DNA from: Microbacteriaceae bacterium VKM Ac-2855
Lineage (GTDB): Bacteria > Actinomycetota > Actinomycetes > Actinomycetales > Microbacteriaceae
DNA: 64,000 bases
Direction: 5' to 3'
NCBI GenBank assembly: GCA_013204985.1
Contig: JABMLG010000001.1
Span: forward strand, 616,574 to 680,573
In this document: one piece after another, positions 1 to 64,000 of the stretch
Position numbering within the stretch: the stretch's first letter is position 1
Layout: each line of letters opens with the position of its first letter
Made by a program: the position numbers and the translations under genes
Notes under the pieces: generated by a model
What the model saw: the letters and a program-made list of their open reading frames with translations, nothing else
The model's database searches: none
What the model was told of the DNA's origin: nothing

Positions 1-563
1 AGGAAGATCACTCCGAAGAGGATGATCGGGGCCCAGCTCAGATCGTTCGTGACCGCCGCCCAACCGATCAACACGGGCATGCAGCCCGCGATCCCGCCCC
101 AGACGATGTTCTGCGGCGTACGGCGCTTGAGAAACAGGGTGTAGAAGACCACGTAGATCAGGATGGCGGCGAGCGACAACCCGGCCGAGAGCCAGTTGGC
201 CGCGAAGCCGAGCAGAAGGATCGAGGCGACGCCAATGACGGTCGCGAACACCAGGGCCGAACGGTCCGAGATCTCCCCCGTGACGAGCGGCCGGTTCTTC
301 GTGCGGTTCATCACGCGGTCGATGTCACGGTCGAAGTAGCAGTTGAACGCCCCCGCCGATCCGGCACTCAGCGCGCCGCCGACGAGGACGACGACGATCA
401 GCAGCAGATTCGGGATCCCGCCCTGGGCCAGCACCATCGCCGGAACCGTCACGACCAGCAAGAGCTCGATCACGCGGGGCTTCGTGAGTGCGATGTACGC
501 CTTCACCGTTCGCGCGAATCCGATGCGGGCGGGTTCGACACGGTTGTCTACGGCTACGTCCAT
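1..563 (-). CDS. ctaB: Protoheme IX farnesyltransferase (haem O synthase), 3' end beyond window
   Basis: Integral membrane prenyltransferase that adds a farnesyl group to haem B to make haem O for cytochrome oxidase. About 187 N-terminal residues are present, starting at ATG 563-561 behind a strong AGAGGAGC site. The UbiA-family substrate loop is clear: an [10 protein letters not shown] stretch followed by M-N-R-T-x-x-R-P-L. Hydrophobic helices flank it ([19 protein letters not shown], and one after the loop). The gene is cut by the window edge, so its C-terminus cannot be checked. It is transcribed divergently from tkt. A TATGAT hexamer at 598-593 (minus) could be its -10 element. Confidence 0.95.
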
Positions 564-854
564 TGCTCCTCTAACGATCGACATTCCCGCCCATCATAAT
601 CGGGCTCCGGGATGCACGCTTGCCCAAACGGATCAAGACATATGCGATGCCGACACAGCGGCCACGTACAGGAGCCTCTCCATATACTTGGGGTTGCTCG
701 CAAGCGCCGCCTCCGACGGGTCCGTCACGCCGAGGAATCGGCCGGCCGCCGCAAGCGACGCACGCTCGTGCCGATGATGTCCCGGCGTGCTTCACCATGC
801 GAGGGGACACCCTGTCCGGTCGTCCCCTCAACTCTCCAGAAGGGTCAGTACCAA
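564..854. other. Divergent intergenic region ctaB/tkt
   Basis: This 291-base region between divergent ctaB and tkt should hold both promoters. On the minus strand TATGAT (598-593) lies about 30 bases before the ctaB start and resembles a -10 box; I see no matching -35. On the plus strand TTGCCC (620-625) and TATGCG (641-646) are only 15 bases apart and are a weak candidate for tkt. The tkt frame stays open upstream of 855, but that stretch has no transketolase-like sequence, so I treat it as non-coding leader. Confidence 0.4.
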
Positions 855-2939
855 GTGTCAGAACTGCAATGGGAACCCATTGACGAAAAGGCAGTCGACA
901 CGGCGAGGATTCTCGCCGCGGATGCGGTGGAGAAGGTCGGTAACGGTCACCCCGGCACGGCCATGAGCCTCGCCCCGGCTGCCTACCTCCTCTTCCAGAA
1001 GGTCATGCGCCGCGACCCGTCCGACAGCACCTGGATCGGCCGCGACCGCTTCATCCTGTCGGTCGGCCACTCCTCGCTCACCCAGTACGTCCAGTTCTAT
1101 CTGGGCGGCTACGGGCTCGAGCTCGACGACCTCAAGGCACTGCGCACCTGGGGCTCCAAGACCCCGGGTCACCCGGAGTACGGTCACACCGACGGCGTCG
1201 AGATCACCACCGGCCCGCTCGGCCAGGGTCTCGCCTCCGCCGTGGGCTTCTCCTACGCGTCGCGTTTCGAGCGCGACCTGTTCGACCCCGAAGCCGAAGC
1301 GGGCACGAGCCCCTTCGATCACTTCGTCTACGTGATCGCCGGCGACGGCGACATGCAGGAGGGCGTCACCAGCGAGGCGTCCTCGCTCGCCGGCCACCAG
1401 CAGCTCGGCAACCTCGTCGTGATCTACGACTCCAACCAGATCTCGATCGAGGACGACACCAACATCGCCTTCACCGAGAGCGTGCACGACCGTTACCTCG
1501 CCTACGGCTGGGACGTCCAGGTCGTCGACTGGAAGAAGACGGGTGAGTACGTCGAAGACGTCGCCGCCCTGAACGACGCGATCGAGGCGGCCCAGGCCGT
1601 CACCGACAAGCCGTCGCTGATCATCCTCAAGACGATCATCGGGTGGCCCTCGCCGAAGAAGCAGAACTCGGGCAAGATCCACGGATCCGCGCTCGGTGCC
1701 GAGGAGCTCGCCGCGGTCAAGGAGGTGCTCGGTTTCGACCCCGAGCAGACCTTCGAGGTCGCCGATGAGGTCCTCGAGCACACCCGCAAGGCCGTCGAAC
1801 GCGGCCAGGCGCAGCACGCCGAGTGGGCGACGAAGTTCGACGCCTGGGCCGCGGCCAACCCCGAGAAGAAGGTCCTGCTCGACCGTGTGCTCGCCGGTGA
1901 CGCGCCCGACGGCCTCGACAAGGCCCTCCCGGTGTTCGAGGCCGGTAAGGAGGTGTCGACCCGAGCCGCTTCCGGCAAGGTGATCAACGCCATCGCTGGT
2001 GTCATGCCCGAACTGTGGGGTGGCTCCGCCGACCTCGCCGAGTCGAACCTGACCACCATCAACGGTGCCGGCTCGTTCGTCCCCGCCGAGTTCTCGACCC
2101 ACGAGTGGACGGCCAAGAAGGGCGGCCGCGTGCTGCACTTCGGTATCCGTGAGCACGCCATGGGTTCGATCCTCAACGGCATCGTTCTGCACGGGAACAC
2201 CCGTCCGTTCGGCGGTACCTTCCTGATCTTCTCCGACTACATGCGCCCGGCGGTCCGACTCGCCGCGCTGATGAAGGCGCCGGCGATCTACGTCTGGACC
2301 CACGACTCCGTGGCACTGGGCGAGGACGGACCGACGCACCAGCCGATCGAGCAGCTGGCGACCCTGCGCGCGATCCCGGGCCTGGACATCGTCCGTCCCG
2401 GCGACGCGAACGAGACCGCCTACGCCTGGAAGACGATCCTCGAGCGCCGCGAAGGCCCCGCCGGAATCGCCCTTTCGCGCCAGAACCTGCCCGTGTTCGA
2501 GCGCGGCGACGGAGAGGCGGAGGGCGAGACCTTCGCGCACGCCTCCGGTGTCGCCAAGGGCGCGTACATCCTGGCGGAAGCGCCGAACGGTACGCCCGAC
2601 GTGATCTTCATCGCGACCGGCTCCGAGGTGCAGATCGCCGTCGAGGCGCGCGAGCTGCTCAAGGGCGAGGGCATCAACGCCCGCGTCGTCTCGGCTCCCT
2701 CGCTCGAGTGGTTCGAGGAGCAGGACGCCGAATACAAGGAGAAGGTGCTGCCGAAGGCAGTCACCGCCCGCGTGTCGATCGAGGCCGGCCTCGCTCTGGG
2801 CTGGTCGCGCTACGCCGACAAGCACGTCTCGATCGAGCACTTCGGTGCATCGGCGGACTACAAGACCCTGTTCCGCGAGTTCGGGATGACCACGGATGCG
2901 GCCATCGAGGCCGCCAAGGAATCCCTGGCAGGTCTGTAA
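855..2939 (+). CDS. tkt: Transketolase
   Basis: Thiamine-diphosphate enzyme that moves two-carbon ketol units between pentose, tetrose and hexose phosphates in the non-oxidative pentose phosphate pathway. The 694 residues match the usual length. Visible motifs are GHPGTAMSLAP (near 32), the TPP/metal-binding GDGDMQEG (from 163) with YDSNQISI (near 191), and EDGPTHQPIEQL (near 491) in the pyrimidine-binding domain, followed by the C-terminal transketolase domain. I chose GTG 855 because homology begins at SELQWEPIDEKAVDTAR and an AGAAGGG site lies about 10 bases upstream. It leads the tkt-tal-pgi-zwf-opcA-pgl run; a strong hairpin follows its stop. Confidence 0.97.
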   Translation: MSELQWEPIDEKAVDTARILAADAVEKVGNGHPGTAMSLAPAAYLLFQKVMRRDPSDSTWIGRDRFILSVGHSSLTQYVQFYLGGYGLELDDLKALRTWGSKTPGHPEYGHTDGVEITTGPLGQGLASAVGFSYASRFERDLFDPEAEAGTSPFDHFVYVIAGDGDMQEGVTSEASSLAGHQQLGNLVVIYDSNQISIEDDTNIAFTESVHDRYLAYGWDVQVVDWKKTGEYVEDVAALNDAIEAAQAVTDKPSLIILKTIIGWPSPKKQNSGKIHGSALGAEELAAVKEVLGFDPEQTFEVADEVLEHTRKAVERGQAQHAEWATKFDAWAAANPEKKVLLDRVLAGDAPDGLDKALPVFEAGKEVSTRAASGKVINAIAGVMPELWGGSADLAESNLTTINGAGSFVPAEFSTHEWTAKKGGRVLHFGIREHAMGSILNGIVLHGNTRPFGGTFLIFSDYMRPAVRLAALMKAPAIYVWTHDSVALGEDGPTHQPIEQLATLRAIPGLDIVRPGDANETAYAWKTILERREGPAGIALSRQNLPVFERGDGEAEGETFAHASGVAKGAYILAEAPNGTPDVIFIATGSEVQIAVEARELLKGEGINARVVSAPSLEWFEEQDAEYKEKVLPKAVTARVSIEAGLALGWSRYADKHVSIEHFGASADYKTLFREFGMTTDAAIEAAKESLAGL

Positions 2940-2945
2940 CCCCGG

Positions 2946-2971
2946 ACGCCGCGCCCACTCGGGCGCGGCGT
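2946..2971 (+). terminator. Hairpin after tkt
   Basis: A perfect 11-bp stem (ACGCCGCGCCC / GGGCGCGGCGT) with an ACTC loop lies 7 bases after the tkt stop and 50 bases before tal. There is no U-tract beyond two T. It may act as a partial terminator or attenuator that lowers expression of the downstream genes, or stabilise the tkt mRNA 3' end. Confidence 0.6.
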
Positions 2972-3020
2972 TCGCCGTCGCAGCCTCCACCGTTCATATC
3001 GAAGAGATAAGAAGAAGAAC

Positions 3021-4142
3021 ATGACTGAAACCACTCCCACCGCAGCCCTCAGCGCCGTCGGCGTCAGCATCTGGCTCGACGACCTCTCGCGCAGCCGCAT
3101 CACGTCGGGCGGGCTCCAGAAGCTCATCGCCGAGAAGAACGTCGTCGGCGTCACCACGAACCCGACGATCTTCGCCGCGGCCCTCAGCAACGGCGAGTCC
3201 TACGACGCTCAGGTACGCGAACTCGCCGCCGCCGGCAAGACCGTCACCGAGGCCGTCTTCGAGATCACCACCGACGACGTCGCTCAGGCGTCCGACATCT
3301 TCCGCCCGGTCTACGACGCCACCGGCGGCTACGACGGCCGCGTGTCGATCGAGGTCGAACCCGGTCTGGCCAACGACGCCGCCGGCACCATCGAGCAGGC
3401 CAAGGCGCTGTGGGCCAAGGTCGACCGCCCCAACGCGATGATCAAGATTCCCGCCACGATCGCGGGCCTCGAGGCCATCACCGAGGTCATCGGCTCCGGC
3501 ATCTCGGTCAACGTGACGTTGATCTTCTCGCTCGCCCGCTACCGCGCCGTCATCAACGCCTACCTGGCCGGACTCGAGAAGGCCAAGGCCGCCGGCATCG
3601 ATCTGGGCACCATCCACTCCGTCGCTTCCTTCTTCGTCTCGCGCGTCGACACCGAGATCGACAAGCGTCTCGAGGCCGTCGGCACCGACGAGGCCCGCGC
3701 CCTCAAGTCCAAGGCCGGCGTCGCCAACGCACAGCTCGCCTACGAGGTCTTCGAGGAGGCCTTCGCCTCCGAGCGCGCCACCCTGCTTCTCGATGCCGGC
3801 GCCAACAAGCAGCGTCCGCTCTGGGCGTCGACCGGCGTCAAGTCCGCCGATCTGCCCGACACGCTCTACGTGACCGAGCTCGCCGCCTCCGGCGTCGTGA
3901 ACACCATGCCCGAGAAGACGCTCGACGCGACCTTCGACCACGGCGTCATCACCGGCGACACCGTCACCGGTTCCTACGCCGAGGCCAACAAGGTGCTCGA
4001 CGCCGTGGCCGCTCAGGGTGTGTCCTACGCCGACGTGACCGAGCTGCTCGAGACCGAGGGCGTCGAGAAGTTCATCGTCTCCTGGAACGAGCTGCTCGAC
4101 ACGGTGACCGCCGCGCTCGAGGGCGCGAAGGTCGAGGCGTAG
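3021..4142 (+). CDS. tal: Transaldolase (long actinobacterial type)
   Basis: Moves a dihydroxyacetone unit between sedoheptulose-7-phosphate and glyceraldehyde-3-phosphate through a Schiff base. The protein is 373 residues, typical of the actinobacterial class. Conserved blocks are [14 protein letters not shown] near the N-terminus, RVSIEVEP, and NAMIKIPAT, in which K142 is the expected Schiff-base lysine; [11 protein letters not shown] and the [12 protein letters not shown] block follow. ATG 3021 has an AAGAAG-type site just upstream. The gap to pgi is only 5 bases, so the two are probably translationally coupled. Confidence 0.97.
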
Positions 4143-4147
4143 TCGCC

Positions 4148-5761
4148 ATGACGATCCAGATCCACGTCAGCGGAGATGCAGAAGCCGCTGTCGATCGCGT
4201 GGTCCCGGACCTCGTGGCCGACGAGGTCGCATCCGGCATCACCGCACTCGTGCCGACCCTCTGGGGCCCGGCAGCGGAGGAGGAATCGGCCAAGCGCCTC
4301 GGCTGGACCGAGTCGACGACCGTCTCGCGTCCGTTGATCCCCGAGATCTACGCCCTGCGCGACGAACTGCGCGCCCAGGGCGTGAACCACATCCTGCTGG
4401 GTGGCATGGGCGGGTCCTCCCTCGCCCCTGAGGTGATCACCCGCACGGCGGGCGTCGAACTCACCGTGCTCGACTCCACGGCTCCCGGCCAGGTGCTCGC
4501 CGCGTTGAACGACCGGCTCGCCACCAGCGCCATCGTGATCTCGTCGAAGTCGGGTTCCACCGTCGAGACCGCGAGCCAGAAGAAGGCTTACGAGAAGGCG
4601 TTCACGGACGCCGGGATCGACCCGCTGCAGCGCATCGTGATCGTGACCGACCCGGGTTCGCCGCTGGATGCGTCCGCTCGCGAGGCGGGCTACCGCGTGT
4701 TCAACGCCGACCCGAACATCGGCGGCCGCTTCTCCGCGCTGTCGGCCTTCGGCCTGGTCCCCTCGGGCCTCGCCGGCGTCGACATCGAGGCGCTGCTTGA
4801 CGAAGCGACCGAGGCCTCCATCGGTCTCGCCGTCGACTCCCCGGAGAACCCGGGTCTCATCCTGGGCGCCGCGATCGCGGCGACGGTCCCCTTCCGGGAC
4901 AAGCTCGCGATCGTGTCCGACGGCACGCACATCGTCGGTTTCGCCGACTGGGCGGAGCAGTTGATCGCGGAGTCGACCGGCAAGGACGGCACCGGCATCC
5001 TCCCCGTGGTCCTGGGCACCTTGGCTCCCGAACTCGAGGAGAACCTGCCCGACGTGCAGGTGGCTCGACTGGTCGAGGACGCCACGGCGCTGCACCTCTT
5101 CCCCCGCGATCGCCACCACGGCGAGATCCTGCTCTCCGGCTCGCTCGGTGCGCAGATGCTCACCTGGGAGTACGCGGTCGCCGTCGCCGGACGCCTGCTC
5201 GGTATCAACCCGTTCGACCAGCCCGACGTCGAGTCGGCGAAGATCGCGACCCGCGCTCTTCTCGATGCGAAGCCCGAACCCGCCGCTCCGGCGTTCACGG
5301 ATGCGGGTATCGCCGTCACCGGCACCGCATCGGTCACCGACGGCGTCTCGACGGTCGCCGAGGCCGTCGACAAGCTGATCGCGTTGCTGCCCGAGGGTGG
5401 CTACATCTCGATCCAGGCCTACGTGGACCGTCTGGCGCTGCCGCAGCTCGAGGGCGCGCGTGATCTGCTCGCCGCACAGTCCAAGCGCCCGGTCACGTTC
5501 GGCTGGGGCCCGCGGTTCCTGCACTCGACCGGTCAGTACCACAAGGGCGGCGCGCCGGTCGGGGTCTTCCTGCAGATCACCGAGAAGGCGCCCGTCGATC
5601 TCGCCATCCCGGACAGCCCCTTCACTTTCGGCGAGCTGATCCTCGCCCAGGCGGCCGGTGACGCGAGCGTGCTCGCCGAGCACGGCCGACCGGTGTTGAC
5701 GCTGAACCTGACGGACCCGGAGAACGACCTCGTCGCTCTCTTCGAGGCCCTGAACAACTGA
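4148..5761 (+). CDS. pgi: Glucose-6-phosphate isomerase
   Basis: Interconverts glucose-6-phosphate and fructose-6-phosphate, returning pentose-phosphate carbon to glycolysis or feeding Zwf. The 537-residue protein has two SIS sugar-isomerase domains. GGMGGSSLAPEV and ISSKSGSTVETASQKK form the first phosphosugar-binding site, and HIVGFADWAEQLIAESTGK lies in the second half. It belongs to the divergent PGI class found next to tal in Actinobacteria. ATG 4148 is fixed by the tal stop 5 bases upstream. The frame stays open far into tal but has no homology there. A long inverted repeat separates it from zwf. Confidence 0.95.
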   Translation: MTIQIHVSGDAEAAVDRVVPDLVADEVASGITALVPTLWGPAAEEESAKRLGWTESTTVSRPLIPEIYALRDELRAQGVNHILLGGMGGSSLAPEVITRTAGVELTVLDSTAPGQVLAALNDRLATSAIVISSKSGSTVETASQKKAYEKAFTDAGIDPLQRIVIVTDPGSPLDASAREAGYRVFNADPNIGGRFSALSAFGLVPSGLAGVDIEALLDEATEASIGLAVDSPENPGLILGAAIAATVPFRDKLAIVSDGTHIVGFADWAEQLIAESTGKDGTGILPVVLGTLAPELEENLPDVQVARLVEDATALHLFPRDRHHGEILLSGSLGAQMLTWEYAVAVAGRLLGINPFDQPDVESAKIATRALLDAKPEPAAPAFTDAGIAVTGTASVTDGVSTVAEAVDKLIALLPEGGYISIQAYVDRLALPQLEGARDLLAAQSKRPVTFGWGPRFLHSTGQYHKGGAPVGVFLQITEKAPVDLAIPDSPFTFGELILAQAAGDASVLAEHGRPVLTLNLTDPENDLVALFEALNN

Positions 5762-5790
5762 TCCGATCCGGGCGCTGCGCCCGGACCGAC

Positions 5791-5847
5791 GGACACGGGG
5801 GCAGCGGCCGGACCGCATCGAGCGGACCGGCCGGCTCCCCCGTGTCC
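5791..5847 (+). terminator. Long imperfect inverted repeat between pgi and zwf
   Basis: Arms 5791-5816 and 5822-5847 pair over 26 positions with a few mismatches around an ATCGA loop; the outer 11 bp (GGACACGGGGG / CCCCCGTGTCC) are perfect. A smaller hairpin, CGGGCGC/GCGCCCG, lies just before it. There is no T-run. It ends 30 bases before the zwf start, so it could be an intercistronic attenuator, an mRNA stabiliser or a regulatory leader for zwf. Confidence 0.6.
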
Positions 5848-5877
5848 TCACACACATTTCCTGAACTGAGGAGTTGC

Positions 5878-7419
5878 ATGTCCCCCGTGGATATCACCCC
5901 GGAGTTCAACCCGCTCCGGTTGACCTCCGACCGCCGCCTGAACCGGATCGCGGGGCCCAGCGGCCTCGTCATCTTCGGAGTCACCGGCGACCTGTCCCGC
6001 AAGAAGCTCATGCCCGCCGTGTACGACTTGGCCAACCGCGGCCTGCTGCCGCCCGGATTCGCGCTGGTCGGCTTCGCCCGACGCGATTGGGACGACCAGG
6101 ACTTCGAGAAGGTGGTGCACGATTCCGTCAAGAAATACGCTCGCACCGAATTCCACGAAGAGGTCTGGACCCAGCTGGCCCAGGGCATCCGCTTCGTCCA
6201 AGGCGAGTTCGACGACCCCGAGGCGTTCGATCGCCTGAAGACCACCGTGGACGAGCTCGACCGCGAGCGCGGCACGATGGGCAACTTCGCGTTCTACCTC
6301 TCGATCCCGCCGAAGTCGTTCCCGCAGGTCACCGAGCAGCTGCGCAACTCCGGCCTCGCTGAGCAGAAGGACGGCCAGTGGCGCCGTGTCGTCATCGAGA
6401 AGCCGTTCGGCAGCGACCTCAAGACGGCCCGCGAACTGAACGACGTCGTCGAATCGGTCTTCCCCGCCGATTCCGTCTTCCGGATCGACCACTACCTCGG
6501 CAAGGAGACGGTCCAGAACATCCTGGCCCTGCGCTTCGCCAACATGCTCTATGAGCCCCTCTGGAACTCGAACTACGTCGACCACGTGCAGATCACGATG
6601 GCCGAGGACATCGGAGTGGGCGGCCGCGCCGGCTACTACGACGGTATCGGCGCTGCTCGCGACGTCATCCAGAACCACCTGCTGCAGCTGCTCGCGCTGA
6701 CGGCGATGGAGGAGCCGATCTCGTTCGACGCCTCCGCGCTGCGCGCCGAGAAGGAGAAGGTGCTCGCCGCCGTCCGTCTACCGAAGGACCTGTCCACCGC
6801 CACGGCGCGTGGACAGTACTCGGGCGGCTGGCAGGGTGGAGAGAAGGTGCTCGGCTTCCTGGACGAGGACGGGATGAACCCCGAATCGACCACCGAGACC
6901 TACGCCGCGATGCGTCTCGACATCGGCACCCGCCGGTGGGCCGGCGTGCCGTTCTACCTCCGTGCCGGCAAGCGACTGGGCCGCCGCGTCACCGAGATCG
7001 CGGTCGTGTTCAAGCGCGCACCTCAGCAGCTCTTCGCCGAGAGCCAGACCGCGACGCTCGGCGCCAACGCCCTGGTCATCCGCGTCCAGCCCGACGAGGG
7101 TGTGACCATCCGCTTCGGCTCGAAGGTGCCCGGCGCGGGCATGCAGGTGCGCGACGTGACCATGGACTTCGGCTACGGCCACGCCTTCACCGAGGCGAGC
7201 CCCGAAGCCTACGAGCGTCTCATCCTCGACGTTCTCCTGGGCGAGCCGCCCCTGTTCCCCCGGCACGAAGAGGTCGAGCTCTCCTGGAAGATCCTCGACC
7301 CCATCGAGGAGTTCTGGGAGACCCAGGGTCAACCCGATCAGTACCGCCCCGGAACCTGGGGCCCCGAATCCGCCGACGAGCTCATGGCCCGCGACGGTCG
7401 TACCTGGAGGCGTCCATGA
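5878..7419 (+). CDS. zwf: Glucose-6-phosphate 1-dehydrogenase
   Basis: Oxidises glucose-6-phosphate to 6-phosphogluconolactone with NADP, the entry step of the oxidative pentose phosphate pathway. 513 residues. The Rossmann nucleotide-binding segment is IFGVTGDLSRKKLMPA; the catalytic signature RIDHYLGKE starts near residue 202; VIEKPFGSDL precedes it. ATG 5878 follows a good GAGGAG site; an in-frame ATG 36 bases upstream lies inside the intercistronic hairpin arm and is less likely. The stop overlaps the opcA start in an ATGA, indicating coupling with its assembly factor. Confidence 0.97.
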   Translation: MSPVDITPEFNPLRLTSDRRLNRIAGPSGLVIFGVTGDLSRKKLMPAVYDLANRGLLPPGFALVGFARRDWDDQDFEKVVHDSVKKYARTEFHEEVWTQLAQGIRFVQGEFDDPEAFDRLKTTVDELDRERGTMGNFAFYLSIPPKSFPQVTEQLRNSGLAEQKDGQWRRVVIEKPFGSDLKTARELNDVVESVFPADSVFRIDHYLGKETVQNILALRFANMLYEPLWNSNYVDHVQITMAEDIGVGGRAGYYDGIGAARDVIQNHLLQLLALTAMEEPISFDASALRAEKEKVLAAVRLPKDLSTATARGQYSGGWQGGEKVLGFLDEDGMNPESTTETYAAMRLDIGTRRWAGVPFYLRAGKRLGRRVTEIAVVFKRAPQQLFAESQTATLGANALVIRVQPDEGVTIRFGSKVPGAGMQVRDVTMDFGYGHAFTEASPEAYERLILDVLLGEPPLFPRHEEVELSWKILDPIEEFWETQGQPDQYRPGTWGPESADELMARDGRTWRRP

Positions 7420-8387
7420 TCGTCGACCTGCCCGACACCACGACCAGTGAAGTCTCGAAGACTCTCGTCAAGATCCGCGAAGAGGGCGGCGCCGTCGCCC
7501 TCGGGCGCGTACTCACCCTGATCATCGCGACCACCCGCGGACACGAGGAGGAGGCCATCGAGGCCGCCAACGATGCGTCTCGCGAGCATCCGATGCGTGT
7601 GATCGTCGTCTCGAAGGACGACGGCCTCACCACCGTTCCCGTGAGTTCCGACCCCCGGGTGGACGCGCAGATCCGGGTCGGTGGCGACGCCGGTGCGAGC
7701 GAGGTCATCGTGCTGCGCGCCTTCGGTGCCGCAGCCGATGACGAGGAGAGCCTGGTCACCGGACTCCTCCTCCCCGACGCCCCGGTCGTGGCCTGGTGGC
7801 CGACCGGTGCACCGGAGAACGCGTCGCAGTCGCCCATCGGTCGGATCGCCCAGCGCCGCATCACGGACGCCTCGGCGCAGATCAACCCGTCGGAGGCACT
7901 GCACCACCTGGCATCGACCTACGCTCCGGGCGACACCGACTTCGCCTGGACCCGGTTGACGCTCTGGCGTGCCCAGCTCGCCGCGGTGCTCGACCAGCCG
8001 CCGTACGAGCCGATCACCAAGGTCGAGGTGTCCGGAGCGGCCGACTCCCCGTCGACGGTGCTGCTCGCCGCGTGGCTGCAACTCGAACTGCAGGTGCCCG
8101 TGCACCACGAGCTCACGGTGAGCGCGACGGGGTCCAGCGGGATCCACGGCGTTCGTCTGCACCGCGCATCCGGAGTGATCGAACTCGAGCGATCCATCCC
8201 GAACGTCGCGACGCTGACTCAGCCCGACCAGCCCGTGCATGACATCTCGCTGCCACGACGCAGCCTCCGCGACTGCCTGGCGGAGGAGTTGCGCAGACTG
8301 GACCCGGATGACCTGTACGGTGAAGTGATCTCGCGCGGCGTGGACCTCCTCTCGGAGCCCCAGTCCGCGTCGTCGACAGCACACTGA
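7416..8387 (+). CDS. opcA: Glucose-6-phosphate dehydrogenase assembly protein OpcA
   Basis: OpcA is an allosteric/assembly partner of Zwf in cyanobacteria and Actinobacteria. The 323-residue protein has no catalytic motif. Recognisable family blocks are VLTLII near the N-terminus, the LLLPDAPVVAWWP segment in the middle, and the C-terminal LAEELRRLDPDDLYGEV. Start ATG 7416 overlaps the zwf stop and has a CTGGAGG site inside the zwf end. The position between zwf and pgl is the standard one and is the main support for the symbol. Confidence 0.95.
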   Translation: MIVDLPDTTTSEVSKTLVKIREEGGAVALGRVLTLIIATTRGHEEEAIEAANDASREHPMRVIVVSKDDGLTTVPVSSDPRVDAQIRVGGDAGASEVIVLRAFGAAADDEESLVTGLLLPDAPVVAWWPTGAPENASQSPIGRIAQRRITDASAQINPSEALHHLASTYAPGDTDFAWTRLTLWRAQLAAVLDQPPYEPITKVEVSGAADSPSTVLLAAWLQLELQVPVHHELTVSATGSSGIHGVRLHRASGVIELERSIPNVATLTQPDQPVHDISLPRRSLRDCLAEELRRLDPDDLYGEVISRGVDLLSEPQSASSTAH

Positions 8388-8435
8388 GCCGGACCGCCGC
8401 TCACACCACGGAACACCCCGAAGGAGTCACCCGCC

Positions 8436-9206
8436 ATGACAACCGACCGCCGTGTCCTCGTCCATCCCGACAAGCAGACGCTCGCCGGATCGGTCGCCGC
8501 TCGCTTCATCGTGAAGACGATCGACATCCTGGACGAGATGGACACGGCCAACGTGATCTTGACGGGTGGCACCATGGGTTCCGCCGTCTTGGCGGCCATC
8601 CGCTCGTCCCCCGCCTCCGCCACCGTCGATTGGTCGCGGATCCACTTCTGGTGGGGAGACGAGCGGTGGCTGCCCAGCGGCGATCCGGAACGCAACGAGA
8701 CCCAGGCTCGCGAGGCACTGCTCGATCACATCGATGTGCCTGCGGCGAACGTGCACGCGTTCCCGTCGTCCGACGGCGAGCTGACCCTCGACGAAGCCGC
8801 CCCCTATTACGACCACGAGCTTCGGCAGCATGCGACGGAAGGTCGCGAGTATCCGCAGTTCGACATCACGTTCCTGGGCGTGGGGCCGGACGGGCATATC
8901 GCCTCGCTCTTCCCCGACCGTTCCGCGATTCGCGACAAGACGGTCGGCGTGCTGCCGGTACGGAACTCCCCCAAGCCTCCGCCCGAGCGCCTCACTCTCA
9001 CTCTTCCGCTGATCAATCAATCGGATCGCATCTGGATGGTGCTCGCCGGCGCGGACAAGGCGTCCGCGCTGGGACTCGCTCTCGCCGGCGCGAGTGTCAA
9101 CGAGGTGCCCGCGGCCGGCGCCTACGGACGCAAGCGCACCGTCTTCTTCGTCGACAAGGAAGCTGCGGCCGAGGTGCCTGAAGCGCTCATCGCTCCCAGC
9201 TACTGA
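8436..9206 (+). CDS. pgl: 6-Phosphogluconolactonase
   Basis: Hydrolyses 6-phosphogluconolactone made by Zwf. The 256-residue protein has the NagB/Pgl fold; LTGGTMG and the signature GVGPDGHIASLFP are present, as is the WSRIHFWWGDERW block typical of Pgl (NagB has a different segment here). ATG 8436 has a GAAGGAG site. It lies 48 bases after opcA and is the last gene of the plus-strand block; a perfect inverted repeat follows immediately. Confidence 0.95.
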   Translation: MTTDRRVLVHPDKQTLAGSVAARFIVKTIDILDEMDTANVILTGGTMGSAVLAAIRSSPASATVDWSRIHFWWGDERWLPSGDPERNETQAREALLDHIDVPAANVHAFPSSDGELTLDEAAPYYDHELRQHATEGREYPQFDITFLGVGPDGHIASLFPDRSAIRDKTVGVLPVRNSPKPPPERLTLTLPLINQSDRIWMVLAGADKASALGLALAGASVNEVPAAGAYGRKRTVFFVDKEAAAEVPEALIAPSY

Positions 9207-9214
9207 GTTCACTG

Positions 9215-9264
9215 CTCAATGCAGAAGGGCCCGATCCTGTTGGATCGGGCCCTTCTGCATTGAG
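9215..9264. terminator. Bidirectional terminator pgl/rbpA
   Basis: A perfect 23-bp inverted repeat (9215-9237 and 9242-9264) with a TGTT loop lies between the convergent stops of pgl and rbpA. Each strand reads a GC-rich stem ending in TTCTGCATTGAG, so it can stop transcription from both sides. Confidence 0.9.
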
Positions 9265-9272
9265 GCGGACGA

Positions 9273-9638
9273 CTACTGCGGCTGCGCGGTGCCGCGACGG
9301 GTCCGCAGCTGCTGCAGCGCCTCCTCGAGAAGCTGAGCGGCCTCGGCCTCGGTACGACGCTCCTTCACATAGGCGAGGTGCGTCTTGTACGGCTCGGTCT
9401 TCGCGACCTGAGGCGGGTTGTTCCGGTCGCGGCCGGCCGGCAGGCCCGACTGCGGCGAGTCGATGACGTCGGGGATCTCTTCGTCGGGCAGATTCGCCGC
9501 GAAGTAGCGGACCGTCTCGTTACCGAGAGCGTCCCAATACGAGACCGCGACCCGCTCCGCGTGGAAACCGCGGTCTTGTTCGCCCATCGGTCCCGCGCCG
9601 ACGCGCGAGCCGCGGATTGCGCTTCCGCCTGATGCCAT
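9273..9638 (-). CDS. rbpA: RNA polymerase-binding protein RbpA
   Basis: Actinobacterial transcription factor that binds the beta/beta' core and the housekeeping sigma factor and stabilises open complexes. The 121-residue protein carries the family N-terminal region (GSAIRGSRVG, RVAVSYWD, HAERVAVSY), the core domain with FAANLPDEEIPD and the basic linker (GLPAGRDRN), then the sigma-interaction helix TEAEAAQLLEEALQQLR. In this family an acidic-hydrophobic patch replaces zinc-binding cysteines; none are present here. It starts 11 bases after secG, so the two are probably co-transcribed. Confidence 0.95.
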   Translation of the reverse strand: MASGGSAIRGSRVGAGPMGEQDRGFHAERVAVSYWDALGNETVRYFAANLPDEEIPDVIDSPQSGLPAGRDRNNPPQVAKTEPYKTHLAYVKERRTEAEAAQLLEEALQQLRTRRGTAQPQ

Positions 9639-9648
9639 TCGTGTTCCC

Positions 9649-9900
9649 CTATGCTCCGGTGTCGAACTTGGTGATGAGGCCGAGGACCACGATGCACGCG
9701 ATCCAGATGAGGCCGAGGATGACCGTGATCCGGTTCAGGTTCCGCTCCGCGACGCCCGAGGCACCGAGGTTGGAGGTGACGCCGCCACCGAACATGTCGG
9801 AGAGGCCGCCACCGCGACCCTTGTGCAGCAGGATCAGCAGGGTGAGCAGGAGGCTCGTCAACCCCAGGAGGACCTGGAGTACGACCTGGAGGATTTCCAC
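9649..9900 (-). CDS. secG: Preprotein translocase subunit SecG
   Basis: Small membrane component of the SecYEG channel. 83 residues with two predicted helices: LGLTSLLLTLLILLH near the N-terminus and ITVILGLIWIACIVVLGL at the C-terminus. The cytosolic loop between them has the characteristic GRGGGLSDMFGG. I chose GTG 9900-9898 because the hydrophobic region starts right after it and an AAAGG site precedes it; the frame stays open further upstream with no SecG-like sequence. It sits between the tpiA terminator and rbpA. Confidence 0.93.
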   Translation of the reverse strand: MEILQVVLQVLLGLTSLLLTLLILLHKGRGGGLSDMFGGGVTSNLGASGVAERNLNRITVILGLIWIACIVVLGLITKFDTGA

Positions 9901-10038
9901 GCGTAACCTTTCAGCGACCCGCAGGTCTCTCGAAATCTGTCGGATGCGCGCGCGAACGCCCGCAAACCCTCGACGAGTATATCTTGACCCCGACACATCC
10001 GCGGGCCGCCGCGCCTCGCGGGATCCTGGTCGACGTGC

Positions 10039-10074
10039 AGAAGGGCCCGGCTGCATCGCAGCCGGACCCTTCTT
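10039..10074 (-). terminator. Terminator after tpiA
   Basis: A 16-bp stem with one mismatch (10039-10054 / 10058-10073) and a 3-base loop lies about 60 bases past the tpiA stop. It separates the gap-pgk-tpiA operon from secG-rbpA. Confidence 0.8.
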
Positions 10075-10133
10075 GTCTCACCGGCCCGCTTCGCAGGAGC
10101 GCGACGGGCAACGACGAGTGATACAGGCGGGAC

Positions 10134-10922
10134 TCAGACGCCCACGTGCTTCTGGAAACGAGCGATCGCGGAGAACTCATCGAGCTGCAGGCTCGCACCC
10201 CCGACGAGAGCACCATCGACGTTCGGCTCACGCATGAAGCCGGCGATATTGCTCGACTTGACGGAACCACCGTAGAGGATGCGGGTCTTCGACGCCGTCT
10301 CCTCGCCGAGAGATTCCACCAGCAGCGCACGCAGCGCAGCACAGACCTGCTCCGCCTGCTCCGGAGTCGCCGCCTGACCGGAGCCGATGGCCCACACCGG
10401 CTCGTAGGCGACGACGATGTCGGCGCCGGCTTCGACCGAGCCGAGCGCGATCTTCAGTTGCGCGACGGGCACGGCACTCGGACCGAACTCCTCGAGATCG
10501 TCCGAGGTCTCGCCGACGCAGATCACCGGGACGACACCGTGCTTGATCGCCGCTGCCGTCTTCGCGGCGACGTCCTCATCGGTCTCGTTGTGCAGCGTGC
10601 GACGCTCCGAGTGACCGATGATGACGTAGTCGCAGTCGAGCTGCGACAGGAACGCCCCCGAGATCTCACCGGTGTAGGCACCGCTGTCGAATTTCGAGAT
10701 GTCCTGCGCGCCGTACTTGAGCGAGTACTTGTCCGCATCCACGAGGATCTGAACCGGGCGCAGGTCGGTGAACGGCGGGAACACGGCGACCTCGACGGCG
10801 TCGAAGTCGTGGTTGGCGTCCTTCAGCGCCCACTCGAGCTTCTGCACGAAGGCGATCGCCTGGAGGTGGTCCAGGTTCATCTTCCAGTTACCCGCGATGA
10901 ACGGGGTTCGTGTCGTTACCAT
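10134..10922 (-). CDS. tpiA: Triosephosphate isomerase
   Basis: Interconverts dihydroxyacetone phosphate and glyceraldehyde-3-phosphate. The 262-residue TIM barrel shows the substrate-binding GNWKMN (11-16), the electrophilic histidine in IIGHSERR, and the catalytic glutamate in [12 protein letters not shown], followed by the phosphate-binding ILYGGSV. ATG 10922 overlaps the pgk stop by 7 bases, so the two are translationally coupled. Its product position matters for the dihydroxyacetone kinase operon at the end of the window, which also supplies DHAP. Confidence 0.97.
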
Positions 10923-12127
10923 CCGAGGACCTCCAGTCCGGGGAGACGCTTGCCCTCGAGGAACTCGAGGCTCGCGCCGCCGCCCGTAGAAATGTGACCG
11001 AACTGGTCATCGTCGAAGCCGAGGGCGCGGACGGCCGCGGCCGAGTCCCCGCCGCCCACGACGCTGAGTCCGTCGACCTCCGTGAGCGCCTGAGCGACGG
11101 CCTTCGTGCCGGCCGCGAACGGCTCGAGTTCGAAGACGCCCATCGGTCCGTTCCAGAACACGGTCTTCGATGCGGCGACGATCCCGGCGAAACGTTCCGC
11201 CGTCTCCGGGCCGATGTCGAGACCGAGACCGGATGCGCCGAACGGGGTGCTCTCGATCGCGTCCGCAGTCGTGGTCTGGTACTCGGCATCGGCACCGAAC
11301 TTCGATGCGACGACGACGTCGGTGGGCAGGACGATCTCGACGCCCAGCTCCTTCGCCTTCTCGAGGTAGCCGAGGACGACGGGGATCTGATCCGCCTCGA
11401 GGAGGCTCGCGCCCACCTCGTGGCCCTGCGCCTTCAAGAAGGTGAAGAGCATCCCGCCACCGATGAGCAGGGAATCGACGCGCGGCAGGAGATGGTCGAT
11501 GACGCCGAGCTTGTCGGACACCTTCGAACCGCCGAGGACCACGGCGTACGGTCGCTCGGGCTTCTCGGTGAGCTTGTCGAGCACCTCGAGCTCGGTCGCG
11601 ATGAGGGTACCCGCCGCGCTTGGCAGCAGTTTCGCGAGCTCGTAGACGCTCGCTTGCTTGCGGTGCACGACACCGAATCCGTCGGAGACGAATGCGTCGC
11701 CGAAAGCGGCGAGCTTCGCCGCGAAGGCCTCGCGCTCCGCCGCATCCTTGCTGGTCTCGCCCGCGTTGAACCGCAGGTTCTCCAGCACCACCACGTCGCC
11801 GTCGCTGAGCCCGCGGACGGCCTCTTCGGCGGAGGCGCCGACGGTGTCGGACGCGAACGCCACCGGCTTCCCGAGCAGTTCCGAGAGCCGCTGCGCGACC
11901 GGTTCGAGACTGTAGGCGGGGTTGGGCTCGCCGTCCGGGCGCCCGAGGTGGCTGATGACCACGACACGGGCGCCCGCGTTGACGAGTTCGTTGAGGGTGG
12001 GCAGCGACGCGCGCACGCGACCATCGTCCGTGATCCGACCGTCCTTGAGGGGAACGTTCAGATCACAGCGGACGACGACCGCTTTGCCGGCGAGTGAGCC
12101 CAGTGATTCCAGAGTGCGAAGCGTCAC
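10916..12127 (-). CDS. pgk: Phosphoglycerate kinase
   Basis: Reversible transfer of phosphate from 1,3-bisphosphoglycerate to ADP. 403 residues, normal length. Family blocks: [13 protein letters not shown] near the N-terminus, [33 protein letters not shown], and the C-terminal nucleotide-binding part with [11 protein letters not shown] and GGGDSAAAV, ending with [16 protein letters not shown]. The start is GTG 12127 preceded by GGGGGAG. It lies 13 bases after gap and overlaps tpiA. Confidence 0.97.
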
Positions 12128-12140
12128 TGCCGCTCCCCCG

Positions 12141-13250
<1,110 letters not shown>

Positions 13251-13877
13251 TTACGACAGTAGCAGCAGGCCCGAGGTCTTCTCGCGGGCCTTCTCGAAGC
13301 GCGCGGAGACGTCGGCCCAGTTGGTGATGTTCCAGAAGGCCTTCACGTAGTCGGCCTTGACGTTGACGTAGTCGAGGTAGAAGGCGTGCTCCCACATGTC
13401 CAGCAGCAGCAGCGGAACAGTGGCCGCCGCGAGGTTGCCCTGGTGGTCGTAGAGCTGCTCGATGATGAGCTTCTCGCCCAGCGAATCCCACGCGAGGATC
13501 GACCAGCCGGAGCCCTGGATGCCCAGAGCGGAGGCGGTGAAGTGCGCGCGGAACTTGTCGAACGAACCGAAGTTGTCATCGATCGCCGCCGCCAGTTCGC
13601 CGACCGGCTTGTCGCCGCCGTCGGGCGAGAGGTTGTTCCAGAAGACGGTGTGGTTCACGTGACCGGCGAGATTGAACGCCAGGTCCTTCTGCAACTTGTT
13701 GACGTTCGCGAGGTTGTCGGAGTCGCGAGCCTCCTGCAGAGCAGCGATCGCGGTGTTCGCACCGGTCACGTACGCGGCGTGGTGCTTGTCGTGGTGCAAC
13801 TCCATGATCCGCCCACTGATGTTCGGCTCGAGGGCCGAGTAGTCATAGGGAAGTTCGGCGAGCGTGTAGTCAGCCAT
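13251..13877 (-). CDS. sodA: Superoxide dismutase, Mn type
   Basis: Cytoplasmic superoxide dismutase of 208 residues. Metal ligands align as H28 (ELHHDKHH), H76 (GHVNHTVFW), D160 and H164 ([12 protein letters not shown]). Q121 in GIQGSGW is the position that separates Mn-type (Gln here) from Fe-type enzymes, so Mn or cambialistic is favoured. ATG 13877 has AGAGGAG 8 bases upstream. It lies between whiA and gap, with its own terminator and probably its own promoter. Confidence 0.96.
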
Positions 13878-13963
13878 TGAGTGATCTCCTCTGTTGTTCC
13901 CGATCGACCTCGGTGCCTCCCGCGGGAGTGGATCGACCGGCTCTGAGCGACTTCCCTAGTCTA

Positions 13964-13979
13964 GTGAGGCAGTCCTCAC
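13964..13979. promoter_or_regulatory. Palindrome upstream of sodA / downstream of whiA
   Basis: GTGAGG-CAGT-CCTCAC is a perfect 6+6 inverted repeat, 87-102 bases before sodA and 55-70 past the whiA stop. It could be an operator for sodA or a weak whiA terminator. It does not match the IdeR/DmdR iron-box consensus well. Confidence 0.35.
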
Positions 13980-14033
13980 CCGTACGGCGCTTATCCGACG
14001 TGCGTCCGGTGAACGCTCAGGGAACGCTTTCGA

Positions 14034-15014
14034 TCAGAGGTCGCGGAGTTCCGCGGGGAGGTTCGCGTCCGTGCCGGGGATGCCCAGATCGCTCGCACGC
14101 TTGTCCGCCATCGCGAGCAGCCGGCGGATACGGCCGGCCACGGCGTCCTTCGTCATCGGCGGATCGGCATGGTGACCGAGCTCGTCCAGGCTGGCCTCCC
14201 GATGCGCGAGGCGCAGGGTGCCGGCGTAGGCGAGGTGCTGCGGGATGTCTTCGCCGAGGATCTCCATCGCCCTTTCCACCCGTGCGCACGCGGCCACCGC
14301 TGCCTGGGCCGATCGACGCAGGTTGGCGTCGTCGAAATTCACGAGCCGGTTCGCGGTCGCCCGGACCTCGCGGCGCTGGCGCAACTCCTCCCAGCTGGCC
14401 ACGGTCGCGGTCGCACCCATGATGGTCAGCATGGCCGAGATGCTCTCCCCATCGCGGATGACGACGCGGTGCACGCCACGGACTTCGCGCGATTTCGCCT
14501 GGATACCGAGGCGCCCGGCGGCACCGACGATCGCCATCGCCGCCTCGTTACCGGGGCAGGCGATCTCCAACGCGGCCGAGCGTCCGGGGTCCGTCAGCGT
14601 CCCTTGGGCGAGGAACGCACCGCGCCAGATGGCGGCCAGTTCGTCGCGGGATCCGGTCGTCAGGCGATTGGGCAGACCGCGAACCGGGCGGCCGCGCTGG
14701 TCGAGCAGACCGGTCTGCCTGGCGAGTGTCTCACCACCCTCGACGACGCGGACCAGCCAGCTGGTTGAACGGCGGGTCCCGCCCGCCGACACGACGGTGC
14801 CTTCGCTGCGGACGCCGTAGAGCTCTGCGAGATCGCGCCGGACCCGGGTCGCGAGCGGCGCGGAATCGAGCTCGCACTCGACCGCCAGCCGGTTCGAAAT
14901 GATGTGCAAGCCACCCGAGAAGCGGAGGATCGTCGCCAGTTCGGCGGCGCGAACGGTGTTCTTCCGCGAAACGATCGCGATCAGTTCGCCCTTGACGTCG
15001 GCGGTGAGGGCCAC
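14034..15014 (-). CDS. whiA: DNA-binding protein WhiA
   Basis: Sporulation/division regulator conserved even in non-sporulating Gram-positives. In Streptomyces it acts with WhiB; elsewhere it affects division and chromosome segregation. The 326-residue protein has the N-terminal LAGLIDADG-like fold ([19 protein letters not shown], the [17 protein letters not shown] block) and a C-terminal helix-turn-helix ([31 protein letters not shown]). The LAGLIDADG catalytic acids are not obvious, as is usual for WhiA. GTG 15014 has AAGGAA upstream. It lies 42 bases after rapZ with no yvcK gene between them. Confidence 0.95.
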
Positions 15015-15056
15015 GGAGATTTCCTTACTCAGTTGTTGCGCTGTGACGCGCGGGAT

Positions 15057-15932
15057 TCATTCTCGGCCCAGGTCGCGGTGCTTGACGCTCACGGCCACAC
15101 CGGGCAGACCGCCGAGCTGTTCGGCCAGACGCCCGGCCATCGCCACGGAACGATGCTTGCCTCCGGTACAGCCGACGGCGATCGTGGCGTGCCGCTTGTT
15201 CTCACGCTGGTAACCCTCGACGACGGGTCGGAGCGCAGTCGAGTACGCGTCGATGAACTCCTCGGCCCCGTTCTGGGCCAGCACGTATTCTTTCACCTCT
15301 TCGTCGAGGCCGGTGTGCGCTCGTAGCTCGGGGATCCAGTACGGGTTCGGCAGGAAGCGCGCATCCGCCACGAGATCGGCGTCCGCGGGCAGGCCGTATT
15401 TGAAGCCGAAGCTCATCACGGTGATCTGCAATCCGGCGCGACCGATCTCGGCGAATCGCTCCGTGATCGATGTCGCGAGCTGATGGATGTTCAGATCGGA
15501 GGTATCGATCACGATGTCCGCGGACTCGCGCAGCTGGGCCAGTCGCGCCCGCTCCGCGGAGATTCCGTCGAGCAGGGTCCCCCGACCCTGAAGCGGATGC
15601 GGTCGGCGAACCTGCTCGAACCGCCGAACGAGCGCCGCGTCCGTCGCCTCGAGGAAGACGACGCGCAGGTCGACGCCTTGACGCATCTCGCGCACGATGT
15701 CGCCCAGATCCGCGAAGAAATCGCGCCCGCGGATGTCGACGACGGCGGCGATCCGCGGAAGCGTCGTGCCGGCACGCTGCGCGAGGTCGACGAGCGGGCG
15801 GAGCATCTGCGGCGGCAGGTTGTCGACGACGTACCAACCCAGATCTTCGAGCGCGTTGGCGACTGTGGAGCGCCCCGCTCCGGACATCCCCGTCACGATG
15901 AGGACGTCCTGCTGCTCGGTCTCTGTCGTCAT
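15057..15932 (-). CDS. rapZ: RNase adapter / nucleotide-binding protein RapZ (YvcJ family)
   Basis: P-loop protein of the RapZ/YvcJ family. In E. coli RapZ directs RNase E to the small RNA GlmZ; the role in Actinobacteria is not settled. The 291 residues contain a Walker A in which arginine replaces the usual lysine (GMSGAGRST), common in actinobacterial members, the YVVDNLPPQ block, FLEATD, and the C-terminal domain with [16 protein letters not shown] and [13 protein letters not shown] 15932 is supported by AAGGA upstream; the longer open frame lacks homology. Between uvrC and whiA. Confidence 0.93.
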
Positions 15933-16044
15933 GAGGAGCTGTTCCTTCTTACATCGAGAGGGTCGTCTGTTCGTCGAGGTGAGCGTCCAGCCTATCGGCG
16001 GTGCTCGCCCGGCGAGAGCCGTGCCCGTGAACTCACGACGACGT

Positions 16045-17928
16045 TCAGCCCTGCAGGTGCGTGTGGATCGCACTCGCGAGGTTCGGGCCGATGCCCTTGA
16101 CCTCGGTGATCTCCTCGAGCGTCGCAGCCCGCAGTCGGGTCACGGAGCCGAAATGCTTCAGTAGGTCCTTCACCCGGTTCGGGCCGAGGCCGGGGATCTC
16201 GCCGAGCTGCGAGCCCAGATCGCGCTTGCGCCGCTGCCGCTGGTGCGTGATCGCGAAGCGGTGCGCCTCGTCACGGATGCGCTGGAAGAGGAAGAGAGCG
16301 TCGCTGTTGCGCGGCAGGATCACGGGGAAATCCGAGTCGGGCAGCCAGATCTCCTCCAACCGTTTGGCGATCCCGCAGAGAGTGATCCCGGTCACCCCCG
16401 ATTCGACGAGCGCGCGTTGCGCGGCTGAGACCTGCGGCTGACCGCCGTCCACGATGAGGAGGTTCGGCGGGTACGCGAACTTCTTCCGTTTCGCCTGCAC
16501 GATGTCGCCGGCGCTCGCGCTCGGGTCCGGGACCGGTTCCGCTTCGGGATCCTTCAAATAGGCGAGACGCCGGGTGAGTACCTGGTAGAGGGAATCGGTG
16601 TCGTCGGTGGACTCCGCGATCGTGAAACGCCGGTACTGGTCCTTGCGGACCAGGCCGTCCTCGAACACGACCATCGACGCCACGATGTTGGTTCCGCTGA
16701 GATGCGAGACGTCGTAGCATTCCATCCGAAGCGGCGCTTCGGCCATGCCGAGCGCGTCCCGGATGTCCTCCAGGGCCTGCGTGCGGGCGGTGAAGTCGGC
16801 CGATCGCCGAGTCTTGTAGAGCATCAGCGCCTGTTTGGCGTTCTGCGTCGCCGTCTCGAGAAGCGCAGCCTTGTCGCCACGCTGCGCCGCCCGAAGAGCC
16901 ACCTTCGACCCCCGGATCTCGCCGAGCCATGTCTCCAACGCCTCGGTGTCATCGGGCAACTCGGGTACGACGATCTCTCGCGGCGGGATGTCCCCACCCT
17001 CGTACGCCGCCTGCAGCGCCATGTCGACGAGCTCGGGGGTCGACATGTCGAGCTCCTTGTCGACGACCCAGCCGCGCTCACCACGGATGCGACCTCCGCG
17101 GACCCGGAACTGCTGCACCGCGGCCGCCAGCTCATCGTGCACGATCGCGTAGAGGTCGACGTCGACGTTGTCCTTCAGCACGACGGCGCTCTTGGCGAGG
17201 ACGGCGTCGAGTGCCGCCGCCTGGTCGCGGAGCTTCGCAGCCTGCTCGTAGTCGAAGTCGGCTGCCGCGATGCGCATCGCCTTCTCGATCTCGCCGATCA
17301 TCCGCCGGTCGTAGCTGCCCATGAAGGCGACGAAGCGGTCGACCATCCGCCGATGATCCTCGAACGAGATCTTCTGCGAGCACGGGCCGCCGCATCGGCC
17401 GATCTGACTGGCGAAGCAAGGCTTGCCGCTCTGCATGGCGCGCTTGTAGTTCGCGTCGTTGCAGGTGCGGATCGGAATCGCCTTGACCATCAGATCGATG
17501 GACTCGTGGATGGCCCAGATCTTCGGATACGGACCGAAATACCGCGCGCCGCGGATTCGCGTGTTGCGCGTCACCATCACCCGAGGCGCCTCATCGCCGA
17601 GCGTCACCGCCATGTACGGATACGACTTGTCGTCGCGGAACTTGACGTTGAACGGTGGATCGAATTCGTTGATCCAGGTGAATTCGAGCTGCAGCGCCTC
17701 GACGTCGGTCGAGACGACGGTCCATTCGACGCTCGACGCACTGGTGACCATCCGCCGTGTGCGTTCGTGCAGGCTCGGCAGCGGCTGGAAGTAGTTGCTC
17801 AGCCGCTGCCGCAGGTTCTTCGCCTTGCCCACGTAGAGCACACGTCGGTGCTCGTCGCGGAACCGGTAGACCCCCGGCGAGGTCGGGATCTCCCCCGCCT
17901 TCGGCCGGTAGTCGACGGTGTTGCTCAC
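16045..17928 (-). CDS. uvrC: Excinuclease ABC subunit C
   Basis: Dual-incision nuclease of nucleotide excision repair. The 627-residue protein has the N-terminal GIY-YIG domain (SPGVYRF ... [13 protein letters not shown], residues ~17-60), the cysteine-containing [23 protein letters not shown] region, a UVR interaction segment ([19 protein letters not shown]), the RNase H-like nuclease domain with [12 protein letters not shown] and [12 protein letters not shown], and C-terminal tandem helix-hairpin-helix ([31 protein letters not shown]). GTG 17928 lies two bases after the uvrA stop, so uvrA and uvrC are coupled. Confidence 0.97.
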
Positions 17929-17930
17929 GG

Positions 17931-20900
17931 TCAGCGGGCCGCAGCGACCACCGGAGCGGCCGAGCGGGGCTTGGACGCGATCTTCGGGTGGGGGTGCGCA
18001 GCGTGCCGCTGGGCATCCTCGGCGAAGATCTCGGCGAGGAACGCGCCGGTGTAGCTGTCGGGGTTCTTCGCGAGCGTCTCGGGGGTACCGATGCCGACGA
18101 CCTGGCCACCGCCTGCGCCGCCTTCGGGCCCCATGTCGATCAACCAGTCGGCGGACTTGATGACGTCGAGATTGTGCTCGATCGTGATCACGGTGTTGCC
18201 CTTGTCGACGAGTCCGTTCAGTACCAGCAGCAGCTTGCGGACGTCTTCGAAGTGCAGACCTGTCGTCGGCTCATCGAGGACGTAGATGCTGCGGCCGTTG
18301 GAGCGGCGCTGCAGTTCGGTCGCGAGCTTGACGCGCTGGGCCTCGCCACCGGAGAGCGTGGTCGCGCTCTGGCCGAGCCGCACATAGCCGAGGCCGACCT
18401 CGACGAGCGTGCGCAGGAAGCGATGGATCGCTGTGATCGGCTCGAAGAAGTCGGCCGCCTCCGCGATCGGCATGTCGAGCACCTCGGCGATGTTCTTGCC
18501 TTTGTAGTGCACCGACAGGGTGTCTCGGTTGTACCGCGCTCCCCCGCACACCTCGCATGCCACGTAGACGTCCGGGAGGAAGTTCATCTCGATCTTGATG
18601 GTGCCGTCACCCGAGCAGGCCTCGCAACGACCGCCCTTGACGTTGAAGCTGAAGCGTCCGGGGAGGTAGCCGCGAGCCTTGGCCTCCGTGGTCTCGGCGA
18701 AGAGGTTGCGGATGCGGTCGAACACGCCCGTGTAGGTGGCCGGATTCGATCGCGGGGTGCGGCCGATCGGGTTCTGATCGACGTGCACCACCTTGTCGAG
18801 ATTGTCGAGGCCGGTGACACGGAGGTGCTTGCCCGGCACCTTGCGGGCGCCGTTGAGCTGGTTGGCCAGCACCCGGTACAAGATGTCGTTGACCAGCGTC
18901 GACTTGCCGGAGCCGGATACCCCGGTGACGGCGACCATCGTGCCGAGCGGGAAGTCGACGCTCACGCCGCGCAGATTGTTGGCCTGAGCGCCGTGCACGC
19001 CGATCATCCGCTTCTTGTCGACCTTGCGGCGTTTCTTCGGGGTCTCGATCGCCTTGCGGCCCGAGACGTAGTCACCCGTGAGGGAGTGCGTGTTCGCCAG
19101 CAGTTCGTCGTACGAACCGGAGTGCACCACCCGGCCGCCGTTGACCCCGGCTCCTGGTCCGATGTCGACGATCCAGTCCGCCGTGCGGATCGTGTCCTCG
19201 TCGTGCTCGACGACGATGAGTGTGTTGCCAAGATCGCGCAGCTTGACGAGGGTGTCGATGAGTCGACGATTGTCACGCTGGTGCAGGCCGATGCTCGGCT
19301 CGTCGAGCACGTAGAGCACACCGGTGAGGCCCGAGCCGATCTGGGTCGCGAGGCGGATGCGCTGAGCCTCTCCTCCGGAGAGCGAACCCGCAGCACGGGA
19401 GAGGTTCAAGTAGCTCAGGCCGACCTCGATGAGGAAGTCGAGTCGTGCCTTGATCTCGCGGAGCACCTGAGCGGCGATCATCGCCTCGCGGTCGGTGAGC
19501 TGCAGCTGGTTCATGAATGCGTGCGCGTCGGCGAGCGAGAGTTCCGCGACATCGGCGATGCTCGCCTCGTGCACGAGCACGGCGAGCACCTCGGGCTTGA
19601 GCCTCTTGCCCTGGCAGACGGGGCATGCCACCTCGCGCAGGTACTCCGCCCAGCGGGCCCGCTGCACATCGGTCTCGGCCTGAACGTACTGGCGCTCGAT
19701 GTACGGCACCACACCCTCGAAGCCCGAGGTGTAACTCATCTCACGGCCGTAGCGGTTCTTCCACTTGACCTTCACCTCGAAGTTGTCGCCGCGCATCACG
19801 GCGGCCTGCACCTCGGAGCTGAGCCGCTTCCACGGAGTGCTCAGCGAGAATCCCAGATCGCGCGAGAGGCCCTCGAGCAGCTTCTCGTAGTACTGGAACA
19901 GGCCCTTGCCCTGGGTCGTCCACGGGATGATGACTCCGTCGGCGATGCTCAACTCGGGATCGCCGAGCAGCAGATCCTCGTCGACCGACATCCGGGTACC
20001 GAGGCCCGAGCACTCCGGGCACGCGCCGAAGGGCGCATTGAAGGAGAACGTACGCGGTTCGATCTCGGTCAAGGCGATCGGGTGCTGGTTGGGGCAGGAG
20101 AGCTTCTCGGAGAAGGTGGTCCAGGCCTCGTCGCCCTCGAGGTCGACGAAGTTGATCTGAACGAGACCGTCGGTGAGCCGGAGCGCGGTCTCGAGCGAGT
20201 CGGTCAGGCGACCCAGGATCTCGGGACCGGCGACGAGACGGTCGACGACGACGGAGATGTCGTGCTTGAGCTGCTTCTTCAGTTTCGGCGCATCACTCAA
20301 CTGCACCATCGCGCCGTCGACCATCGCGCGCGAGTAGCCACCCGAGGTGAGCTCCTTGAAGAGGTCGACGAACTCGCCCTTCTTCTGCGACACGACCGGG
20401 CTCAGAACCTGGTAACGGGTGCCCGCACCCAGTTCCATCAGCTGGTCGGCGATCTGTTGAACGGTCTGCGCCTCGATCTTCTCGCCGCAGATCGGGCAGT
20501 GCGGCACGCCGATCCGCGCCCAGAGCAGGCGCATGTAGTCGAAGATCTCCGTGATGGTGCCGACGGTCGACCGCGGGTTGCGGTTGGTCGATTTCTGGTC
20601 GATCGAGACGGCCGGGCTCAAACCCTCGATGAAGTCGACGTCGGGACGATCGACCTGACCGAGGAACTGGCGGGCGTAGGCCGACAGCGACTCCACATAG
20701 CGGCGCTGACCTTCGGCGAAGATGGTGTCGAACGCCAACGACGACTTGCCCGAGCCGGAGAGTCCCGTGAACACCACGAGCGAGTCGCGCGGGATCTCGA
20801 GGTCGACGTCGCGCAGGTTGTGCACGCGCGCGCCGCTGACGACGAGTTTCGAGACGGAATCGTCGAGCGGGGTGATGCTGGCGCCCTCCATGTGGTCGTG

Positions 20901-20942
20901 GTGCGGAGTCACGGTATCCGTAGGTACGTTCGATGTTGGCAC
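17931..20942 (-). CDS. uvrA: Excinuclease ABC subunit A
   Basis: Damage-recognition ATPase of nucleotide excision repair. About 1000 residues with two ABC modules: Walker [10 protein letters not shown] (N-terminal) and GVSGSGKST (C-terminal), signatures LSGGEAQR twice, and zinc-finger cysteine pairs ([33 protein letters not shown]). The start is uncertain: GTG 20942, GTG 20912 and ATG 20891 are all in frame with no strong ribosome site, and homology begins at about [13 protein letters not shown]. The longest is given. It lies 52 bases after uvrB. I saw no LexA-type box upstream. Confidence 0.95.
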
Positions 20943-20994
20943 TCGGAAAGTGTACGCGTCGCCACCGACATCGATCGCCGCGTTCGCTCCTGGC

Positions 20995-23061
<2,067 letters not shown>

Positions 23062-23118
23062 GAGAACCAGGCTAGCCGCGACCTCCGACACCGAGTGTCG
23101 ATGCGCTCCGGGCGAACG

Positions 23119-23712
23119 TCAGACGAGCGTGGCCAGCCGCTTCCACAACGCATCCGTCTGCGCGAGCGTCTCATCGAGCGACCCGGAGGAGTCGATGACC
23201 GCATCCGCCATCGCGAGTCGCTCATCGTCCCCGGCCTGCGAAGCGACCCGGTTGCGCGCCTCCTGCTCCGCCATCCCTCGGAACTCGACCAGCCGACGGA
23301 TGCGGGTCTCGGCCGGTGCGTGCACCACGACGACCTCACGGAACTCCGCGGAGCCGCGGCCCTCGGCCAGCAGCGGCACGTCGTAGACGACGACAGCGTT
23401 CACCGGCGCCGCGGCGAACCGCCGCTGCGACTCGGCGACGACGGCGGGGTGCGTGATGCCGTTGAGGTCGAGCCGCGCACGCTCATCGGTGAAGACGATG
23501 GCACCGAGTGCCGGTCGGTCGAGCGACCCGTCGGCCGCGATCACGTCGGGTCCGAAGCGCTCCGCTATCGCTGCCAGGGCCGGCGTGCCGGGCTCGACGA
23601 CCTCGCGAGCGATCCTATCCGCGTCCACGATCATCGCTCCGTGTTCGGCCAGCCTGCGTGCGACGGTCGACTTCCCCGACGCTATTCCACCCGTGAGCCC
23701 GATCAAGTACAC
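23119..23712 (-). CDS. coaE: Dephospho-CoA kinase
   Basis: Last step of coenzyme A synthesis: phosphorylates the 3'-hydroxyl of dephospho-CoA. The 197-residue P-loop kinase starts with YLIGLTGGIASGKST; then come DADRIAREVVEPG and VYDVPLLAEG, both typical of CoaE. Some actinobacterial CoaE proteins carry a C-terminal GrpB-like domain; this one does not. Start GTG 23712. First gene after the rpsA terminator, leading the uvrB-uvrA-uvrC-rapZ-whiA run. Confidence 0.94.
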   Translation of the reverse strand: MYLIGLTGGIASGKSTVARRLAEHGAMIVDADRIAREVVEPGTPALAAIAERFGPDVIAADGSLDRPALGAIVFTDERARLDLNGITHPAVVAESQRRFAAAPVNAVVVYDVPLLAEGRGSAEFREVVVVHAPAETRIRRLVEFRGMAEQEARNRVASQAGDDERLAMADAVIDSSGSLDETLAQTDALWKRLATLV

Positions 23713-23756
23713 GGGGTGAGCCTACCGACTCCGCCGAGACGAGGACATCAAGAACG

Positions 23757-23794
23757 CCGCAGGGCCGGCCCGACGAATCGGACCGGCCCTGCGG
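23757..23794 (-). terminator. Terminator after rpsA
   Basis: Perfect 12-bp arms (CCGCAGGGCCGG / CCGGCCCTGCGG) with further pairing CGA/TCG in the loop lie about 30 bases past the rpsA stop and before coaE. Confidence 0.8.
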
Positions 23795-23823
23795 ATGCAC
23801 GCTCCCGGAGGAGCGGATGCGAC

Positions 23824-25278
23824 TTAGTTGTTCGAGCTGAGCTTCTCGCGCAGCGCGGCGAGCGACTCGTCGTCGGCGAGCGTGCCGGCTCCGGTCGACT
23901 CGCTCGTGAACGAGCTGCTGACGGAAACGCCGGCGGAGTCGTTCGCGGCCTCTTCCTGCGACTTGGCGACCTGCGCCTTGTGCGCCTCCCAGCGAGCCTG
24001 GGCGGCAGCGTAGTCCTGCTCCCATGCCTCGCGCTGGGACTCGAAGCCCTCGCGCCACTCGTTGGTCTCCGGGTCGAAGCCCTCGGGGTACTTGTAGTTG
24101 CCCTGGTCGTCGTACTCGGTGGCCATGCCGTAGAGCGCCGGGTCGAACTCGGTGCCCTCGGGGTCGACGTTCTCGTTCGCCTGCTTCAGCGAGAGGCTGA
24201 TGCGGCGACGCTCGAGGTCGATGTCGATGACCTTGACGAAGACCTCTTCGCCGACCGACACGACCTGCTCGGCGAGCTCGACGTGCTTGCCGGAGAGCTC
24301 GGAGATGTGCACCAGGCCCTCGATGCCGTCGGCGACGCGAACGAACGCGCCGAACGGAACGAGCTTCGTGACCTTACCCGGGGCGACCTGACCGATCGCG
24401 TGGGTACGGGCGAAGACCTGCCACGGGTCCTCCTGGGTCGCCTTGAGCGAGAGCGACACGCGCTCACGGTCGAGGTCGACCTCGAGGATCTCGACGGTGA
24501 CCTCCTGGCCCACCTCGACGACCTCGGAGGCGTGCTCGATGTGCTTCCAGGAGAGCTCGGAGACGTGGACGAGACCGTCGACGCCGCCCAGGTCGACGAA
24601 TGCGCCGAAGTTGACGATGGACGACACGACGCCCTTGCGGACCTGACCCTTGTGCAGGTTGTTCAGGAACGTGGTGCGGCTCTCGGACTGCGTCTGCTCG
24701 AGCAGTGCACGGCGCGACAGAACGACGTTGTTGCGGTTCTTGTCGAGCTCGAGGATCTTCGCCTCGATCTCCTGGCCCAGGTAAGGGGTGAGGTCGCGGA
24801 CACGGCGCAGCTCGATGAGCGACGCGGGGAGGAAGCCCCGCAGGCCGATGTCGACGATGAGGCCACCCTTGACGACCTCGATGACCGAACCGGTGACGAC
24901 ACCGTCGGACTCCTTGATCTTCTCGACGTCGCCCCACGCACGCTCATACTGCGCGCGCTTCTTGGACAGGATCAGGCGACCCTCTTTGTCCTCCTTCTGC
25001 AGCACGAGAGCCTCGACGCTGTCGCCGACGTTGACGACCTCGCTCGGGTCGACATCGTGCTTGATGGAGAGTTCACGCGAGGGGATGACGCCCTCGGTCT
25101 TGTAGCCGACGTCGAGGAGGACCTCGTCGCGGTCGATCTTCACGACGGTGCCTTCGATGAGGTCGCCGTCGTTGAAGAACTTCAGAGTCTTTTCGACCGC
25201 GGCAAGAAAGTCTTCAGCAGACCCGATGTCGTTGATCGCGACCTGCTTGGTTGCCTTTTCGGTCGTTGCGGTTGTCAT
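23824..25278 (-). CDS. rpsA: 30S ribosomal protein S1
   Basis: RNA-binding ribosomal protein that helps mRNA recruitment. 484 residues with four S1 (OB-fold) repeats: LIEGTVVKIDRDEVLLDVGYKTEG (about 36-105), VVTGSVIEVVKGGLIVDIGLRG (about 122-190), VRKGVVSSIVNFGAFVDLGGVDG, and VAPGKVTKLVPFGAFVRVADGIEG, each ending in an LS-K type strand. The C-terminal ~100 residues are acidic and low in complexity, as in other actinobacterial S1. ATG 25278 gives the usual MTTATTEK start. Own leader and terminator. Confidence 0.96.
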   Translation of the reverse strand: MTTATTEKATKQVAINDIGSAEDFLAAVEKTLKFFNDGDLIEGTVVKIDRDEVLLDVGYKTEGVIPSRELSIKHDVDPSEVVNVGDSVEALVLQKEDKEGRLILSKKRAQYERAWGDVEKIKESDGVVTGSVIEVVKGGLIVDIGLRGFLPASLIELRRVRDLTPYLGQEIEAKILELDKNRNNVVLSRRALLEQTQSESRTTFLNNLHKGQVRKGVVSSIVNFGAFVDLGGVDGLVHVSELSWKHIEHASEVVEVGQEVTVEILEVDLDRERVSLSLKATQEDPWQVFARTHAIGQVAPGKVTKLVPFGAFVRVADGIEGLVHISELSGKHVELAEQVVSVGEEVFVKVIDIDLERRRISLSLKQANENVDPEGTEFDPALYGMATEYDDQGNYKYPEGFDPETNEWREGFESQREAWEQDYAAAQARWEAHKAQVAKSQEEAANDSAGVSVSSSFTSESTGAGTLADDESLAALREKLSSNN

Positions 25279-25474
25279 TAAGGGATGCTCCAGTATGGAC
25301 AGAACTCGGGCCTCACCCGCGCGCACAGCGTCGTGGGTTCGGCGAATCGGTGGTGGTGGGTTGCCGCACCCTTCCGGGCACGACGGACGTCATAAAACTG
25401 ACGTTCGAGTCTATCCAACCAGAACGGCCGCCGCAATCTTCCCGCGCAGCCATCCGATCGCCTCTCCATGCGAA

Positions 25475-25508
25475 GAGTTGCAGGAGTGGGGGCCCACTCC
25501 TGCAACTC
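25475..25508 (-). terminator. Terminator after the purine permease
   Basis: Perfect 16-bp arms GAGTTGCAGGAGTGGG / CCCACTCCTGCAACTC with a two-base centre start 7 bases after the permease stop. The same segment lies about 200 bases before rpsA. The remaining 25279-25474 should hold the rpsA promoter; I cannot single out its elements. Confidence 0.85.
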
Positions 25509-25514
25509 TCCGGA

Positions 25515-26930
25515 TCAGTCGTTGGCGAGTTCGGAGGTCGGCACCCCGGCGGGCGCGGCCGGCCCGCGGACGGCGTCGTGAGCAGAGATATCCGCGTCGT
25601 CGCTCCCGAGCTTCGCCTGCATCCCCTTCGAGTTGAGCAGGAGGTTCAGCAGGATCGCGACGATCGCTCCGGCGCTGATGCCGGAATCGAAGATGATCGT
25701 GAACCAGGTCGGGAACTGCGCGTAGATCTCGGGGCTCACCGTCGGCAGAAGCGCGACGCCGAGCGAGATCGCCACCACGAGGATGTTCGTGTTGTTGAAC
25801 TTCACCTTCGACAGCGTTCGCACACCGCTGGCCGCGACCATGCCGAAGAGCGCGATGCCCGCACCCCCGAGCACCGCTACGGGGATCCCCTCCACCACGG
25901 CTCCCAGCGCCGGGATCAAGCCGAGGATCACCAGGACGCCGCCCGCGAAGGTGGCGACGAAACGGGACTTGACCCCGGTCAGTGATACCAGACCGACGTT
26001 CTGCGCGAATGCGGTGTACGGGAAGGTGTTGAAAAGCCCACCGATCACGGTCGACAGGCCGTCGGCACGCAGACCGTCCGAGAGCTGCTGCGGCGTGACC
26101 GGCTTGTCGACGATCTCACCGACCGCGATGATGTCGCCGGTCGTCTCGGTCATGATCACGAGTCCGACGATGCACATCGAGATGATCGCGCTCACCTCGA
26201 ACGTCGGGAAGCCGAAGTGGAAGGGTAGCGCGATGCCGAACCAGGCCTCGTCGCCGACGCCGCTCCAGTCGGTCAGGCCGAACGGGATGGCCACGATCGT
26301 GCCGATCACGAGTCCGAGCAGGATGGACAACCTCTGCAGCACGGGCGGAGCGAACCGCTCGATCAGGATGATCAGCAGCAGCGTCCCAGCCGCGAATCCG
26401 ATGTCGAGCGGATTGCCGAAGTCGTCCGATCCGGCACCCCCGCCGACCCAGCCGGCCGCCACATCCATCAACGAGACACCGATGATCAGGATGACCGTTC
26501 CGGTGACGATCGGAGGGAAGAAGCGCACGAGCTTCGAGAAGACCGGCGCCAGGAGCATCATGAAGAGTCCGCACGCGATCACCGAACCGTAGATGGCGGT
26601 GATGCCGTACTCGCCTCCGATCGTGATCATCGGACCGACCGCGGCGAAGGTGCACCCCTGCATCAGCGGCAACCGCACGCCGAAACGCCAGAACCCGATC
26701 GACTGGATGAGCGTCGCGATGCCCGCGACGAGCAGGTCGGCACTGATCAGATACGGCAGCGCGCTCGGTTCGAGTTTGCCCATACCGATCAGAGCACCAC
26801 CGACGATCAGCGGAACCGCGACGGCGCCCGCGTACATCGCGAGCACGTGCTGGAGGCCGAGCGGCGCCAGACGCGCCAGTGGCGGGATGCGATCGACGGG
26901 GTGTTTCTCAGTAACTTCCGCAACGGACAT
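25515..26930 (-). CDS. NCS2-family purine/xanthine permease
   Basis: Proton-coupled nucleobase transporter of the nucleobase:cation symporter-2 family. 471 residues with about 12-14 hydrophobic segments. The NCS2 signature appears as FAQNVGLVSLTGVKSRFV, with the conserved acidic motif upstream in MTETTGDIIAVGEIV and the N-terminal GLQHVLAMYAGAVAVPLIVG. Substrate (xanthine, uric acid or uracil) cannot be fixed by eye; the TETTGD motif favours xanthine/urate carriers. ATG 26930 has GGGGAG 5 bases upstream. No purine catabolic genes are adjacent. The PucR/CdaR-type gene 4.5 kb away is too distant to assign as its regulator. Confidence 0.9.
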   Translation of the reverse strand: MSVAEVTEKHPVDRIPPLARLAPLGLQHVLAMYAGAVAVPLIVGGALIGMGKLEPSALPYLISADLLVAGIATLIQSIGFWRFGVRLPLMQGCTFAAVGPMITIGGEYGITAIYGSVIACGLFMMLLAPVFSKLVRFFPPIVTGTVILIIGVSLMDVAAGWVGGGAGSDDFGNPLDIGFAAGTLLLIILIERFAPPVLQRLSILLGLVIGTIVAIPFGLTDWSGVGDEAWFGIALPFHFGFPTFEVSAIISMCIVGLVIMTETTGDIIAVGEIVDKPVTPQQLSDGLRADGLSTVIGGLFNTFPYTAFAQNVGLVSLTGVKSRFVATFAGGVLVILGLIPALGAVVEGIPVAVLGGAGIALFGMVAASGVRTLSKVKFNNTNILVVAISLGVALLPTVSPEIYAQFPTWFTIIFDSGISAGAIVAILLNLLLNSKGMQAKLGSDDADISAHDAVRGPAAPAGVPTSELAND

Positions 26931-27163
26931 TTCGGCTCCCCGATCGTGATTGGCGTACCTGCAGGACGCACAGGGCCGTGTGGATACTCAGACCGTACGA
27001 ATTCCATGTTTCCGAGTCGATCCCCGCCGTGTTACCGGGGTGTTAAGCGCATCCTGGACAGTGCCCCGAGGTGGGGCGGGAACCTGTTCGTTCGCTTCGA
27101 TACGATCAACTCATCCGGCATCGACGACTGTCACCCTGCCGATCCGCAGATTGGTGCAGTGCC

Positions 27164-28984
27164 GTGGCCGGACTCTCCCGCCGTTCCTTCGTCGCGGGCA
27201 CGGCAGCTCTCGCGAGCGCGTGGCAGCTCGAGCCGGACGTCCTGCGTGCACGGCTCTCCGCCGACCTCGGCGCGACGACGGCCGCGGCCCGCGAGGTGCC
27301 GAGTACGCTCGAGCAGACGGTGCTGCGCGGCAGCGTGCTATCGAAGAAGTACCGCGGGCTGACGACCGGAGCCGGCGAGCCTCATCTCGCTCGCCTGGAC
27401 GTCCTCGGTCGCGCTCCGGACGCGGGCCGGTCGGCGAACCGGCGCTCACTGCTCTATCTCGCTCATCTCTCCGACATGCACGTCATCGACGCTCAATCGC
27501 CGGCACGGATCGAGCCGATGATCGTGCAGGACCACGCCTCGTGGGGCTCCGCGTTCCATCCGCACGACCCGCTCACCGTCCACGTCACTGCCGCGATGGT
27601 CAAAGCGTTCGCGGATCTGCGGATCAGCCCCCTCACCGGCGCCCCGATGGGCGCGGCGATCGTGACCGGTGACAGCGCCGACATGCATTCCACGCATGAG
27701 TTGCGCTGGTACATCGATGTTCTCGACGGCAAGGAGATCCTGCCGAACAGTGGTTCGGCGACCACGTTCGAAGGGGTGCAGGCCTGGCCCGAGGCGAGCT
27801 GGGCCTACCGGCCGGCCAACCCGCGCGGCGGCGAATTCGGTGACTACGGATTCCCCGAGCTGCCCGAACTGCTCGAGGACGCCTCCCGCATCGCTGTGCA
27901 ATCGGTGGGCCTGCCCGTGCCCTGGTTCGCCGTCTACGGCAACCACGACACGCTCCTGCTCGGTACGTTCGACCTCAGCCCTCAGCTGCACAGCCTCGCC
28001 CTCGGCGCGCGCAAGGCCTACACGTTGGAAGCTACCGCGACCTCGATCCTGCAGGGCTATGCCTCCGCTTCGAGCCCGATGCAGCAGGCGATCGACGCGA
28101 TGGGGCTGCAGCTCGGCTTCCGCCACGGTTTCCGGTCGGTCGCCGCCGATTCGTCCCGTCGACTCTTCGCTCAGTACGATTTCATGGCCGAGCACTTCCG
28201 GACCGAGAAGACGCCCGGCCCGGTGGGTCACGGTTTCACACAGCGGAACCTGGACTCGGGTGAGACGTGGTGGCGCACCGAGCTGTCGCCCGATGTCCGC
28301 GCTTTCGGTCTGGACACCTGCAATCAGGTCGCCGGACCGGATGGAGCGGTTCCGGATGCGCAATTCCAGTGGTTGAAGACGGAACTCGCGCAGGCGCAGA
28401 AGGACCAGAAGCTGGTGCTGATCTTCAGTCACCACAACAGCCTGACCCTCGAGAACCGTGCGCAACGACCGGGTGAAGAGGTCGTGCTGCACCACGCCGA
28501 GGAATTCGTGGACCTATTGCTCGCGCACCCGAACGTGATCGGCTGGCTGAACGGTCATACTCATCTGAACCAGATCCTGCCGCACATCACGTCCGGTTCC
28601 GGATCCGCCGGCACGGGTTCCGGGTTCTGGGAGATCACTACGGCGTCCTGCATCGATTTCCCGCAGCAGCAACAGCTGGTCGAGATCGTGGACAACCGCG
28701 ACGGGACCCTTTCGCTCTTCACGACCGTCGTCGACCACGCCGCACCGACGACCCCGAGCGCGGGCTCGGACTACCTCGACCTCGCCGCACGCAGCCGGGA
28801 GTTCGCGCTGAACGACTGGGCGGAGGACCCACTGATGCGACGAGGTTCCCCGCTCGATCGGAACACCGAGTTGCTGGTCGCGGCTCCCTTCGATCTCGCT
28901 CGGATCACGGATGCCTCCGTGCAGGCGCGCCAGGCCGCTGACCATGCCCGGTTGCTCGCGTACGAGCAGAGGGCCGTGCAATGA
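27164..28984 (+). CDS. Tat-exported metallophosphoesterase (TIGR03767-like)
   Basis: Predicted exported phosphoesterase of about 606 residues. The N-terminus has a twin-arginine motif SRRSFVAG followed by a short hydrophobic alanine-rich stretch. Calcineurin-type metal motifs are all present: HLSDMH, TGDSADMH, YGNHD, SHHN and NGHTHLN. It resembles the actinobacterial family annotated TIGR03767; substrate unknown. Start GTG 27164 was chosen so that the Tat motif is at the very N-terminus; no good ribosome site is visible, and the frame is open upstream. Its stop overlaps the next gene in ATGA, so at least three genes form one unit. Confidence 0.85.
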   Translation: MAGLSRRSFVAGTAALASAWQLEPDVLRARLSADLGATTAAAREVPSTLEQTVLRGSVLSKKYRGLTTGAGEPHLARLDVLGRAPDAGRSANRRSLLYLAHLSDMHVIDAQSPARIEPMIVQDHASWGSAFHPHDPLTVHVTAAMVKAFADLRISPLTGAPMGAAIVTGDSADMHSTHELRWYIDVLDGKEILPNSGSATTFEGVQAWPEASWAYRPANPRGGEFGDYGFPELPELLEDASRIAVQSVGLPVPWFAVYGNHDTLLLGTFDLSPQLHSLALGARKAYTLEATATSILQGYASASSPMQQAIDAMGLQLGFRHGFRSVAADSSRRLFAQYDFMAEHFRTEKTPGPVGHGFTQRNLDSGETWWRTELSPDVRAFGLDTCNQVAGPDGAVPDAQFQWLKTELAQAQKDQKLVLIFSHHNSLTLENRAQRPGEEVVLHHAEEFVDLLLAHPNVIGWLNGHTHLNQILPHITSGSGSAGTGSGFWEITTASCIDFPQQQQLVEIVDNRDGTLSLFTTVVDHAAPTTPSAGSDYLDLAARSREFALNDWAEDPLMRRGSPLDRNTELLVAAPFDLARITDASVQARQAADHARLLAYEQRAVQ

Positions 28985-29328
28985 GACGGGTCGAAGCGGC
29001 GTCCGTCGTCGTGATCGCGTTGATGCTGACCGGCTGCACTCAGGTCGCCGCGATCGCGCCGGTGGGCGGTGACCGCGTGTCGAATGTGCGCTACGCCACC
29101 CTCGATGTTCTGGTGGCGGAGGGCGTCGAACTCCTCGCCGCCCCCGATTGCGTCGAGAGCGACCGATCGGTGACCTGCACCGGCAGCACCGTCGACGGCA
29201 CCGTGATCACCGCGACCTCGGCTGCGACGACGGAGGACCACCTCGAGATCGTCGTCGGAACGTCGACGCTCTTCTCGGGCTCCATCAGCGCCGTGATCGA
29301 GGACGCCGTCGACGGGGTCGTGCCGTGA
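28981..29328 (+). CDS. Small predicted lipoprotein
   Basis: 115 residues. The signal peptide ends in a lipobox L-T-G-C with the lipidated cysteine at C19, after a hydrophobic run VVVIALML. The mature part is about 95 residues with two cysteines (APDCVES, VTCTGS) that could form a disulfide and a beta-rich pattern; it faintly resembles DUF4333-type domains, which I cannot confirm. The start overlaps the phosphoesterase stop and the stop overlaps the next start, so it is co-translated with both. Function unknown; probably an envelope partner of the phosphoesterase. Confidence 0.75.
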   Translation: MRRVEAASVVVIALMLTGCTQVAAIAPVGGDRVSNVRYATLDVLVAEGVELLAAPDCVESDRSVTCTGSTVDGTVITATSAATTEDHLEIVVGTSTLFSGSISAVIEDAVDGVVP

Positions 29329-29888
29329 TGCGTGTGCGCCGTCTCCTCCGCCTTGCGCCCTCCGTGGTCGGACTGCCCGTTGCACAAGCCGTGCTCGTGC
29401 TGCCGGCGACTCCACCACTTTCGGATCCGACATTCGTATTTCTTTCGCTCCTCTCTTTCGCGGCCGTCGTTCTCGCGACCTGGCTCCTCGTAACCGCGAT
29501 CGCGGCGGGTCTCGACCGCGATCGGTGGCGGTTGGGGCTGCGGAGCCTCCTGTGGACACTGGGGCTCGGCTTGATCCTGATCGCGTGCGCGGTCGTGAAT
29601 CCGCTCATCGCGTTGCCCGCACTGGTTCTCGCAGCATTCATCCTTCCCGCGACGGCGACGGGATATCCGGTCGTCGCGGGGCTCCGTGCCTTCCGTCACC
29701 ACCCCTGGCGGACCGCCCTCGTGGCGACGGGCTGCCTCGCCCTCGCCGTCCTCGCGTGGGTGGTGGCGCTCGTCACCGGCCTGTTCGTGACCGGCGCACT
29801 CGGCGCCCTGCTGTGTTGGCTCGCCTTCACCCTGGCCGGGGCACTGGCGCTGAACGGTACGAGCTCACTCCTGCGCCGCGCCGTCTGA
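29328..29888 (+). CDS. Hypothetical integral membrane protein
   Basis: 186 residues, mostly hydrophobic, with about five membrane segments (for example FVFLSLLSFAAVVLATWLLV, LLWTLGLGLILIACAVV, LIALPALVLAAFILPA, ALVATGCLALAVLAWVVALV, GALGALLCWLAFTLAGALAL). A basic N-terminus (MRVRRLLRL) suggests it is inside. ATG 29328 shares bases with the lipoprotein stop (TGATG). No family recognised. Last gene of the three-gene cluster. Confidence 0.65.
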   Translation: MRVRRLLRLAPSVVGLPVAQAVLVLPATPPLSDPTFVFLSLLSFAAVVLATWLLVTAIAAGLDRDRWRLGLRSLLWTLGLGLILIACAVVNPLIALPALVLAAFILPATATGYPVVAGLRAFRHHPWRTALVATGCLALAVLAWVVALVTGLFVTGALGALLCWLAFTLAGALALNGTSSLLRRAV

Positions 29889-29922
29889 GCTCGTGTCCTG
29901 ATTCGGTACGTCTGTGTCCCGA

Positions 29923-29969
29923 ACCGGTCTCACGGCGAGCCGTCACGATTTGCAACGATGGAGACCGGT
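29923..29969. promoter_or_regulatory. Split dyad upstream of the XRE regulator
   Basis: ACCGGTCTC at 29923-29931 and its exact reverse complement GAGACCGGT at 29961-29969 flank 29 bases, ending 33 bases before the XRE gene start. The spacing (38 bases centre to centre) would place two half-sites on nearly the same DNA face. Possibly an autoregulatory operator; may be chance. Confidence 0.3.
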
Positions 29970-30002
29970 CGGCTCCTCGACCCTCGTCGGAAGGATCGGT
30001 GA

Positions 30003-30815
30003 GTGCACAGCGCCCGAAGTCCCCTCGCGGAGTTCCTCCGCGCTCGTCGTGAGCTGCTCCAGCCGGAGGAGGTCGGGCTCGAGCGGGACCACAACCGACG
30101 CGTCCCCGGACTGCGCCGCGAGGAAGTGGCGCGCCGAGCGGGCATCAGCCCGGAGTACTACCTGCGATTGGAGCAGGGGCGCGACCATCAACCCTCCGCT
30201 CAGGTGCTGAGTGCGCTGGAGCGGGCGCTCGTCCTGGACGACGACGCCCGCGCATATCTGCACAGGCTCGCCCATCCCGGACCGACCCTCCGCCGAACCC
30301 GTATCGCCCCGGTCGAGCCGACCGTTCTGCAACTGCTCGGTCGGATGTCCGATGTGCCGGCGTACGTGTCCGACCGGCACCTCGACATTCTGGCCGTGAA
30401 CCCGCTGGCGGCCGCGCTGGCGCCCGGCTACCTCATCCCCGGCACGAACCTGCTCCAGGCGGTCTTCGATGAAGCGGAACAGGCGCACTCGTCGAGCGAT
30501 TGGCGCGAAACCGCCCAGCGCCTGGTCGCCGCTCTGCGCCACGGTGCCGAACCCGCCGATCTCCGCCTGCAGGAGATCGTCGAGTCCCTCTCCGCACAGA
30601 GTGTCGAGTTCCACCGGATGTGGGCCCAGCACGACGCCCGGCCGCAGACCTCCGGATTCGCTCTGCACTGGATCGCGTCGCACGGCTGGGTACGGCTCCG
30701 GTGGCAGACGCTCCAGGTACCCGGCGGCAGCGGTCACGCGCTGACGAGCATTCTCAGCGACCCGGGAACCGTCGGCGCCGACGCGGTGAACGCTTTGGCG
30801 CAGAGCCTGCGTTGA
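30003..30815 (+). CDS. XRE-family regulator with MmyB-like ligand-binding domain
   Basis: 270 residues. The N-terminal helix-turn-helix reads VPGLRREEVARRAGISPEYYLRLEQGRD (about 34-61), a pattern typical of the MmyB/SCO family. The C-terminal two thirds match the MmyB-like ligand-binding region (VLQLLGRMSDVPAYVSDRHLDILAVNPLA; the final SGHALTSILSDPGT). Such proteins often repress a neighbouring dehydrogenase; none is adjacent here. GTG 30003 has GGAAGG about 8 bases upstream. Confidence 0.88.
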   Translation: MHSARSPLAEFLRARRELLQPEEVGLERDHNRRVPGLRREEVARRAGISPEYYLRLEQGRDHQPSAQVLSALERALVLDDDARAYLHRLAHPGPTLRRTRIAPVEPTVLQLLGRMSDVPAYVSDRHLDILAVNPLAAALAPGYLIPGTNLLQAVFDEAEQAHSSSDWRETAQRLVAALRHGAEPADLRLQEIVESLSAQSVEFHRMWAQHDARPQTSGFALHWIASHGWVRLRWQTLQVPGGSGHALTSILSDPGTVGADAVNALAQSLR

Positions 30816-30842
30816 CTTCCGGGCCGCCGGTATCCTCGACCC

Positions 30843-31445
30843 ATGCCACGACCTCGACGTTTCGACGAGTACGTCCTGCTCGACGGCGCGCAAGAGCTCT
30901 TCTGGAAGCGCGGCTACGAACAGACGTCCATCGATGACGTCGCGCGAGTTACCGGGGTGGGGAACGGCAGCATCTACGCGGCGTACGGCAGCAAGCTCGG
31001 CCTGTTCGTGGCGGTCTTCCGACGGTACTGCGCCGGACGCGTTGCTCTCGTCGAGTCAGTGGTCGCGACGGAGCACGGCGATTTCGCCGCCGTCGTGGCG
31101 GGGTTCCTCGAAGCCATCGTCGTGGACTGCACGGGCCGTGACGACCGCCGCGGTTGCCTGATGCTGAACGGCCTCGCCGAACTCTCCGCGCGTTTTCCCG
31201 ACGTCGGCGTGATCGGATACGAGGCGATGGCTCGCATGAACGACGTTCTCGCGGTACGAGTGCGGTCGGCGATCGAGGCGAACGAGATCAGACTGGATCC
31301 GGACGAGGCCTATGCCGTCGGCGCCCACCTCGTCGTCGTCTCGCAGGGACTCATCAATCTCAGCCGGATCGGCGTCTCCCCCGACGAGCTCCGCTCGATC
31401 GCGGCGGCCTCAGTGAGGATGACAGCGGGGCTCCGCGCTGCCTGA
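30843..31445 (+). CDS. TetR/AcrR-family regulator
   Basis: 200 residues. Start MPRPRRFDEYVLLDGAQELF leads into a TetR helix-turn-helix (YEQTSIDDVARVTGVGNGSIYAAYGSKLGLFVAVF, about 24-58). The C-terminal helical domain carries a cysteine in RRGCLMLNGLAEL, as in the AcrR/NemR-like group that controls redox or xenobiotic genes. It lies 27 bases after the XRE gene on the same strand and converges on the PucR-type gene 6 bases away. Target unknown. Confidence 0.9.
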   Translation: MPRPRRFDEYVLLDGAQELFWKRGYEQTSIDDVARVTGVGNGSIYAAYGSKLGLFVAVFRRYCAGRVALVESVVATEHGDFAAVVAGFLEAIVVDCTGRDDRRGCLMLNGLAELSARFPDVGVIGYEAMARMNDVLAVRVRSAIEANEIRLDPDEAYAVGAHLVVVSQGLINLSRIGVSPDELRSIAAASVRMTAGLRAA

Positions 31446-31451
31446 CGGCAG

Positions 31452-32276
31452 TCAGCCGGCGACGGCACCCGTCGCTTCCCAGAGCTTCAACAGCTTGAGC
31501 GCCAGGTGCAGGGTGCTCCGCTGCCAGCCGTCCTCGAGAGCCGAGCGGACCGCATCCGGCATGTTCTCGAGCCGGTAGTACAACGTGGTGCGATGGATGT
31601 GCAGCCGGTCGCAGGCAGCACGCACCTGACCACCCTCGTCCAGGTAGACCTCGATGGTTTCGCGCTGCACGGGATCGCCCCGGCCCAGTTGTGCCGCCGC
31701 CGGAGAGATCTCGGACAGGCGACGCGGCCCGGTCGCGACGGACTGCAAGAGGATCCACCCGCCGAGCGCTGACGGCAGTTCGGCGCCGAGCTCCGGGAGA
31801 ACGGCGATCAGTTCGGCACCGGCGCGTGCCCGCTCGGCGGTCTCGCCGAGGTCGGCCGCGTCGGGATCCAGAACGGCAGAGCCGATCCCCCGCACCTCAA
31901 CAGCGGCACGGGTCGCCTCGGCGCGGATCCACTCCTCGAAACCGCTGGTGTCACCCAGGTCACGAGAGACGAGGTAGACGATCCCATCGTCCTCGCGGAT
32001 GAAACTCGTCCTCGCGGGGGCCGCGAACGAGATGTGTCGGCCGAACCCGTCGGCCGCGCCGGGGATCGATCCGCATTCCAAGAGAACGGCGGTGACCGTG
32101 GTGCGCGGACCACGGTCGAGCCAGTGTCGGGAGATGGCTTCGAGGAAGGCGCCCCGTCGCTCCCCCGCGGCATCATGCAACAACGCTGCGATGGTGCGCT
32201 CCCGCGTCGATGCGGTGAGGAGATGAAGCGTCCCCTCGCGAGGGACGGCCATCGATTCGATCGGCTGCGGTTCCAT
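31452..32276 (-). CDS. PucR/CdaR-type transcriptional regulator
   Basis: 274 residues. The C-terminus has the PucR-type helix-turn-helix: DPVQRETIEVYLDEGGQVRAACDRLHIHRTTLYYRLENM (about 203-241). The N-terminal 180 residues look like a diverged GAF/GGDEF-like sensory part (FIREDDGIVYLVSRDLG) without a recognisable ligand site. ATG 32276 has GGAGGAG 6 bases upstream. Members control purine, sugar diacid or proline use; no matching catabolic gene is adjacent. Confidence 0.88.
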   Translation of the reverse strand: MEPQPIESMAVPREGTLHLLTASTRERTIAALLHDAAGERRGAFLEAISRHWLDRGPRTTVTAVLLECGSIPGAADGFGRHISFAAPARTSFIREDDGIVYLVSRDLGDTSGFEEWIRAEATRAAVEVRGIGSAVLDPDAADLGETAERARAGAELIAVLPELGAELPSALGGWILLQSVATGPRRLSEISPAAAQLGRGDPVQRETIEVYLDEGGQVRAACDRLHIHRTTLYYRLENMPDAVRSALEDGWQRSTLHLALKLLKLWEATGAVAG

Positions 32277-32375
32277 CGAACGCTCCTCCTGGGATCGGGA
32301 TCGTGCGATTCCACGTTAGAAGGACGACAGTGCGTGTGCGTGTCCCTGAGCGAGCCACCCTCGGCACGCCGCGGG

Positions 32376-33377
32376 TCATGAGGCCGCGCGGATCTCCGCC
32401 GGCTCGTCGCGTACGGTGGTGCGGAAACGGCGCTGGTACTCGGACGGCGTCACTCCCCGACGCGTGACGAACGCCCGTCGCAGCGCTGAGGGCGAGCCGA
32501 AGCCGACATCCGCCGCCGCCTGCGCCACGGACGAACCCGACTCCAGCAGCACGGTCGCCAGATCCAGGCGCATCGAGTTCACGTAATCCGTCGGTGTCAT
32601 CCCGACCTCATCGCGGATCACTCGGTTGAGGTGACGGATGCTGACATTGGCGTGCGCCGAAAGATCGGCGAGGGAGCTGGGGCGGGTCGGGTCGGCGTTG
32701 ACGTAGTCCGCGATCGCCCGCGCTATGGGTGTTCGCGGCGCGGTCGCTCTCAGGGAGGCCGAGAACTGGGACTGTCCGCCCGAGCGCTGCATGTAGACGA
32801 GCAGCAGTTGCGCGACCAGCCGCGCGACGCCCGGCCCGTGGTCCTCCTCCACGAGCGCGAGGGCGAGGTCGATACCGGCCGCGACTCCGGCGGATGTGTA
32901 AACGGGGCCGTCCACGATGAAGATCGCGTCGGGCTCGACGGCGACAGCGGGATAGCGTGTTGCGAGCGTGTCGGCGAACTTCCAGTGCGTCGTCGCGCTC
33001 CGACCGTCCAGGAGTCCGAGAGCGGCCAGAGCGAATGCGCCGCTGCAGATGGATGCCACTCGGTTCGCCCGCCCTGCGAGCAGGTGCGCGGCGGCGAGCA
33101 GTTCGGCATTCTGGAAGACCTCCGGAGCGCGTTCACTGCCCGGGATGATCAACGTGTCGATGGGCCCGGAGTCGGCCGCGGCCGATTGGACACCGACGCG
33201 CAGACCCATCGACGTCGTGATGTCGGCGCCGTCGACCGAGAGCATCACGACGTCGTAACCGTCCACCCGCTGATTCGCCTCGAGGAAGACCTCCGCAGGA
33301 CCCACGAAGTCGAGAGTCTTCACACCGTCGAACAACAACACCGCAACCCGGTGACGCCGACCGATCGGACTCGTCAT
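32376..33377 (-). CDS. AraC-type regulator with N-terminal DJ-1/PfpI domain (GlxA-like)
   Basis: 333 residues. Residues ~8-185 are a DJ-1/PfpI domain (VAVLLFDGVKTLDFVGPAEVF; nucleophile-elbow cysteine in SICSGAFALAALGLLDGR). The C-terminus has two AraC helix-turn-helix motifs (SLADLSAHANVSIRHLNRVIRDEVGMTP and VAQAAADVGFGSPSALRRAFVTRRGVTPSEYQRRF). ATG 33377 has GGAAGG 6 bases upstream; the frame extends 13 codons further without similarity. It lies downstream of the bicupin on the same strand, with a perfect palindrome between them. Confidence 0.92.
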   Translation of the reverse strand: MTSPIGRRHRVAVLLFDGVKTLDFVGPAEVFLEANQRVDGYDVVMLSVDGADITTSMGLRVGVQSAAADSGPIDTLIIPGSERAPEVFQNAELLAAAHLLAGRANRVASICSGAFALAALGLLDGRSATTHWKFADTLATRYPAVAVEPDAIFIVDGPVYTSAGVAAGIDLALALVEEDHGPGVARLVAQLLLVYMQRSGGQSQFSASLRATAPRTPIARAIADYVNADPTRPSSLADLSAHANVSIRHLNRVIRDEVGMTPTDYVNSMRLDLATVLLESGSSVAQAAADVGFGSPSALRRAFVTRRGVTPSEYQRRFRTTVRDEPAEIRAAS

Positions 33378-33417
33378 GGCTGACCTTCCCCGGCCGGCGC
33401 AGGGTGCACGGCTCATT

Positions 33418-33440
33418 CTGTAATGGTGGCTCCATTACAG
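33418..33440. promoter_or_regulatory. Operator-like palindrome between bicupin and AraC/PfpI gene
   Basis: CTGTAATGG-TGGCT-CCATTACAG is a perfect 9+9 inverted repeat, AT-rich against the local background, 41 bases before the AraC/PfpI start and 20 past the bicupin stop. It has the look of a TetR/MarR/HxlR-type operator more than of a GC-rich terminator. Confidence 0.6.
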
Positions 33441-33459
33441 CAGATGGCCGACGCAGTGC

Positions 33460-34500
33460 CTACTCGGGGTCGCTCGGATTGATCTTCGGCACCAGTAGCG
33501 GATCCGTCGGCGTGAACGGGAACGCGGGCAGCGCCGTCTCAGGCACTCCGAAGGTGGCCGCCAGCACCGGCCGCGAGAACGCCGACACGGATGCGCGGTA
33601 GCCGATGTCGCCCGGGATCGGTCGGTCGAAGAAGATCAAGAAGTGGATCTCGTCCTCACCGACGACCTCGATCTGGTGCGGATACGCCTTCGGGATGAAG
33701 TACACATCGCCCGGCTCCAGGAGGTAGGTGTCGACGGTACCGTCGGGGTCGAGGATCGACATCCGCGCTCGGCCACGGTGCACGTATCCCATCTCGGCGG
33801 TGCCCGGGTGCCAGTGCGGTTCGCGCATCCCGTCGTCGCGAATCGTCAACGAATACATCGACAGATTCTCCAACGCCGGCCAGAACTGTCTCCGCGCCGT
33901 TTTCACGAACGCGTACGGATGCTGGAGCGGGGCGTTCTGGGCCTCCACGTCGAACTTGTGCGCGTTGTTGAACCGGGCCGCATCCGGCACCACGGCGACA
34001 CCCTCGCGGCGGACGATGTCCGCGGAACCCGTGTCGCGAACCAGCGGTGCGAGCTCGGAGGACTCGAGGCCGTACGTGTTGCCGAGCACCGCATCCGTCA
34101 TCGCACCGAAGGCGGCGTGCAGCGAGAAATCCTCGGGCCGTTCGTGGGAGAACGCGACCACGATCTCGACCGCGATGTCGCCGATGTTCTCGATGTGGTG
34201 CAGCGAACCGGAGGCGATGATGAACATCTGTCCTGCCGTGATGGTGAAGGAGGAGAACGCACTGCCATCATCCAGGATCGAGACGAGCGCGGATCCACTG
34301 AGGCAGTAACCGATCTCGTCCGCGTTGGCGTGCCAGTGCGGCTCGCGGATGCTACCGGGTTCCAATACGAGGCGTTTGATGGACAGGCCCGAGAGGATCG
34401 GCAGATCGTCCCCCGTCAGTCGACGGATGCTGCCGAGCTCGCTGTCGTGTTGCGCGGGAGCGGAGAGGAGGGATCGCACGTGGCGGGAGGTTCTGGGCAT
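33460..34500 (-). CDS. Bicupin protein (oxalate decarboxylase-like)
   Basis: 346 residues with two cupin domains. Domain 1: REPHWHANADEIGY gives metal ligands H55, H57 and E62 with the fourth histidine near 102 (SLHHIEN). Domain 2 repeats REPHWHPGTAEMGY with its histidine in AYPHQIEV. Both metal sites look intact (Mn or Fe). The loop after domain 1 where oxalate decarboxylases have S-E-N-S reads P-E-D-F-S-L instead, so the activity may be different (oxidase, other decarboxylase or isomerase). ATG 34500. It follows the DyP gene by 57 bases on the same strand. Confidence 0.85.
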   Translation of the reverse strand: MPRTSRHVRSLLSAPAQHDSELGSIRRLTGDDLPILSGLSIKRLVLEPGSIREPHWHANADEIGYCLSGSALVSILDDGSAFSSFTITAGQMFIIASGSLHHIENIGDIAVEIVVAFSHERPEDFSLHAAFGAMTDAVLGNTYGLESSELAPLVRDTGSADIVRREGVAVVPDAARFNNAHKFDVEAQNAPLQHPYAFVKTARRQFWPALENLSMYSLTIRDDGMREPHWHPGTAEMGYVHRGRARMSILDPDGTVDTYLLEPGDVYFIPKAYPHQIEVVGEDEIHFLIFFDRPIPGDIGYRASVSAFSRPVLAATFGVPETALPAFPFTPTDPLLVPKINPSDPE

Positions 34501-34557
34501 GGACGGATCGCTTCCGGGTAGACGTAGCGGTGGTGGCGGTGGCGTCAGCCGACGGAC

Positions 34558-35508
34558 TCAGCCGCCGAAGGACGAAATGACGGCGTTCGACGGTGCGAAG
34601 AAGACGGCACCGGTCACGGGCGTCGCGAAGTCCAGCATCCGGTCGTAGCTGCCCGTGGGAACACCCACGAACATGTTCTGCAGCATCCGTTCGATCACCC
34701 AGAGGTCACGGGAGTAGCCGATGAAGTAGGTGCCGAACTCCCCGAGACCCGGGCGACCGAAGGGCATGTTGTCGCGCAGGATGTCGTGCTCGACACCGCC
34801 CTCGTCGACGATGGTCGCGAGTGTCTTGTGCGAGGCCCTCTGACCGTCTTTCAGCTCGACGTTGTCGGCCTTGCGTCGGCCGATGATCGCCTCCTGAACC
34901 TCGGTCGTCAACGACTGCCAACCCGCGAGATCGTGCAGATACTTCTGCACCACGATGTAGCTGCCGCCTGCGGCGGAGGCGTCATCGGATCCGACGATCG
35001 TCGAGTTCGCGATGTCGTCACCGGTCGGATTCTCGGTGCCGTCGACGAAACCGAGCAGGTCGCGCGCATCGAAGTAGCGGAAACCGACCGTCTCGTCCGC
35101 GACGTCGACGTCGCTGCCGAGCGACTCCAGGAGCAGGCGCTCGAACTCGAAGCACAGATCGGCTCGATCGGCGCGGATGTGGAAGAACAGGTCACCGGGT
35201 GTTGCTACCGCTGTGTGCACTGATCCACGCACAGGCTCGAACGGATGCAACTGCGCGGGCCGCGGCAGCCGCGTCACCGAGTCCCACACATCCGATCCGA
35301 TGCCGACCACGCACGAGAGTCGGCCGTCGAGGTCGCGGAAACCGACCGCCCGCACGAGTCCTCCGACATCACCCAGGACGGAACGCGCTCGGTCCGCCGC
35401 TCCCTCCGTCGCGCTCAGCGTGAGCGTCAGGAAGACGGCCGCGCCCGAGAGCGGTGCATCGATGCTTTGGGGCTGGAGGGGCATGCGCATCCCGGCGTCG
35501 TCCGTCAT
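34558..35508 (-). CDS. Dye-decolorizing peroxidase, B type
   Basis: Haem peroxidase of 316 residues. The family signature GFVDGTENP puts the catalytic aspartate at D156. H227 (ASHKTL) is the proximal haem ligand; R245 and N247 (ILRDNMPFG) match the distal residues of Rhodococcus DypB. No Tat signal, so cytoplasmic. It lacks the C-terminal peptide that targets some DypB proteins into encapsulins, and no encapsulin gene is near. ATG 35508 chosen; homology starts a little later (QPQSIDAPL). Probably co-transcribed with the bicupin. Confidence 0.92.
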   Translation of the reverse strand: MTDDAGMRMPLQPQSIDAPLSGAAVFLTLTLSATEGAADRARSVLGDVGGLVRAVGFRDLDGRLSCVVGIGSDVWDSVTRLPRPAQLHPFEPVRGSVHTAVATPGDLFFHIRADRADLCFEFERLLLESLGSDVDVADETVGFRYFDARDLLGFVDGTENPTGDDIANSTIVGSDDASAAGGSYIVVQKYLHDLAGWQSLTTEVQEAIIGRRKADNVELKDGQRASHKTLATIVDEGGVEHDILRDNMPFGRPGLGEFGTYFIGYSRDLWVIERMLQNMFVGVPTGSYDRMLDFATPVTGAVFFAPSNAVISSFGG

Positions 35509-35591
35509 GACCCGCACACTAGTCGGCTGCCGGGCGGCGCTGTACGACACGTGTCGAATGTTGTGTCGACGAAGGGCCGTAGGCCCCTCGG

Positions 35592-36117
35592 GCCGAGCTG
35601 AAGCTGCTCGCCGATGCCGGATATCGCGCGATCGCTCACGATCGCCGGGGCCACGGCCGCTCCTCGAAAGGCTACGCCGGTAACGACATGGACACCTCGT
35701 CGAAGCCCCGGATCTCACGGAGCTCTCCCTGATCGGTCACTCCACCGGCGGTGGCGAGGTCGTGCGATACGCGGCCCAGTACGGCGGTGACCGCGTCATC
35801 AAGGTGATCACGGCAGGAGCAGTACCACCGATCATGCTGAAGTCGGAGAGCAACCCTGAGGGAACTCCGATCGAGGCGCTCGACGACATCCGTGCCGGCG
35901 TGTTGAAGGACCGCTCGCAGTTCGACCAGGACCTCGCCGTAGCGTTCTTCGGCGCCGACCGCGAGGGCAACACAGTGTCGCAGTAAGCGAGGGACGACTT
36001 CTGGAGGCAGGGCATGCTGGTCGGGATCGCAGCCGCCTACGATTGCGTCAAGGCCTTCTCCGAGACGGACTTCACCGCTGGCCTCGTGACCGGTGAGGTC
36101 GCCGTCCGAGCGGCGAC
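35592..36117 (+). pseudogene. Decayed non-haem chloroperoxidase (alpha/beta hydrolase)
   Basis: Remnant of a perhydrolase/haloperoxidase of ~275 residues. Fragment 1 reads [21 protein letters not shown] ... GNDMDT, then a small out-of-frame deletion. Fragment 2 reads VEAPDLTEL, the nucleophile elbow [11 protein letters not shown], and RVIKVITAGAVPPIMLKS up to GNTVSQ, where an in-frame TAA (35984-35986) interrupts it. The same frame continues [29 protein letters not shown]. The first ~45 residues and the C-terminal third with the acid and histidine are missing. So there are four lesions. The family placement is from remembered similarity. Confidence 0.85.
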
Positions 36118-36127
36118 CCCTCCGGAC

Positions 36128-37825
36128 TCAACCCAGCAGACTCGCGCGGAGCGTGTCCAGACCGACGCCGCCGAGGTCGAGCGCTCGCCGGTGGAACCCC
36201 GCGAGTGAGAACGAGGCGCCTTCGCGTGCGGCGTACTCGTCGCGGAGCTGCTCCCAGATCCGCTGCCCGACCTTGTACGACGGCGCCTGGCCGGGCCAGC
36301 CGAGGTAGCGGTTCACCTCGAAGCGGATGAAGGCGTCGTCCATGTTCACGTTCGCGCGCATGAAGGCCAGTGCGCTGTCCGCGTCCCACACGCCGGAACC
36401 GTCCAGCCGTGGCTTCCCGAGATGCACCCCGATGTCGAGAACGACGCGAGCGGCGCGCATCCGCTGACCGTCGAGCATCCCCAGGCGATCAGCCGGGTCA
36501 TCGAGGTAGCCGAGTTGCTCCATGAGTCGCTCGGCGTAGAGAGCCCACCCCTCGGCGTGGCCGGAGGAACCGGCGAGCTGCCGGCGCCAAGTGTTCAGCT
36601 TGGCGCGGTTGTAGACGGCCTGCCCGATCTGCAGATGGTGCCCCGGCACACCCTCGTGATACACCGTCGTCAGTTCGCGCCAGGTGTCGAACTCGGTCAC
36701 GCCATCGGGAACCGACCACCACATGCGTCCCGGGCGCGAGAAGTCGTCGCTCGGACCCGTGTAGTAGATGCCGCCCTCGTGGGTCGGCGCGATCATGCAC
36801 TGCAACGCGCGGATCTCTTCGGGGATGTCGAACGCCGAGACGGAGAGCTCGGCGACGGCGCGGTCGCTCGTCTCCTGCATCCACCGCTGCAGCTCGTCGG
36901 TGCCGTGCAACTTCCGCGACGGGTCCGCATCGAGATGGGCGATCGCTTCGGCGACGCTCGCGCCGGGCAGGATCTCGTCCGCGATGGCCTCCTGCTCCGC
37001 GGTCATCCGCGCGAGTTCCTCGACCCCCCAGTCGTAGGTCTCGTCGAGGTCGACCTCGGCGCCGAGGAAGCGGCGCGACTGAAGTGCGTAGATCCCGCGG
37101 CCGACCGCATCCGCCGAGGTGGCCGAGGGAGCCAGCTCTGTGCGCAGGAACTCGGCGAGACGGCCATAGGCCTTGGCAGCGTCATTCGCACCGTCGTGCA
37201 AGTCGGTCGCCAGGGACGCGGGCAACTCCCCAGCCTCCAGCGTGGCATCCGCTGTGAATTCGAAGAAGAAGCCGGTGCGGGAGGCGTGCCTGGCGACCTG
37301 TTCGGCGACGAGTTCGACCTGGCGGACGGCCGGGGTCACGCCGCGCTCGATGCCGAGGCGGAGCGTCTCGATGTAGCCGGCGACGGCCTCCGGAAGGGCG
37401 TGCAGACGCGAGGAGACGTTGCTCCAATCGTCGACGGTGGCGGTCGGCATCAGGTCGAACGCCTCGCGCAGGTCCTGCGCCGGCGAGGCGATCACGTTCA
37501 GGTCGCGGAGCTGCAGCTGCGCCTCGGCGGATTCGAGCGTCAACCGCAGCTCGGCACCCAGATCGGTGACGGTGACGCGGTCGACGCTGTCGACCGGCGT
37601 AGCGACCTCGAGGGCGGCGAGTGTCGAACGAACGGCGTCGAGGTATCGCTCATGTCCCGCCGGAGACAGATCGCCGAAACGGCTGTCGGCATCGGTGCGG
37701 CCGATGTAAGTGCCCACGGTCGGCTCCAGTTCGACCAGGGTGTCGACCCAGGTCTCGGCGATCACGTCGACAGCGGTCGCCGGTCGGATCGGGCCCGGGA
37801 GGGAATCGTTCACATCGGTGGTCAT
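36128..37825 (-). CDS. DUF885-family putative metallopeptidase
   Basis: 565 residues. The DUF885 zinc signature is clear: [11 protein letters not shown] (HExxxGHH-type) followed about 30 residues later by [14 protein letters not shown], which supplies the glutamate. The rest is helical, with no signal peptide, suggesting a cytoplasmic peptidase of the carboxypeptidase-like M2/M3-related group. ATG 37825. Convergent with the haloperoxidase relic, whose 3' end was lost against this gene's stop. Substrate unknown. Confidence 0.88.
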
Positions 37826-37860
37826 GACATCGAGCCTACTCAGGCGGTTGACTGAACCGA

Positions 37861-38331
37861 GTGAACACGACTTCCGTTCTCCTCGACGTGCTGCTCCTCA
37901 TCGCCTCTGTCACGGGGGCACGCTCCGCAGGGGTCTATCTCGCGGTCCAGGTGATGGTGCTGCCGTCCCTCCGCGGCGGCGATCCCGTTGAGGCGGTCCG
38001 CACGATGCGACGGGTCAACGAGACCGCGATGCGTCCCGTGTTCCTGAGCGTCTTCTTCGGCGCCGGTCTCGCCGCGGTCGGCCTCGTGGTCGTGGCGGTG
38101 GTGACGAACGGCGGCGTCCATCCGCTGCAGCTGGTGGGGGCGGCACTGCTCAACGCGAGCGTCCTCCTGACGATTCTGGTGAACGTGCCGCGCAACAACG
38201 CACGTGCGCGGGCGGATGCCTCGACGTCGGCATGGACGGCGTCCGACCGAGTCTGGTCGCGGGCGAACGCCGTGCGCTGCTGCCTGTCGGCGCTCGGCGC
38301 GGCCCTCCTGACCAGCTCGGTCCTGCTCTGA
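37861..38331 (+). CDS. DUF1772-family membrane protein
   Basis: 156 residues with a GTG start. Four membrane segments are visible: the N-terminal LDVLLLIASVTGARSAGVYL, FLSVFFGAGLAAVGLVVVAVV, LVGAALLNASVLLTILVNV, and a C-terminal CCLSALGAALLTSSVLL. The pattern (MRRVNETAMRPVF after helix 1; SRANAVRC before helix 4) matches DUF1772, a family that includes anthrone-oxygenase-like proteins; activity here is unknown. Divergent from the DUF885 gene by 35 bases. Confidence 0.75.
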   Translation: MNTTSVLLDVLLLIASVTGARSAGVYLAVQVMVLPSLRGGDPVEAVRTMRRVNETAMRPVFLSVFFGAGLAAVGLVVVAVVTNGGVHPLQLVGAALLNASVLLTILVNVPRNNARARADASTSAWTASDRVWSRANAVRCCLSALGAALLTSSVLL

Positions 38332-38351
38332 TGTCGCCGTCGCGCGGCTGA

Positions 38352-41024
38352 TCAGTGCGCTGCGTCGTCCCAATCGGCGCCGTGGCCGACCTGGACGTCG
38401 AGCGGAACCCGCAGTCCGGCGGCGTCACCGGCATGGGTCATGCCGTGCCGCACGACTTCCTCCAGCACATCGGCCTCTCCGGGCGCGACGTCGAAGATCA
38501 GTTCGTCGTGCACCTGCAGCAGCATCCGCGACTGCAGACCCTTCTCGTCGATCTGCCGCTGCACACCGATCATCGCGAACTTCATGATGTCGGCCGCCGA
38601 GCCTTGGATCGGCGAGTTCAACGCTGCACGCTCGGCATTGTCTCGGAGGACACGGTTGTTGCTGGCGAGATCCGGGAAGGGGCGCCGGCGTCCGAAGATC
38701 GTCTCGGTGTAGCCGGTGTCACGGGCCACCTCGACGACGCTGCGCAAGTACTCGCGTACCGCACCGAAACGGACGAAGTAGTCCGTCATCAGCTTCTTCG
38801 CCTCGGCACTCGAGATGCGCAGCTGCTTGGAAAGACCGAAGGCGCTGAGCCCGTAGGCGAGCCCGTACGACATCGCCTTGACCTTGTTCCGCATCGCCGG
38901 CGTCACGTCGGCCGGCTCGACGCTGAAGATCCGGGCGCCGACGAAACGGTGCAGATCCTCCCCCGAGTGGAAGGCCTCGATCAGGCCCTCGTCCTGCGAG
39001 AGATGCGCCATGATCCGCATCTCGATCTGGGAGTAGTCGGCGGTGACGAGATTCGTCGCCTGGGGGCTGTGCACGAAGGCCTTCCGAATACCACGGCCGA
39101 CCTCGCTGCGCACCGGGATGTTCTGCAGGTTCGGATCGTTCGACGAGATGCGACCTGTAGCCGTGCCCGTCTGGTCGTAGCTGGTGTGGATCCTGTTGTC
39201 GGAGGTGATCGACTTCTCGAGCGTCTCGATGATCTGTTTGAGCTTCATCGCGTCGCGGTGCTCGAGAAGCAGACCGAGGAAATCGTGCGGATGGGAATCC
39301 TGCAAGTCCGCCAGCGCGGCCGCGTCGGTCGAGTAGCCGGTCTTGGTCGCCCGCGTCTTCGGCATGCCGAGCTCCTCGAAGAGCACCTGCTGCAACTGCT
39401 TCGGCGAACCGAGGTTGATCTCGCGACCGATTTCGGCGAAGGCGCGCTCCGCGAGTTCGGCGGACGTCTGGGTGAGCTCGGTGCGCAGCCGAGCGAGCAA
39501 CTCGGAGTCGACCGAGACACCGGTGGTCTCCATCGTCGCGAGCACGGACACGATCGGCAACTCGATGTCGTCGAGCACGGATCGCGAGCCTGGGTCGAGG
39601 AGACCGGCGAGATGTTCGGCCACGCGCAGGGCGTACCACGCCTCCGTCGCCGGGCCGACGGCCTCCTGAACCGGGACCAGCTGGAGGGGATCGGCGACCG
39701 GCAGGCTCTCGCACAGGAAGCTGAAGACCTGTTCGCGCAACGGCACCGAGTGCCCCTGCGGCTTGAGCAGCCAGGCCGCGATGCGGGTGTCGAAGGCGAT
39801 GCCGGCCACCGAGAAACCGGCTGCCCGCAACGTCTTCACCTGCGGCTTCGCATCGCTGAAGTACTTCGGGGTCGGGCCGGCGAACCAGGCTTCGAGGTCG
39901 GCGTAGTCCTGGCGATCGGCCGCCCAGGGCACGTAGACCGACTCGGTGAGTGTCGAGAGGCCGACTCCGGCGAGCGTCCCGTTCGGATCTGTCGCGACCT
40001 GGACCGCCACTGGAGTCGTACCGACTCCGGCGAGCCAGTGTCCGAGCTCTTCGTCGATGATCGTGCGCACGGCGGGCGCCGCCGCCGCACGGACGTCCTC
40101 CACGACCTCCGTCGACTCGGTGGCGTCACCGCTCTCGGTCGCGATCTTCAGCAGACGCTCGAGAAGCGTGCGGAACTCGAGGCGGCCGAAGATCTCGCGC
40201 ACGGCCTGCACATCGATCGGCTGACGCGCCAGGTCGCCCGGCCCCACGGGCAGCTCGACATCGGTGACGAGGCGGTTGAGTTTGCGGTTGCGCAGAGCCT
40301 TGTCCTTCTGCTCGCGCAGCTTCTCCCCCACGACGCCCTTGATCTCATCCGCGTGCGCGATGATCTCGTCGACCGTGCCGTACTGGTTCACCCACTTGGC
40401 CGCCGTCTTCGGTCCGACTTTGTCGATACCGGGCAGGTTGTCGCTGGTCTCGCCGACGAGGGCGGCGATCTCGGGGTACTGGTGCGGCTCGATCCCGTAT
40501 TTCTCGAAGACCTTGTCCCGGTCGTACCGGGTGAGCGCGGAGACCCCCTGGGTCGACGGGTAGAGCAGCGTCACGTCGGGCGTGACGAGTTGGATGGTGT
40601 CGCGGTCTCCCGAGACAACGAGCACCTTGAAACCCTGTGACGCTCCCTGCGCGGCGAGCGTCGCGAGGATGTCGTCGGCCTCGTAGTCCTCTTTGGTGAT
40701 CGTCGTGATGTTCATCGCGTGCAGGGCCTCCTGCAGCAACGGCACCTGGCCCTTGAACTCCGACGGCGTCTCGCCGCGGGTGCCCTTGTACTCGGCGTAT
40801 TCGCGGGTCCGGAACGAGAAGCGCGACAGGTCGAAGGCAACGGCGAGGTGACTGGGCTTCTCGTTCTGCAGCAGCAGCAGGAGCATCGAGATGAAGCCGT
40901 GGATCGCGTTCGTGTGCTGGCCGTCGCGCGTCGTGAAGCTGTCGGCGGGAAGGGCGTAGAAGGCCCGGAATGCCAAGGAATGGCCGTCGACGATCAGGAG
41001 GGTAGGCTGTTCAGGATCTGACAC
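38352..41024 (-). CDS. polA: DNA polymerase I
   Basis: Replication/repair polymerase, 890 residues. The N-terminal 5'-nuclease (residues ~8-290) has VDGHSLAFRAFYAL, YEADDILATLA, VSGDRDTIQLV and an HhH (ETSDNLPGIDKVGPKTAAKW). The middle exonuclease domain lacks the first DxE motif (VQVATDPNG in its place), so 3'-5' proofreading is probably lost, as in mycobacterial PolA. The polymerase domain has motif A DYSQIEMRIMAHLS, motif B RNKVKAMSYGLAYGLS and motif C VHDEL. GTG 41024 without a strong ribosome site. Divergent from the thioesterase. Confidence 0.97.
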   Translation of the reverse strand: MSDPEQPTLLIVDGHSLAFRAFYALPADSFTTRDGQHTNAIHGFISMLLLLLQNEKPSHLAVAFDLSRFSFRTREYAEYKGTRGETPSEFKGQVPLLQEALHAMNITTITKEDYEADDILATLAAQGASQGFKVLVVSGDRDTIQLVTPDVTLLYPSTQGVSALTRYDRDKVFEKYGIEPHQYPEIAALVGETSDNLPGIDKVGPKTAAKWVNQYGTVDEIIAHADEIKGVVGEKLREQKDKALRNRKLNRLVTDVELPVGPGDLARQPIDVQAVREIFGRLEFRTLLERLLKIATESGDATESTEVVEDVRAAAAPAVRTIIDEELGHWLAGVGTTPVAVQVATDPNGTLAGVGLSTLTESVYVPWAADRQDYADLEAWFAGPTPKYFSDAKPQVKTLRAAGFSVAGIAFDTRIAAWLLKPQGHSVPLREQVFSFLCESLPVADPLQLVPVQEAVGPATEAWYALRVAEHLAGLLDPGSRSVLDDIELPIVSVLATMETTGVSVDSELLARLRTELTQTSAELAERAFAEIGREINLGSPKQLQQVLFEELGMPKTRATKTGYSTDAAALADLQDSHPHDFLGLLLEHRDAMKLKQIIETLEKSITSDNRIHTSYDQTGTATGRISSNDPNLQNIPVRSEVGRGIRKAFVHSPQATNLVTADYSQIEMRIMAHLSQDEGLIEAFHSGEDLHRFVGARIFSVEPADVTPAMRNKVKAMSYGLAYGLSAFGLSKQLRISSAEAKKLMTDYFVRFGAVREYLRSVVEVARDTGYTETIFGRRRPFPDLASNNRVLRDNAERAALNSPIQGSAADIMKFAMIGVQRQIDEKGLQSRMLLQVHDELIFDVAPGEADVLEEVVRHGMTHAGDAAGLRVPLDVQVGHGADWDDAAH

Positions 41025-41100
41025 ACGGCCAGCCTACACACGGCCTCCGACATCGAATTCGCGGGGTCCCGCGGCCGGTCGACGACCTCCAGGAGAGCCC

Positions 41101-41541
41101 GTGACCAGCGCCGTCGCCACCCCGTTCATCCGCCCTGATGCCCTCGATCTCGTCGCCATGCTCGGCCGCGGCATCGGCGAACTCGGCGAGAAGATGGACA
41201 TCCGGTTCCACGAGCTCTCGGCCCAGCACTCGGTGGCCTCCATGCCCGTCGAGGGCAACCGTCAGCCGGTCGGAATCCTGCACGGGGGCGCCCACGTCGT
41301 ACTCGCGGAATCGATGGGGTCGATCGCCGCGAACATCCACGCGGGCGCCGGCCGCATCGCGATGGGCATCGAGCTGAACGCTTCGCACTCCCGCTCCGTG
41401 CGCGAGGGCTTCGTCATCGCCACCTGCGACGCGATCAACCTCGGCTCGACACTGGCCACGCACGAGATCGTCGTCCGGGACGAGTCCGGCCGGCGCCTCT
41501 CGACCGTGCGCATCACGAACATCCTCACCGAGAAGCGCTGA
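41101..41541 (+). CDS. Hotdog-fold thioesterase (PaaI/MenI type)
   Basis: 146 residues. The hotdog signature GILHGGAHVVLAESMGSIAA holds the HGG motif and the likely catalytic glutamate, as in 1,4-dihydroxy-2-naphthoyl-CoA and phenylacetyl-CoA thioesterases. C-terminal strand GIELNASHSRSVREG is typical of the YbgC-unrelated PaaI branch. No menaquinone or phenylacetate genes are adjacent, so the substrate is open; MenI is a reasonable guess in a menaquinone-using actinobacterium. GTG 41101 with AGGAGA upstream. Confidence 0.85.
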   Translation: MTSAVATPFIRPDALDLVAMLGRGIGELGEKMDIRFHELSAQHSVASMPVEGNRQPVGILHGGAHVVLAESMGSIAANIHAGAGRIAMGIELNASHSRSVREGFVIATCDAINLGSTLATHEIVVRDESGRRLSTVRITNILTEKR

Positions 41542-41553
41542 CTCCGCACGCAG

Positions 41554-41590
41554 AAGAGCCCGGCACCGCTGACAGCGGAGCCGGGCTCTT
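41554..41590. terminator. Bidirectional terminator thioesterase/pdtaR
   Basis: AAGAGCCCGGC (41554-41564) pairs with GCCGGGCTCTT (41580-41590), and the loop contains a second stem CCGCT/AGCGG. TTTC follows on the plus strand. It sits between convergent genes. Confidence 0.85.
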
Positions 41591-41604
41591 TCGATGCGTG
41601 AGGG

Positions 41605-42216
41605 CTAAGCCTTCTTCGGGCTCAGCTGCTCGATGATCGCCTGCGCGACATCGTGCATGGTGAGGCGACGGTCCATGGATGCCTTCTGGATCCAACGGAA
41701 CGCCTCGGGCTCGGTGAGACCCATCTTCTCGTTGAGGAGGCCCTTCGCGCGGTCGACGAGCTTGCGGGTCTCGAAACGCTCGACCATGTCGGCGACCTCG
41801 GCCTCGAGCGTGAGGATCTGGGCGTAGCGCGAGAGCGCGATCTCGATCGCGGGAAGCAGGTCGTTGGGTGTGAACGGCTTGACGACGTACGCCAAGGCGC
41901 CGGCCTCGCTCGCACGCTCGACCAGTTCCTTCTGACTGAACGCGGTGAGCAGGACGACCGGAGCGATGTGCGCCTTCGAGAGCCGCTCGGCCGCCGAGAT
42001 GCCGTCCAGCTGGGGCATCTTCACGTCCATGATGACGAGATCCGGGCGCAACTCGGTTGCGAGCGCGACGGCCGTCTCGCCGTCTCCGGCCTCGCCGACC
42101 ACCTCGAATCCGTTGTCGCGCAGGATCTCGACGATGTCGAGGCGGATGAGGGACTCGTCTTCAGCGACGACAACGCGACGCGGCGCTGCTGGTGCGGAGG
42201 TTTCCTGGTCTGTCAC
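41605..42216 (-). CDS. pdtaR: ANTAR-domain response regulator (PdtaR-like)
   Basis: Antitermination response regulator, 203 residues. The receiver domain (15-130) has acidic pocket E19-D20, phospho-acceptor D64 (VIMDVKMPQLDG) and K in YVVKPFTP. The C-terminal ANTAR domain (LVDRAKGLLNEKMGLTEPEAFRWIQKASMDRRLTMHDVAQAII) binds tandem RNA hairpins to block termination. It closely matches the Mycobacterium PdtaR arrangement; the cognate histidine kinase PdtaS is not in the window. GTG 42216. Next to polA and tRNA-Leu, its usual surroundings in Actinobacteria. Confidence 0.93.
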   Translation of the reverse strand: MTDQETSAPAAPRRVVVAEDESLIRLDIVEILRDNGFEVVGEAGDGETAVALATELRPDLVIMDVKMPQLDGISAAERLSKAHIAPVVLLTAFSQKELVERASEAGALAYVVKPFTPNDLLPAIEIALSRYAQILTLEAEVADMVERFETRKLVDRAKGLLNEKMGLTEPEAFRWIQKASMDRRLTMHDVAQAIIEQLSPKKA

Positions 42217-42238
42217 GCCCGAAAGCCTACGGTATTCT
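42210..42238 (+). promoter_or_regulatory. Candidate promoter of tRNA-Leu
   Basis: TATTCT at 42233-42238 resembles a -10 box 18 bases before the tRNA 5' end. CTGTCA at 42210-42215 is a partial -35 (4 of 6) with a 17-base spacer. It overlaps the start of pdtaR on the other strand. Confidence 0.4.
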
Positions 42239-42255
42239 CAACACGGTTGTTGTGC

Positions 42256-42338
42256 GCCGGTGTGGCGGAATGGCAGACGCGGAGCACTCAAAATGCTTTG
42301 TCCGAGAGGGCGTGTGGGTTCGAGTCCCACCACCGGCA
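42256..42338 (+). tRNA. tRNA-Leu (anticodon CAA)
   Basis: Acceptor stem GCCGGTG / CACCGGC with discriminator A at 42338. The anticodon stem GAGCA/TGCTT encloses loop CTCAAAA, giving CAA (42289-42291), which reads UUG. A long variable arm (class II) and T-loop GTTCGAGTC are present. 83 bases; the 3' CCA is not encoded (CAA follows). A strong terminator lies 5 bases downstream. Confidence 0.97.
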
Positions 42339-42343
42339 CAACC

Positions 42344-42388
42344 ACGAAGGCCCCTGCTCCCCCGATCGTGCGGGAGCAGGGCCTTCGT
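42344..42388 (+). terminator. Terminator after tRNA-Leu
   Basis: ACGAAGGCCCCTGCTCCC pairs with GGGAGCAGGGCCTTCGT (one bulged C) around a 10-base loop. It also faces the ABC-F gene (minus, stop at 42459), so it may serve both directions. Confidence 0.85.
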
Positions 42389-42458
42389 CCTGCCGATGCC
42401 CGGGACCGGCAGATCCCTAGTCTTAACAGGTTTTTTCGACCGCTCTGATCTCGACGGC

Positions 42459-44057
42459 TCAGACGGCGCTCAGCGTCAGCCGAGCGGTCGATCCGGCTTC
42501 GGCTGCGAACACGAGCGTGCGCGTAGCGATCTTCTCGGTGAAGAATCGATCGTGGCTGACAACGACGACCGCGCCCGGAAAATGCACGAGTGCACGCTCC
42601 ATCACCTGGGTGCTCGCCAGATCGAGGTGGTTCGTCGGCTCGTCGAGCAGCAGCACCGACGCACCCGAGAGCAGACACTGCGCCATGGCGACGCGCGCGC
42701 GCTGGCCTCCGGAGAGCTCACGGATGCGCCGCTTCAGTTCGGCTTCCGAGAACTGGAACATGGCGAGGAAGCGCCCGACGGACTTCTTCGTCGCTGTCAG
42801 AGCGAGACTGTCGGGCATCGCGTTCACCGAGTGCACGACGGTGTCGTCGTCGTCGAGCTCGGCGAGGACCTGGTTGTACGACACGACTTTCACGCCCGCG
42901 GTCCACGCGACGGAGCCCGCATCCGCACGCTCTTCGCCAGTCAGCACGCGCAACAGGGTGCTCTTACCGCTGCCGTTCGCGCCGATCACGGCGATCCTGT
43001 CGCGGCGATGCAGCTCGAGGTCCAGCCCGTCGAACAGGGTTCGACCGCCCAGTGATTTCGACACCCCACTGACGCGGCAGAGCACGTCCTTGACGTGCAA
43101 TCCGCCGTAGATCTCGGTGATGATCTGGTCGACCGGGCGGGGGGCGCGCTCCTTCTTGATGCGGGCGAGCTGTTTACCGAGGTCGGTGTTCCCGTTCCGG
43201 GCCGCTTTGGCCGCGGCGCGGCGGTCGGCGATGCCCTCCGACTCGAACGCGAGCAGCTCCGATTCGTGCACGAATTGTTGCTCCAGAGTCTTCAACCGGA
43301 ACTGCTTCTGCACGATGTACTCGGCGAAATCGCCGGCGTACTCGTGCAGGTGGCGGTTCTCCACCTCCACGATGCGGGTGACGACGGCGTCGAGGAATCG
43401 GCGATCGTGCGAGACGATGATCGCCGCGCCCGCGAAGCCGCGGAACCACGATTCGAGCCACTCCACGCCCGCTACGTCGAGGAAGTTGGTCGGTTCGTCC
43501 AGCAGCAGCACGTCGGGCTTCTCGAGCAGGATCTTCGCCAGAGCCGCGCGATTGCGCCATCCGCCCGAGAGTTCGTCGATCGGACGGCTGCGGTGCTCCG
43601 CGCTGAATCCGAGGATGGTGAGCGCCTGGTCGATGAGACGCGGGTAGTCCCAGCCGTCGAGACGGTCCATCTCGCCGAAGAGCACGGATTGCCGTTCGAT
43701 CAGCGCGTCGAGGTCGCCGGACGAGTCCGTCGCGATGGCGGTCTCGATCTCGGCGAGTTCGGCCTCCACCGCGTGCACCTCGGTGAACAAGCCGTCGAGC
43801 ACTTCTGCGATGGTGGCCGTGCCGTCGAGTTCCGAGAACTGCGAGAAGTAACCGATCCTCACGCCCGCGTCGACGGTGACCGCGCCCGCATCCGGCTGCA
43901 CCTGCTCGAGCACGAGCTTGAGAAGCGTCGTCTTGCCGGAACCGTTGCGACCGATGACGCCGACGCGATCGCCGATCTCGAGGCGGAAGAACGCCTCACG
44001 CAGGATCGGCGTGTTCTCGAAGCGCACCTCGACGTCGTTCAGCCGGACCAGGCTCAT
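42459..44057 (-). CDS. ABC-F family ATPase
   Basis: 532 residues with two ABC domains and no membrane part: Walker A GRNGSGKTT and GANGSGKST, signatures LSGGWRNR and LSGGQRAR, Walker B LLLDEPTNFLD and LLLDEPTNHLD. The ~75-residue interdomain linker is basic and helical (FRLKTLEQQFVHESELLAF ... RRAAAKAARNG). ABC-F proteins act on the ribosome, as translation factors or antibiotic-protection proteins; this looks like the housekeeping Uup/EttA-related group, but a resistance role is not excluded. ATG 44057. Confidence 0.9.
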   Translation of the reverse strand: MSLVRLNDVEVRFENTPILREAFFRLEIGDRVGVIGRNGSGKTTLLKLVLEQVQPDAGAVTVDAGVRIGYFSQFSELDGTATIAEVLDGLFTEVHAVEAELAEIETAIATDSSGDLDALIERQSVLFGEMDRLDGWDYPRLIDQALTILGFSAEHRSRPIDELSGGWRNRAALAKILLEKPDVLLLDEPTNFLDVAGVEWLESWFRGFAGAAIIVSHDRRFLDAVVTRIVEVENRHLHEYAGDFAEYIVQKQFRLKTLEQQFVHESELLAFESEGIADRRAAAKAARNGNTDLGKQLARIKKERAPRPVDQIITEIYGGLHVKDVLCRVSGVSKSLGGRTLFDGLDLELHRRDRIAVIGANGSGKSTLLRVLTGEERADAGSVAWTAGVKVVSYNQVLAELDDDDTVVHSVNAMPDSLALTATKKSVGRFLAMFQFSEAELKRRIRELSGGQRARVAMAQCLLSGASVLLLDEPTNHLDLASTQVMERALVHFPGAVVVVSHDRFFTEKIATRTLVFAAEAGSTARLTLSAV

Positions 44058-44106
44058 AACGGTGTTCCCTCCGCGCGTCTCCCGGGCGGATCGGCGCCCA
44101 CCGACC

Positions 44107-44868
44107 TTACTCGGCGGCGTTGCGCGCGACGGCGACCGCCCGCGCCCGCTCGGCCACGGCGGGCGCGAACGCCGCGGCCCACACGTCGTAGCCGCGATCG
44201 TTCGGATGGAACAGGTCGCCGGCGAACTGCGTGAGGATGCCGCGCAGACCCTGCCGTCGCGTATCCGCGTACAGCGGGGCGACCACGAGACCGTGCTCCT
44301 CGGCGACGGCGTGCAGCACCCGGTTCGCCGAGCGCACGTTCCGCTCGCCGGGAAGGAAGTGGAAGCTGGGCAGCTCGGCCACGATCGTGTGCGCGGGAAG
44401 CGCCGCGAAGAGGCGGCGGATGTTGCGTTCGAAGGCGAGCGGATCCCAGCCCGCGATGTCGTTGGCTCCGATCGCGATGGTGCAGACGTCGGGCTGCAGC
44501 CGGGCGAGCTTGGGCAGCTCGTCCCGCACGGCGACGTAGGTGGTCGCGCCCGAGATCGCCAGGTTGACGACTCGCACGGCTCTCCCGGACTCGCGACCGA
44601 TCAGCCGAGCCAACGCGCCGACGTAACCACGGCCGGGCTTGCTCGCCCCGATCCCTTGCCCGGCGGAGTCGCCGAGCGCGACGTAGAGCACCTCACCGTC
44701 GCGGCGACCTCGAGTTCGCCAGTAGGCCGAATTGACCGGGATCGCATCGTTCAGACGCCGGTACCAGCGCCGACGCCGCGTCACGAGCCACCCCACCCAT
44801 ACGCCGACGCCCGCCCCCAGCGCGATGCCGGCGCCACCTCTGATCCATCCCGCACCTGTCATCCACAC
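44107..44868 (-). CDS. SGNH/GDSL-family hydrolase, membrane-anchored
   Basis: 253 residues. Near the N-terminus is one membrane segment (GGAGIALGAGVGVWVGWLV) followed by basic residues, so it is probably anchored or exported. SGNH blocks: block I ALGDSAGQGIG with the nucleophile serine, block III glycine/asparagine region IGANDIAGW, and the C-terminal catalytic DLFHPNDRGY. Likely an esterase or lipase acting on envelope or extracellular substrates. Start GTG 44868. Divergent from the LOG-family gene. Confidence 0.88.
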   Translation of the reverse strand: MWMTGAGWIRGGAGIALGAGVGVWVGWLVTRRRRWYRRLNDAIPVNSAYWRTRGRRDGEVLYVALGDSAGQGIGASKPGRGYVGALARLIGRESGRAVRVVNLAISGATTYVAVRDELPKLARLQPDVCTIAIGANDIAGWDPLAFERNIRRLFAALPAHTIVAELPSFHFLPGERNVRSANRVLHAVAEEHGLVVAPLYADTRRQGLRGILTQFAGDLFHPNDRGYDVWAAAFAPAVAERARAVAVARNAAE

Positions 44869-44932
44869 AGCCCGACCGTATCGGTCGCATGCGCGTCATC
44901 CCACCGAAACACGCCTCGCGTACGGTCGGCGC

Positions 44933-45547
44933 ATGACTTCCCGCTTCACGGTCGCCGTCTTCTGCGGTTCCAGCCCCGGCAACGACCCGCAATACGTCGC
45001 CGCGGCGACCGCCGTCGGCGGCTCCCTCGCCGAACGCGGGATGGGCGTCGTGTACGGCGGCGGCGACGTCGGACTGATGGGCGCGGTCGCCGACGGCGCG
45101 CTCGCCGCGGGCGGCCACGTCACCGGAGTGATCCCCCGTGCCCTGCACCAACGCGAGCGGATGAACGACCGGGTCAGCGAGCTGATCGTCGTCGATACCA
45201 TGCACGAACGCAAGACGATCATGGCCGAGCGCTCGGATGCCTTCATCGCCCTGCCGGGAGGCCCGGGCACGCTCGAGGAGATCACCGAGCAATGGACCTG
45301 GGCTCAGCTCGGCATCCATGCCAAGCCCTGCGGCTTCTTCAACATCGACGGCTACTTCGACCCGCTCTTCGCCTTCATCGGCAACATGCGCGATCGCGGC
45401 TTCACGCATCCGCGCTACACCGACATGTTGATCGCCGATGACGACCTCGACCGCCTTCTCGACGCGATCCTCGGCTACGTCGCCCCGACCCCCGCCGTGC
45501 GCTCTCCCGGCCAGGAGATGGACGACGCCTCACGCCTGCGCCCGTAG
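44933..45547 (+). CDS. LOG-family protein (cytokinin riboside 5'-monophosphate phosphoribohydrolase-like)
   Basis: 204 residues of the TIGR00730/LOG family, which cleaves nucleoside 5'-monophosphates to base and ribose-5-phosphate. Motifs: AVFCGSSPG at the N-terminus, VYGGGDVGLMGAVADGAL, and the diagnostic LPGGPGTLEEITEQWTW (PGGxGTxxE). ATG 44933 chosen by homology; the frame is open upstream. In bacteria the substrate is often AMP rather than cytokinin precursors. Confidence 0.92.
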   Translation: MTSRFTVAVFCGSSPGNDPQYVAAATAVGGSLAERGMGVVYGGGDVGLMGAVADGALAAGGHVTGVIPRALHQRERMNDRVSELIVVDTMHERKTIMAERSDAFIALPGGPGTLEEITEQWTWAQLGIHAKPCGFFNIDGYFDPLFAFIGNMRDRGFTHPRYTDMLIADDDLDRLLDAILGYVAPTPAVRSPGQEMDDASRLRP

Positions 45548-45561
45548 CGTCCCGTCGCGAC

Positions 45562-45622
45562 GGACCCCTTCTCGGTTCGAGGGCGCCCCACTCGGAGGCG
45601 CGCTCGAACCGAGCGCGGGTCC
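45562..45622. terminator. Bidirectional terminator LOG/exonuclease
   Basis: Nested arms: GGACCC/GGGTCC outside and CTCGGTTCGAG/CTCGAACCGAG inside, then GGCGCC/AGGCGC near the loop. It lies between convergent genes. The inner 11-bp arms are perfect. Confidence 0.75.
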
Positions 45623-45632
45623 CTCGCGGGGT

Positions 45633-46571
45633 TCAGCCGAGTTTGTCGAACGCGGCGAGCAGCCGGGCGACGGAGGTACCGAGGTTCCACTCGGTCGCGA
45701 GTCGCTCGAGTTCGGCGCGCGCCTCCCCCGAGATCGGTGACAGCGTGGCCCCGAGATCGGCCGGGGTCGGCAGCTCGAGGTCGCGCACGACCCGCACCAC
45801 TGTCGGCGCCACCGCGAGGTAATCGCCCCCCGCGGCGAGCTTCGAACGCACGGATGCGGACACACCACCCTGCGGATCCGCTGCAGCCGCGAGGATCCCC
45901 TCCAGCGAGCCGTGCTCCTTCAGCAGCCCGGCCGCGGTCTTCTCGCCGATCCCCGCAACCCCCGGGAGGCCGTCCGACGCGTCTCCACGCATCGTCGCGA
46001 AGTCGGCGTACTGGTCGGCACGAACGCCGTACTTGCCGAGTACGACGTCCTCGGTGAGCACCTCGAGGTTCTTCATCCCGCGGGTGGTCGATATAACGCG
46101 CACCCCACGACCGTCATCGACGAGCTGGAACAGGTCGCGGTCGCCGGTGACGATGTCGGTCGGCATCGAACCGCGACTCGCGTAGCTGCCGATGACGTCG
46201 TCGGCCTCGTGCTCGGCGACCCCCACGATCGGAATCCCCGCCAGTGCGAGGGTGTGCCGGATCATCGGGATCTGCGCGGTCAGCGGGTCGGGCACCTCTT
46301 CCACGTCGGGCCCGGACGGCACGGGTTCGGCCACGCGGTGCGCCTTGTACGTCGGGATGAGGTCGACGCGCCACTGCGGTCGCCAGTCGTCGTCCCAGCA
46401 CGCGATGAGCTCCGTCGCCTCGAACTCGGGTACGAGGCGGGCGATCATGTCGAGCAGTCCGCGCACCGCGTTCACGGGGGTGCCATCGGAACGACGGATG
46501 CTGTCCGGCACACCGTAGAACGCGCGGAAATAGAGCGAAGCGGTGTCGAGCAGCATCAATCGATCGGGCAT
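45633..46571 (-). CDS. Stand-alone 5'-3' exonuclease (Pol I N-domain-like)
   Basis: 312 residues equal to the 5'-nuclease domain of DNA polymerase I: LMLLDTASLYFRAFYGVP, LIACWDDDWRPQWR, EHEADDVIGSYA, IVTGDRDLFQLV, and the HhH segment GDASDGLPGVAGIGEKTAAGLL. The acidic metal ligands appear intact. Such flap endonucleases process Okazaki fragments and repair flaps as a backup to PolA, which also has this domain (38352-41024). ATG 46571 chosen by homology. Confidence 0.92.
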   Translation of the reverse strand: MPDRLMLLDTASLYFRAFYGVPDSIRRSDGTPVNAVRGLLDMIARLVPEFEATELIACWDDDWRPQWRVDLIPTYKAHRVAEPVPSGPDVEEVPDPLTAQIPMIRHTLALAGIPIVGVAEHEADDVIGSYASRGSMPTDIVTGDRDLFQLVDDGRGVRVISTTRGMKNLEVLTEDVVLGKYGVRADQYADFATMRGDASDGLPGVAGIGEKTAAGLLKEHGSLEGILAAAADPQGGVSASVRSKLAAGGDYLAVAPTVVRVVRDLELPTPADLGATLSPISGEARAELERLATEWNLGTSVARLLAAFDKLG

Positions 46572-46611
46572 ACGCCGATCCTGACACGTCGGACGTAGGC
46601 TGGCCCACATC

Positions 46612-47097
46612 ATGAACGTTGCGCTGAACGACATCCCGCTGACCACGATCGACGGAGCGAGCACGACCCTCGCCGAGTACGCGCCCGTCCGACTCATCGT
46701 GAACGTCGCCTCGCGCTGCGGCCTCGCGCCGCAGTACGAGAAGCTCGAGGAATTGCAGCGAAGCTACGGCGACCGCGGCTTCACCGTGCTCGGCTTCCCG
46801 AGCAATCAGTTCCTGCAAGAGCTGAGCGACAGCGAGAAGATCAAGGCGTACTGCTCGACGACCTGGGGCGTGACCTTTCCGATGTTCGAGAAGGTGCGGG
46901 TGAATGGGCGAAACGCGCATCCGCTGTACCAGGAACTCACCAAGGCAGCGGATGCGGAGGGCAAGGCCGGCCGGGTGAAGTGGAACTTCGAGAAGTTCCT
47001 CGTCACCGCCGACGGCACCGTCCATCGCTTCCGGCCGACCGTCGAGCCTGACTCGCCCGAGATCGTCAGCGCGATCGAGGACGCGATCACGGCCTGA
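46612..47097 (+). CDS. Glutathione peroxidase family (thioredoxin-dependent type)
   Basis: 161 residues. Peroxidatic cysteine C36 in NVASRCGLAPQYEKL; Gln in GFPSNQF, Trp/Asn in VKWNFEKFLV complete the catalytic tetrad. The usual middle cysteine (GFPCNQF) is serine here, but the resolving cysteine in YCSTTWGVTFPMF is kept. Actinobacteria use thioredoxin or mycothiol rather than glutathione, so it should reduce peroxides with thioredoxin. ATG 46612, divergent from the exonuclease. Confidence 0.92.
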   Translation: MNVALNDIPLTTIDGASTTLAEYAPVRLIVNVASRCGLAPQYEKLEELQRSYGDRGFTVLGFPSNQFLQELSDSEKIKAYCSTTWGVTFPMFEKVRVNGRNAHPLYQELTKAADAEGKAGRVKWNFEKFLVTADGTVHRFRPTVEPDSPEIVSAIEDAITA

Positions 47098-47153
47098 ACG
47101 TCCGCGGCCCGCTCTAAGGTGAAAGCATTGTTCACCGGTGAGAGGATCCGCTC

Positions 47154-49151
47154 GTGCTCGCAACCGTCCTCTCCGTCGTCCTCGCCGTCGTCTCAGCCGG
47201 CCTCGTCGGCTGGGTGAGCCGGCGGATCCTTGGTACGCCCGTCGGCTGGCCGCGGAGCGTCCTCATCGGCCTCGCGGTCTTCGCGACGGGGCTGCCCGTC
47301 GCGCTCTGGGTCGCGAAAGAGACGGGCATCGTCACCGAGGATCGCGGAACGGTGCAGAGCACCACCAGCGTCGCCGTGATCGTGATCCTGCTCGCGATGG
47401 CGTGGGTGTTCGCTCTCGGTGTCGCCGTACTCGTCGGACTGGAGGCGATCTGGCCGACCCGCTCGCTGCCGAATCCTCTGGTCGCGATCCGGGAGGCCCT
47501 CGACCGTCGCAAGCGCACGCGGCGCTACCTCCAGATCCTCTCGATCGCTTCGAGGCACGGGGCCGGTTGGATCTTCCACGGTCGCGGGCATCGCGAGGGC
47601 ACAACGGCCGGACAACGGGCGAGCGCCGTCGTGGCGACGATCAACGCGTCAGGGGTCAGCTTCGTCAAGCTCGGTCAGGTGCTGTCCACTCGGCGAGACC
47701 TGGTGCCGGAGCCGTATCTCAGCGCTCTGGGGACCTTGCAATCCGGCGCGACGACGTTGCCATGGGAGACCATCCGCTCCGTGATCGAGGAGGAACTCGG
47801 GCGTCCTCCTGCCGAGGTGTTCGCCACGATCGATGAGAAGCCCCTTGCCGCCGCTTCCGTCGCCCAAGTGCACACGGGGACGCTGCTCGACGGTCGACCG
47901 GTCGTCGTCAAGGTACAGCGCCCGACCGCGCGCGCGCAGGTCGAGGCCGATGTCGACATCATCCTGCGCCTCGCCCGCCGAGCCGAGCAGCACACGGTGC
48001 AGGGCCGCGATCTGCGCGCGGAATCGGTCGCCCGCGGCTTCACCACCACTCTGCTCGACGAGCTCGACTACAGCATCGAACAGAGCAACACCGAGATGAT
48101 CCGCTCGACCCTCGCCGACATCGCCGAGCACGACGCCGATACCCTCACGATCTCCGTGCCCGAGATCCATCCGCAGGCGAGCAGCAGACGCATGATCACG
48201 ATGGACCGTGTCGACGGCGTCCCGCTGAGCGGCGCCACCGCCGTTCTCGCGATGCTGACCACGGCGGACCGCCAGCGGATCGCTACCGGATTGATGGGTG
48301 CCGTGATCGAACAGATCCTCGTCTACGGGGTCTTCCACGCCGACCTGCATCCCGGAAACGTCATCCTGAAGGACGACCACAGTCTCGGCCTGATCGATTT
48401 CGGAGCGATCGGGATCATCGAGCGCAGCCAACGCCAGAATCTCGCCGCGCTGCTGCTGGCCGCCTCGAGCGAGGACGACATCGCGGCGACGGATGCGCTG
48501 CTGCTGATCGTGGATGTCCCCGATGAAGCGGATGTGGATGCGTTCCGACATGACATCGGTATCGTGCTCACCTCGGTGCGCCACCGCCCGCCCGGGGACG
48601 GCTCGATCTTCACCCTGATGCTCGACGTGATCAGGAGCCACCACATCGCGCTGCCGTCGACGCTGGCCTCGGCGTTCCGCAGCTTCGCCACGCTCGAAGG
48701 CTGCCTGCGCGTGCTGGATCCCGATTTCGATATGGTCGGTCGGGCGCTGGAGCACATGCCGGCGCTGATGAGGAAGATGCTGAGCGTCAAGCGCCTCGCG
48801 GCGTCGGCCGAGGCCCAGGCGGTCGTCGCCGCAGCGTACGCCCGCAAGCTGCCGCGACGTCTCGAGACCCTGACCTCTCAGCTCGAGAGAGGCACGCTGA
48901 GCGTCCGGGTGCGCAGCTTCTCCGGCACCGGTGAACGGAGCTTCGTCAGTGCTCTCGTCGCCCAGCTGATCGGCGCGCTGGTGTCGATCACGGCCGTCGT
49001 CCTGGCGATCGTGCTCGTGGTGAACGGCAGCGGACCTCAGCTCGCGCCGCATCTGACCCTGTTCGAGTTGCTCGGCGGGATCATCGGTTTCGTCGGTTTC
49101 CTCGGCATCCTGCGAGCTGTGCGGCACGTACTCACGGCCGAGCCGCGCTGA
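47154..49151 (+). CDS. AarF/UbiB-family atypical kinase
   Basis: 665 residues. Three N-terminal membrane segments (VLSVVLAVVSAGLVGW; SVLIGLAVFATGLPVALWV; VAVIVILLAMAWVFALGVAVLV), then an ABC1/ADCK kinase-like domain (KLGQVLSTRRDLVP, PLAAASVAQVH, VVVKVQRP, FHADLHPGNV, LIDFGAIG), and two C-terminal helices (ALVSITAVVLAIVLVV; LLGGIIGFVGFLGIL). Family members support isoprenoid quinone metabolism; the organism probably uses menaquinone, so the role is open. GTG 47154 with GAGAGGA upstream. Confidence 0.9.
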   Translation: MLATVLSVVLAVVSAGLVGWVSRRILGTPVGWPRSVLIGLAVFATGLPVALWVAKETGIVTEDRGTVQSTTSVAVIVILLAMAWVFALGVAVLVGLEAIWPTRSLPNPLVAIREALDRRKRTRRYLQILSIASRHGAGWIFHGRGHREGTTAGQRASAVVATINASGVSFVKLGQVLSTRRDLVPEPYLSALGTLQSGATTLPWETIRSVIEEELGRPPAEVFATIDEKPLAAASVAQVHTGTLLDGRPVVVKVQRPTARAQVEADVDIILRLARRAEQHTVQGRDLRAESVARGFTTTLLDELDYSIEQSNTEMIRSTLADIAEHDADTLTISVPEIHPQASSRRMITMDRVDGVPLSGATAVLAMLTTADRQRIATGLMGAVIEQILVYGVFHADLHPGNVILKDDHSLGLIDFGAIGIIERSQRQNLAALLLAASSEDDIAATDALLLIVDVPDEADVDAFRHDIGIVLTSVRHRPPGDGSIFTLMLDVIRSHHIALPSTLASAFRSFATLEGCLRVLDPDFDMVGRALEHMPALMRKMLSVKRLAASAEAQAVVAAAYARKLPRRLETLTSQLERGTLSVRVRSFSGTGERSFVSALVAQLIGALVSITAVVLAIVLVVNGSGPQLAPHLTLFELLGGIIGFVGFLGILRAVRHVLTAEPR

Positions 49152-49169
49152 CACCGCGACAATGGAGCC

Positions 49170-50195
49170 ATGGAGCCCGTCGATGCGCTGACCGAGATCG
49201 CTTTTCGCCTCGAGCGCGAGTTCGCGCCCGCGTTCAAGGTCAAAGCATTCCGTCGGGCGCTCGACGTCATCACCACGCTCGGGCACGAACGTGTGCGCGC
49301 GGGTCTTGAGGACGGAAGTCTGCGCCGAGCGAAAGGCATCGGCGATTCGACCTACGGGGTGGTGCGCCAGGCGGCGGAGGGCGACGTACCCGACTATCTG
49401 CAGAAGCTGCGTGACCGGGCCGAGCCGCTGAGCCTCAGCGGGGGCGGTACGGCTCTCCGATCGTGGATCCGCGGCGATCTGCACAGCCACACGGAGTGGT
49501 CGGACGGAACGACGAGCGTTCAGAGCATGGTCGACGCCGCCCGCTGGCTGGGACGGGACTACCTCGCCATCACGGATCACTCCCCCAACTTGAAAATTGC
49601 GAACGGGCTCACCGCGGAACGGCTGGCCGAGCAGATCGATACGGTCGCCGCCGTCGACGCGGCGACCGACGGCATCCGGGTTCTCGCCGGGATCGAGGTC
49701 GACATCCTCGAGAGCGGCGAGCTCGATCAGGCGCCGGTTCTCCTCGATCGACTCGACATCGTGGTCGCGAGCGTGCACTCCCATCTCCGAGCCGACTCGA
49801 CGACCATGACAACGAGGATGCTCGCGGGCATCGACCACCCGCGAACGACGGTTCTCGGGCACTGCACCGGTCGGCTCGTCGCCGGCTCGCGCGGCACCCG
49901 GCCACCGTCCGACTTCGATGCCGAGCGCGTCTTCGCCGCGTGCGCTTCCGGCGGCGTCGCCGTCGAGATCAACTCGCGGCCCGAACGACAGGACCCGCCC
50001 GATCCGTTGCTGCGCCTTGCGGTGGAGTCGGGCTGCGTGTTCAGCATCGACAGTGACGCCCACGCCCCCGGCCACCTCGATCTCGTCGGCTCGGGCGCCG
50101 CCCGCGCCGAGCAGTTGGGCATCCCGGTGGAGCGGATCATCACGAGTTGGCCGCTGGAACGGCTTCAGGAGTGGCTCGCCAACCGGCGAGGATAA
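49170..50195 (+). CDS. PHP-domain phosphoesterase with N-terminal HhH (PolX C-half-like)
   Basis: 341 residues. Residues ~1-85 are a helical HhH-like domain (FKVKAFRRALDVI, LRRAKGIGDSTYGVV) as in family X polymerases. Residues ~100-335 form a PHP domain with metal ligands in RGDLHSHTEWSDG, AITDHS, GIEVDI, ASVHS, LGHCTGR and FSIDSDAH. There is no polymerase palm. Likely a DNA- or phosphate-ester-cleaving enzyme. It ends 46 bases before the RecQ-PRTase gene on the same strand, so the two may act together. Confidence 0.88.
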   Translation: MEPVDALTEIAFRLEREFAPAFKVKAFRRALDVITTLGHERVRAGLEDGSLRRAKGIGDSTYGVVRQAAEGDVPDYLQKLRDRAEPLSLSGGGTALRSWIRGDLHSHTEWSDGTTSVQSMVDAARWLGRDYLAITDHSPNLKIANGLTAERLAEQIDTVAAVDAATDGIRVLAGIEVDILESGELDQAPVLLDRLDIVVASVHSHLRADSTTMTTRMLAGIDHPRTTVLGHCTGRLVAGSRGTRPPSDFDAERVFAACASGGVAVEINSRPERQDPPDPLLRLAVESGCVFSIDSDAHAPGHLDLVGSGAARAEQLGIPVERIITSWPLERLQEWLANRRG

Positions 50196-50241
50196 CGACG
50201 ACGACGCACTCGACGTCGGTGGTCTGCGCGAAGCTGGACTC

Positions 50242-52368
50242 ATGACAGCTGCACAGCCCACCGGCACCCTCGAGCTCAGGGCCGAGGCGAACGACATCCT
50301 GCGCCGACTCGTCGGCCGTGACGACGCGGAGTTCCACGACGGACAGTTCGAGGCCATCGAGGCTCTGGTGTCGCAGCGACGCCGGGCACTCGTCGTCCAA
50401 CGCACAGGCTGGGGCAAATCGGCCGTCTACTTCGTCGCGACCCTCCTGCTACGCCGCCGGGGCTCCGGGCCCACGATCCTCGTCTCGCCGCTGCTCGCGC
50501 TCATGCGCGACCAGACAGCGGCAGCGGCCCGCGCCGGCGTCCGTGCGGTAGCGATCAACTCGGCGAACGCCCACGAGTGGGAGGACGTGCTCGCGCGTCT
50601 CGCCGACGATTCGGTCGATGTGCTGCTGGTGTCACCGGAGCGGTTGAACAACCCCCGCTTCCGCGACGAGCAGCTCCCACGATTGGTGGCACGCACCGGC
50701 CTCCTGGTGATCGATGAGGCGCACTGCATCTCGGATTGGGGCCACGACTTCCGACCCGACTACCGCCGCATCCGCGATCTGATCACCCGGCTGCCCGACG
50801 GCGTCCCGGTGCTGGCGACCACCGCCACGGCGAATGCACGCGTGGTGGCCGACGTCGCCGAGCAGCTCGGCGGTTCCGAGGTGCTCACCATCCGCGGCCC
50901 GCTCGCTCGCTCGTCATTGCGATTGGGGGTGCTGCGACTTCCGGATGCGAAGGCCCGGCTCGGCTGGCTGCTCGGCCACCTCGCGGAGATCCCGGGAAGC
51001 GGCATCATCTACGCGCTGACGGTGTCGGGCGCGGAGGACACCGCGCGGTTGCTGCGCGAGAACGGCCATGACGTACTCGCCTACACGGGCCGCACGGATC
51101 CAGCCGATCGCGAGGCCGCCGAGCAGGCGCTCAAAGAGAACCGCGTGAAGGCTCTCGTCGCGACGAGCGCGCTCGGGATGGGATTCGACAAACCCGATCT
51201 GGGCTTCGTGGTCCACCTTGGCGCACCGTCGTCTCCCGTCGCGTACTACCAGCAAGTCGGTCGCGCCGGACGCGCGACCGACGACGCGCGGGTGCTCCTG
51301 CTGCCCGGCCCGGAGGACCCGGACATCTGGCAGTACTTCGCCACGGCATCGATGCCGAGCGAGACGAAGGCCCTCGCCGTGCTGGACGCATTGGAGAGCG
51401 CGAACGGTGTGCTTTCCACGCCGGCGCTCGAGTCGATCGTCGACCTGCGTCGCTCGCCGATGGAGCTGCTGCTCAAGGTGCTCGATGTCGACGGCGCCGT
51501 TCACCGTGTGCAGGGCGGCTGGCAGAGTACCGGTGTTCCGTGGCGATACGATCGCGAGCGCTACGAGCGGATCGCGACCGCACGGAACGCCGAGCAGGAC
51601 GCGATGCTCGCCTTCGAGCGCACCGACGGCTGCCGGATGGAGTTCCTGCAGCGTGAACTCGACGACGAGACCGCCACCCGTTGCGGTCGCTGCGACCGGT
51701 GCACCGAGCCGTGGTATCCGACGGGGGTGTCCGCCGACTCGACCGGAATCGCGGCGGGCGCTCTTTCACGGGTGGGTCTGACGGTCGACCCCCGAGCGTT
51801 GTGGCCCACCGGGAGTGACCGACTCGGAGTTCCGGTGAAGGGCAAGATCCCGCCGAGCGAGGTGGTCTCCGCCGGGCGTGCGGTCGCCCGGTTCACCGAT
51901 CTCGGCTGGGGGCAGAGCCTGCGGGGTCTCCTCGCCGCCGATCGACCGGACGCGCCGGCCGCACCGGCGCTGATCCAGGCCTGTGTGCAGGTGCTCGCGC
52001 AATGGGGCTGGGCCGATCGACCGATCGCGGTCGTGAGTATGCCGTCGCGGACGAGACCGCAGCTCATCGACTCCGTGGCCCGCGGGCTGGCGGATGCAGG
52101 ACGGCTCCCGTACCTCGGCTTCCTCGACATCGCTCGCGAGCTCGGGCCCAGCGGGAGCGGCGGCAACAGCGTGTACCGCCTCGCGGCCGTATGGGGCGCC
52201 TTCGAGGCCGGTTCGGGTCAGCGCGAGTTCCTGGGCGAGCACTCCGGTCCGGTTCTTCTGGTGGATGATCTGATCGACAGCCGGTGGACCATGACCGTCG
52301 CCGGTAGGGCCCTGCGCTCGGCCGGAGCGACCGCGGTGCTTCCCTTCGCGCTGGCGACACCGGCCTGA
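50242..52368 (+). CDS. RecQ-type helicase fused to a C-terminal phosphoribosyltransferase-like domain
   Basis: 708 residues. Helicase core: Walker A QRTGWGKS (K59), VSPLLALMRDQ, LVIDEAHCISDWGHDFRPDY (D158EAH), TTATAN, and domain 2 ending VGRAGRATDD. A zinc-binding segment follows (CRMEFLQ ... RCGRCDRC). There is no HRDC domain; instead the last ~200 residues look like a type I phosphoribosyltransferase with PRPP loop LLVDDLIDSRWTMTVAGRAL (from ~672). ATG 50242. It may unwind DNA and use or sense PRPP/nucleotides; the fusion occurs in Actinobacteria but its role is unclear. Confidence 0.9.
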   Translation: MTAAQPTGTLELRAEANDILRRLVGRDDAEFHDGQFEAIEALVSQRRRALVVQRTGWGKSAVYFVATLLLRRRGSGPTILVSPLLALMRDQTAAAARAGVRAVAINSANAHEWEDVLARLADDSVDVLLVSPERLNNPRFRDEQLPRLVARTGLLVIDEAHCISDWGHDFRPDYRRIRDLITRLPDGVPVLATTATANARVVADVAEQLGGSEVLTIRGPLARSSLRLGVLRLPDAKARLGWLLGHLAEIPGSGIIYALTVSGAEDTARLLRENGHDVLAYTGRTDPADREAAEQALKENRVKALVATSALGMGFDKPDLGFVVHLGAPSSPVAYYQQVGRAGRATDDARVLLLPGPEDPDIWQYFATASMPSETKALAVLDALESANGVLSTPALESIVDLRRSPMELLLKVLDVDGAVHRVQGGWQSTGVPWRYDRERYERIATARNAEQDAMLAFERTDGCRMEFLQRELDDETATRCGRCDRCTEPWYPTGVSADSTGIAAGALSRVGLTVDPRALWPTGSDRLGVPVKGKIPPSEVVSAGRAVARFTDLGWGQSLRGLLAADRPDAPAAPALIQACVQVLAQWGWADRPIAVVSMPSRTRPQLIDSVARGLADAGRLPYLGFLDIARELGPSGSGGNSVYRLAAVWGAFEAGSGQREFLGEHSGPVLLVDDLIDSRWTMTVAGRALRSAGATAVLPFALATPA

Positions 52369-52421
52369 GTGCGCGCGCGAGCGATGGAGGTGAGGCCCGG
52401 CCCGACCAGACCATCGCCAGG

Positions 52422-52440
52422 TAAGGTTAGCCTCGCCATA
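52422..52440 (+). promoter_or_regulatory. Iron box (IdeR/DmdR-like) of the siderophore-interacting protein
   Basis: The 19 bases TAAGGTTAGCCTCGCCATA match the IdeR/DmdR consensus (TTAGGTTAGSCTAACCTAA) at about 14 positions, with the left half nearly perfect. The box ends 23 bases before the ATG, where a repressor would block the promoter under iron-replete conditions. Confidence 0.7.
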
Positions 52441-52463
52441 TTCGCACCGTAGAAAGTCCCGTG

Positions 52464-53309
52464 ATGACCTCTGCCCCCGCTGCCCGTGTCCGCGTCCTCC
52501 GTTCTGCCACTGTGGTTCGGACCGAATGGCCGGCACCGGATATGGTGCGTGTCGTCTTCACCGGCGACGATCTGCGCGGACTACCCGAAATTGCGTTCAC
52601 GGATCACTACGTGAAGCTGCTCCTCCCCCCGGCCGGCGCCGATTACTCGTGGCCGTTCGATCCGGAGCGGATCAAGGAGACGCACCCGTCCGACTCCTGG
52701 CCCGTGACGCGGACGTACACGATCCGCTGGTTCGATCGGTCGGCCAATGAGCTGGCGATCGACTTCGTCGTGCACGGCTCGGAGGGGCTGGCTGGTCCGT
52801 GGGCCGCGTCGGCGAAGGCGGGTGACGGGTTGAGCTTCTACGGACCCGGTGGCGCCTACGCCCCGGATTCGATAGCCGATTCGTACCTGTTCGTCGGCGA
52901 CGAAGCGGCTCTGCCCGCCATCGCGGCCGCGCTCGACGCGCTCGCTCCGGATGCGGTAGCGGATGTGTTCCTCGAGGTCGCGTCGGCTGCGCATCAGCAG
53001 CCGCTTACCGTCGGTCCGAACACGTCGGTGACCTGGGTGTATCGCGCGGACAGCGGCCTCGGTTACGGCGAGCCTCTCGCTGCCGCCGTTCTCGCAGCAC
53101 CGCTTGCCGAGGGTCGGATCGACGCCTTCGTGCACGGTAACGCCGAGATGGTGAAGGTGCTTCGCCGTTTCCTCCTCGTCGAGAACCGCATCCCGAAATC
53201 GCAGGTCTCGATCTCGGGCTACTGGCGCACGGGCCACACCGAGGACCGCTGGCAGGCCACCAAGCGCGACTTCAACGCCGCAATGGAGACCGAGGCCCCC
53301 CTCTCATGA
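52464..53309 (+). CDS. Siderophore-interacting FAD-dependent protein (ferric siderophore reductase)
   Basis: 281 residues of the SIP family (ViuB/YqjH-like), which reduces ferric siderophores to release iron. The N-terminal FAD-binding barrel includes TRTYTIRWFD and the phosphate-binding SFYGPGGAY; the C-terminal NAD(P)H-binding half has YLFVGDEAALPAIAAAL, the AFVHGNAEMVKVLRR segment and the family end SISGYWRTGHTEDRWQ. ATG 52464 (or GTG 52461) with GAAAG upstream. Iron regulation is supported by the box just upstream. No siderophore transport genes are adjacent. Confidence 0.93.
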   Translation: MTSAPAARVRVLRSATVVRTEWPAPDMVRVVFTGDDLRGLPEIAFTDHYVKLLLPPAGADYSWPFDPERIKETHPSDSWPVTRTYTIRWFDRSANELAIDFVVHGSEGLAGPWAASAKAGDGLSFYGPGGAYAPDSIADSYLFVGDEAALPAIAAALDALAPDAVADVFLEVASAAHQQPLTVGPNTSVTWVYRADSGLGYGEPLAAAVLAAPLAEGRIDAFVHGNAEMVKVLRRFLLVENRIPKSQVSISGYWRTGHTEDRWQATKRDFNAAMETEAPLS

Positions 53310-53382
53310 CCTCCCACCGCACGCGCACCTAGCCGACGCCGGCCGCACCCGCCGCCGCCCTCCTCCCGCACCATCCCGCGCG

Positions 53383-53509
53383 CAAAGCGCCGCGACAAAA
53401 ATCGGCGTTTCAGCCGATTCTTTGCAGCGCGCCGTAACCGGCTCGAAACAACGCAACCACCTGCCCGAGCCGACCGCCGCGCGGCTGACGAGGAACGAGA
53501 AAGCCGCGC
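53383..53509. repeat. Repeat unit copy 1
   Basis: 127 bases from CAAAGCGCCGCGAC to GCCGCGC. Hairpin AATCGGC-GTTTCA-GCCGATT at its left, CGGCTCG/CGAGCCG in the middle and CCGCCGCGCGG at the right. Confidence 0.85.
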
Positions 53510-53550
53510 CGCAGCCTCCCACCTACCTACCTGCCACACCACCCCACGCA

Positions 53551-53677
53551 CAAAGCGCCGCGACAAAAATCGGCGTTTCAGCCGATTCTTTGCAGCGCGC
53601 CGTAACCGGCTCTGCACAACGCAATCACGTACCCGAGCCGACCGCCGCGCGGCTGACGAGGAACGAGGAAGCCGCGC
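53551..53677. repeat. Repeat unit copy 2
   Basis: 127 bases, the same length as copy 1 and differing at roughly ten positions, mostly in the loop of the CGGCTC/GAGCCG stem. The left hairpin and right palindrome are unchanged. Confidence 0.85.
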
Positions 53678-53681
53678 CAAC

Positions 53682-53797
53682 CAAAGCTGCCGGCGTCTCA
53701 GCCGATCCTTTGCAGCGCGCCGCAACCGGCTCCGCACAACGCAACCACCTGCCCGAGCCGACCGCCGCGCGGCTGACGAGGAACGAGGAAGCCGCGC
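53682..53797. repeat. Repeat unit copy 3 (left end shortened)
   Basis: About 116 bases. The left hairpin is damaged by a deletion of about a dozen bases, while the right two thirds match copies 1 and 2 closely. It ends 9 bases before the argG stop. Confidence 0.8.
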
Positions 53798-53805
53798 ACA
53801 ATAAC

Positions 53806-55257
<1,452 letters not shown>

Positions 55258-55343
55258 TCATAGAAGGATTCCGCGGGCGAGAAATCCTCCGGCTCACGGC
55301 CTCCGACGGACATCGCCGATTTCTTCGCTATTTTGCAGAGGGA

Positions 55344-55370
55344 TGTCGATTCCGGTCGATCCCGTTCGAC
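55344..55370 (+). promoter_or_regulatory. Candidate ECF42 promoter of the DGPF-sigma operon
   Basis: TGTCGA at 55344-55349 and CGAC at 55367-55370 are separated by 17 bases and lie 50 bases before the YCII start. As I recall the published ECF42 motif, it is TGTCGA at -35 and a CGA/TC-type -10. An 11-base direct repeat GCAGAGGGATG (55335 and 55377) brackets the site. Confidence 0.55.
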
Positions 55371-55419
55371 GAGTAGGCAGAGGGATGCCGCCGGCAGCCC
55401 CGGACGATGGAGGAATCCC

Positions 55420-55857
55420 ATGAAGTACATGCTGATCATGCGCCAGAGCGCTGCTGCTCTCGAAGCTGCGGCTGATCTCGACTTCGAAGCGGTCATCAAT
55501 GCGATGGGCGAGTACAACGAGGCGATGATCGCCTCGGGTGTTCTGCTCGCCGGCGACGGGTTGTCGGATGCCAAGGAGGGCTTCGTCGTCGACTTCGCCT
55601 CCGAGAAGCCGATCGTGACCGACGGCCCGTACGGCGAGATCCACGAATTGTTCAACGGCTTCTGGATGATCGAGGCGGCGAGCAAGGAGGAGGCGATGGC
55701 CTGGGCCACCCGCGCACCGCTCGCGCCGGGCCAGAAGCTCGAGGTGCGGCGTGTCACCGATGCGAGCGATTTCGAGGACTTCGCCGACAACGATCACATC
55801 AAGAAAGAAGCCGAGTTCCGCGACAAGAACGGACTCCCGGCGAGCGGCGAGCACTGA
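55420..55857 (+). CDS. YCII-related DGPF-domain protein
   Basis: 145 residues starting MKYMLIMRQ. The ferredoxin-like YCII fold carries the DGPF motif as DGPYGEIHELFNGFWMIEA, and VVDFASEKPIVT is typical of the family. Such proteins are small and of unknown enzymatic role but are genetically linked to ECF42 sigma factors. ATG 55420 with GGAGG 6 bases upstream. It lies 19 bases before the sigma gene. Confidence 0.92.
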   Translation: MKYMLIMRQSAAALEAAADLDFEAVINAMGEYNEAMIASGVLLAGDGLSDAKEGFVVDFASEKPIVTDGPYGEIHELFNGFWMIEAASKEEAMAWATRAPLAPGQKLEVRRVTDASDFEDFADNDHIKKEAEFRDKNGLPASGEH

Positions 55858-55876
55858 GCCCGAGCGGATCACCCCC

Positions 55877-57112
55877 GTGTCCGACATCCGACTCACGGTC
55901 GACGCCGTCTGGCGCATCGAGAGCGCACGCATCGTCGCGACTCTCGCCAAGCTGACGGGCGACGTGGGCCTTGCCGAGGATCTCGCGCAAGAGGCCGTGA
56001 TCGACGCCCTCGCGCAGTGGCCCGCCTCCGGAGTGCCCGACAATCCGGGCGCCTGGCTCACCGCCGTCGCAAAACGCAAGGCGATCGACGCCTGGCGGCG
56101 TCGGGAACGCCTCGATGAGCGCTACCACGCCCTCGCCCGCGATCTGGCGGAAGCGCGTGAGGATGAATGGCAGCCGATTCCGGACGACGTGCTGCGGCTG
56201 ATCTTCACGGCCTGCCACCCCGTCCTCTCCCGGGAGGCGCAGGTAGCCCTCACCCTGCGTGTCGTCGGTGGCCTCACCACTGATGAGATCGCGCGGATGC
56301 TGCTGCTGCCGATCGCGACGGTGCAGCAACGGATCGTGCGCGCGAAGAAGACGCTGTCCGCGGCTCGCGTTCCCTTCGATGCGCCCGATTCGAGCGAGTT
56401 CACCACTCGGCTCGGCACCGTTCTCGGGGTGATCTATCTGATCTTCACAGAGGGATACGCCGCGACGAGCGGTGATCGATGGATCCGCGCGGAACTCGCC
56501 GATGAAGCACTGCGCCTCGGCCGCGTGCTCGCTCGACTGCTGCCGCGCGAGGCCGAGGCGCACGCTCTTGTCGCCCTGATGGAGTTCCAGGCCTCGCGCT
56601 TCTCGGCCCGCGTCGCTCGTGACGGCGCACCCATCCTGCTGGCGGATCAGGATCGATCGCGGTGGGATCGCGCTCAGATCGGTCGCGGTACGACCGCGCT
56701 CGAGCGGGCGGATGCGGTCGGCCGCGGGCGCGGGCCGTACGCATTGCAGGCGGCGATCGCCGAGTGTCATGCGACGGCCGTGAGCCTCGATGCCACCGAT
56801 TGGCCTCGCATCGTGCTGCTCTACGAGGCGTTGGGGCGGCTCGCTCCGAATCCGGTCGTCGAGCTCAATCGTGCGGTTGCCGTGTCGATGGCGGTCGGGC
56901 CGGCGAGCGCCCTCCGGATCGTCGATGGACTCGCAGCCGAGGGGGCGCTACGGGGCTCCCACCTCCTGCCGAGCGTGCGCGGCGAGTTGCTCTCCCGCCT
57001 GGGCGGCCGCGATGCGGAGGCGCGTTCCGAGCTGATAACGGCGGCCGGGCTCGCCGCCAACGAGCGCGAACGCGATGTGCTGTTGGCGAAGGCCGAGGCG
57101 CTGGGCGCCTGA
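55877..57112 (+). CDS. ECF42-group RNA polymerase sigma factor with C-terminal extension
   Basis: 411 residues. Sigma-2 (about 10-80: RIVATLAKLTGDVGLAEDLAQEAVIDALAQW ... PGAWLTAVAKRKAIDAWRR) and sigma-4 (about 110-165: LTLRVVGGLTTDEIARMLLLPIATVQQRIVRAKK). The long extension has IYLIFTEGY, DRSRWD, GPYALQAAIAECHA and NPVVELNRAVAVSMAVGP, the blocks that mark ECF42. These factors have no classical anti-sigma; the extension is needed for activity. GTG 55877 chosen by homology. Ends 3 bases from the convergent kinase gene. Confidence 0.93.
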   Translation: MSDIRLTVDAVWRIESARIVATLAKLTGDVGLAEDLAQEAVIDALAQWPASGVPDNPGAWLTAVAKRKAIDAWRRRERLDERYHALARDLAEAREDEWQPIPDDVLRLIFTACHPVLSREAQVALTLRVVGGLTTDEIARMLLLPIATVQQRIVRAKKTLSAARVPFDAPDSSEFTTRLGTVLGVIYLIFTEGYAATSGDRWIRAELADEALRLGRVLARLLPREAEAHALVALMEFQASRFSARVARDGAPILLADQDRSRWDRAQIGRGTTALERADAVGRGRGPYALQAAIAECHATAVSLDATDWPRIVLLYEALGRLAPNPVVELNRAVAVSMAVGPASALRIVDGLAAEGALRGSHLLPSVRGELLSRLGGRDAEARSELITAAGLAANERERDVLLAKAEALGA

Positions 57113-57115
57113 GGC

Positions 57116-57649
57116 TCAGGCCGCCGCCCAGCCCGCCGCCAGCAGCACCTCGCGCACCGATTCGGCAGGCCCCGCCGTCGCGTCAAGCAACAGGTCCTCG
57201 AATGCTGCGGTGCTCAGCACAGTCTCTAATTCGATCGCACGATCCAGGTGCCAGTCACGGCCGGCGGCATCGGTTGCGTGACGCGTGCGGATCCGCTCCG
57301 CAACGACGTCCGCCGGGGCTCGGAGCCGAACGAGCAGGATGGACGCGCCGCCCAGGGCTGCCTCATAACGCCTCCGCTCCTGCGCGCTCTCGACCACTCC
57401 GGAGATGACGAAGCGCTGCGCCCCAACGGCTCGATAATTCGATACCAGGGCCGCCAGGTTCGCGAGTTCGACCTCGAGCGCGAAGCGATCATCGGCGGGC
57501 ACGGGGCGGAGTCGGCGGATCTGGTCCAGGTCGATCACGGCGTGCGCCGGCAGCCGGTCGCCCAACGCATCGCTGATCGCCTCGCCCACCGTGCTCTTCC
57601 CGACCCCGACGGTCCCGGTCAGCAGCACGCACTCCACGCCCGATCCCAC
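57116..57649 (-). CDS. P-loop kinase/ATPase, function unknown
   Basis: 177 residues. Walker A LLTGTVGVGKST near the N-terminus; VIDLDQIRRLRP could be the substrate-side acidic motif and FVISGVVESAQERRRY resembles small-molecule kinases (AAA_18/zeta-toxin-like). A C-terminal lid region with arginines (AERIRTRHA) follows. The substrate is not predictable by eye; no antitoxin-like gene is adjacent, so I do not call it a toxin. GTG 57649. Convergent with the sigma gene. Confidence 0.75.
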   Translation of the reverse strand: MGSGVECVLLTGTVGVGKSTVGEAISDALGDRLPAHAVIDLDQIRRLRPVPADDRFALEVELANLAALVSNYRAVGAQRFVISGVVESAQERRRYEAALGGASILLVRLRAPADVVAERIRTRHATDAAGRDWHLDRAIELETVLSTAAFEDLLLDATAGPAESVREVLLAAGWAAA

Positions 57650-57719
57650 CAGAGGATCCTTGCAGAGGTCGACGTAACATGCGCGCAGACGAGTCGCCGA
57701 TTCGTTAGGGTCGAAGGAC

Positions 57720-57739
57720 GCGGCTCGGCAACGAGCCGC
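57720..57739 (+). other. GNRA-tetraloop hairpin in the tRNA-Cys leader
   Basis: GCGGCTCG-GCAA-CGAGCCGC is a perfect 8-bp hairpin with a GNRA loop, 3 bases before the tRNA 5' end. TAGGGT at 57706-57711 could be a -10 box, which would place the hairpin inside the precursor leader. Confidence 0.5.
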
Positions 57740-57742
57740 AAC

Positions 57743-57816
57743 GGCGTCGTGGCGGAGTGGCTACGCAGCGGTCTGCAAAACCGTGTACACGGGTTCGAAT
57801 CCCGTCGATGCCTCCA
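57743..57816 (+). tRNA. tRNA-Cys (anticodon GCA)
   Basis: Acceptor GGCGTCG / CGATGCC (one G-T pair), discriminator T, and an encoded CCA at 57814-57816. The anticodon stem GCGGT/ACCGT encloses loop CTGCAAA, giving GCA. T-loop GTTCGAATC is normal. Body 71 bases plus CCA. Confidence 0.97.
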
Positions 57817-57821
57817 TGTTC

Positions 57822-57836
57822 AGGCCGGTTCGGCCT
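57822..57836. terminator. Short terminator between tRNA-Cys and the aldo/keto reductase
   Basis: AGGCCG-GTT-CGGCCT is a perfect 6-bp hairpin 5 bases after the tRNA CCA that reaches into the stop codon of the convergent reductase. Confidence 0.55.
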
Positions 57837-58764
57837 ACGGCAGCGTGTGACCGGCCGCGGTGAAGAGCCGGTACCACTGCTCACGGGTGAGCGGGAGGTC
57901 GGAGCCGAGCGCGGAGGCCCGGACTCGCGAGATGGTCGTCGTTCCCAGTACCACCTGCATCCGAGCCGGGTGTCGGGTGATCCAGGCAACGGCGATCGCC
58001 TCCGCGGGCACCGAGTATTCGGCCGCGAGATCGTCGATGACGTCGTTCAACTCGGCGTGCGTCTCGCGATCGCCGAGGAAGACACCGTCGAAGAAGGCCT
58101 TCTGGAACGGCGACCACGCCTGCAGCGTGATGTCGTTGAGTCGGCTGTAGTCGAGGATGCCGTTGTCGCGATCGATCGACTGGTCCAAGCCCACCATGTT
58201 GGCCGCGATGCCCTGGGCGATCAGCGGGGCGTGCGTGATGCTGAGCTGGACCTGGTTGATCGCCAGCGGCTGACGCACGTAGCGCTTGAGCAGCTCGGTC
58301 TGACCCGGCGTGTGGTTCGAGACACCGAAGGCGCGCACCTTGCCAGCCTGCTCCAGTTCATCGAATGCGGCGGCGACCTCCTCGGGTTCCACCAGGGTGT
58401 CGGGCCGGTGCAGCAGCAGCACGTCGAGGTGTTCGAGCTGCAGCGCGGCGAGCGACTCGTCGACGGTGCGGAGGATGTGCTCCTTCGAGAAGTCGAAGAA
58501 TCCCTCGCGGATGCCTACCTTCGACTGGATCACTACCTGCTCGCGCTCAGCGGGTGAGAAGGTGACGGCATCACCGAAGCGCTGCTCGCAGACGTGACGG
58601 GCCCCGCCGTAGATGTCCGCGTGGTCGAAGTAGTTGATTCCTGCGTCGCGAGCCGCGCCGACCAGGGCGCGGATCTCGTCGTCGGAGAGGTCGGTGATCC
58701 TCATGAGTCCGAGGATCACGTTGGAGGTCTCGAGGGTGGTCTGTGGCATCGTTGCGATCTTCAC
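57835..58764 (-). CDS. Aldo/keto reductase
   Basis: NADPH-dependent oxidoreductase with a TIM barrel, 309 residues. Catalytic tetrad: D47 and Y52 (NYFDHADIYGG), K82 (VIQSKVGI), H119 (LLLHRPD). The layout (GLMRIT at the N-terminus, VRAFGVSNH) matches the YdhF/AKR11-like group. GTG 58764 overlaps the WYL regulator stop (GTGA), which fixes the start better than the longer open frame. Cotranscription with the regulator is likely. Confidence 0.92.
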   Translation of the reverse strand: MKIATMPQTTLETSNVILGLMRITDLSDDEIRALVGAARDAGINYFDHADIYGGARHVCEQRFGDAVTFSPAEREQVVIQSKVGIREGFFDFSKEHILRTVDESLAALQLEHLDVLLLHRPDTLVEPEEVAAAFDELEQAGKVRAFGVSNHTPGQTELLKRYVRQPLAINQVQLSITHAPLIAQGIAANMVGLDQSIDRDNGILDYSRLNDITLQAWSPFQKAFFDGVFLGDRETHAELNDVIDDLAAEYSVPAEAIAVAWITRHPARMQVVLGTTTISRVRASALGSDLPLTREQWYRLFTAAGHTLP

Positions 58765-59807
58765 TCCCCCATCCTCGCCGGATTCCGCTGCTCCAGCGAC
58801 GACCTCGCCACCGGCGCGTCGGATCCGTCTTTCCATCGTCCGGCGGACGCCGCGTTGCGTTCCGCGAGTAGCGCGAATGCGTTCGCCAGTTCAGACGGAC
58901 CGACGACGTCGATGTCGGCATCGAATCTGTTCAGCGATGCCGCGAGAGCGACCCACGACCATGAACCCGATTCGAATCGGCATCGGTCGTCACCCAGGTC
59001 TTCGATGATGCCGTCGCCGGCGAACGGAGCGACCTCTTGTGCCGGCAGATGGAGGATGACCGTGCCGACGCACGGCCACCGGTCGCGGTCATCGGAGCCC
59101 TTGAATCGTGCGGCCACGTAGCCGGCGACGTCGTCCCCGGGAATCCGTCGAGGGGGGAATCGAGGTCCGTTCGGCGTTCGCGGGGCGATCCTGTCGGCGC
59201 GGAAGATGCGCCACTCCAGCACCCCGAGGTCCCAGGCGACCAGATACCAGCGACCACCCATCGTCACAAGACCGTGCGGCTCGACTCTCCTCGGCGGCGC
59301 CGTTCCCGGATCCCTCCCGGCGGACGCGTAGTCGAAGCGCAAGACCTCGCACGACCGCACCGCCGTCGACAGCGCGATGAGTACATCCGGAGCGACACGG
59401 GTGGGCGAGGTGCCACCGGGCTGCGCCGTGATCGTGGTGAACGCCAATGCATCGAGCCGGTGACGCAGCCGAGAGGGCATCACCTGGCGCACCGTCGTCA
59501 GCGCGCGGACAGCGGCCTCCTCGATACCCGCGCCTGTCAGGGTGGCGGCCTGCAGGGCGACGGCGAGGGCGATCACCTGATCGTCGTCGAACAGGAGCGG
59601 GGGAAGCTCGCTGCCTGCGTCGAGGCGGTATCCACCATCGGGCCCCATCACGGCGTGGATGCTGTATCCCATCTCGCGCAGGCGATCGACGTCACGACGC
59701 ACCGTCCGATGACTGATGTCCAGACGCTCCGCCAACACGGGTCCGGGCCAGTCGCGTCGCGTCTGCAGCAGCGACAGCAGCCGCAGCAGGCGCGAGGTCG
59801 TCGTCAT
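58761..59807 (-). CDS. WYL-domain transcriptional regulator (YafY type)
   Basis: 348 residues. N-terminal helix-turn-helix (LLSLLQTRRDWPGPVLAERLDISHRTVRRDVDRLREMG, about 10-47) with the beta-wing GPDGGYRL, then a WYL domain (VEPHGLVTMGGRWYLVAWDLGVLEWRIFRADRI). ATG 59807. It diverges from the VOC gene over a 102-base region with a palindrome and is coupled to the aldo/keto reductase. WYL proteins of this type commonly control a divergent VOC/PhnB-like gene. Confidence 0.92.
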   Translation of the reverse strand: MTTTSRLLRLLSLLQTRRDWPGPVLAERLDISHRTVRRDVDRLREMGYSIHAVMGPDGGYRLDAGSELPPLLFDDDQVIALAVALQAATLTGAGIEEAAVRALTTVRQVMPSRLRHRLDALAFTTITAQPGGTSPTRVAPDVLIALSTAVRSCEVLRFDYASAGRDPGTAPPRRVEPHGLVTMGGRWYLVAWDLGVLEWRIFRADRIAPRTPNGPRFPPRRIPGDDVAGYVAARFKGSDDRDRWPCVGTVILHLPAQEVAPFAGDGIIEDLGDDRCRFESGSWSWVALAASLNRFDADIDVVGPSELANAFALLAERNAASAGRWKDGSDAPVARSSLEQRNPARMGE

Positions 59808-59829
59808 GATTTCGAGGATATGAGAGATG

Positions 59830-59848
59830 TAGGACCGAAAGCGTCCTA
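59830..59848. promoter_or_regulatory. Palindromic operator between WYL and VOC genes
   Basis: TAGGAC-CGAAAGC-GTCCTA is a perfect 6+6 inverted repeat centred 32 bases from the WYL start and 71 bases from the VOC start. It is the only clear dyad in the 102-base divergent region and is the natural candidate binding site for the WYL protein. Confidence 0.65.
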
Positions 59849-59909
59849 GACGGCTGAGACGGTCGTTGCAATCCGGAGAATCCGGCGCTTATCCCGCGCA
59901 GGAGCTGTT

Positions 59910-60377
59910 ATGACCATCACCTCGACCACCCACCTCAACTTCCGCGGCGACGCTCGGACGGCACTGGAGTTCTACCAGTCCGTCTTCGGCGGTCGACTGA
60001 CGCTCTCGAGCTACGCCGACTTCGGCATGCCGAAGGACGCTCCGGGCGCCGACGGCATCGTGTTCGGACAGCTCGAGAGCGAGGACGGCTTCCGTGTCAT
60101 GGCCTACGACGTCCCCGGGGTCACCGGCGGCTCGCTCGTCTCCGGCGGCTCGACGAAGCGCGAGAACGGCATGACCTTCACGGATCAGTCCGTGTTCGTC
60201 GCCGTCCGCGGCGAGACGCTCGACGAGATCGAGGGCTACTGGGTTGCGCTCGTCGCCGGCGCCACGATCGTCGAACCGCTCGCCGCCTCCCCGTGGAGCC
60301 CCGGCTTCGGCATGCTCACCGACAGCTTCGGCGTCACCTGGATCCTCGACGTGGCCAGGGCGTTCGTCGCCGAGTAG
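59910..60377 (+). CDS. VOC-family protein (PhnB/glyoxalase-like)
   Basis: 155 residues starting MTITSTTHLNFRGDARTALEFYQSVFGG, the typical beginning of PhnB-like VOC proteins. Two beta-alpha-beta-beta-beta modules are visible (FGQLESEDGFRVMAYDV in the first; WSPGFGMLTDSFGVTWILDV in the second). Metal ligands are not all obvious, so the reaction is unassigned. Divergent from the WYL regulator that probably controls it. Confidence 0.88.
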   Translation: MTITSTTHLNFRGDARTALEFYQSVFGGRLTLSSYADFGMPKDAPGADGIVFGQLESEDGFRVMAYDVPGVTGGSLVSGGSTKRENGMTFTDQSVFVAVRGETLDEIEGYWVALVAGATIVEPLAASPWSPGFGMLTDSFGVTWILDVARAFVAE

Positions 60378-60413
60378 GGGACGCTCCCACCCGGTACGCC
60401 GGGCGGGGACGCA

Positions 60414-61166
60414 TCAGCTCGGACGGCGACCGACGGCGAACCGCAACACGTTGTGGAAGCGGTAACCGCCGTCGGTGGCTCGGAACGGGAGCGCCGCCGC
60501 CACCACGACCGGTGCCAGCTCGCTCTGTACGGATGCGTCCTCGCCCAAGAGCACTCCGCGGATCAGAGCGTCGTCCGACGCGGCGGACCACGGCGCCTCG
60601 ACCTCACCGACCGCGACCAGATCGAGTCCGGCCGCGCTCAGCATCCGCTGCCACCCCCCGTCCACCCGGACGTCACCGTCCGGAGGCGACTCCGCGCCGT
60701 CCGCGGCGGCCACGGCGGACTCGAGCGCATCGAGGTCGTTGCGTTCTCGTTCGGCCCAGTTCGCCACCGCGAGGCGGCCGCCGGGGCGCAGGACCCGGAT
60801 CGCCTCCACCACGGCGGCCTCGAGATCGTCCGCGAGTTCGAGAGAATTGACCGCGGTGACCACGTCGAACGTGCCGTTCGGCCAGGGCAAGTCCTCGGCG
60901 GAGCCTGCGCGGACGTCGGCCCGTGGCGCCCGCGCGCGAGCGATACGCCGCATCGCTTCCGCCGGCTCGATTCCGGAGGCGCATGCGCCGAGTTCGCCGA
61001 GCTCGGCGAGGAACTCGCCGCTACCGCAGCCCACATCGAGGACGTCCATCCCGGCGCGGATTCCGGCTGCGCCGATCAAGGCGTGCCGCGCGGGTTCAGC
61101 GAGCGACCCCCAGTCGCGAGCCCAGTCCTCAGCGATCGGACTCCAGCGGTCGTCCGCGGTCGTCAC
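60414..61166 (-). CDS. Class I SAM-dependent methyltransferase
   Basis: 250 residues. Motif I VLDVGCGSGEFLAEL, the acidic post-I region GIEPAEAMRRIARAR, motif II LPWPNGTFDVVTAVNSLE, motif III LRPGGRLAVANW: a UbiE/Methyltransf_11-type enzyme for a small molecule. GTG 61166 overlaps the dhaM stop (GTGA), so it is translated with the dihydroxyacetone kinase operon, although no functional link is known. Substrate unknown. Confidence 0.88.
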   Translation of the reverse strand: MTTADDRWSPIAEDWARDWGSLAEPARHALIGAAGIRAGMDVLDVGCGSGEFLAELGELGACASGIEPAEAMRRIARARAPRADVRAGSAEDLPWPNGTFDVVTAVNSLELADDLEAAVVEAIRVLRPGGRLAVANWAERERNDLDALESAVAAADGAESPPDGDVRVDGGWQRMLSAAGLDLVAVGEVEAPWSAASDDALIRGVLLGEDASVQSELAPVVVAAALPFRATDGGYRFHNVLRFAVGRRPS

Positions 61167-61852
61167 GCCTCGCCGAAGCCGGATTCGACGAGTGCGGCGA
61201 GGGCCTCTACGGCTTGCTGCGCATCCGCACCGCTTGCCGAGATGGTCACTGAATCGCCCTTCAGCAAGCCGAGCGACATCACACCGAGCAGACTCGTAGC
61301 ATCCTTGCCGTTCGCGTTCACACGCGCTGCGAACGTCGAAGCGAGGGTGACGAAGTCCGCGGCCGGACGCGCGTGCAGGCCGTTCGGGTTGATGAGTCGC
61401 ACCGTCCGCGACGGCCCGGGCTCCTGTACTGGCACCGGCATCGACTCCCGTGGCGCGGATGCGCCTCCACCGGCTTCCTCGGCGGCCGCTCGCACCTGTT
61501 CGAGCGTTGCGCCCGTCTCGGCAGCGACGGCAGCCGACACCGCGCCTTCGACCAGCGGAGCGTCGGCGATCACCACCCGCCCGCGCACCTCGTCATCGAG
61601 GAAGTCCAGAGCCGTCTCCGCGGTGAGGATGGCGGAGCCCAGATCGCAGAGGACGACCACGCCGGCACCCGAGTCGGCCTCCGCGATTCCCGCGGCCACA
61701 CGATCGAAGCTGGTACCGATGCCGCCATCGTCCGTTCCGCCCGCCGCGATGAGCGCGACCGAGCCGGCCATCTGAGCCGCCAACTCGGCCAGGCCCTCAG
61801 CGATCTTCGAGCTGTGCGATACGAGCACCAATCCGACGAGCGCCACCCTCAT
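61163..61852 (-). CDS. dhaM: PTS-dependent dihydroxyacetone kinase phosphotransferase subunit DhaM (EIIA-HPr fusion)
   Basis: 229 residues with two domains. Residues ~1-125 are an EIIA-Man-like domain with phospho-histidine H13 (LVSHSSKIAEG). Residues ~148-229 are an HPr domain with H160 in NPNGLHARPAADF. A proline-rich linker joins them. It passes phosphate from PTS EI to DhaL; the EI domain found fused in E. coli DhaM is absent, so the general PtsI must donate. Start overlaps the dhaL stop by ATGA. Confidence 0.94.
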   Translation of the reverse strand: MRVALVGLVLVSHSSKIAEGLAELAAQMAGSVALIAAGGTDDGGIGTSFDRVAAGIAEADSGAGVVVLCDLGSAILTAETALDFLDDEVRGRVVIADAPLVEGAVSAAVAAETGATLEQVRAAAEEAGGGASAPRESMPVPVQEPGPSRTVRLINPNGLHARPAADFVTLASTFAARVNANGKDATSLLGVMSLGLLKGDSVTISASGADAQQAVEALAALVESGFGEA

Positions 61853-62481
61853 GCTCCCGCACTGTCGACGGCCGCGCGCAGGAGCAGAGCGGTCGACTCG
61901 CTGCCCGGATCACGGTGACCGATCGCCCGTTCTCCGAGGTAGCTCGCGCGGCCCTTATGGGCGACCAGAGGTTCCGTCGCAATGGCGCCTTCCGCCGCCG
62001 CTTCCGCAGCAGCCGTGAGCACCGCCGTCGGCTCGGCGCCGGATTCGGCCGCCACCTGCGCCGCCTCGACGGCCGGCGTCCACGCGTCGACCATCGTCTT
62101 GTCACCGACAGCGGCCTTGCCGCGGAGCACGATACCGTCGCGCGCTGCTCCGAGGAGCGCCACCACGTCGTTCGAGTCGAGGGTCGGTTTTCCGGTGACA
62201 GCGGCCGACGCCTTCAGGAACGCCGTGCCGAAGAGCGGACCCGACGCCCCGCCCACAGTGCTGATGAGTGTGGTGGCGACGAGTTTCAGCACGTCCGCCG
62301 GCGTGGCGTCTTCCGCGACACCGTCGAGTTTGGCTGCAACCGCGGAGAACCCGCGATCCATGTTCTCCCCGTGGTCGCCGTCCCCGATCGCTCGATCGAG
62401 CGTGATCAGCTCGACACGGTGCTCGGCGATGACCGCCGCGCACGCGCGAATCCATTCGATCGTCCAGTCACGATCCAGCAT
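61849..62481 (-). CDS. dhaL: Dihydroxyacetone kinase ADP-binding subunit DhaL
   Basis: 210 residues, mostly helical. The nucleotide/magnesium site is LDRAIGDGDHGENM (ligands D29, D34, D36), followed by STVGGASGPLFGTAFLKAS and the KTMVDAWTPA segment. The bound ADP is rephosphorylated by DhaM and the phosphate passed to dihydroxyacetone on DhaK. ATG 62481, 60 bases after dhaK. Confidence 0.94.
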   Translation of the reverse strand: MLDRDWTIEWIRACAAVIAEHRVELITLDRAIGDGDHGENMDRGFSAVAAKLDGVAEDATPADVLKLVATTLISTVGGASGPLFGTAFLKASAAVTGKPTLDSNDVVALLGAARDGIVLRGKAAVGDKTMVDAWTPAVEAAQVAAESGAEPTAVLTAAAEAAAEGAIATEPLVAHKGRASYLGERAIGHRDPGSESTALLLRAAVDSAGA

Positions 62482-62541
62482 GCAGCGTTCCCCTTCTGGT
62501 TGTGTAACGGCTTCCCGGGGTGGACCGGCGCTCGTACACCG

Positions 62542-63543
<1,002 letters not shown>

Positions 63544-63668
63544 TGAAATCCCTCCGGGTCCGCGAGCCGCTGCCTTTCGACATACCGGCGAGCACTCCAT
63601 CGCCGGGCGCGCCATCGCGTCCGGTGGCCTCTCACGTTACGCCTCAGCACCGACGGCGCGAGAACGAT

Positions 63669-64000
63669 TCAGGCCACGCGGCGGGTCGCCTCGACCCATT
63701 CGGTCAACTTCGCCTCCGCCGCGCCGGAATCGATCGCTTCGGCGGCGCGCACCATTCCGGCACGGAACCGTTCGACGATCGGCTCGTGCATCCGTTCCGG
63801 GTCGCGCGCGAGATCGAAAGCCGTCAATCCGGCAGCCGCATTGAGCAGGACGATGTCGCGGACCGCTCCGGTGTCACCGGCGAGCAAGCGCCGCACCACC
63901 TCGGCGTTATGACCCGCATCCCCTCCACGCAGCTGATCGATCGAGGCGCGCGCGATGCCGAGATCGCGCGGATCGAGATCGTGCTCGGTGACGAGCCCTC
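63669..64000 (-). CDS. trpD: Anthranilate phosphoribosyltransferase, C-terminal part
   Basis: The last ~110 residues of TrpD, the tryptophan pathway enzyme that joins anthranilate to PRPP. Recognisable end: DLGIARASIDQLRGGDAGHNAEVVRRLLAG, AVRDIVLLNAAAGL and the final AEAIDSGAAEAKLTEWVEATR. The 5' part with the PRPP-binding glycine loop is beyond the window. It ends 125 bases before the dhaK start on the same strand; I see no strong terminator in that gap. Confidence 0.9.
   Translation of the reverse strand, partial: GLVTEHDLDPRDLGIARASIDQLRGGDAGHNAEVVRRLLAGDTGAVRDIVLLNAAAGLTAFDLARDPERMHEPIVERFRAGMVRAAEAIDSGAAEAKLTEWVEATRRVA

Follow-up and report, generated by a model that had tools for sequence, protein, structure and literature searches.

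The gap between argG and a convergent gene for a siderophore-interacting protein is occupied by three tandem units of a real repeat family, which is oriented, covarying, genus-specific and located at gene ends. The window (the whole stretch of 64,000 nucleotides that was analysed, to which all coordinates refer) belongs to a genome whose genus was assigned to Rathayibacter by named matches. Our leading interpretation, tentative and a little short of probable, is that of a Rathayibacter-specific spreading multi-hairpin cassette which fills the post-stop hairpin slot of genes and would have a putative action at transcript 3' ends.

Three structured units behind argG

Three tandem direct copies occupy 53372-53810, with distances of 168 and 120 between their starts. 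Matches to the 131-base unit reach 95% in copy 2 (128 bases) and 93% in copy 3 (107 bases). The best reading direction of the array is the minus strand, on which the units lie at 53810-53674, 53690-53540 and 53515-53372; these bounds are given by R1, a covariance model built from 13 genomic copies, and a run of R1 on the window only gives the second and third units, the leading unit overlapping its neighbour. Three structured direct repeats between convergent genes had been announced in a preliminary description of the window, and they are indeed present, on the minus strand. The first H1 hairpin of the array begins 8 nt 3' of the argG stop codon and the end of the third unit is 63 nt from the end of the convergent gene. 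The features are the following:

53806 to 55248, minus strand: argG, argininosuccinate synthase (ORF list; Pfam PF00764, PF20979)
53806 to 53808, minus strand: argG stop codon TGA, start point of the array (ORF list)
53674 to 53810, minus strand: leading unit, starting at the stop codon of argG, with H3 decayed (R1, 81.5 bits)
53540 to 53690, minus strand: second unit (R1, 113.3 bits)
53372 to 53515, minus strand: third unit (R1, 98.1 bits)
53774 to 53790, minus strand: conserved H1 loop of the leading unit, TTCCTCGTTCCTCGTCA (pattern match, 2 mismatches)
53791 to 53797 (5' arm) and 53767 to 53773 (3' arm), minus strand: H1 arms of the leading unit (paired 6/6)
53654 to 53670, minus strand: H1 loop of the second unit (loop pattern match)
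53486 to 53502, minus strand: H1 loop of the third unit (loop pattern match)
53564 to 53592, minus strand: H3 hairpin of the second unit, CAAAGAATCGGC / GCCGATTTTTG (sequence, fold, helix covariation in the family)
52542 to 53309, plus strand: siderophore-interacting protein gene, convergent neighbour (gene call; Pfam PF08021, PF04954)

The R1 model comprises 146 positions and three hairpins; its matches are 97-164 nt long and the copies are either single or in arrays of 2-4. In the units of the argG array, H1 is followed by GCGGTCGGCT and H2 (CGGCT/AGCCG), then by H3. The H1 arms GCGCGGC/GCCGCGC enclose the loop TTCCTCGTTCCTCGTCA, the loop of the third unit being TTTCTCG..., and H3 is an interrupted hairpin with an apical loop around GCTGNAACGC, decayed in the argG-adjacent unit. 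This unit is the copy 3 previously taken as left-truncated: on the minus strand it comes first and is of full length in the model. Each unit has three hairpins, but with the decay of H3 next to argG the AATCGGC/GCCGATT stem, described as common to all copies, is found in copies 1 and 2 only.

Over the family, the H1 arms are unpaired in the inner units of several arrays, where the 3' arm of the leading unit is repeated without a matching 5' arm. A frequent class of copies retains two arm mismatches (GGCTCT/ATCGCC), and the loop-closing pair of H1 is T-A, not C-G, in 7 of 58 distinct arm pairs. A subfamily with short H1 loops (TCCCTGC, TCCCCGC, TCCTTGC etc.), followed by the same GCGGTCGGCT and partly located at the same host genes, was also observed (loci L302, L308, L318, L320, L321, L323, L328, L333, L337 and L338).

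No gene was called in the gap, in agreement with the preliminary description as far as tested, and the three ORF stretches crossing the array gave no Pfam match in a test that covered the first 129 aa of the 613-aa ORF and left out the ORF 53625-53834. Long ORFs do traverse the array, which could favour protein-coding repeats, a reading to which we leave a negligible chance: the match lengths fall in all three modulo 3 classes, the open frames are inconsistent and the stem changes are double-sided. On the lack of Pfam matches, the frames and the lengths, the coding reading was rejected, and with it the frame conserved as protein that had been envisaged at the outset.

Family size, taxonomic range and covariation

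The 131-base unit alone gave 24 matches in the 4.7 Mb genome, and there are 20 exact occurrences of the 17-nt loop CTCCTCGTTCCTCGTCG, or 155 when up to 3 mismatches are allowed, versus 25 for a reversed control pattern. With R1, 55 copies were detected in this genome at E ≤0.01 and 63 at E ≤1. Copies are present in 15/15 Rathayibacter genomes, at 10-63 each, with covarying stems (see below), contrary to the refuting outcome named in the preliminary description, a unit that occurs only here and shows no covariation. At the family level, R1 matched 3 of 150 genomes at E ≤0.001, all of them Rathayibacter, i.e. 1 of 85 genera; no match was found among the 147 sampled genomes from other Microbacteriaceae genera, under stricter filters by which weak matches are lost. 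The exact loop together with GCGGTCGGC was found in 16 stretches of named species genomes, all from Rathayibacter or from Microbacteriaceae bacterium VKM Ac-2854. Within this sample the repeat family is shown to be restricted to Rathayibacter, and the lineage-specific interspersed repeat proposed in the preliminary description is supported.

A wider, family-level H1 motif was rejected: the exact 17-nt loop is present in 6 of 120 family genomes, its places outside the genus (g35, g63) being by eye coding or another repeat. A 19-nt loop variant, found in 2 of 150 genomes, was likewise discarded (by eye another repeat in genus g85, coding in g70). In genus g63, a distinct repeat carries the same 17-nt loop, by chance or by descent (L057, L061, L064 and L065). 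A weak R1 match on the plus strand of the window (16096-16239; 17.0 bits, E 0.0031), with H1 arms mostly unpaired, is probably due to chance.

Searched with Rfam release 15, the 64-kb window gave only two tRNAs above threshold; at the array, up to E 1, the sole match was RNAI (E 0.074, under its threshold). A known RNA family was rejected on the lack of any match above the gathering threshold and, as far as Rfam goes, the element is unlike any named one, as first stated. The array had no match in phage and plasmid records, and a phage or plasmid origin was rejected on that basis. The papers listed on Rathayibacter repeats or non-coding RNAs, on REP sequences of Actinobacteria and on stop-codon hairpin repeats mention no such element in their titles or abstract openings, subscription journals being mostly outside this scope.

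The alignments support the array units as members of a putative structured family with covariation beyond chance. In the 13-copy alignment, 87.1% of the cells pair versus 74.8% after shuffling, and the covariation is 0.324 versus 0.103 in shuffled and at most 0.067 in slid controls. With 101 distinct rows, both sides have changed in 21 of 24 pairs, double-change cells number 423 versus 122 in shuffles, and the covariation reaches 0.394 versus 0.110 (shuffled) and at most 0.074 (slid), controls that are not probabilities, this alignment being fitted to the model and made of related copies. The check for covariation suggested in the preliminary description has in this way been carried out, and the stems covary. 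A loop-anchored test, free of model fitting, was run on 100 copies: 4.88 of 6 arm positions are paired versus 2.97 in shuffles (maximum of 1000 shuffles, 3.29), and the arms are fully paired in 49 of the 100 copies. On 98 of these copies the value is 4.93 of 6, in a set without the low-scoring own-genome copies L174 and L175, both of which the 100-copy set includes, and from which two copies with other H1 loops are absent.

The weakest helix is H2, with 76% of cells paired and few double changes; a first RNAalifold run gave 18 pairs, 8 of them showing double changes. The folding energy of single copies is mildly under that of shuffles (z -2.98 to +0.51 for three copies, both strands). Since this stability is unremarkable, the structure claim rests on covariation and not on stability. 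G-U versus A-C counts amounted to 14:6 for two helices summed (p 0.115) and 7:3 in a separate count (p 0.34); a looser count gave 23:6 for H1 (p 0.002) and 9:9 for H3. From these counts, selection on the sense RNA is not demonstrated. A switch pairing the 5' arm with the 3' side of H2 was rejected (7 six-mers versus a shuffled mean of 3.5 and maximum of 10).

In the family alignment the stems vary with compensatory changes and the loops are conserved. Conserved loops on variable stems, in tandem units behind genes, could also mean that the element gives rise to small RNAs from 3' UTRs; their C/U-rich H1 loop, UCCUCGUUCCUCGUC, might pair with Shine-Dalgarno regions by analogy with cuckoo/CcsR or 6C/B11. 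UCC-containing loops in the short-loop subfamilies of other species are in line with this proposal; it is nevertheless very unlikely in our opinion, considering that sequences like CGGGG or CGAAG form the loop in some subfamilies and that neither an Rfam match nor a promoter pattern was found at the array. The cuckoo RNAs or CcsR1-4 of Rhodobacter are tandem structured units placed directly behind a gene, with C/U-rich loops, and 6C RNA or B11 of Actinobacteria is a hairpin bearing a C-rich loop. The element resembles each of them in these traits. It differs from the former by its presence at dozens of loci per genome, by the lack of a detected promoter pattern and by a loop that is not common to all subfamilies, and from the latter by being multi-copy, attached to gene ends and without Rfam match.

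Position at gene ends and turnover between species

The 55 copies of the own genome correspond to 38 leading copies at 37 loci, and 34 of these 38 start at the stop codon of a same-strand upstream gene. The stop codon occupies model positions 3-5 in 21 of the 34, lies two bases later in 4 and further in for 9. One of the remaining four leading copies follows the 3' end of tRNA-Thr. The first stem starts between -5 and +13 nt from the stop in 34/34 sense leading copies, and in a few of them the stop codon is within the stem. The next gene is convergent for 21 of 34 leading copies, compared with 18 of 55 genes of the window (p 0.009). Where the next gene is co-directional, the gap measures 126-1412 nt, which says little because it includes the element itself. 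One copy listing omits units that overlap, such as two of the four at L147, and host-gene names were given by eye, except for argG and the siderophore protein. CTGAGT as a part of the unit or as a strict target site was rejected, since it is absent from inner units and several leading copies have TAG, TAA or TGTGA.

In the nearest relative (G129; 94% by argG), the loop lies within 30 nt of a sense stop in 22 of 29 leading copies and at 31-100 nt in 2, the other 5 being antisense to the preceding gene. Among 74 leading copies of the other congeners, the loop is no more than 30 nt from a sense stop in 28; in 22 the distance is 31-100 nt, and a terminator-like hairpin often precedes the element. 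Of the remainder, 6 are antisense to the preceding gene, 5 have no called gene and 13 are sense at other distances. Genes were called by a small custom script, and some antisense or distant congener cases may be miscalls or wrongly anchored loops; the copies from other species are the best-scoring ones listed, which biases them toward resemblance to the model, and the congener analysis of positions and loops is without 5 copies with other H1 loops and the partial match L320.

The location next to stop codons is compatible with a translation attenuator, in which a hairpin no further than 15 nt from the stop would stall terminating ribosomes and lower the amount of the upstream protein. The placement of the first stem in all 34 sense leading copies argues for it, as does the precedent of E. 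coli, where REPs at most 15 nt away from a stop codon are said, in the part of the source consulted, to stall ribosomes and reduce upstream protein (PMC12306157). We hold this reading to be improbable, given the 22 of 74 congener leading copies with a loop 31-100 nt away and arrays of up to 4 units without obvious use.

The gene argG was found in 15/15 genus genomes, with an identical protein end, GTD, in 15/15. The element stands behind argG only in the genome of the window and is absent there in 14/14 congeners; the sole weak model match among the congeners, L189 with 16.5 bits, is on the other strand, about 120-250 nt past the end of argG. Another strong hairpin (z < -2) is found in the 80 nt that follow argG in 11 of 14 congeners, and in the own genome the first 80 nt after argG give z -0.21, a stability no greater than that of shuffles; all these post-stop z-scores use mononucleotide shuffles.

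To follow the other sites, the flanking ends of 25 of the 38 leading copies were sought in G129 and 23 were found, one tRNA end and one doubtful case (L158) included: 8 carry the element in the corresponding position and 15 lack it. Element-free G129 slots fold at z < -2 in 9 of 14 cases. The proportion is 1 of 55 for in-gene controls and 13 of 33 for ordinary gene ends, the difference from the latter having a p of 0.20; the 14 slots are 13 of the 15 element-free ends plus a second, element-free match of one gene end. When filled and empty sites were placed side by side, as for the inverted repeats and target duplications of a MITE, the spacers were too diverged to define the ends of the element.

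At the 8 shared sites, the body identity is 0.64-0.82, compared with medians of 0.76 and 0.78 for unrelated copies. Shared-site bodies that are no closer than unrelated copies suggest independent arrival or exchange between copies. The H1 5' arms differ there at 0 to 5 of 6 positions between the two species. In 5 of the 8 sites the arms are fully paired in both species despite 2, 3, 4, 5 and 5 of 6 positions differing per side; in the other three, pairing is limited to 3-4 of 6 positions in one species or in both. Two of the 8 sites have identical or nearly identical arms. Some gene ends bear the element in several species, with H1 stems that are different but paired, and two copies which are 93% alike in body (unrelated median 76%) have clearly different arms, perfectly paired in both. 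At L162, one H1 arm includes the stop codon of the host gene. These data could be explained by a mobile structured RNA element targeting gene 3' ends (stop codons, once a tRNA end), the first stem of which would be remade from site to site. We consider this unlikely, ordinary compensatory evolution being the sober alternative to the remaking of arms. If true, it would imply a copying step (template switch or conversion) in which one arm serves to make its partner, and a terminator cassette able to move without known transposase.

The turnover also bears on a selfish DNA repeat of the REP or MITE kind, whose hairpins would serve copying or a DNA-binding protein and whose stop-codon site would be tolerated or targeted, without function for the host gene. 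This alternative, a serious rival though in our view less likely than the cassette, agrees with the absence behind argG in the congeners, with the sharing of the element at only 8 of 23 G129 gene ends, with the tandem arrays, with same-site bodies no more alike than unrelated copies and with the few G-U intermediates. The orientation relative to genes, fixed in 34 of 38 leading copies, goes beyond mere tolerance and speaks against it, as do the Y1 transposase not found in 15/15 genomes, the lack of array matches in phage or plasmid records and the gene ends that carry the element in several species.

REP units are short, about 20-40 nt, with one palindrome. The element shares with REP/BIME its high-copy interspersed intergenic palindromes, with 55 copies and leading copies between genes. 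In contrast, its unit measures about 140 nt and contains three different hairpins, its orientation is fixed and its stems vary with compensation. No Y1/RAYT transposase (PF01797, E ≤0.001) was found in 15/15 genomes, the control being positive in 5 of 14 genomes, and a REP mobilised by RAYT was rejected for this reason. The REP/BIME assignment considered in the preliminary description is not supported in the proper sense, the unit being far longer than REPs and Y1/RAYT not found in the 15 genomes searched; as tested, the family is of the REP-like and hairpin-terminator kind and not a REP member. Clustering at gene 3' ends is a further common trait, some REPs lying within 15 nt of the stop according to the part of the source consulted (PMC12306157).

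A proposed 3'-end cassette and other repeats at gene ends

Three features suggest that the element acts at the 3' end of the upstream transcript: its fixed orientation, its location at the ends of transcription units and its exchange with other hairpins. In the cassette reading, the repeat would spread to gene 3' ends, settling directly at the stop codon, and would replace the ordinary post-stop hairpin of the gene; in the RNA of the upstream gene, the multi-hairpin cassette may then help to end transcription and/or protect the new 3' end. The transcription and folding of the element, its ending or protection of transcripts and its mode of movement are what we infer from DNA comparisons. Clusters of hairpins close to the stop are described, in the part of the source consulted, as acting as terminators without need of U-tracts, chiefly in GC-rich genomes (PMC8355165). 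The element resembles them, as far as that part goes, by several hairpins located within 80 nt downstream of the stop, by the absence of a U-tract and by a GC-rich genome (PMC8355165). It differs in that those clusters form no sequence family, whereas the element is one family spreading between genes.

A canonical intrinsic terminator (GC-rich hairpin and T run) was sought at 53200-53900 and none was found, for 1.1 expected in shuffles. The terminator array suggested in the preliminary description gains from position and not from a U-tract pattern, and its bidirectional part was abandoned, 34 of 38 leading copies being sense-oriented. Against the cassette stand the missing U-tract and promoter patterns, the G-U versus A-C counts given above, the unremarkable 80 nt behind argG, the empty slots that are not clearly richer in hairpins than gene ends and the unpaired H1 arms of inner units in several arrays. 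In several species the element sits behind a terminator-like hairpin, so that it would be little transcribed there. If the cassette reading is correct, a single oriented structure could, as it spreads, colonise and replace the 3' ends of bacterial genes, and terminators would be exchanged as modules. The several hundred natural copies and the empty sites in sister species provide a set for measuring post-stop hairpins in GC-rich Actinobacteria.

Gene ends are also occupied by other post-stop families of inverted repeats with long arms, GGGTTGCCGTTTCTTTGAC..., GGGTTGTCACTCCGTCCC... and GGGTTGTCACTTTGTCGG... (L153, L141 and L145 in the own genome; L193, L197, L207 and L211 in G129); the GGGTTGCCGTTTCTTTGAC family was sought in the 64-kb window and not found. 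Behind stop codons of G129, a repeat like GGTTTCGGCAAGCTCAACCAGCG was seen at L194, L197 and L212, as a tandem array in L197; in the window, its core has no more near-matches than chance would give. At L145, direct repeats of a CTCACGCAGAAGCCATGGCGTCAGCGGTGCCCGGG-like unit lie between the element and the next gene. Behind argG, several congeners carry arrays of a CACCTCCGGCTCGC...CGAGCCGAA-like unit (L184-L190), apparently another structured family in the same slot. Finally, five near-matches of GAGCTTGTCGAA, which we take to be a core of other Microbacteriaceae repeats, were found in the window (11507, 11570, 13551, 45639 and 47661) versus 0.39 expected.
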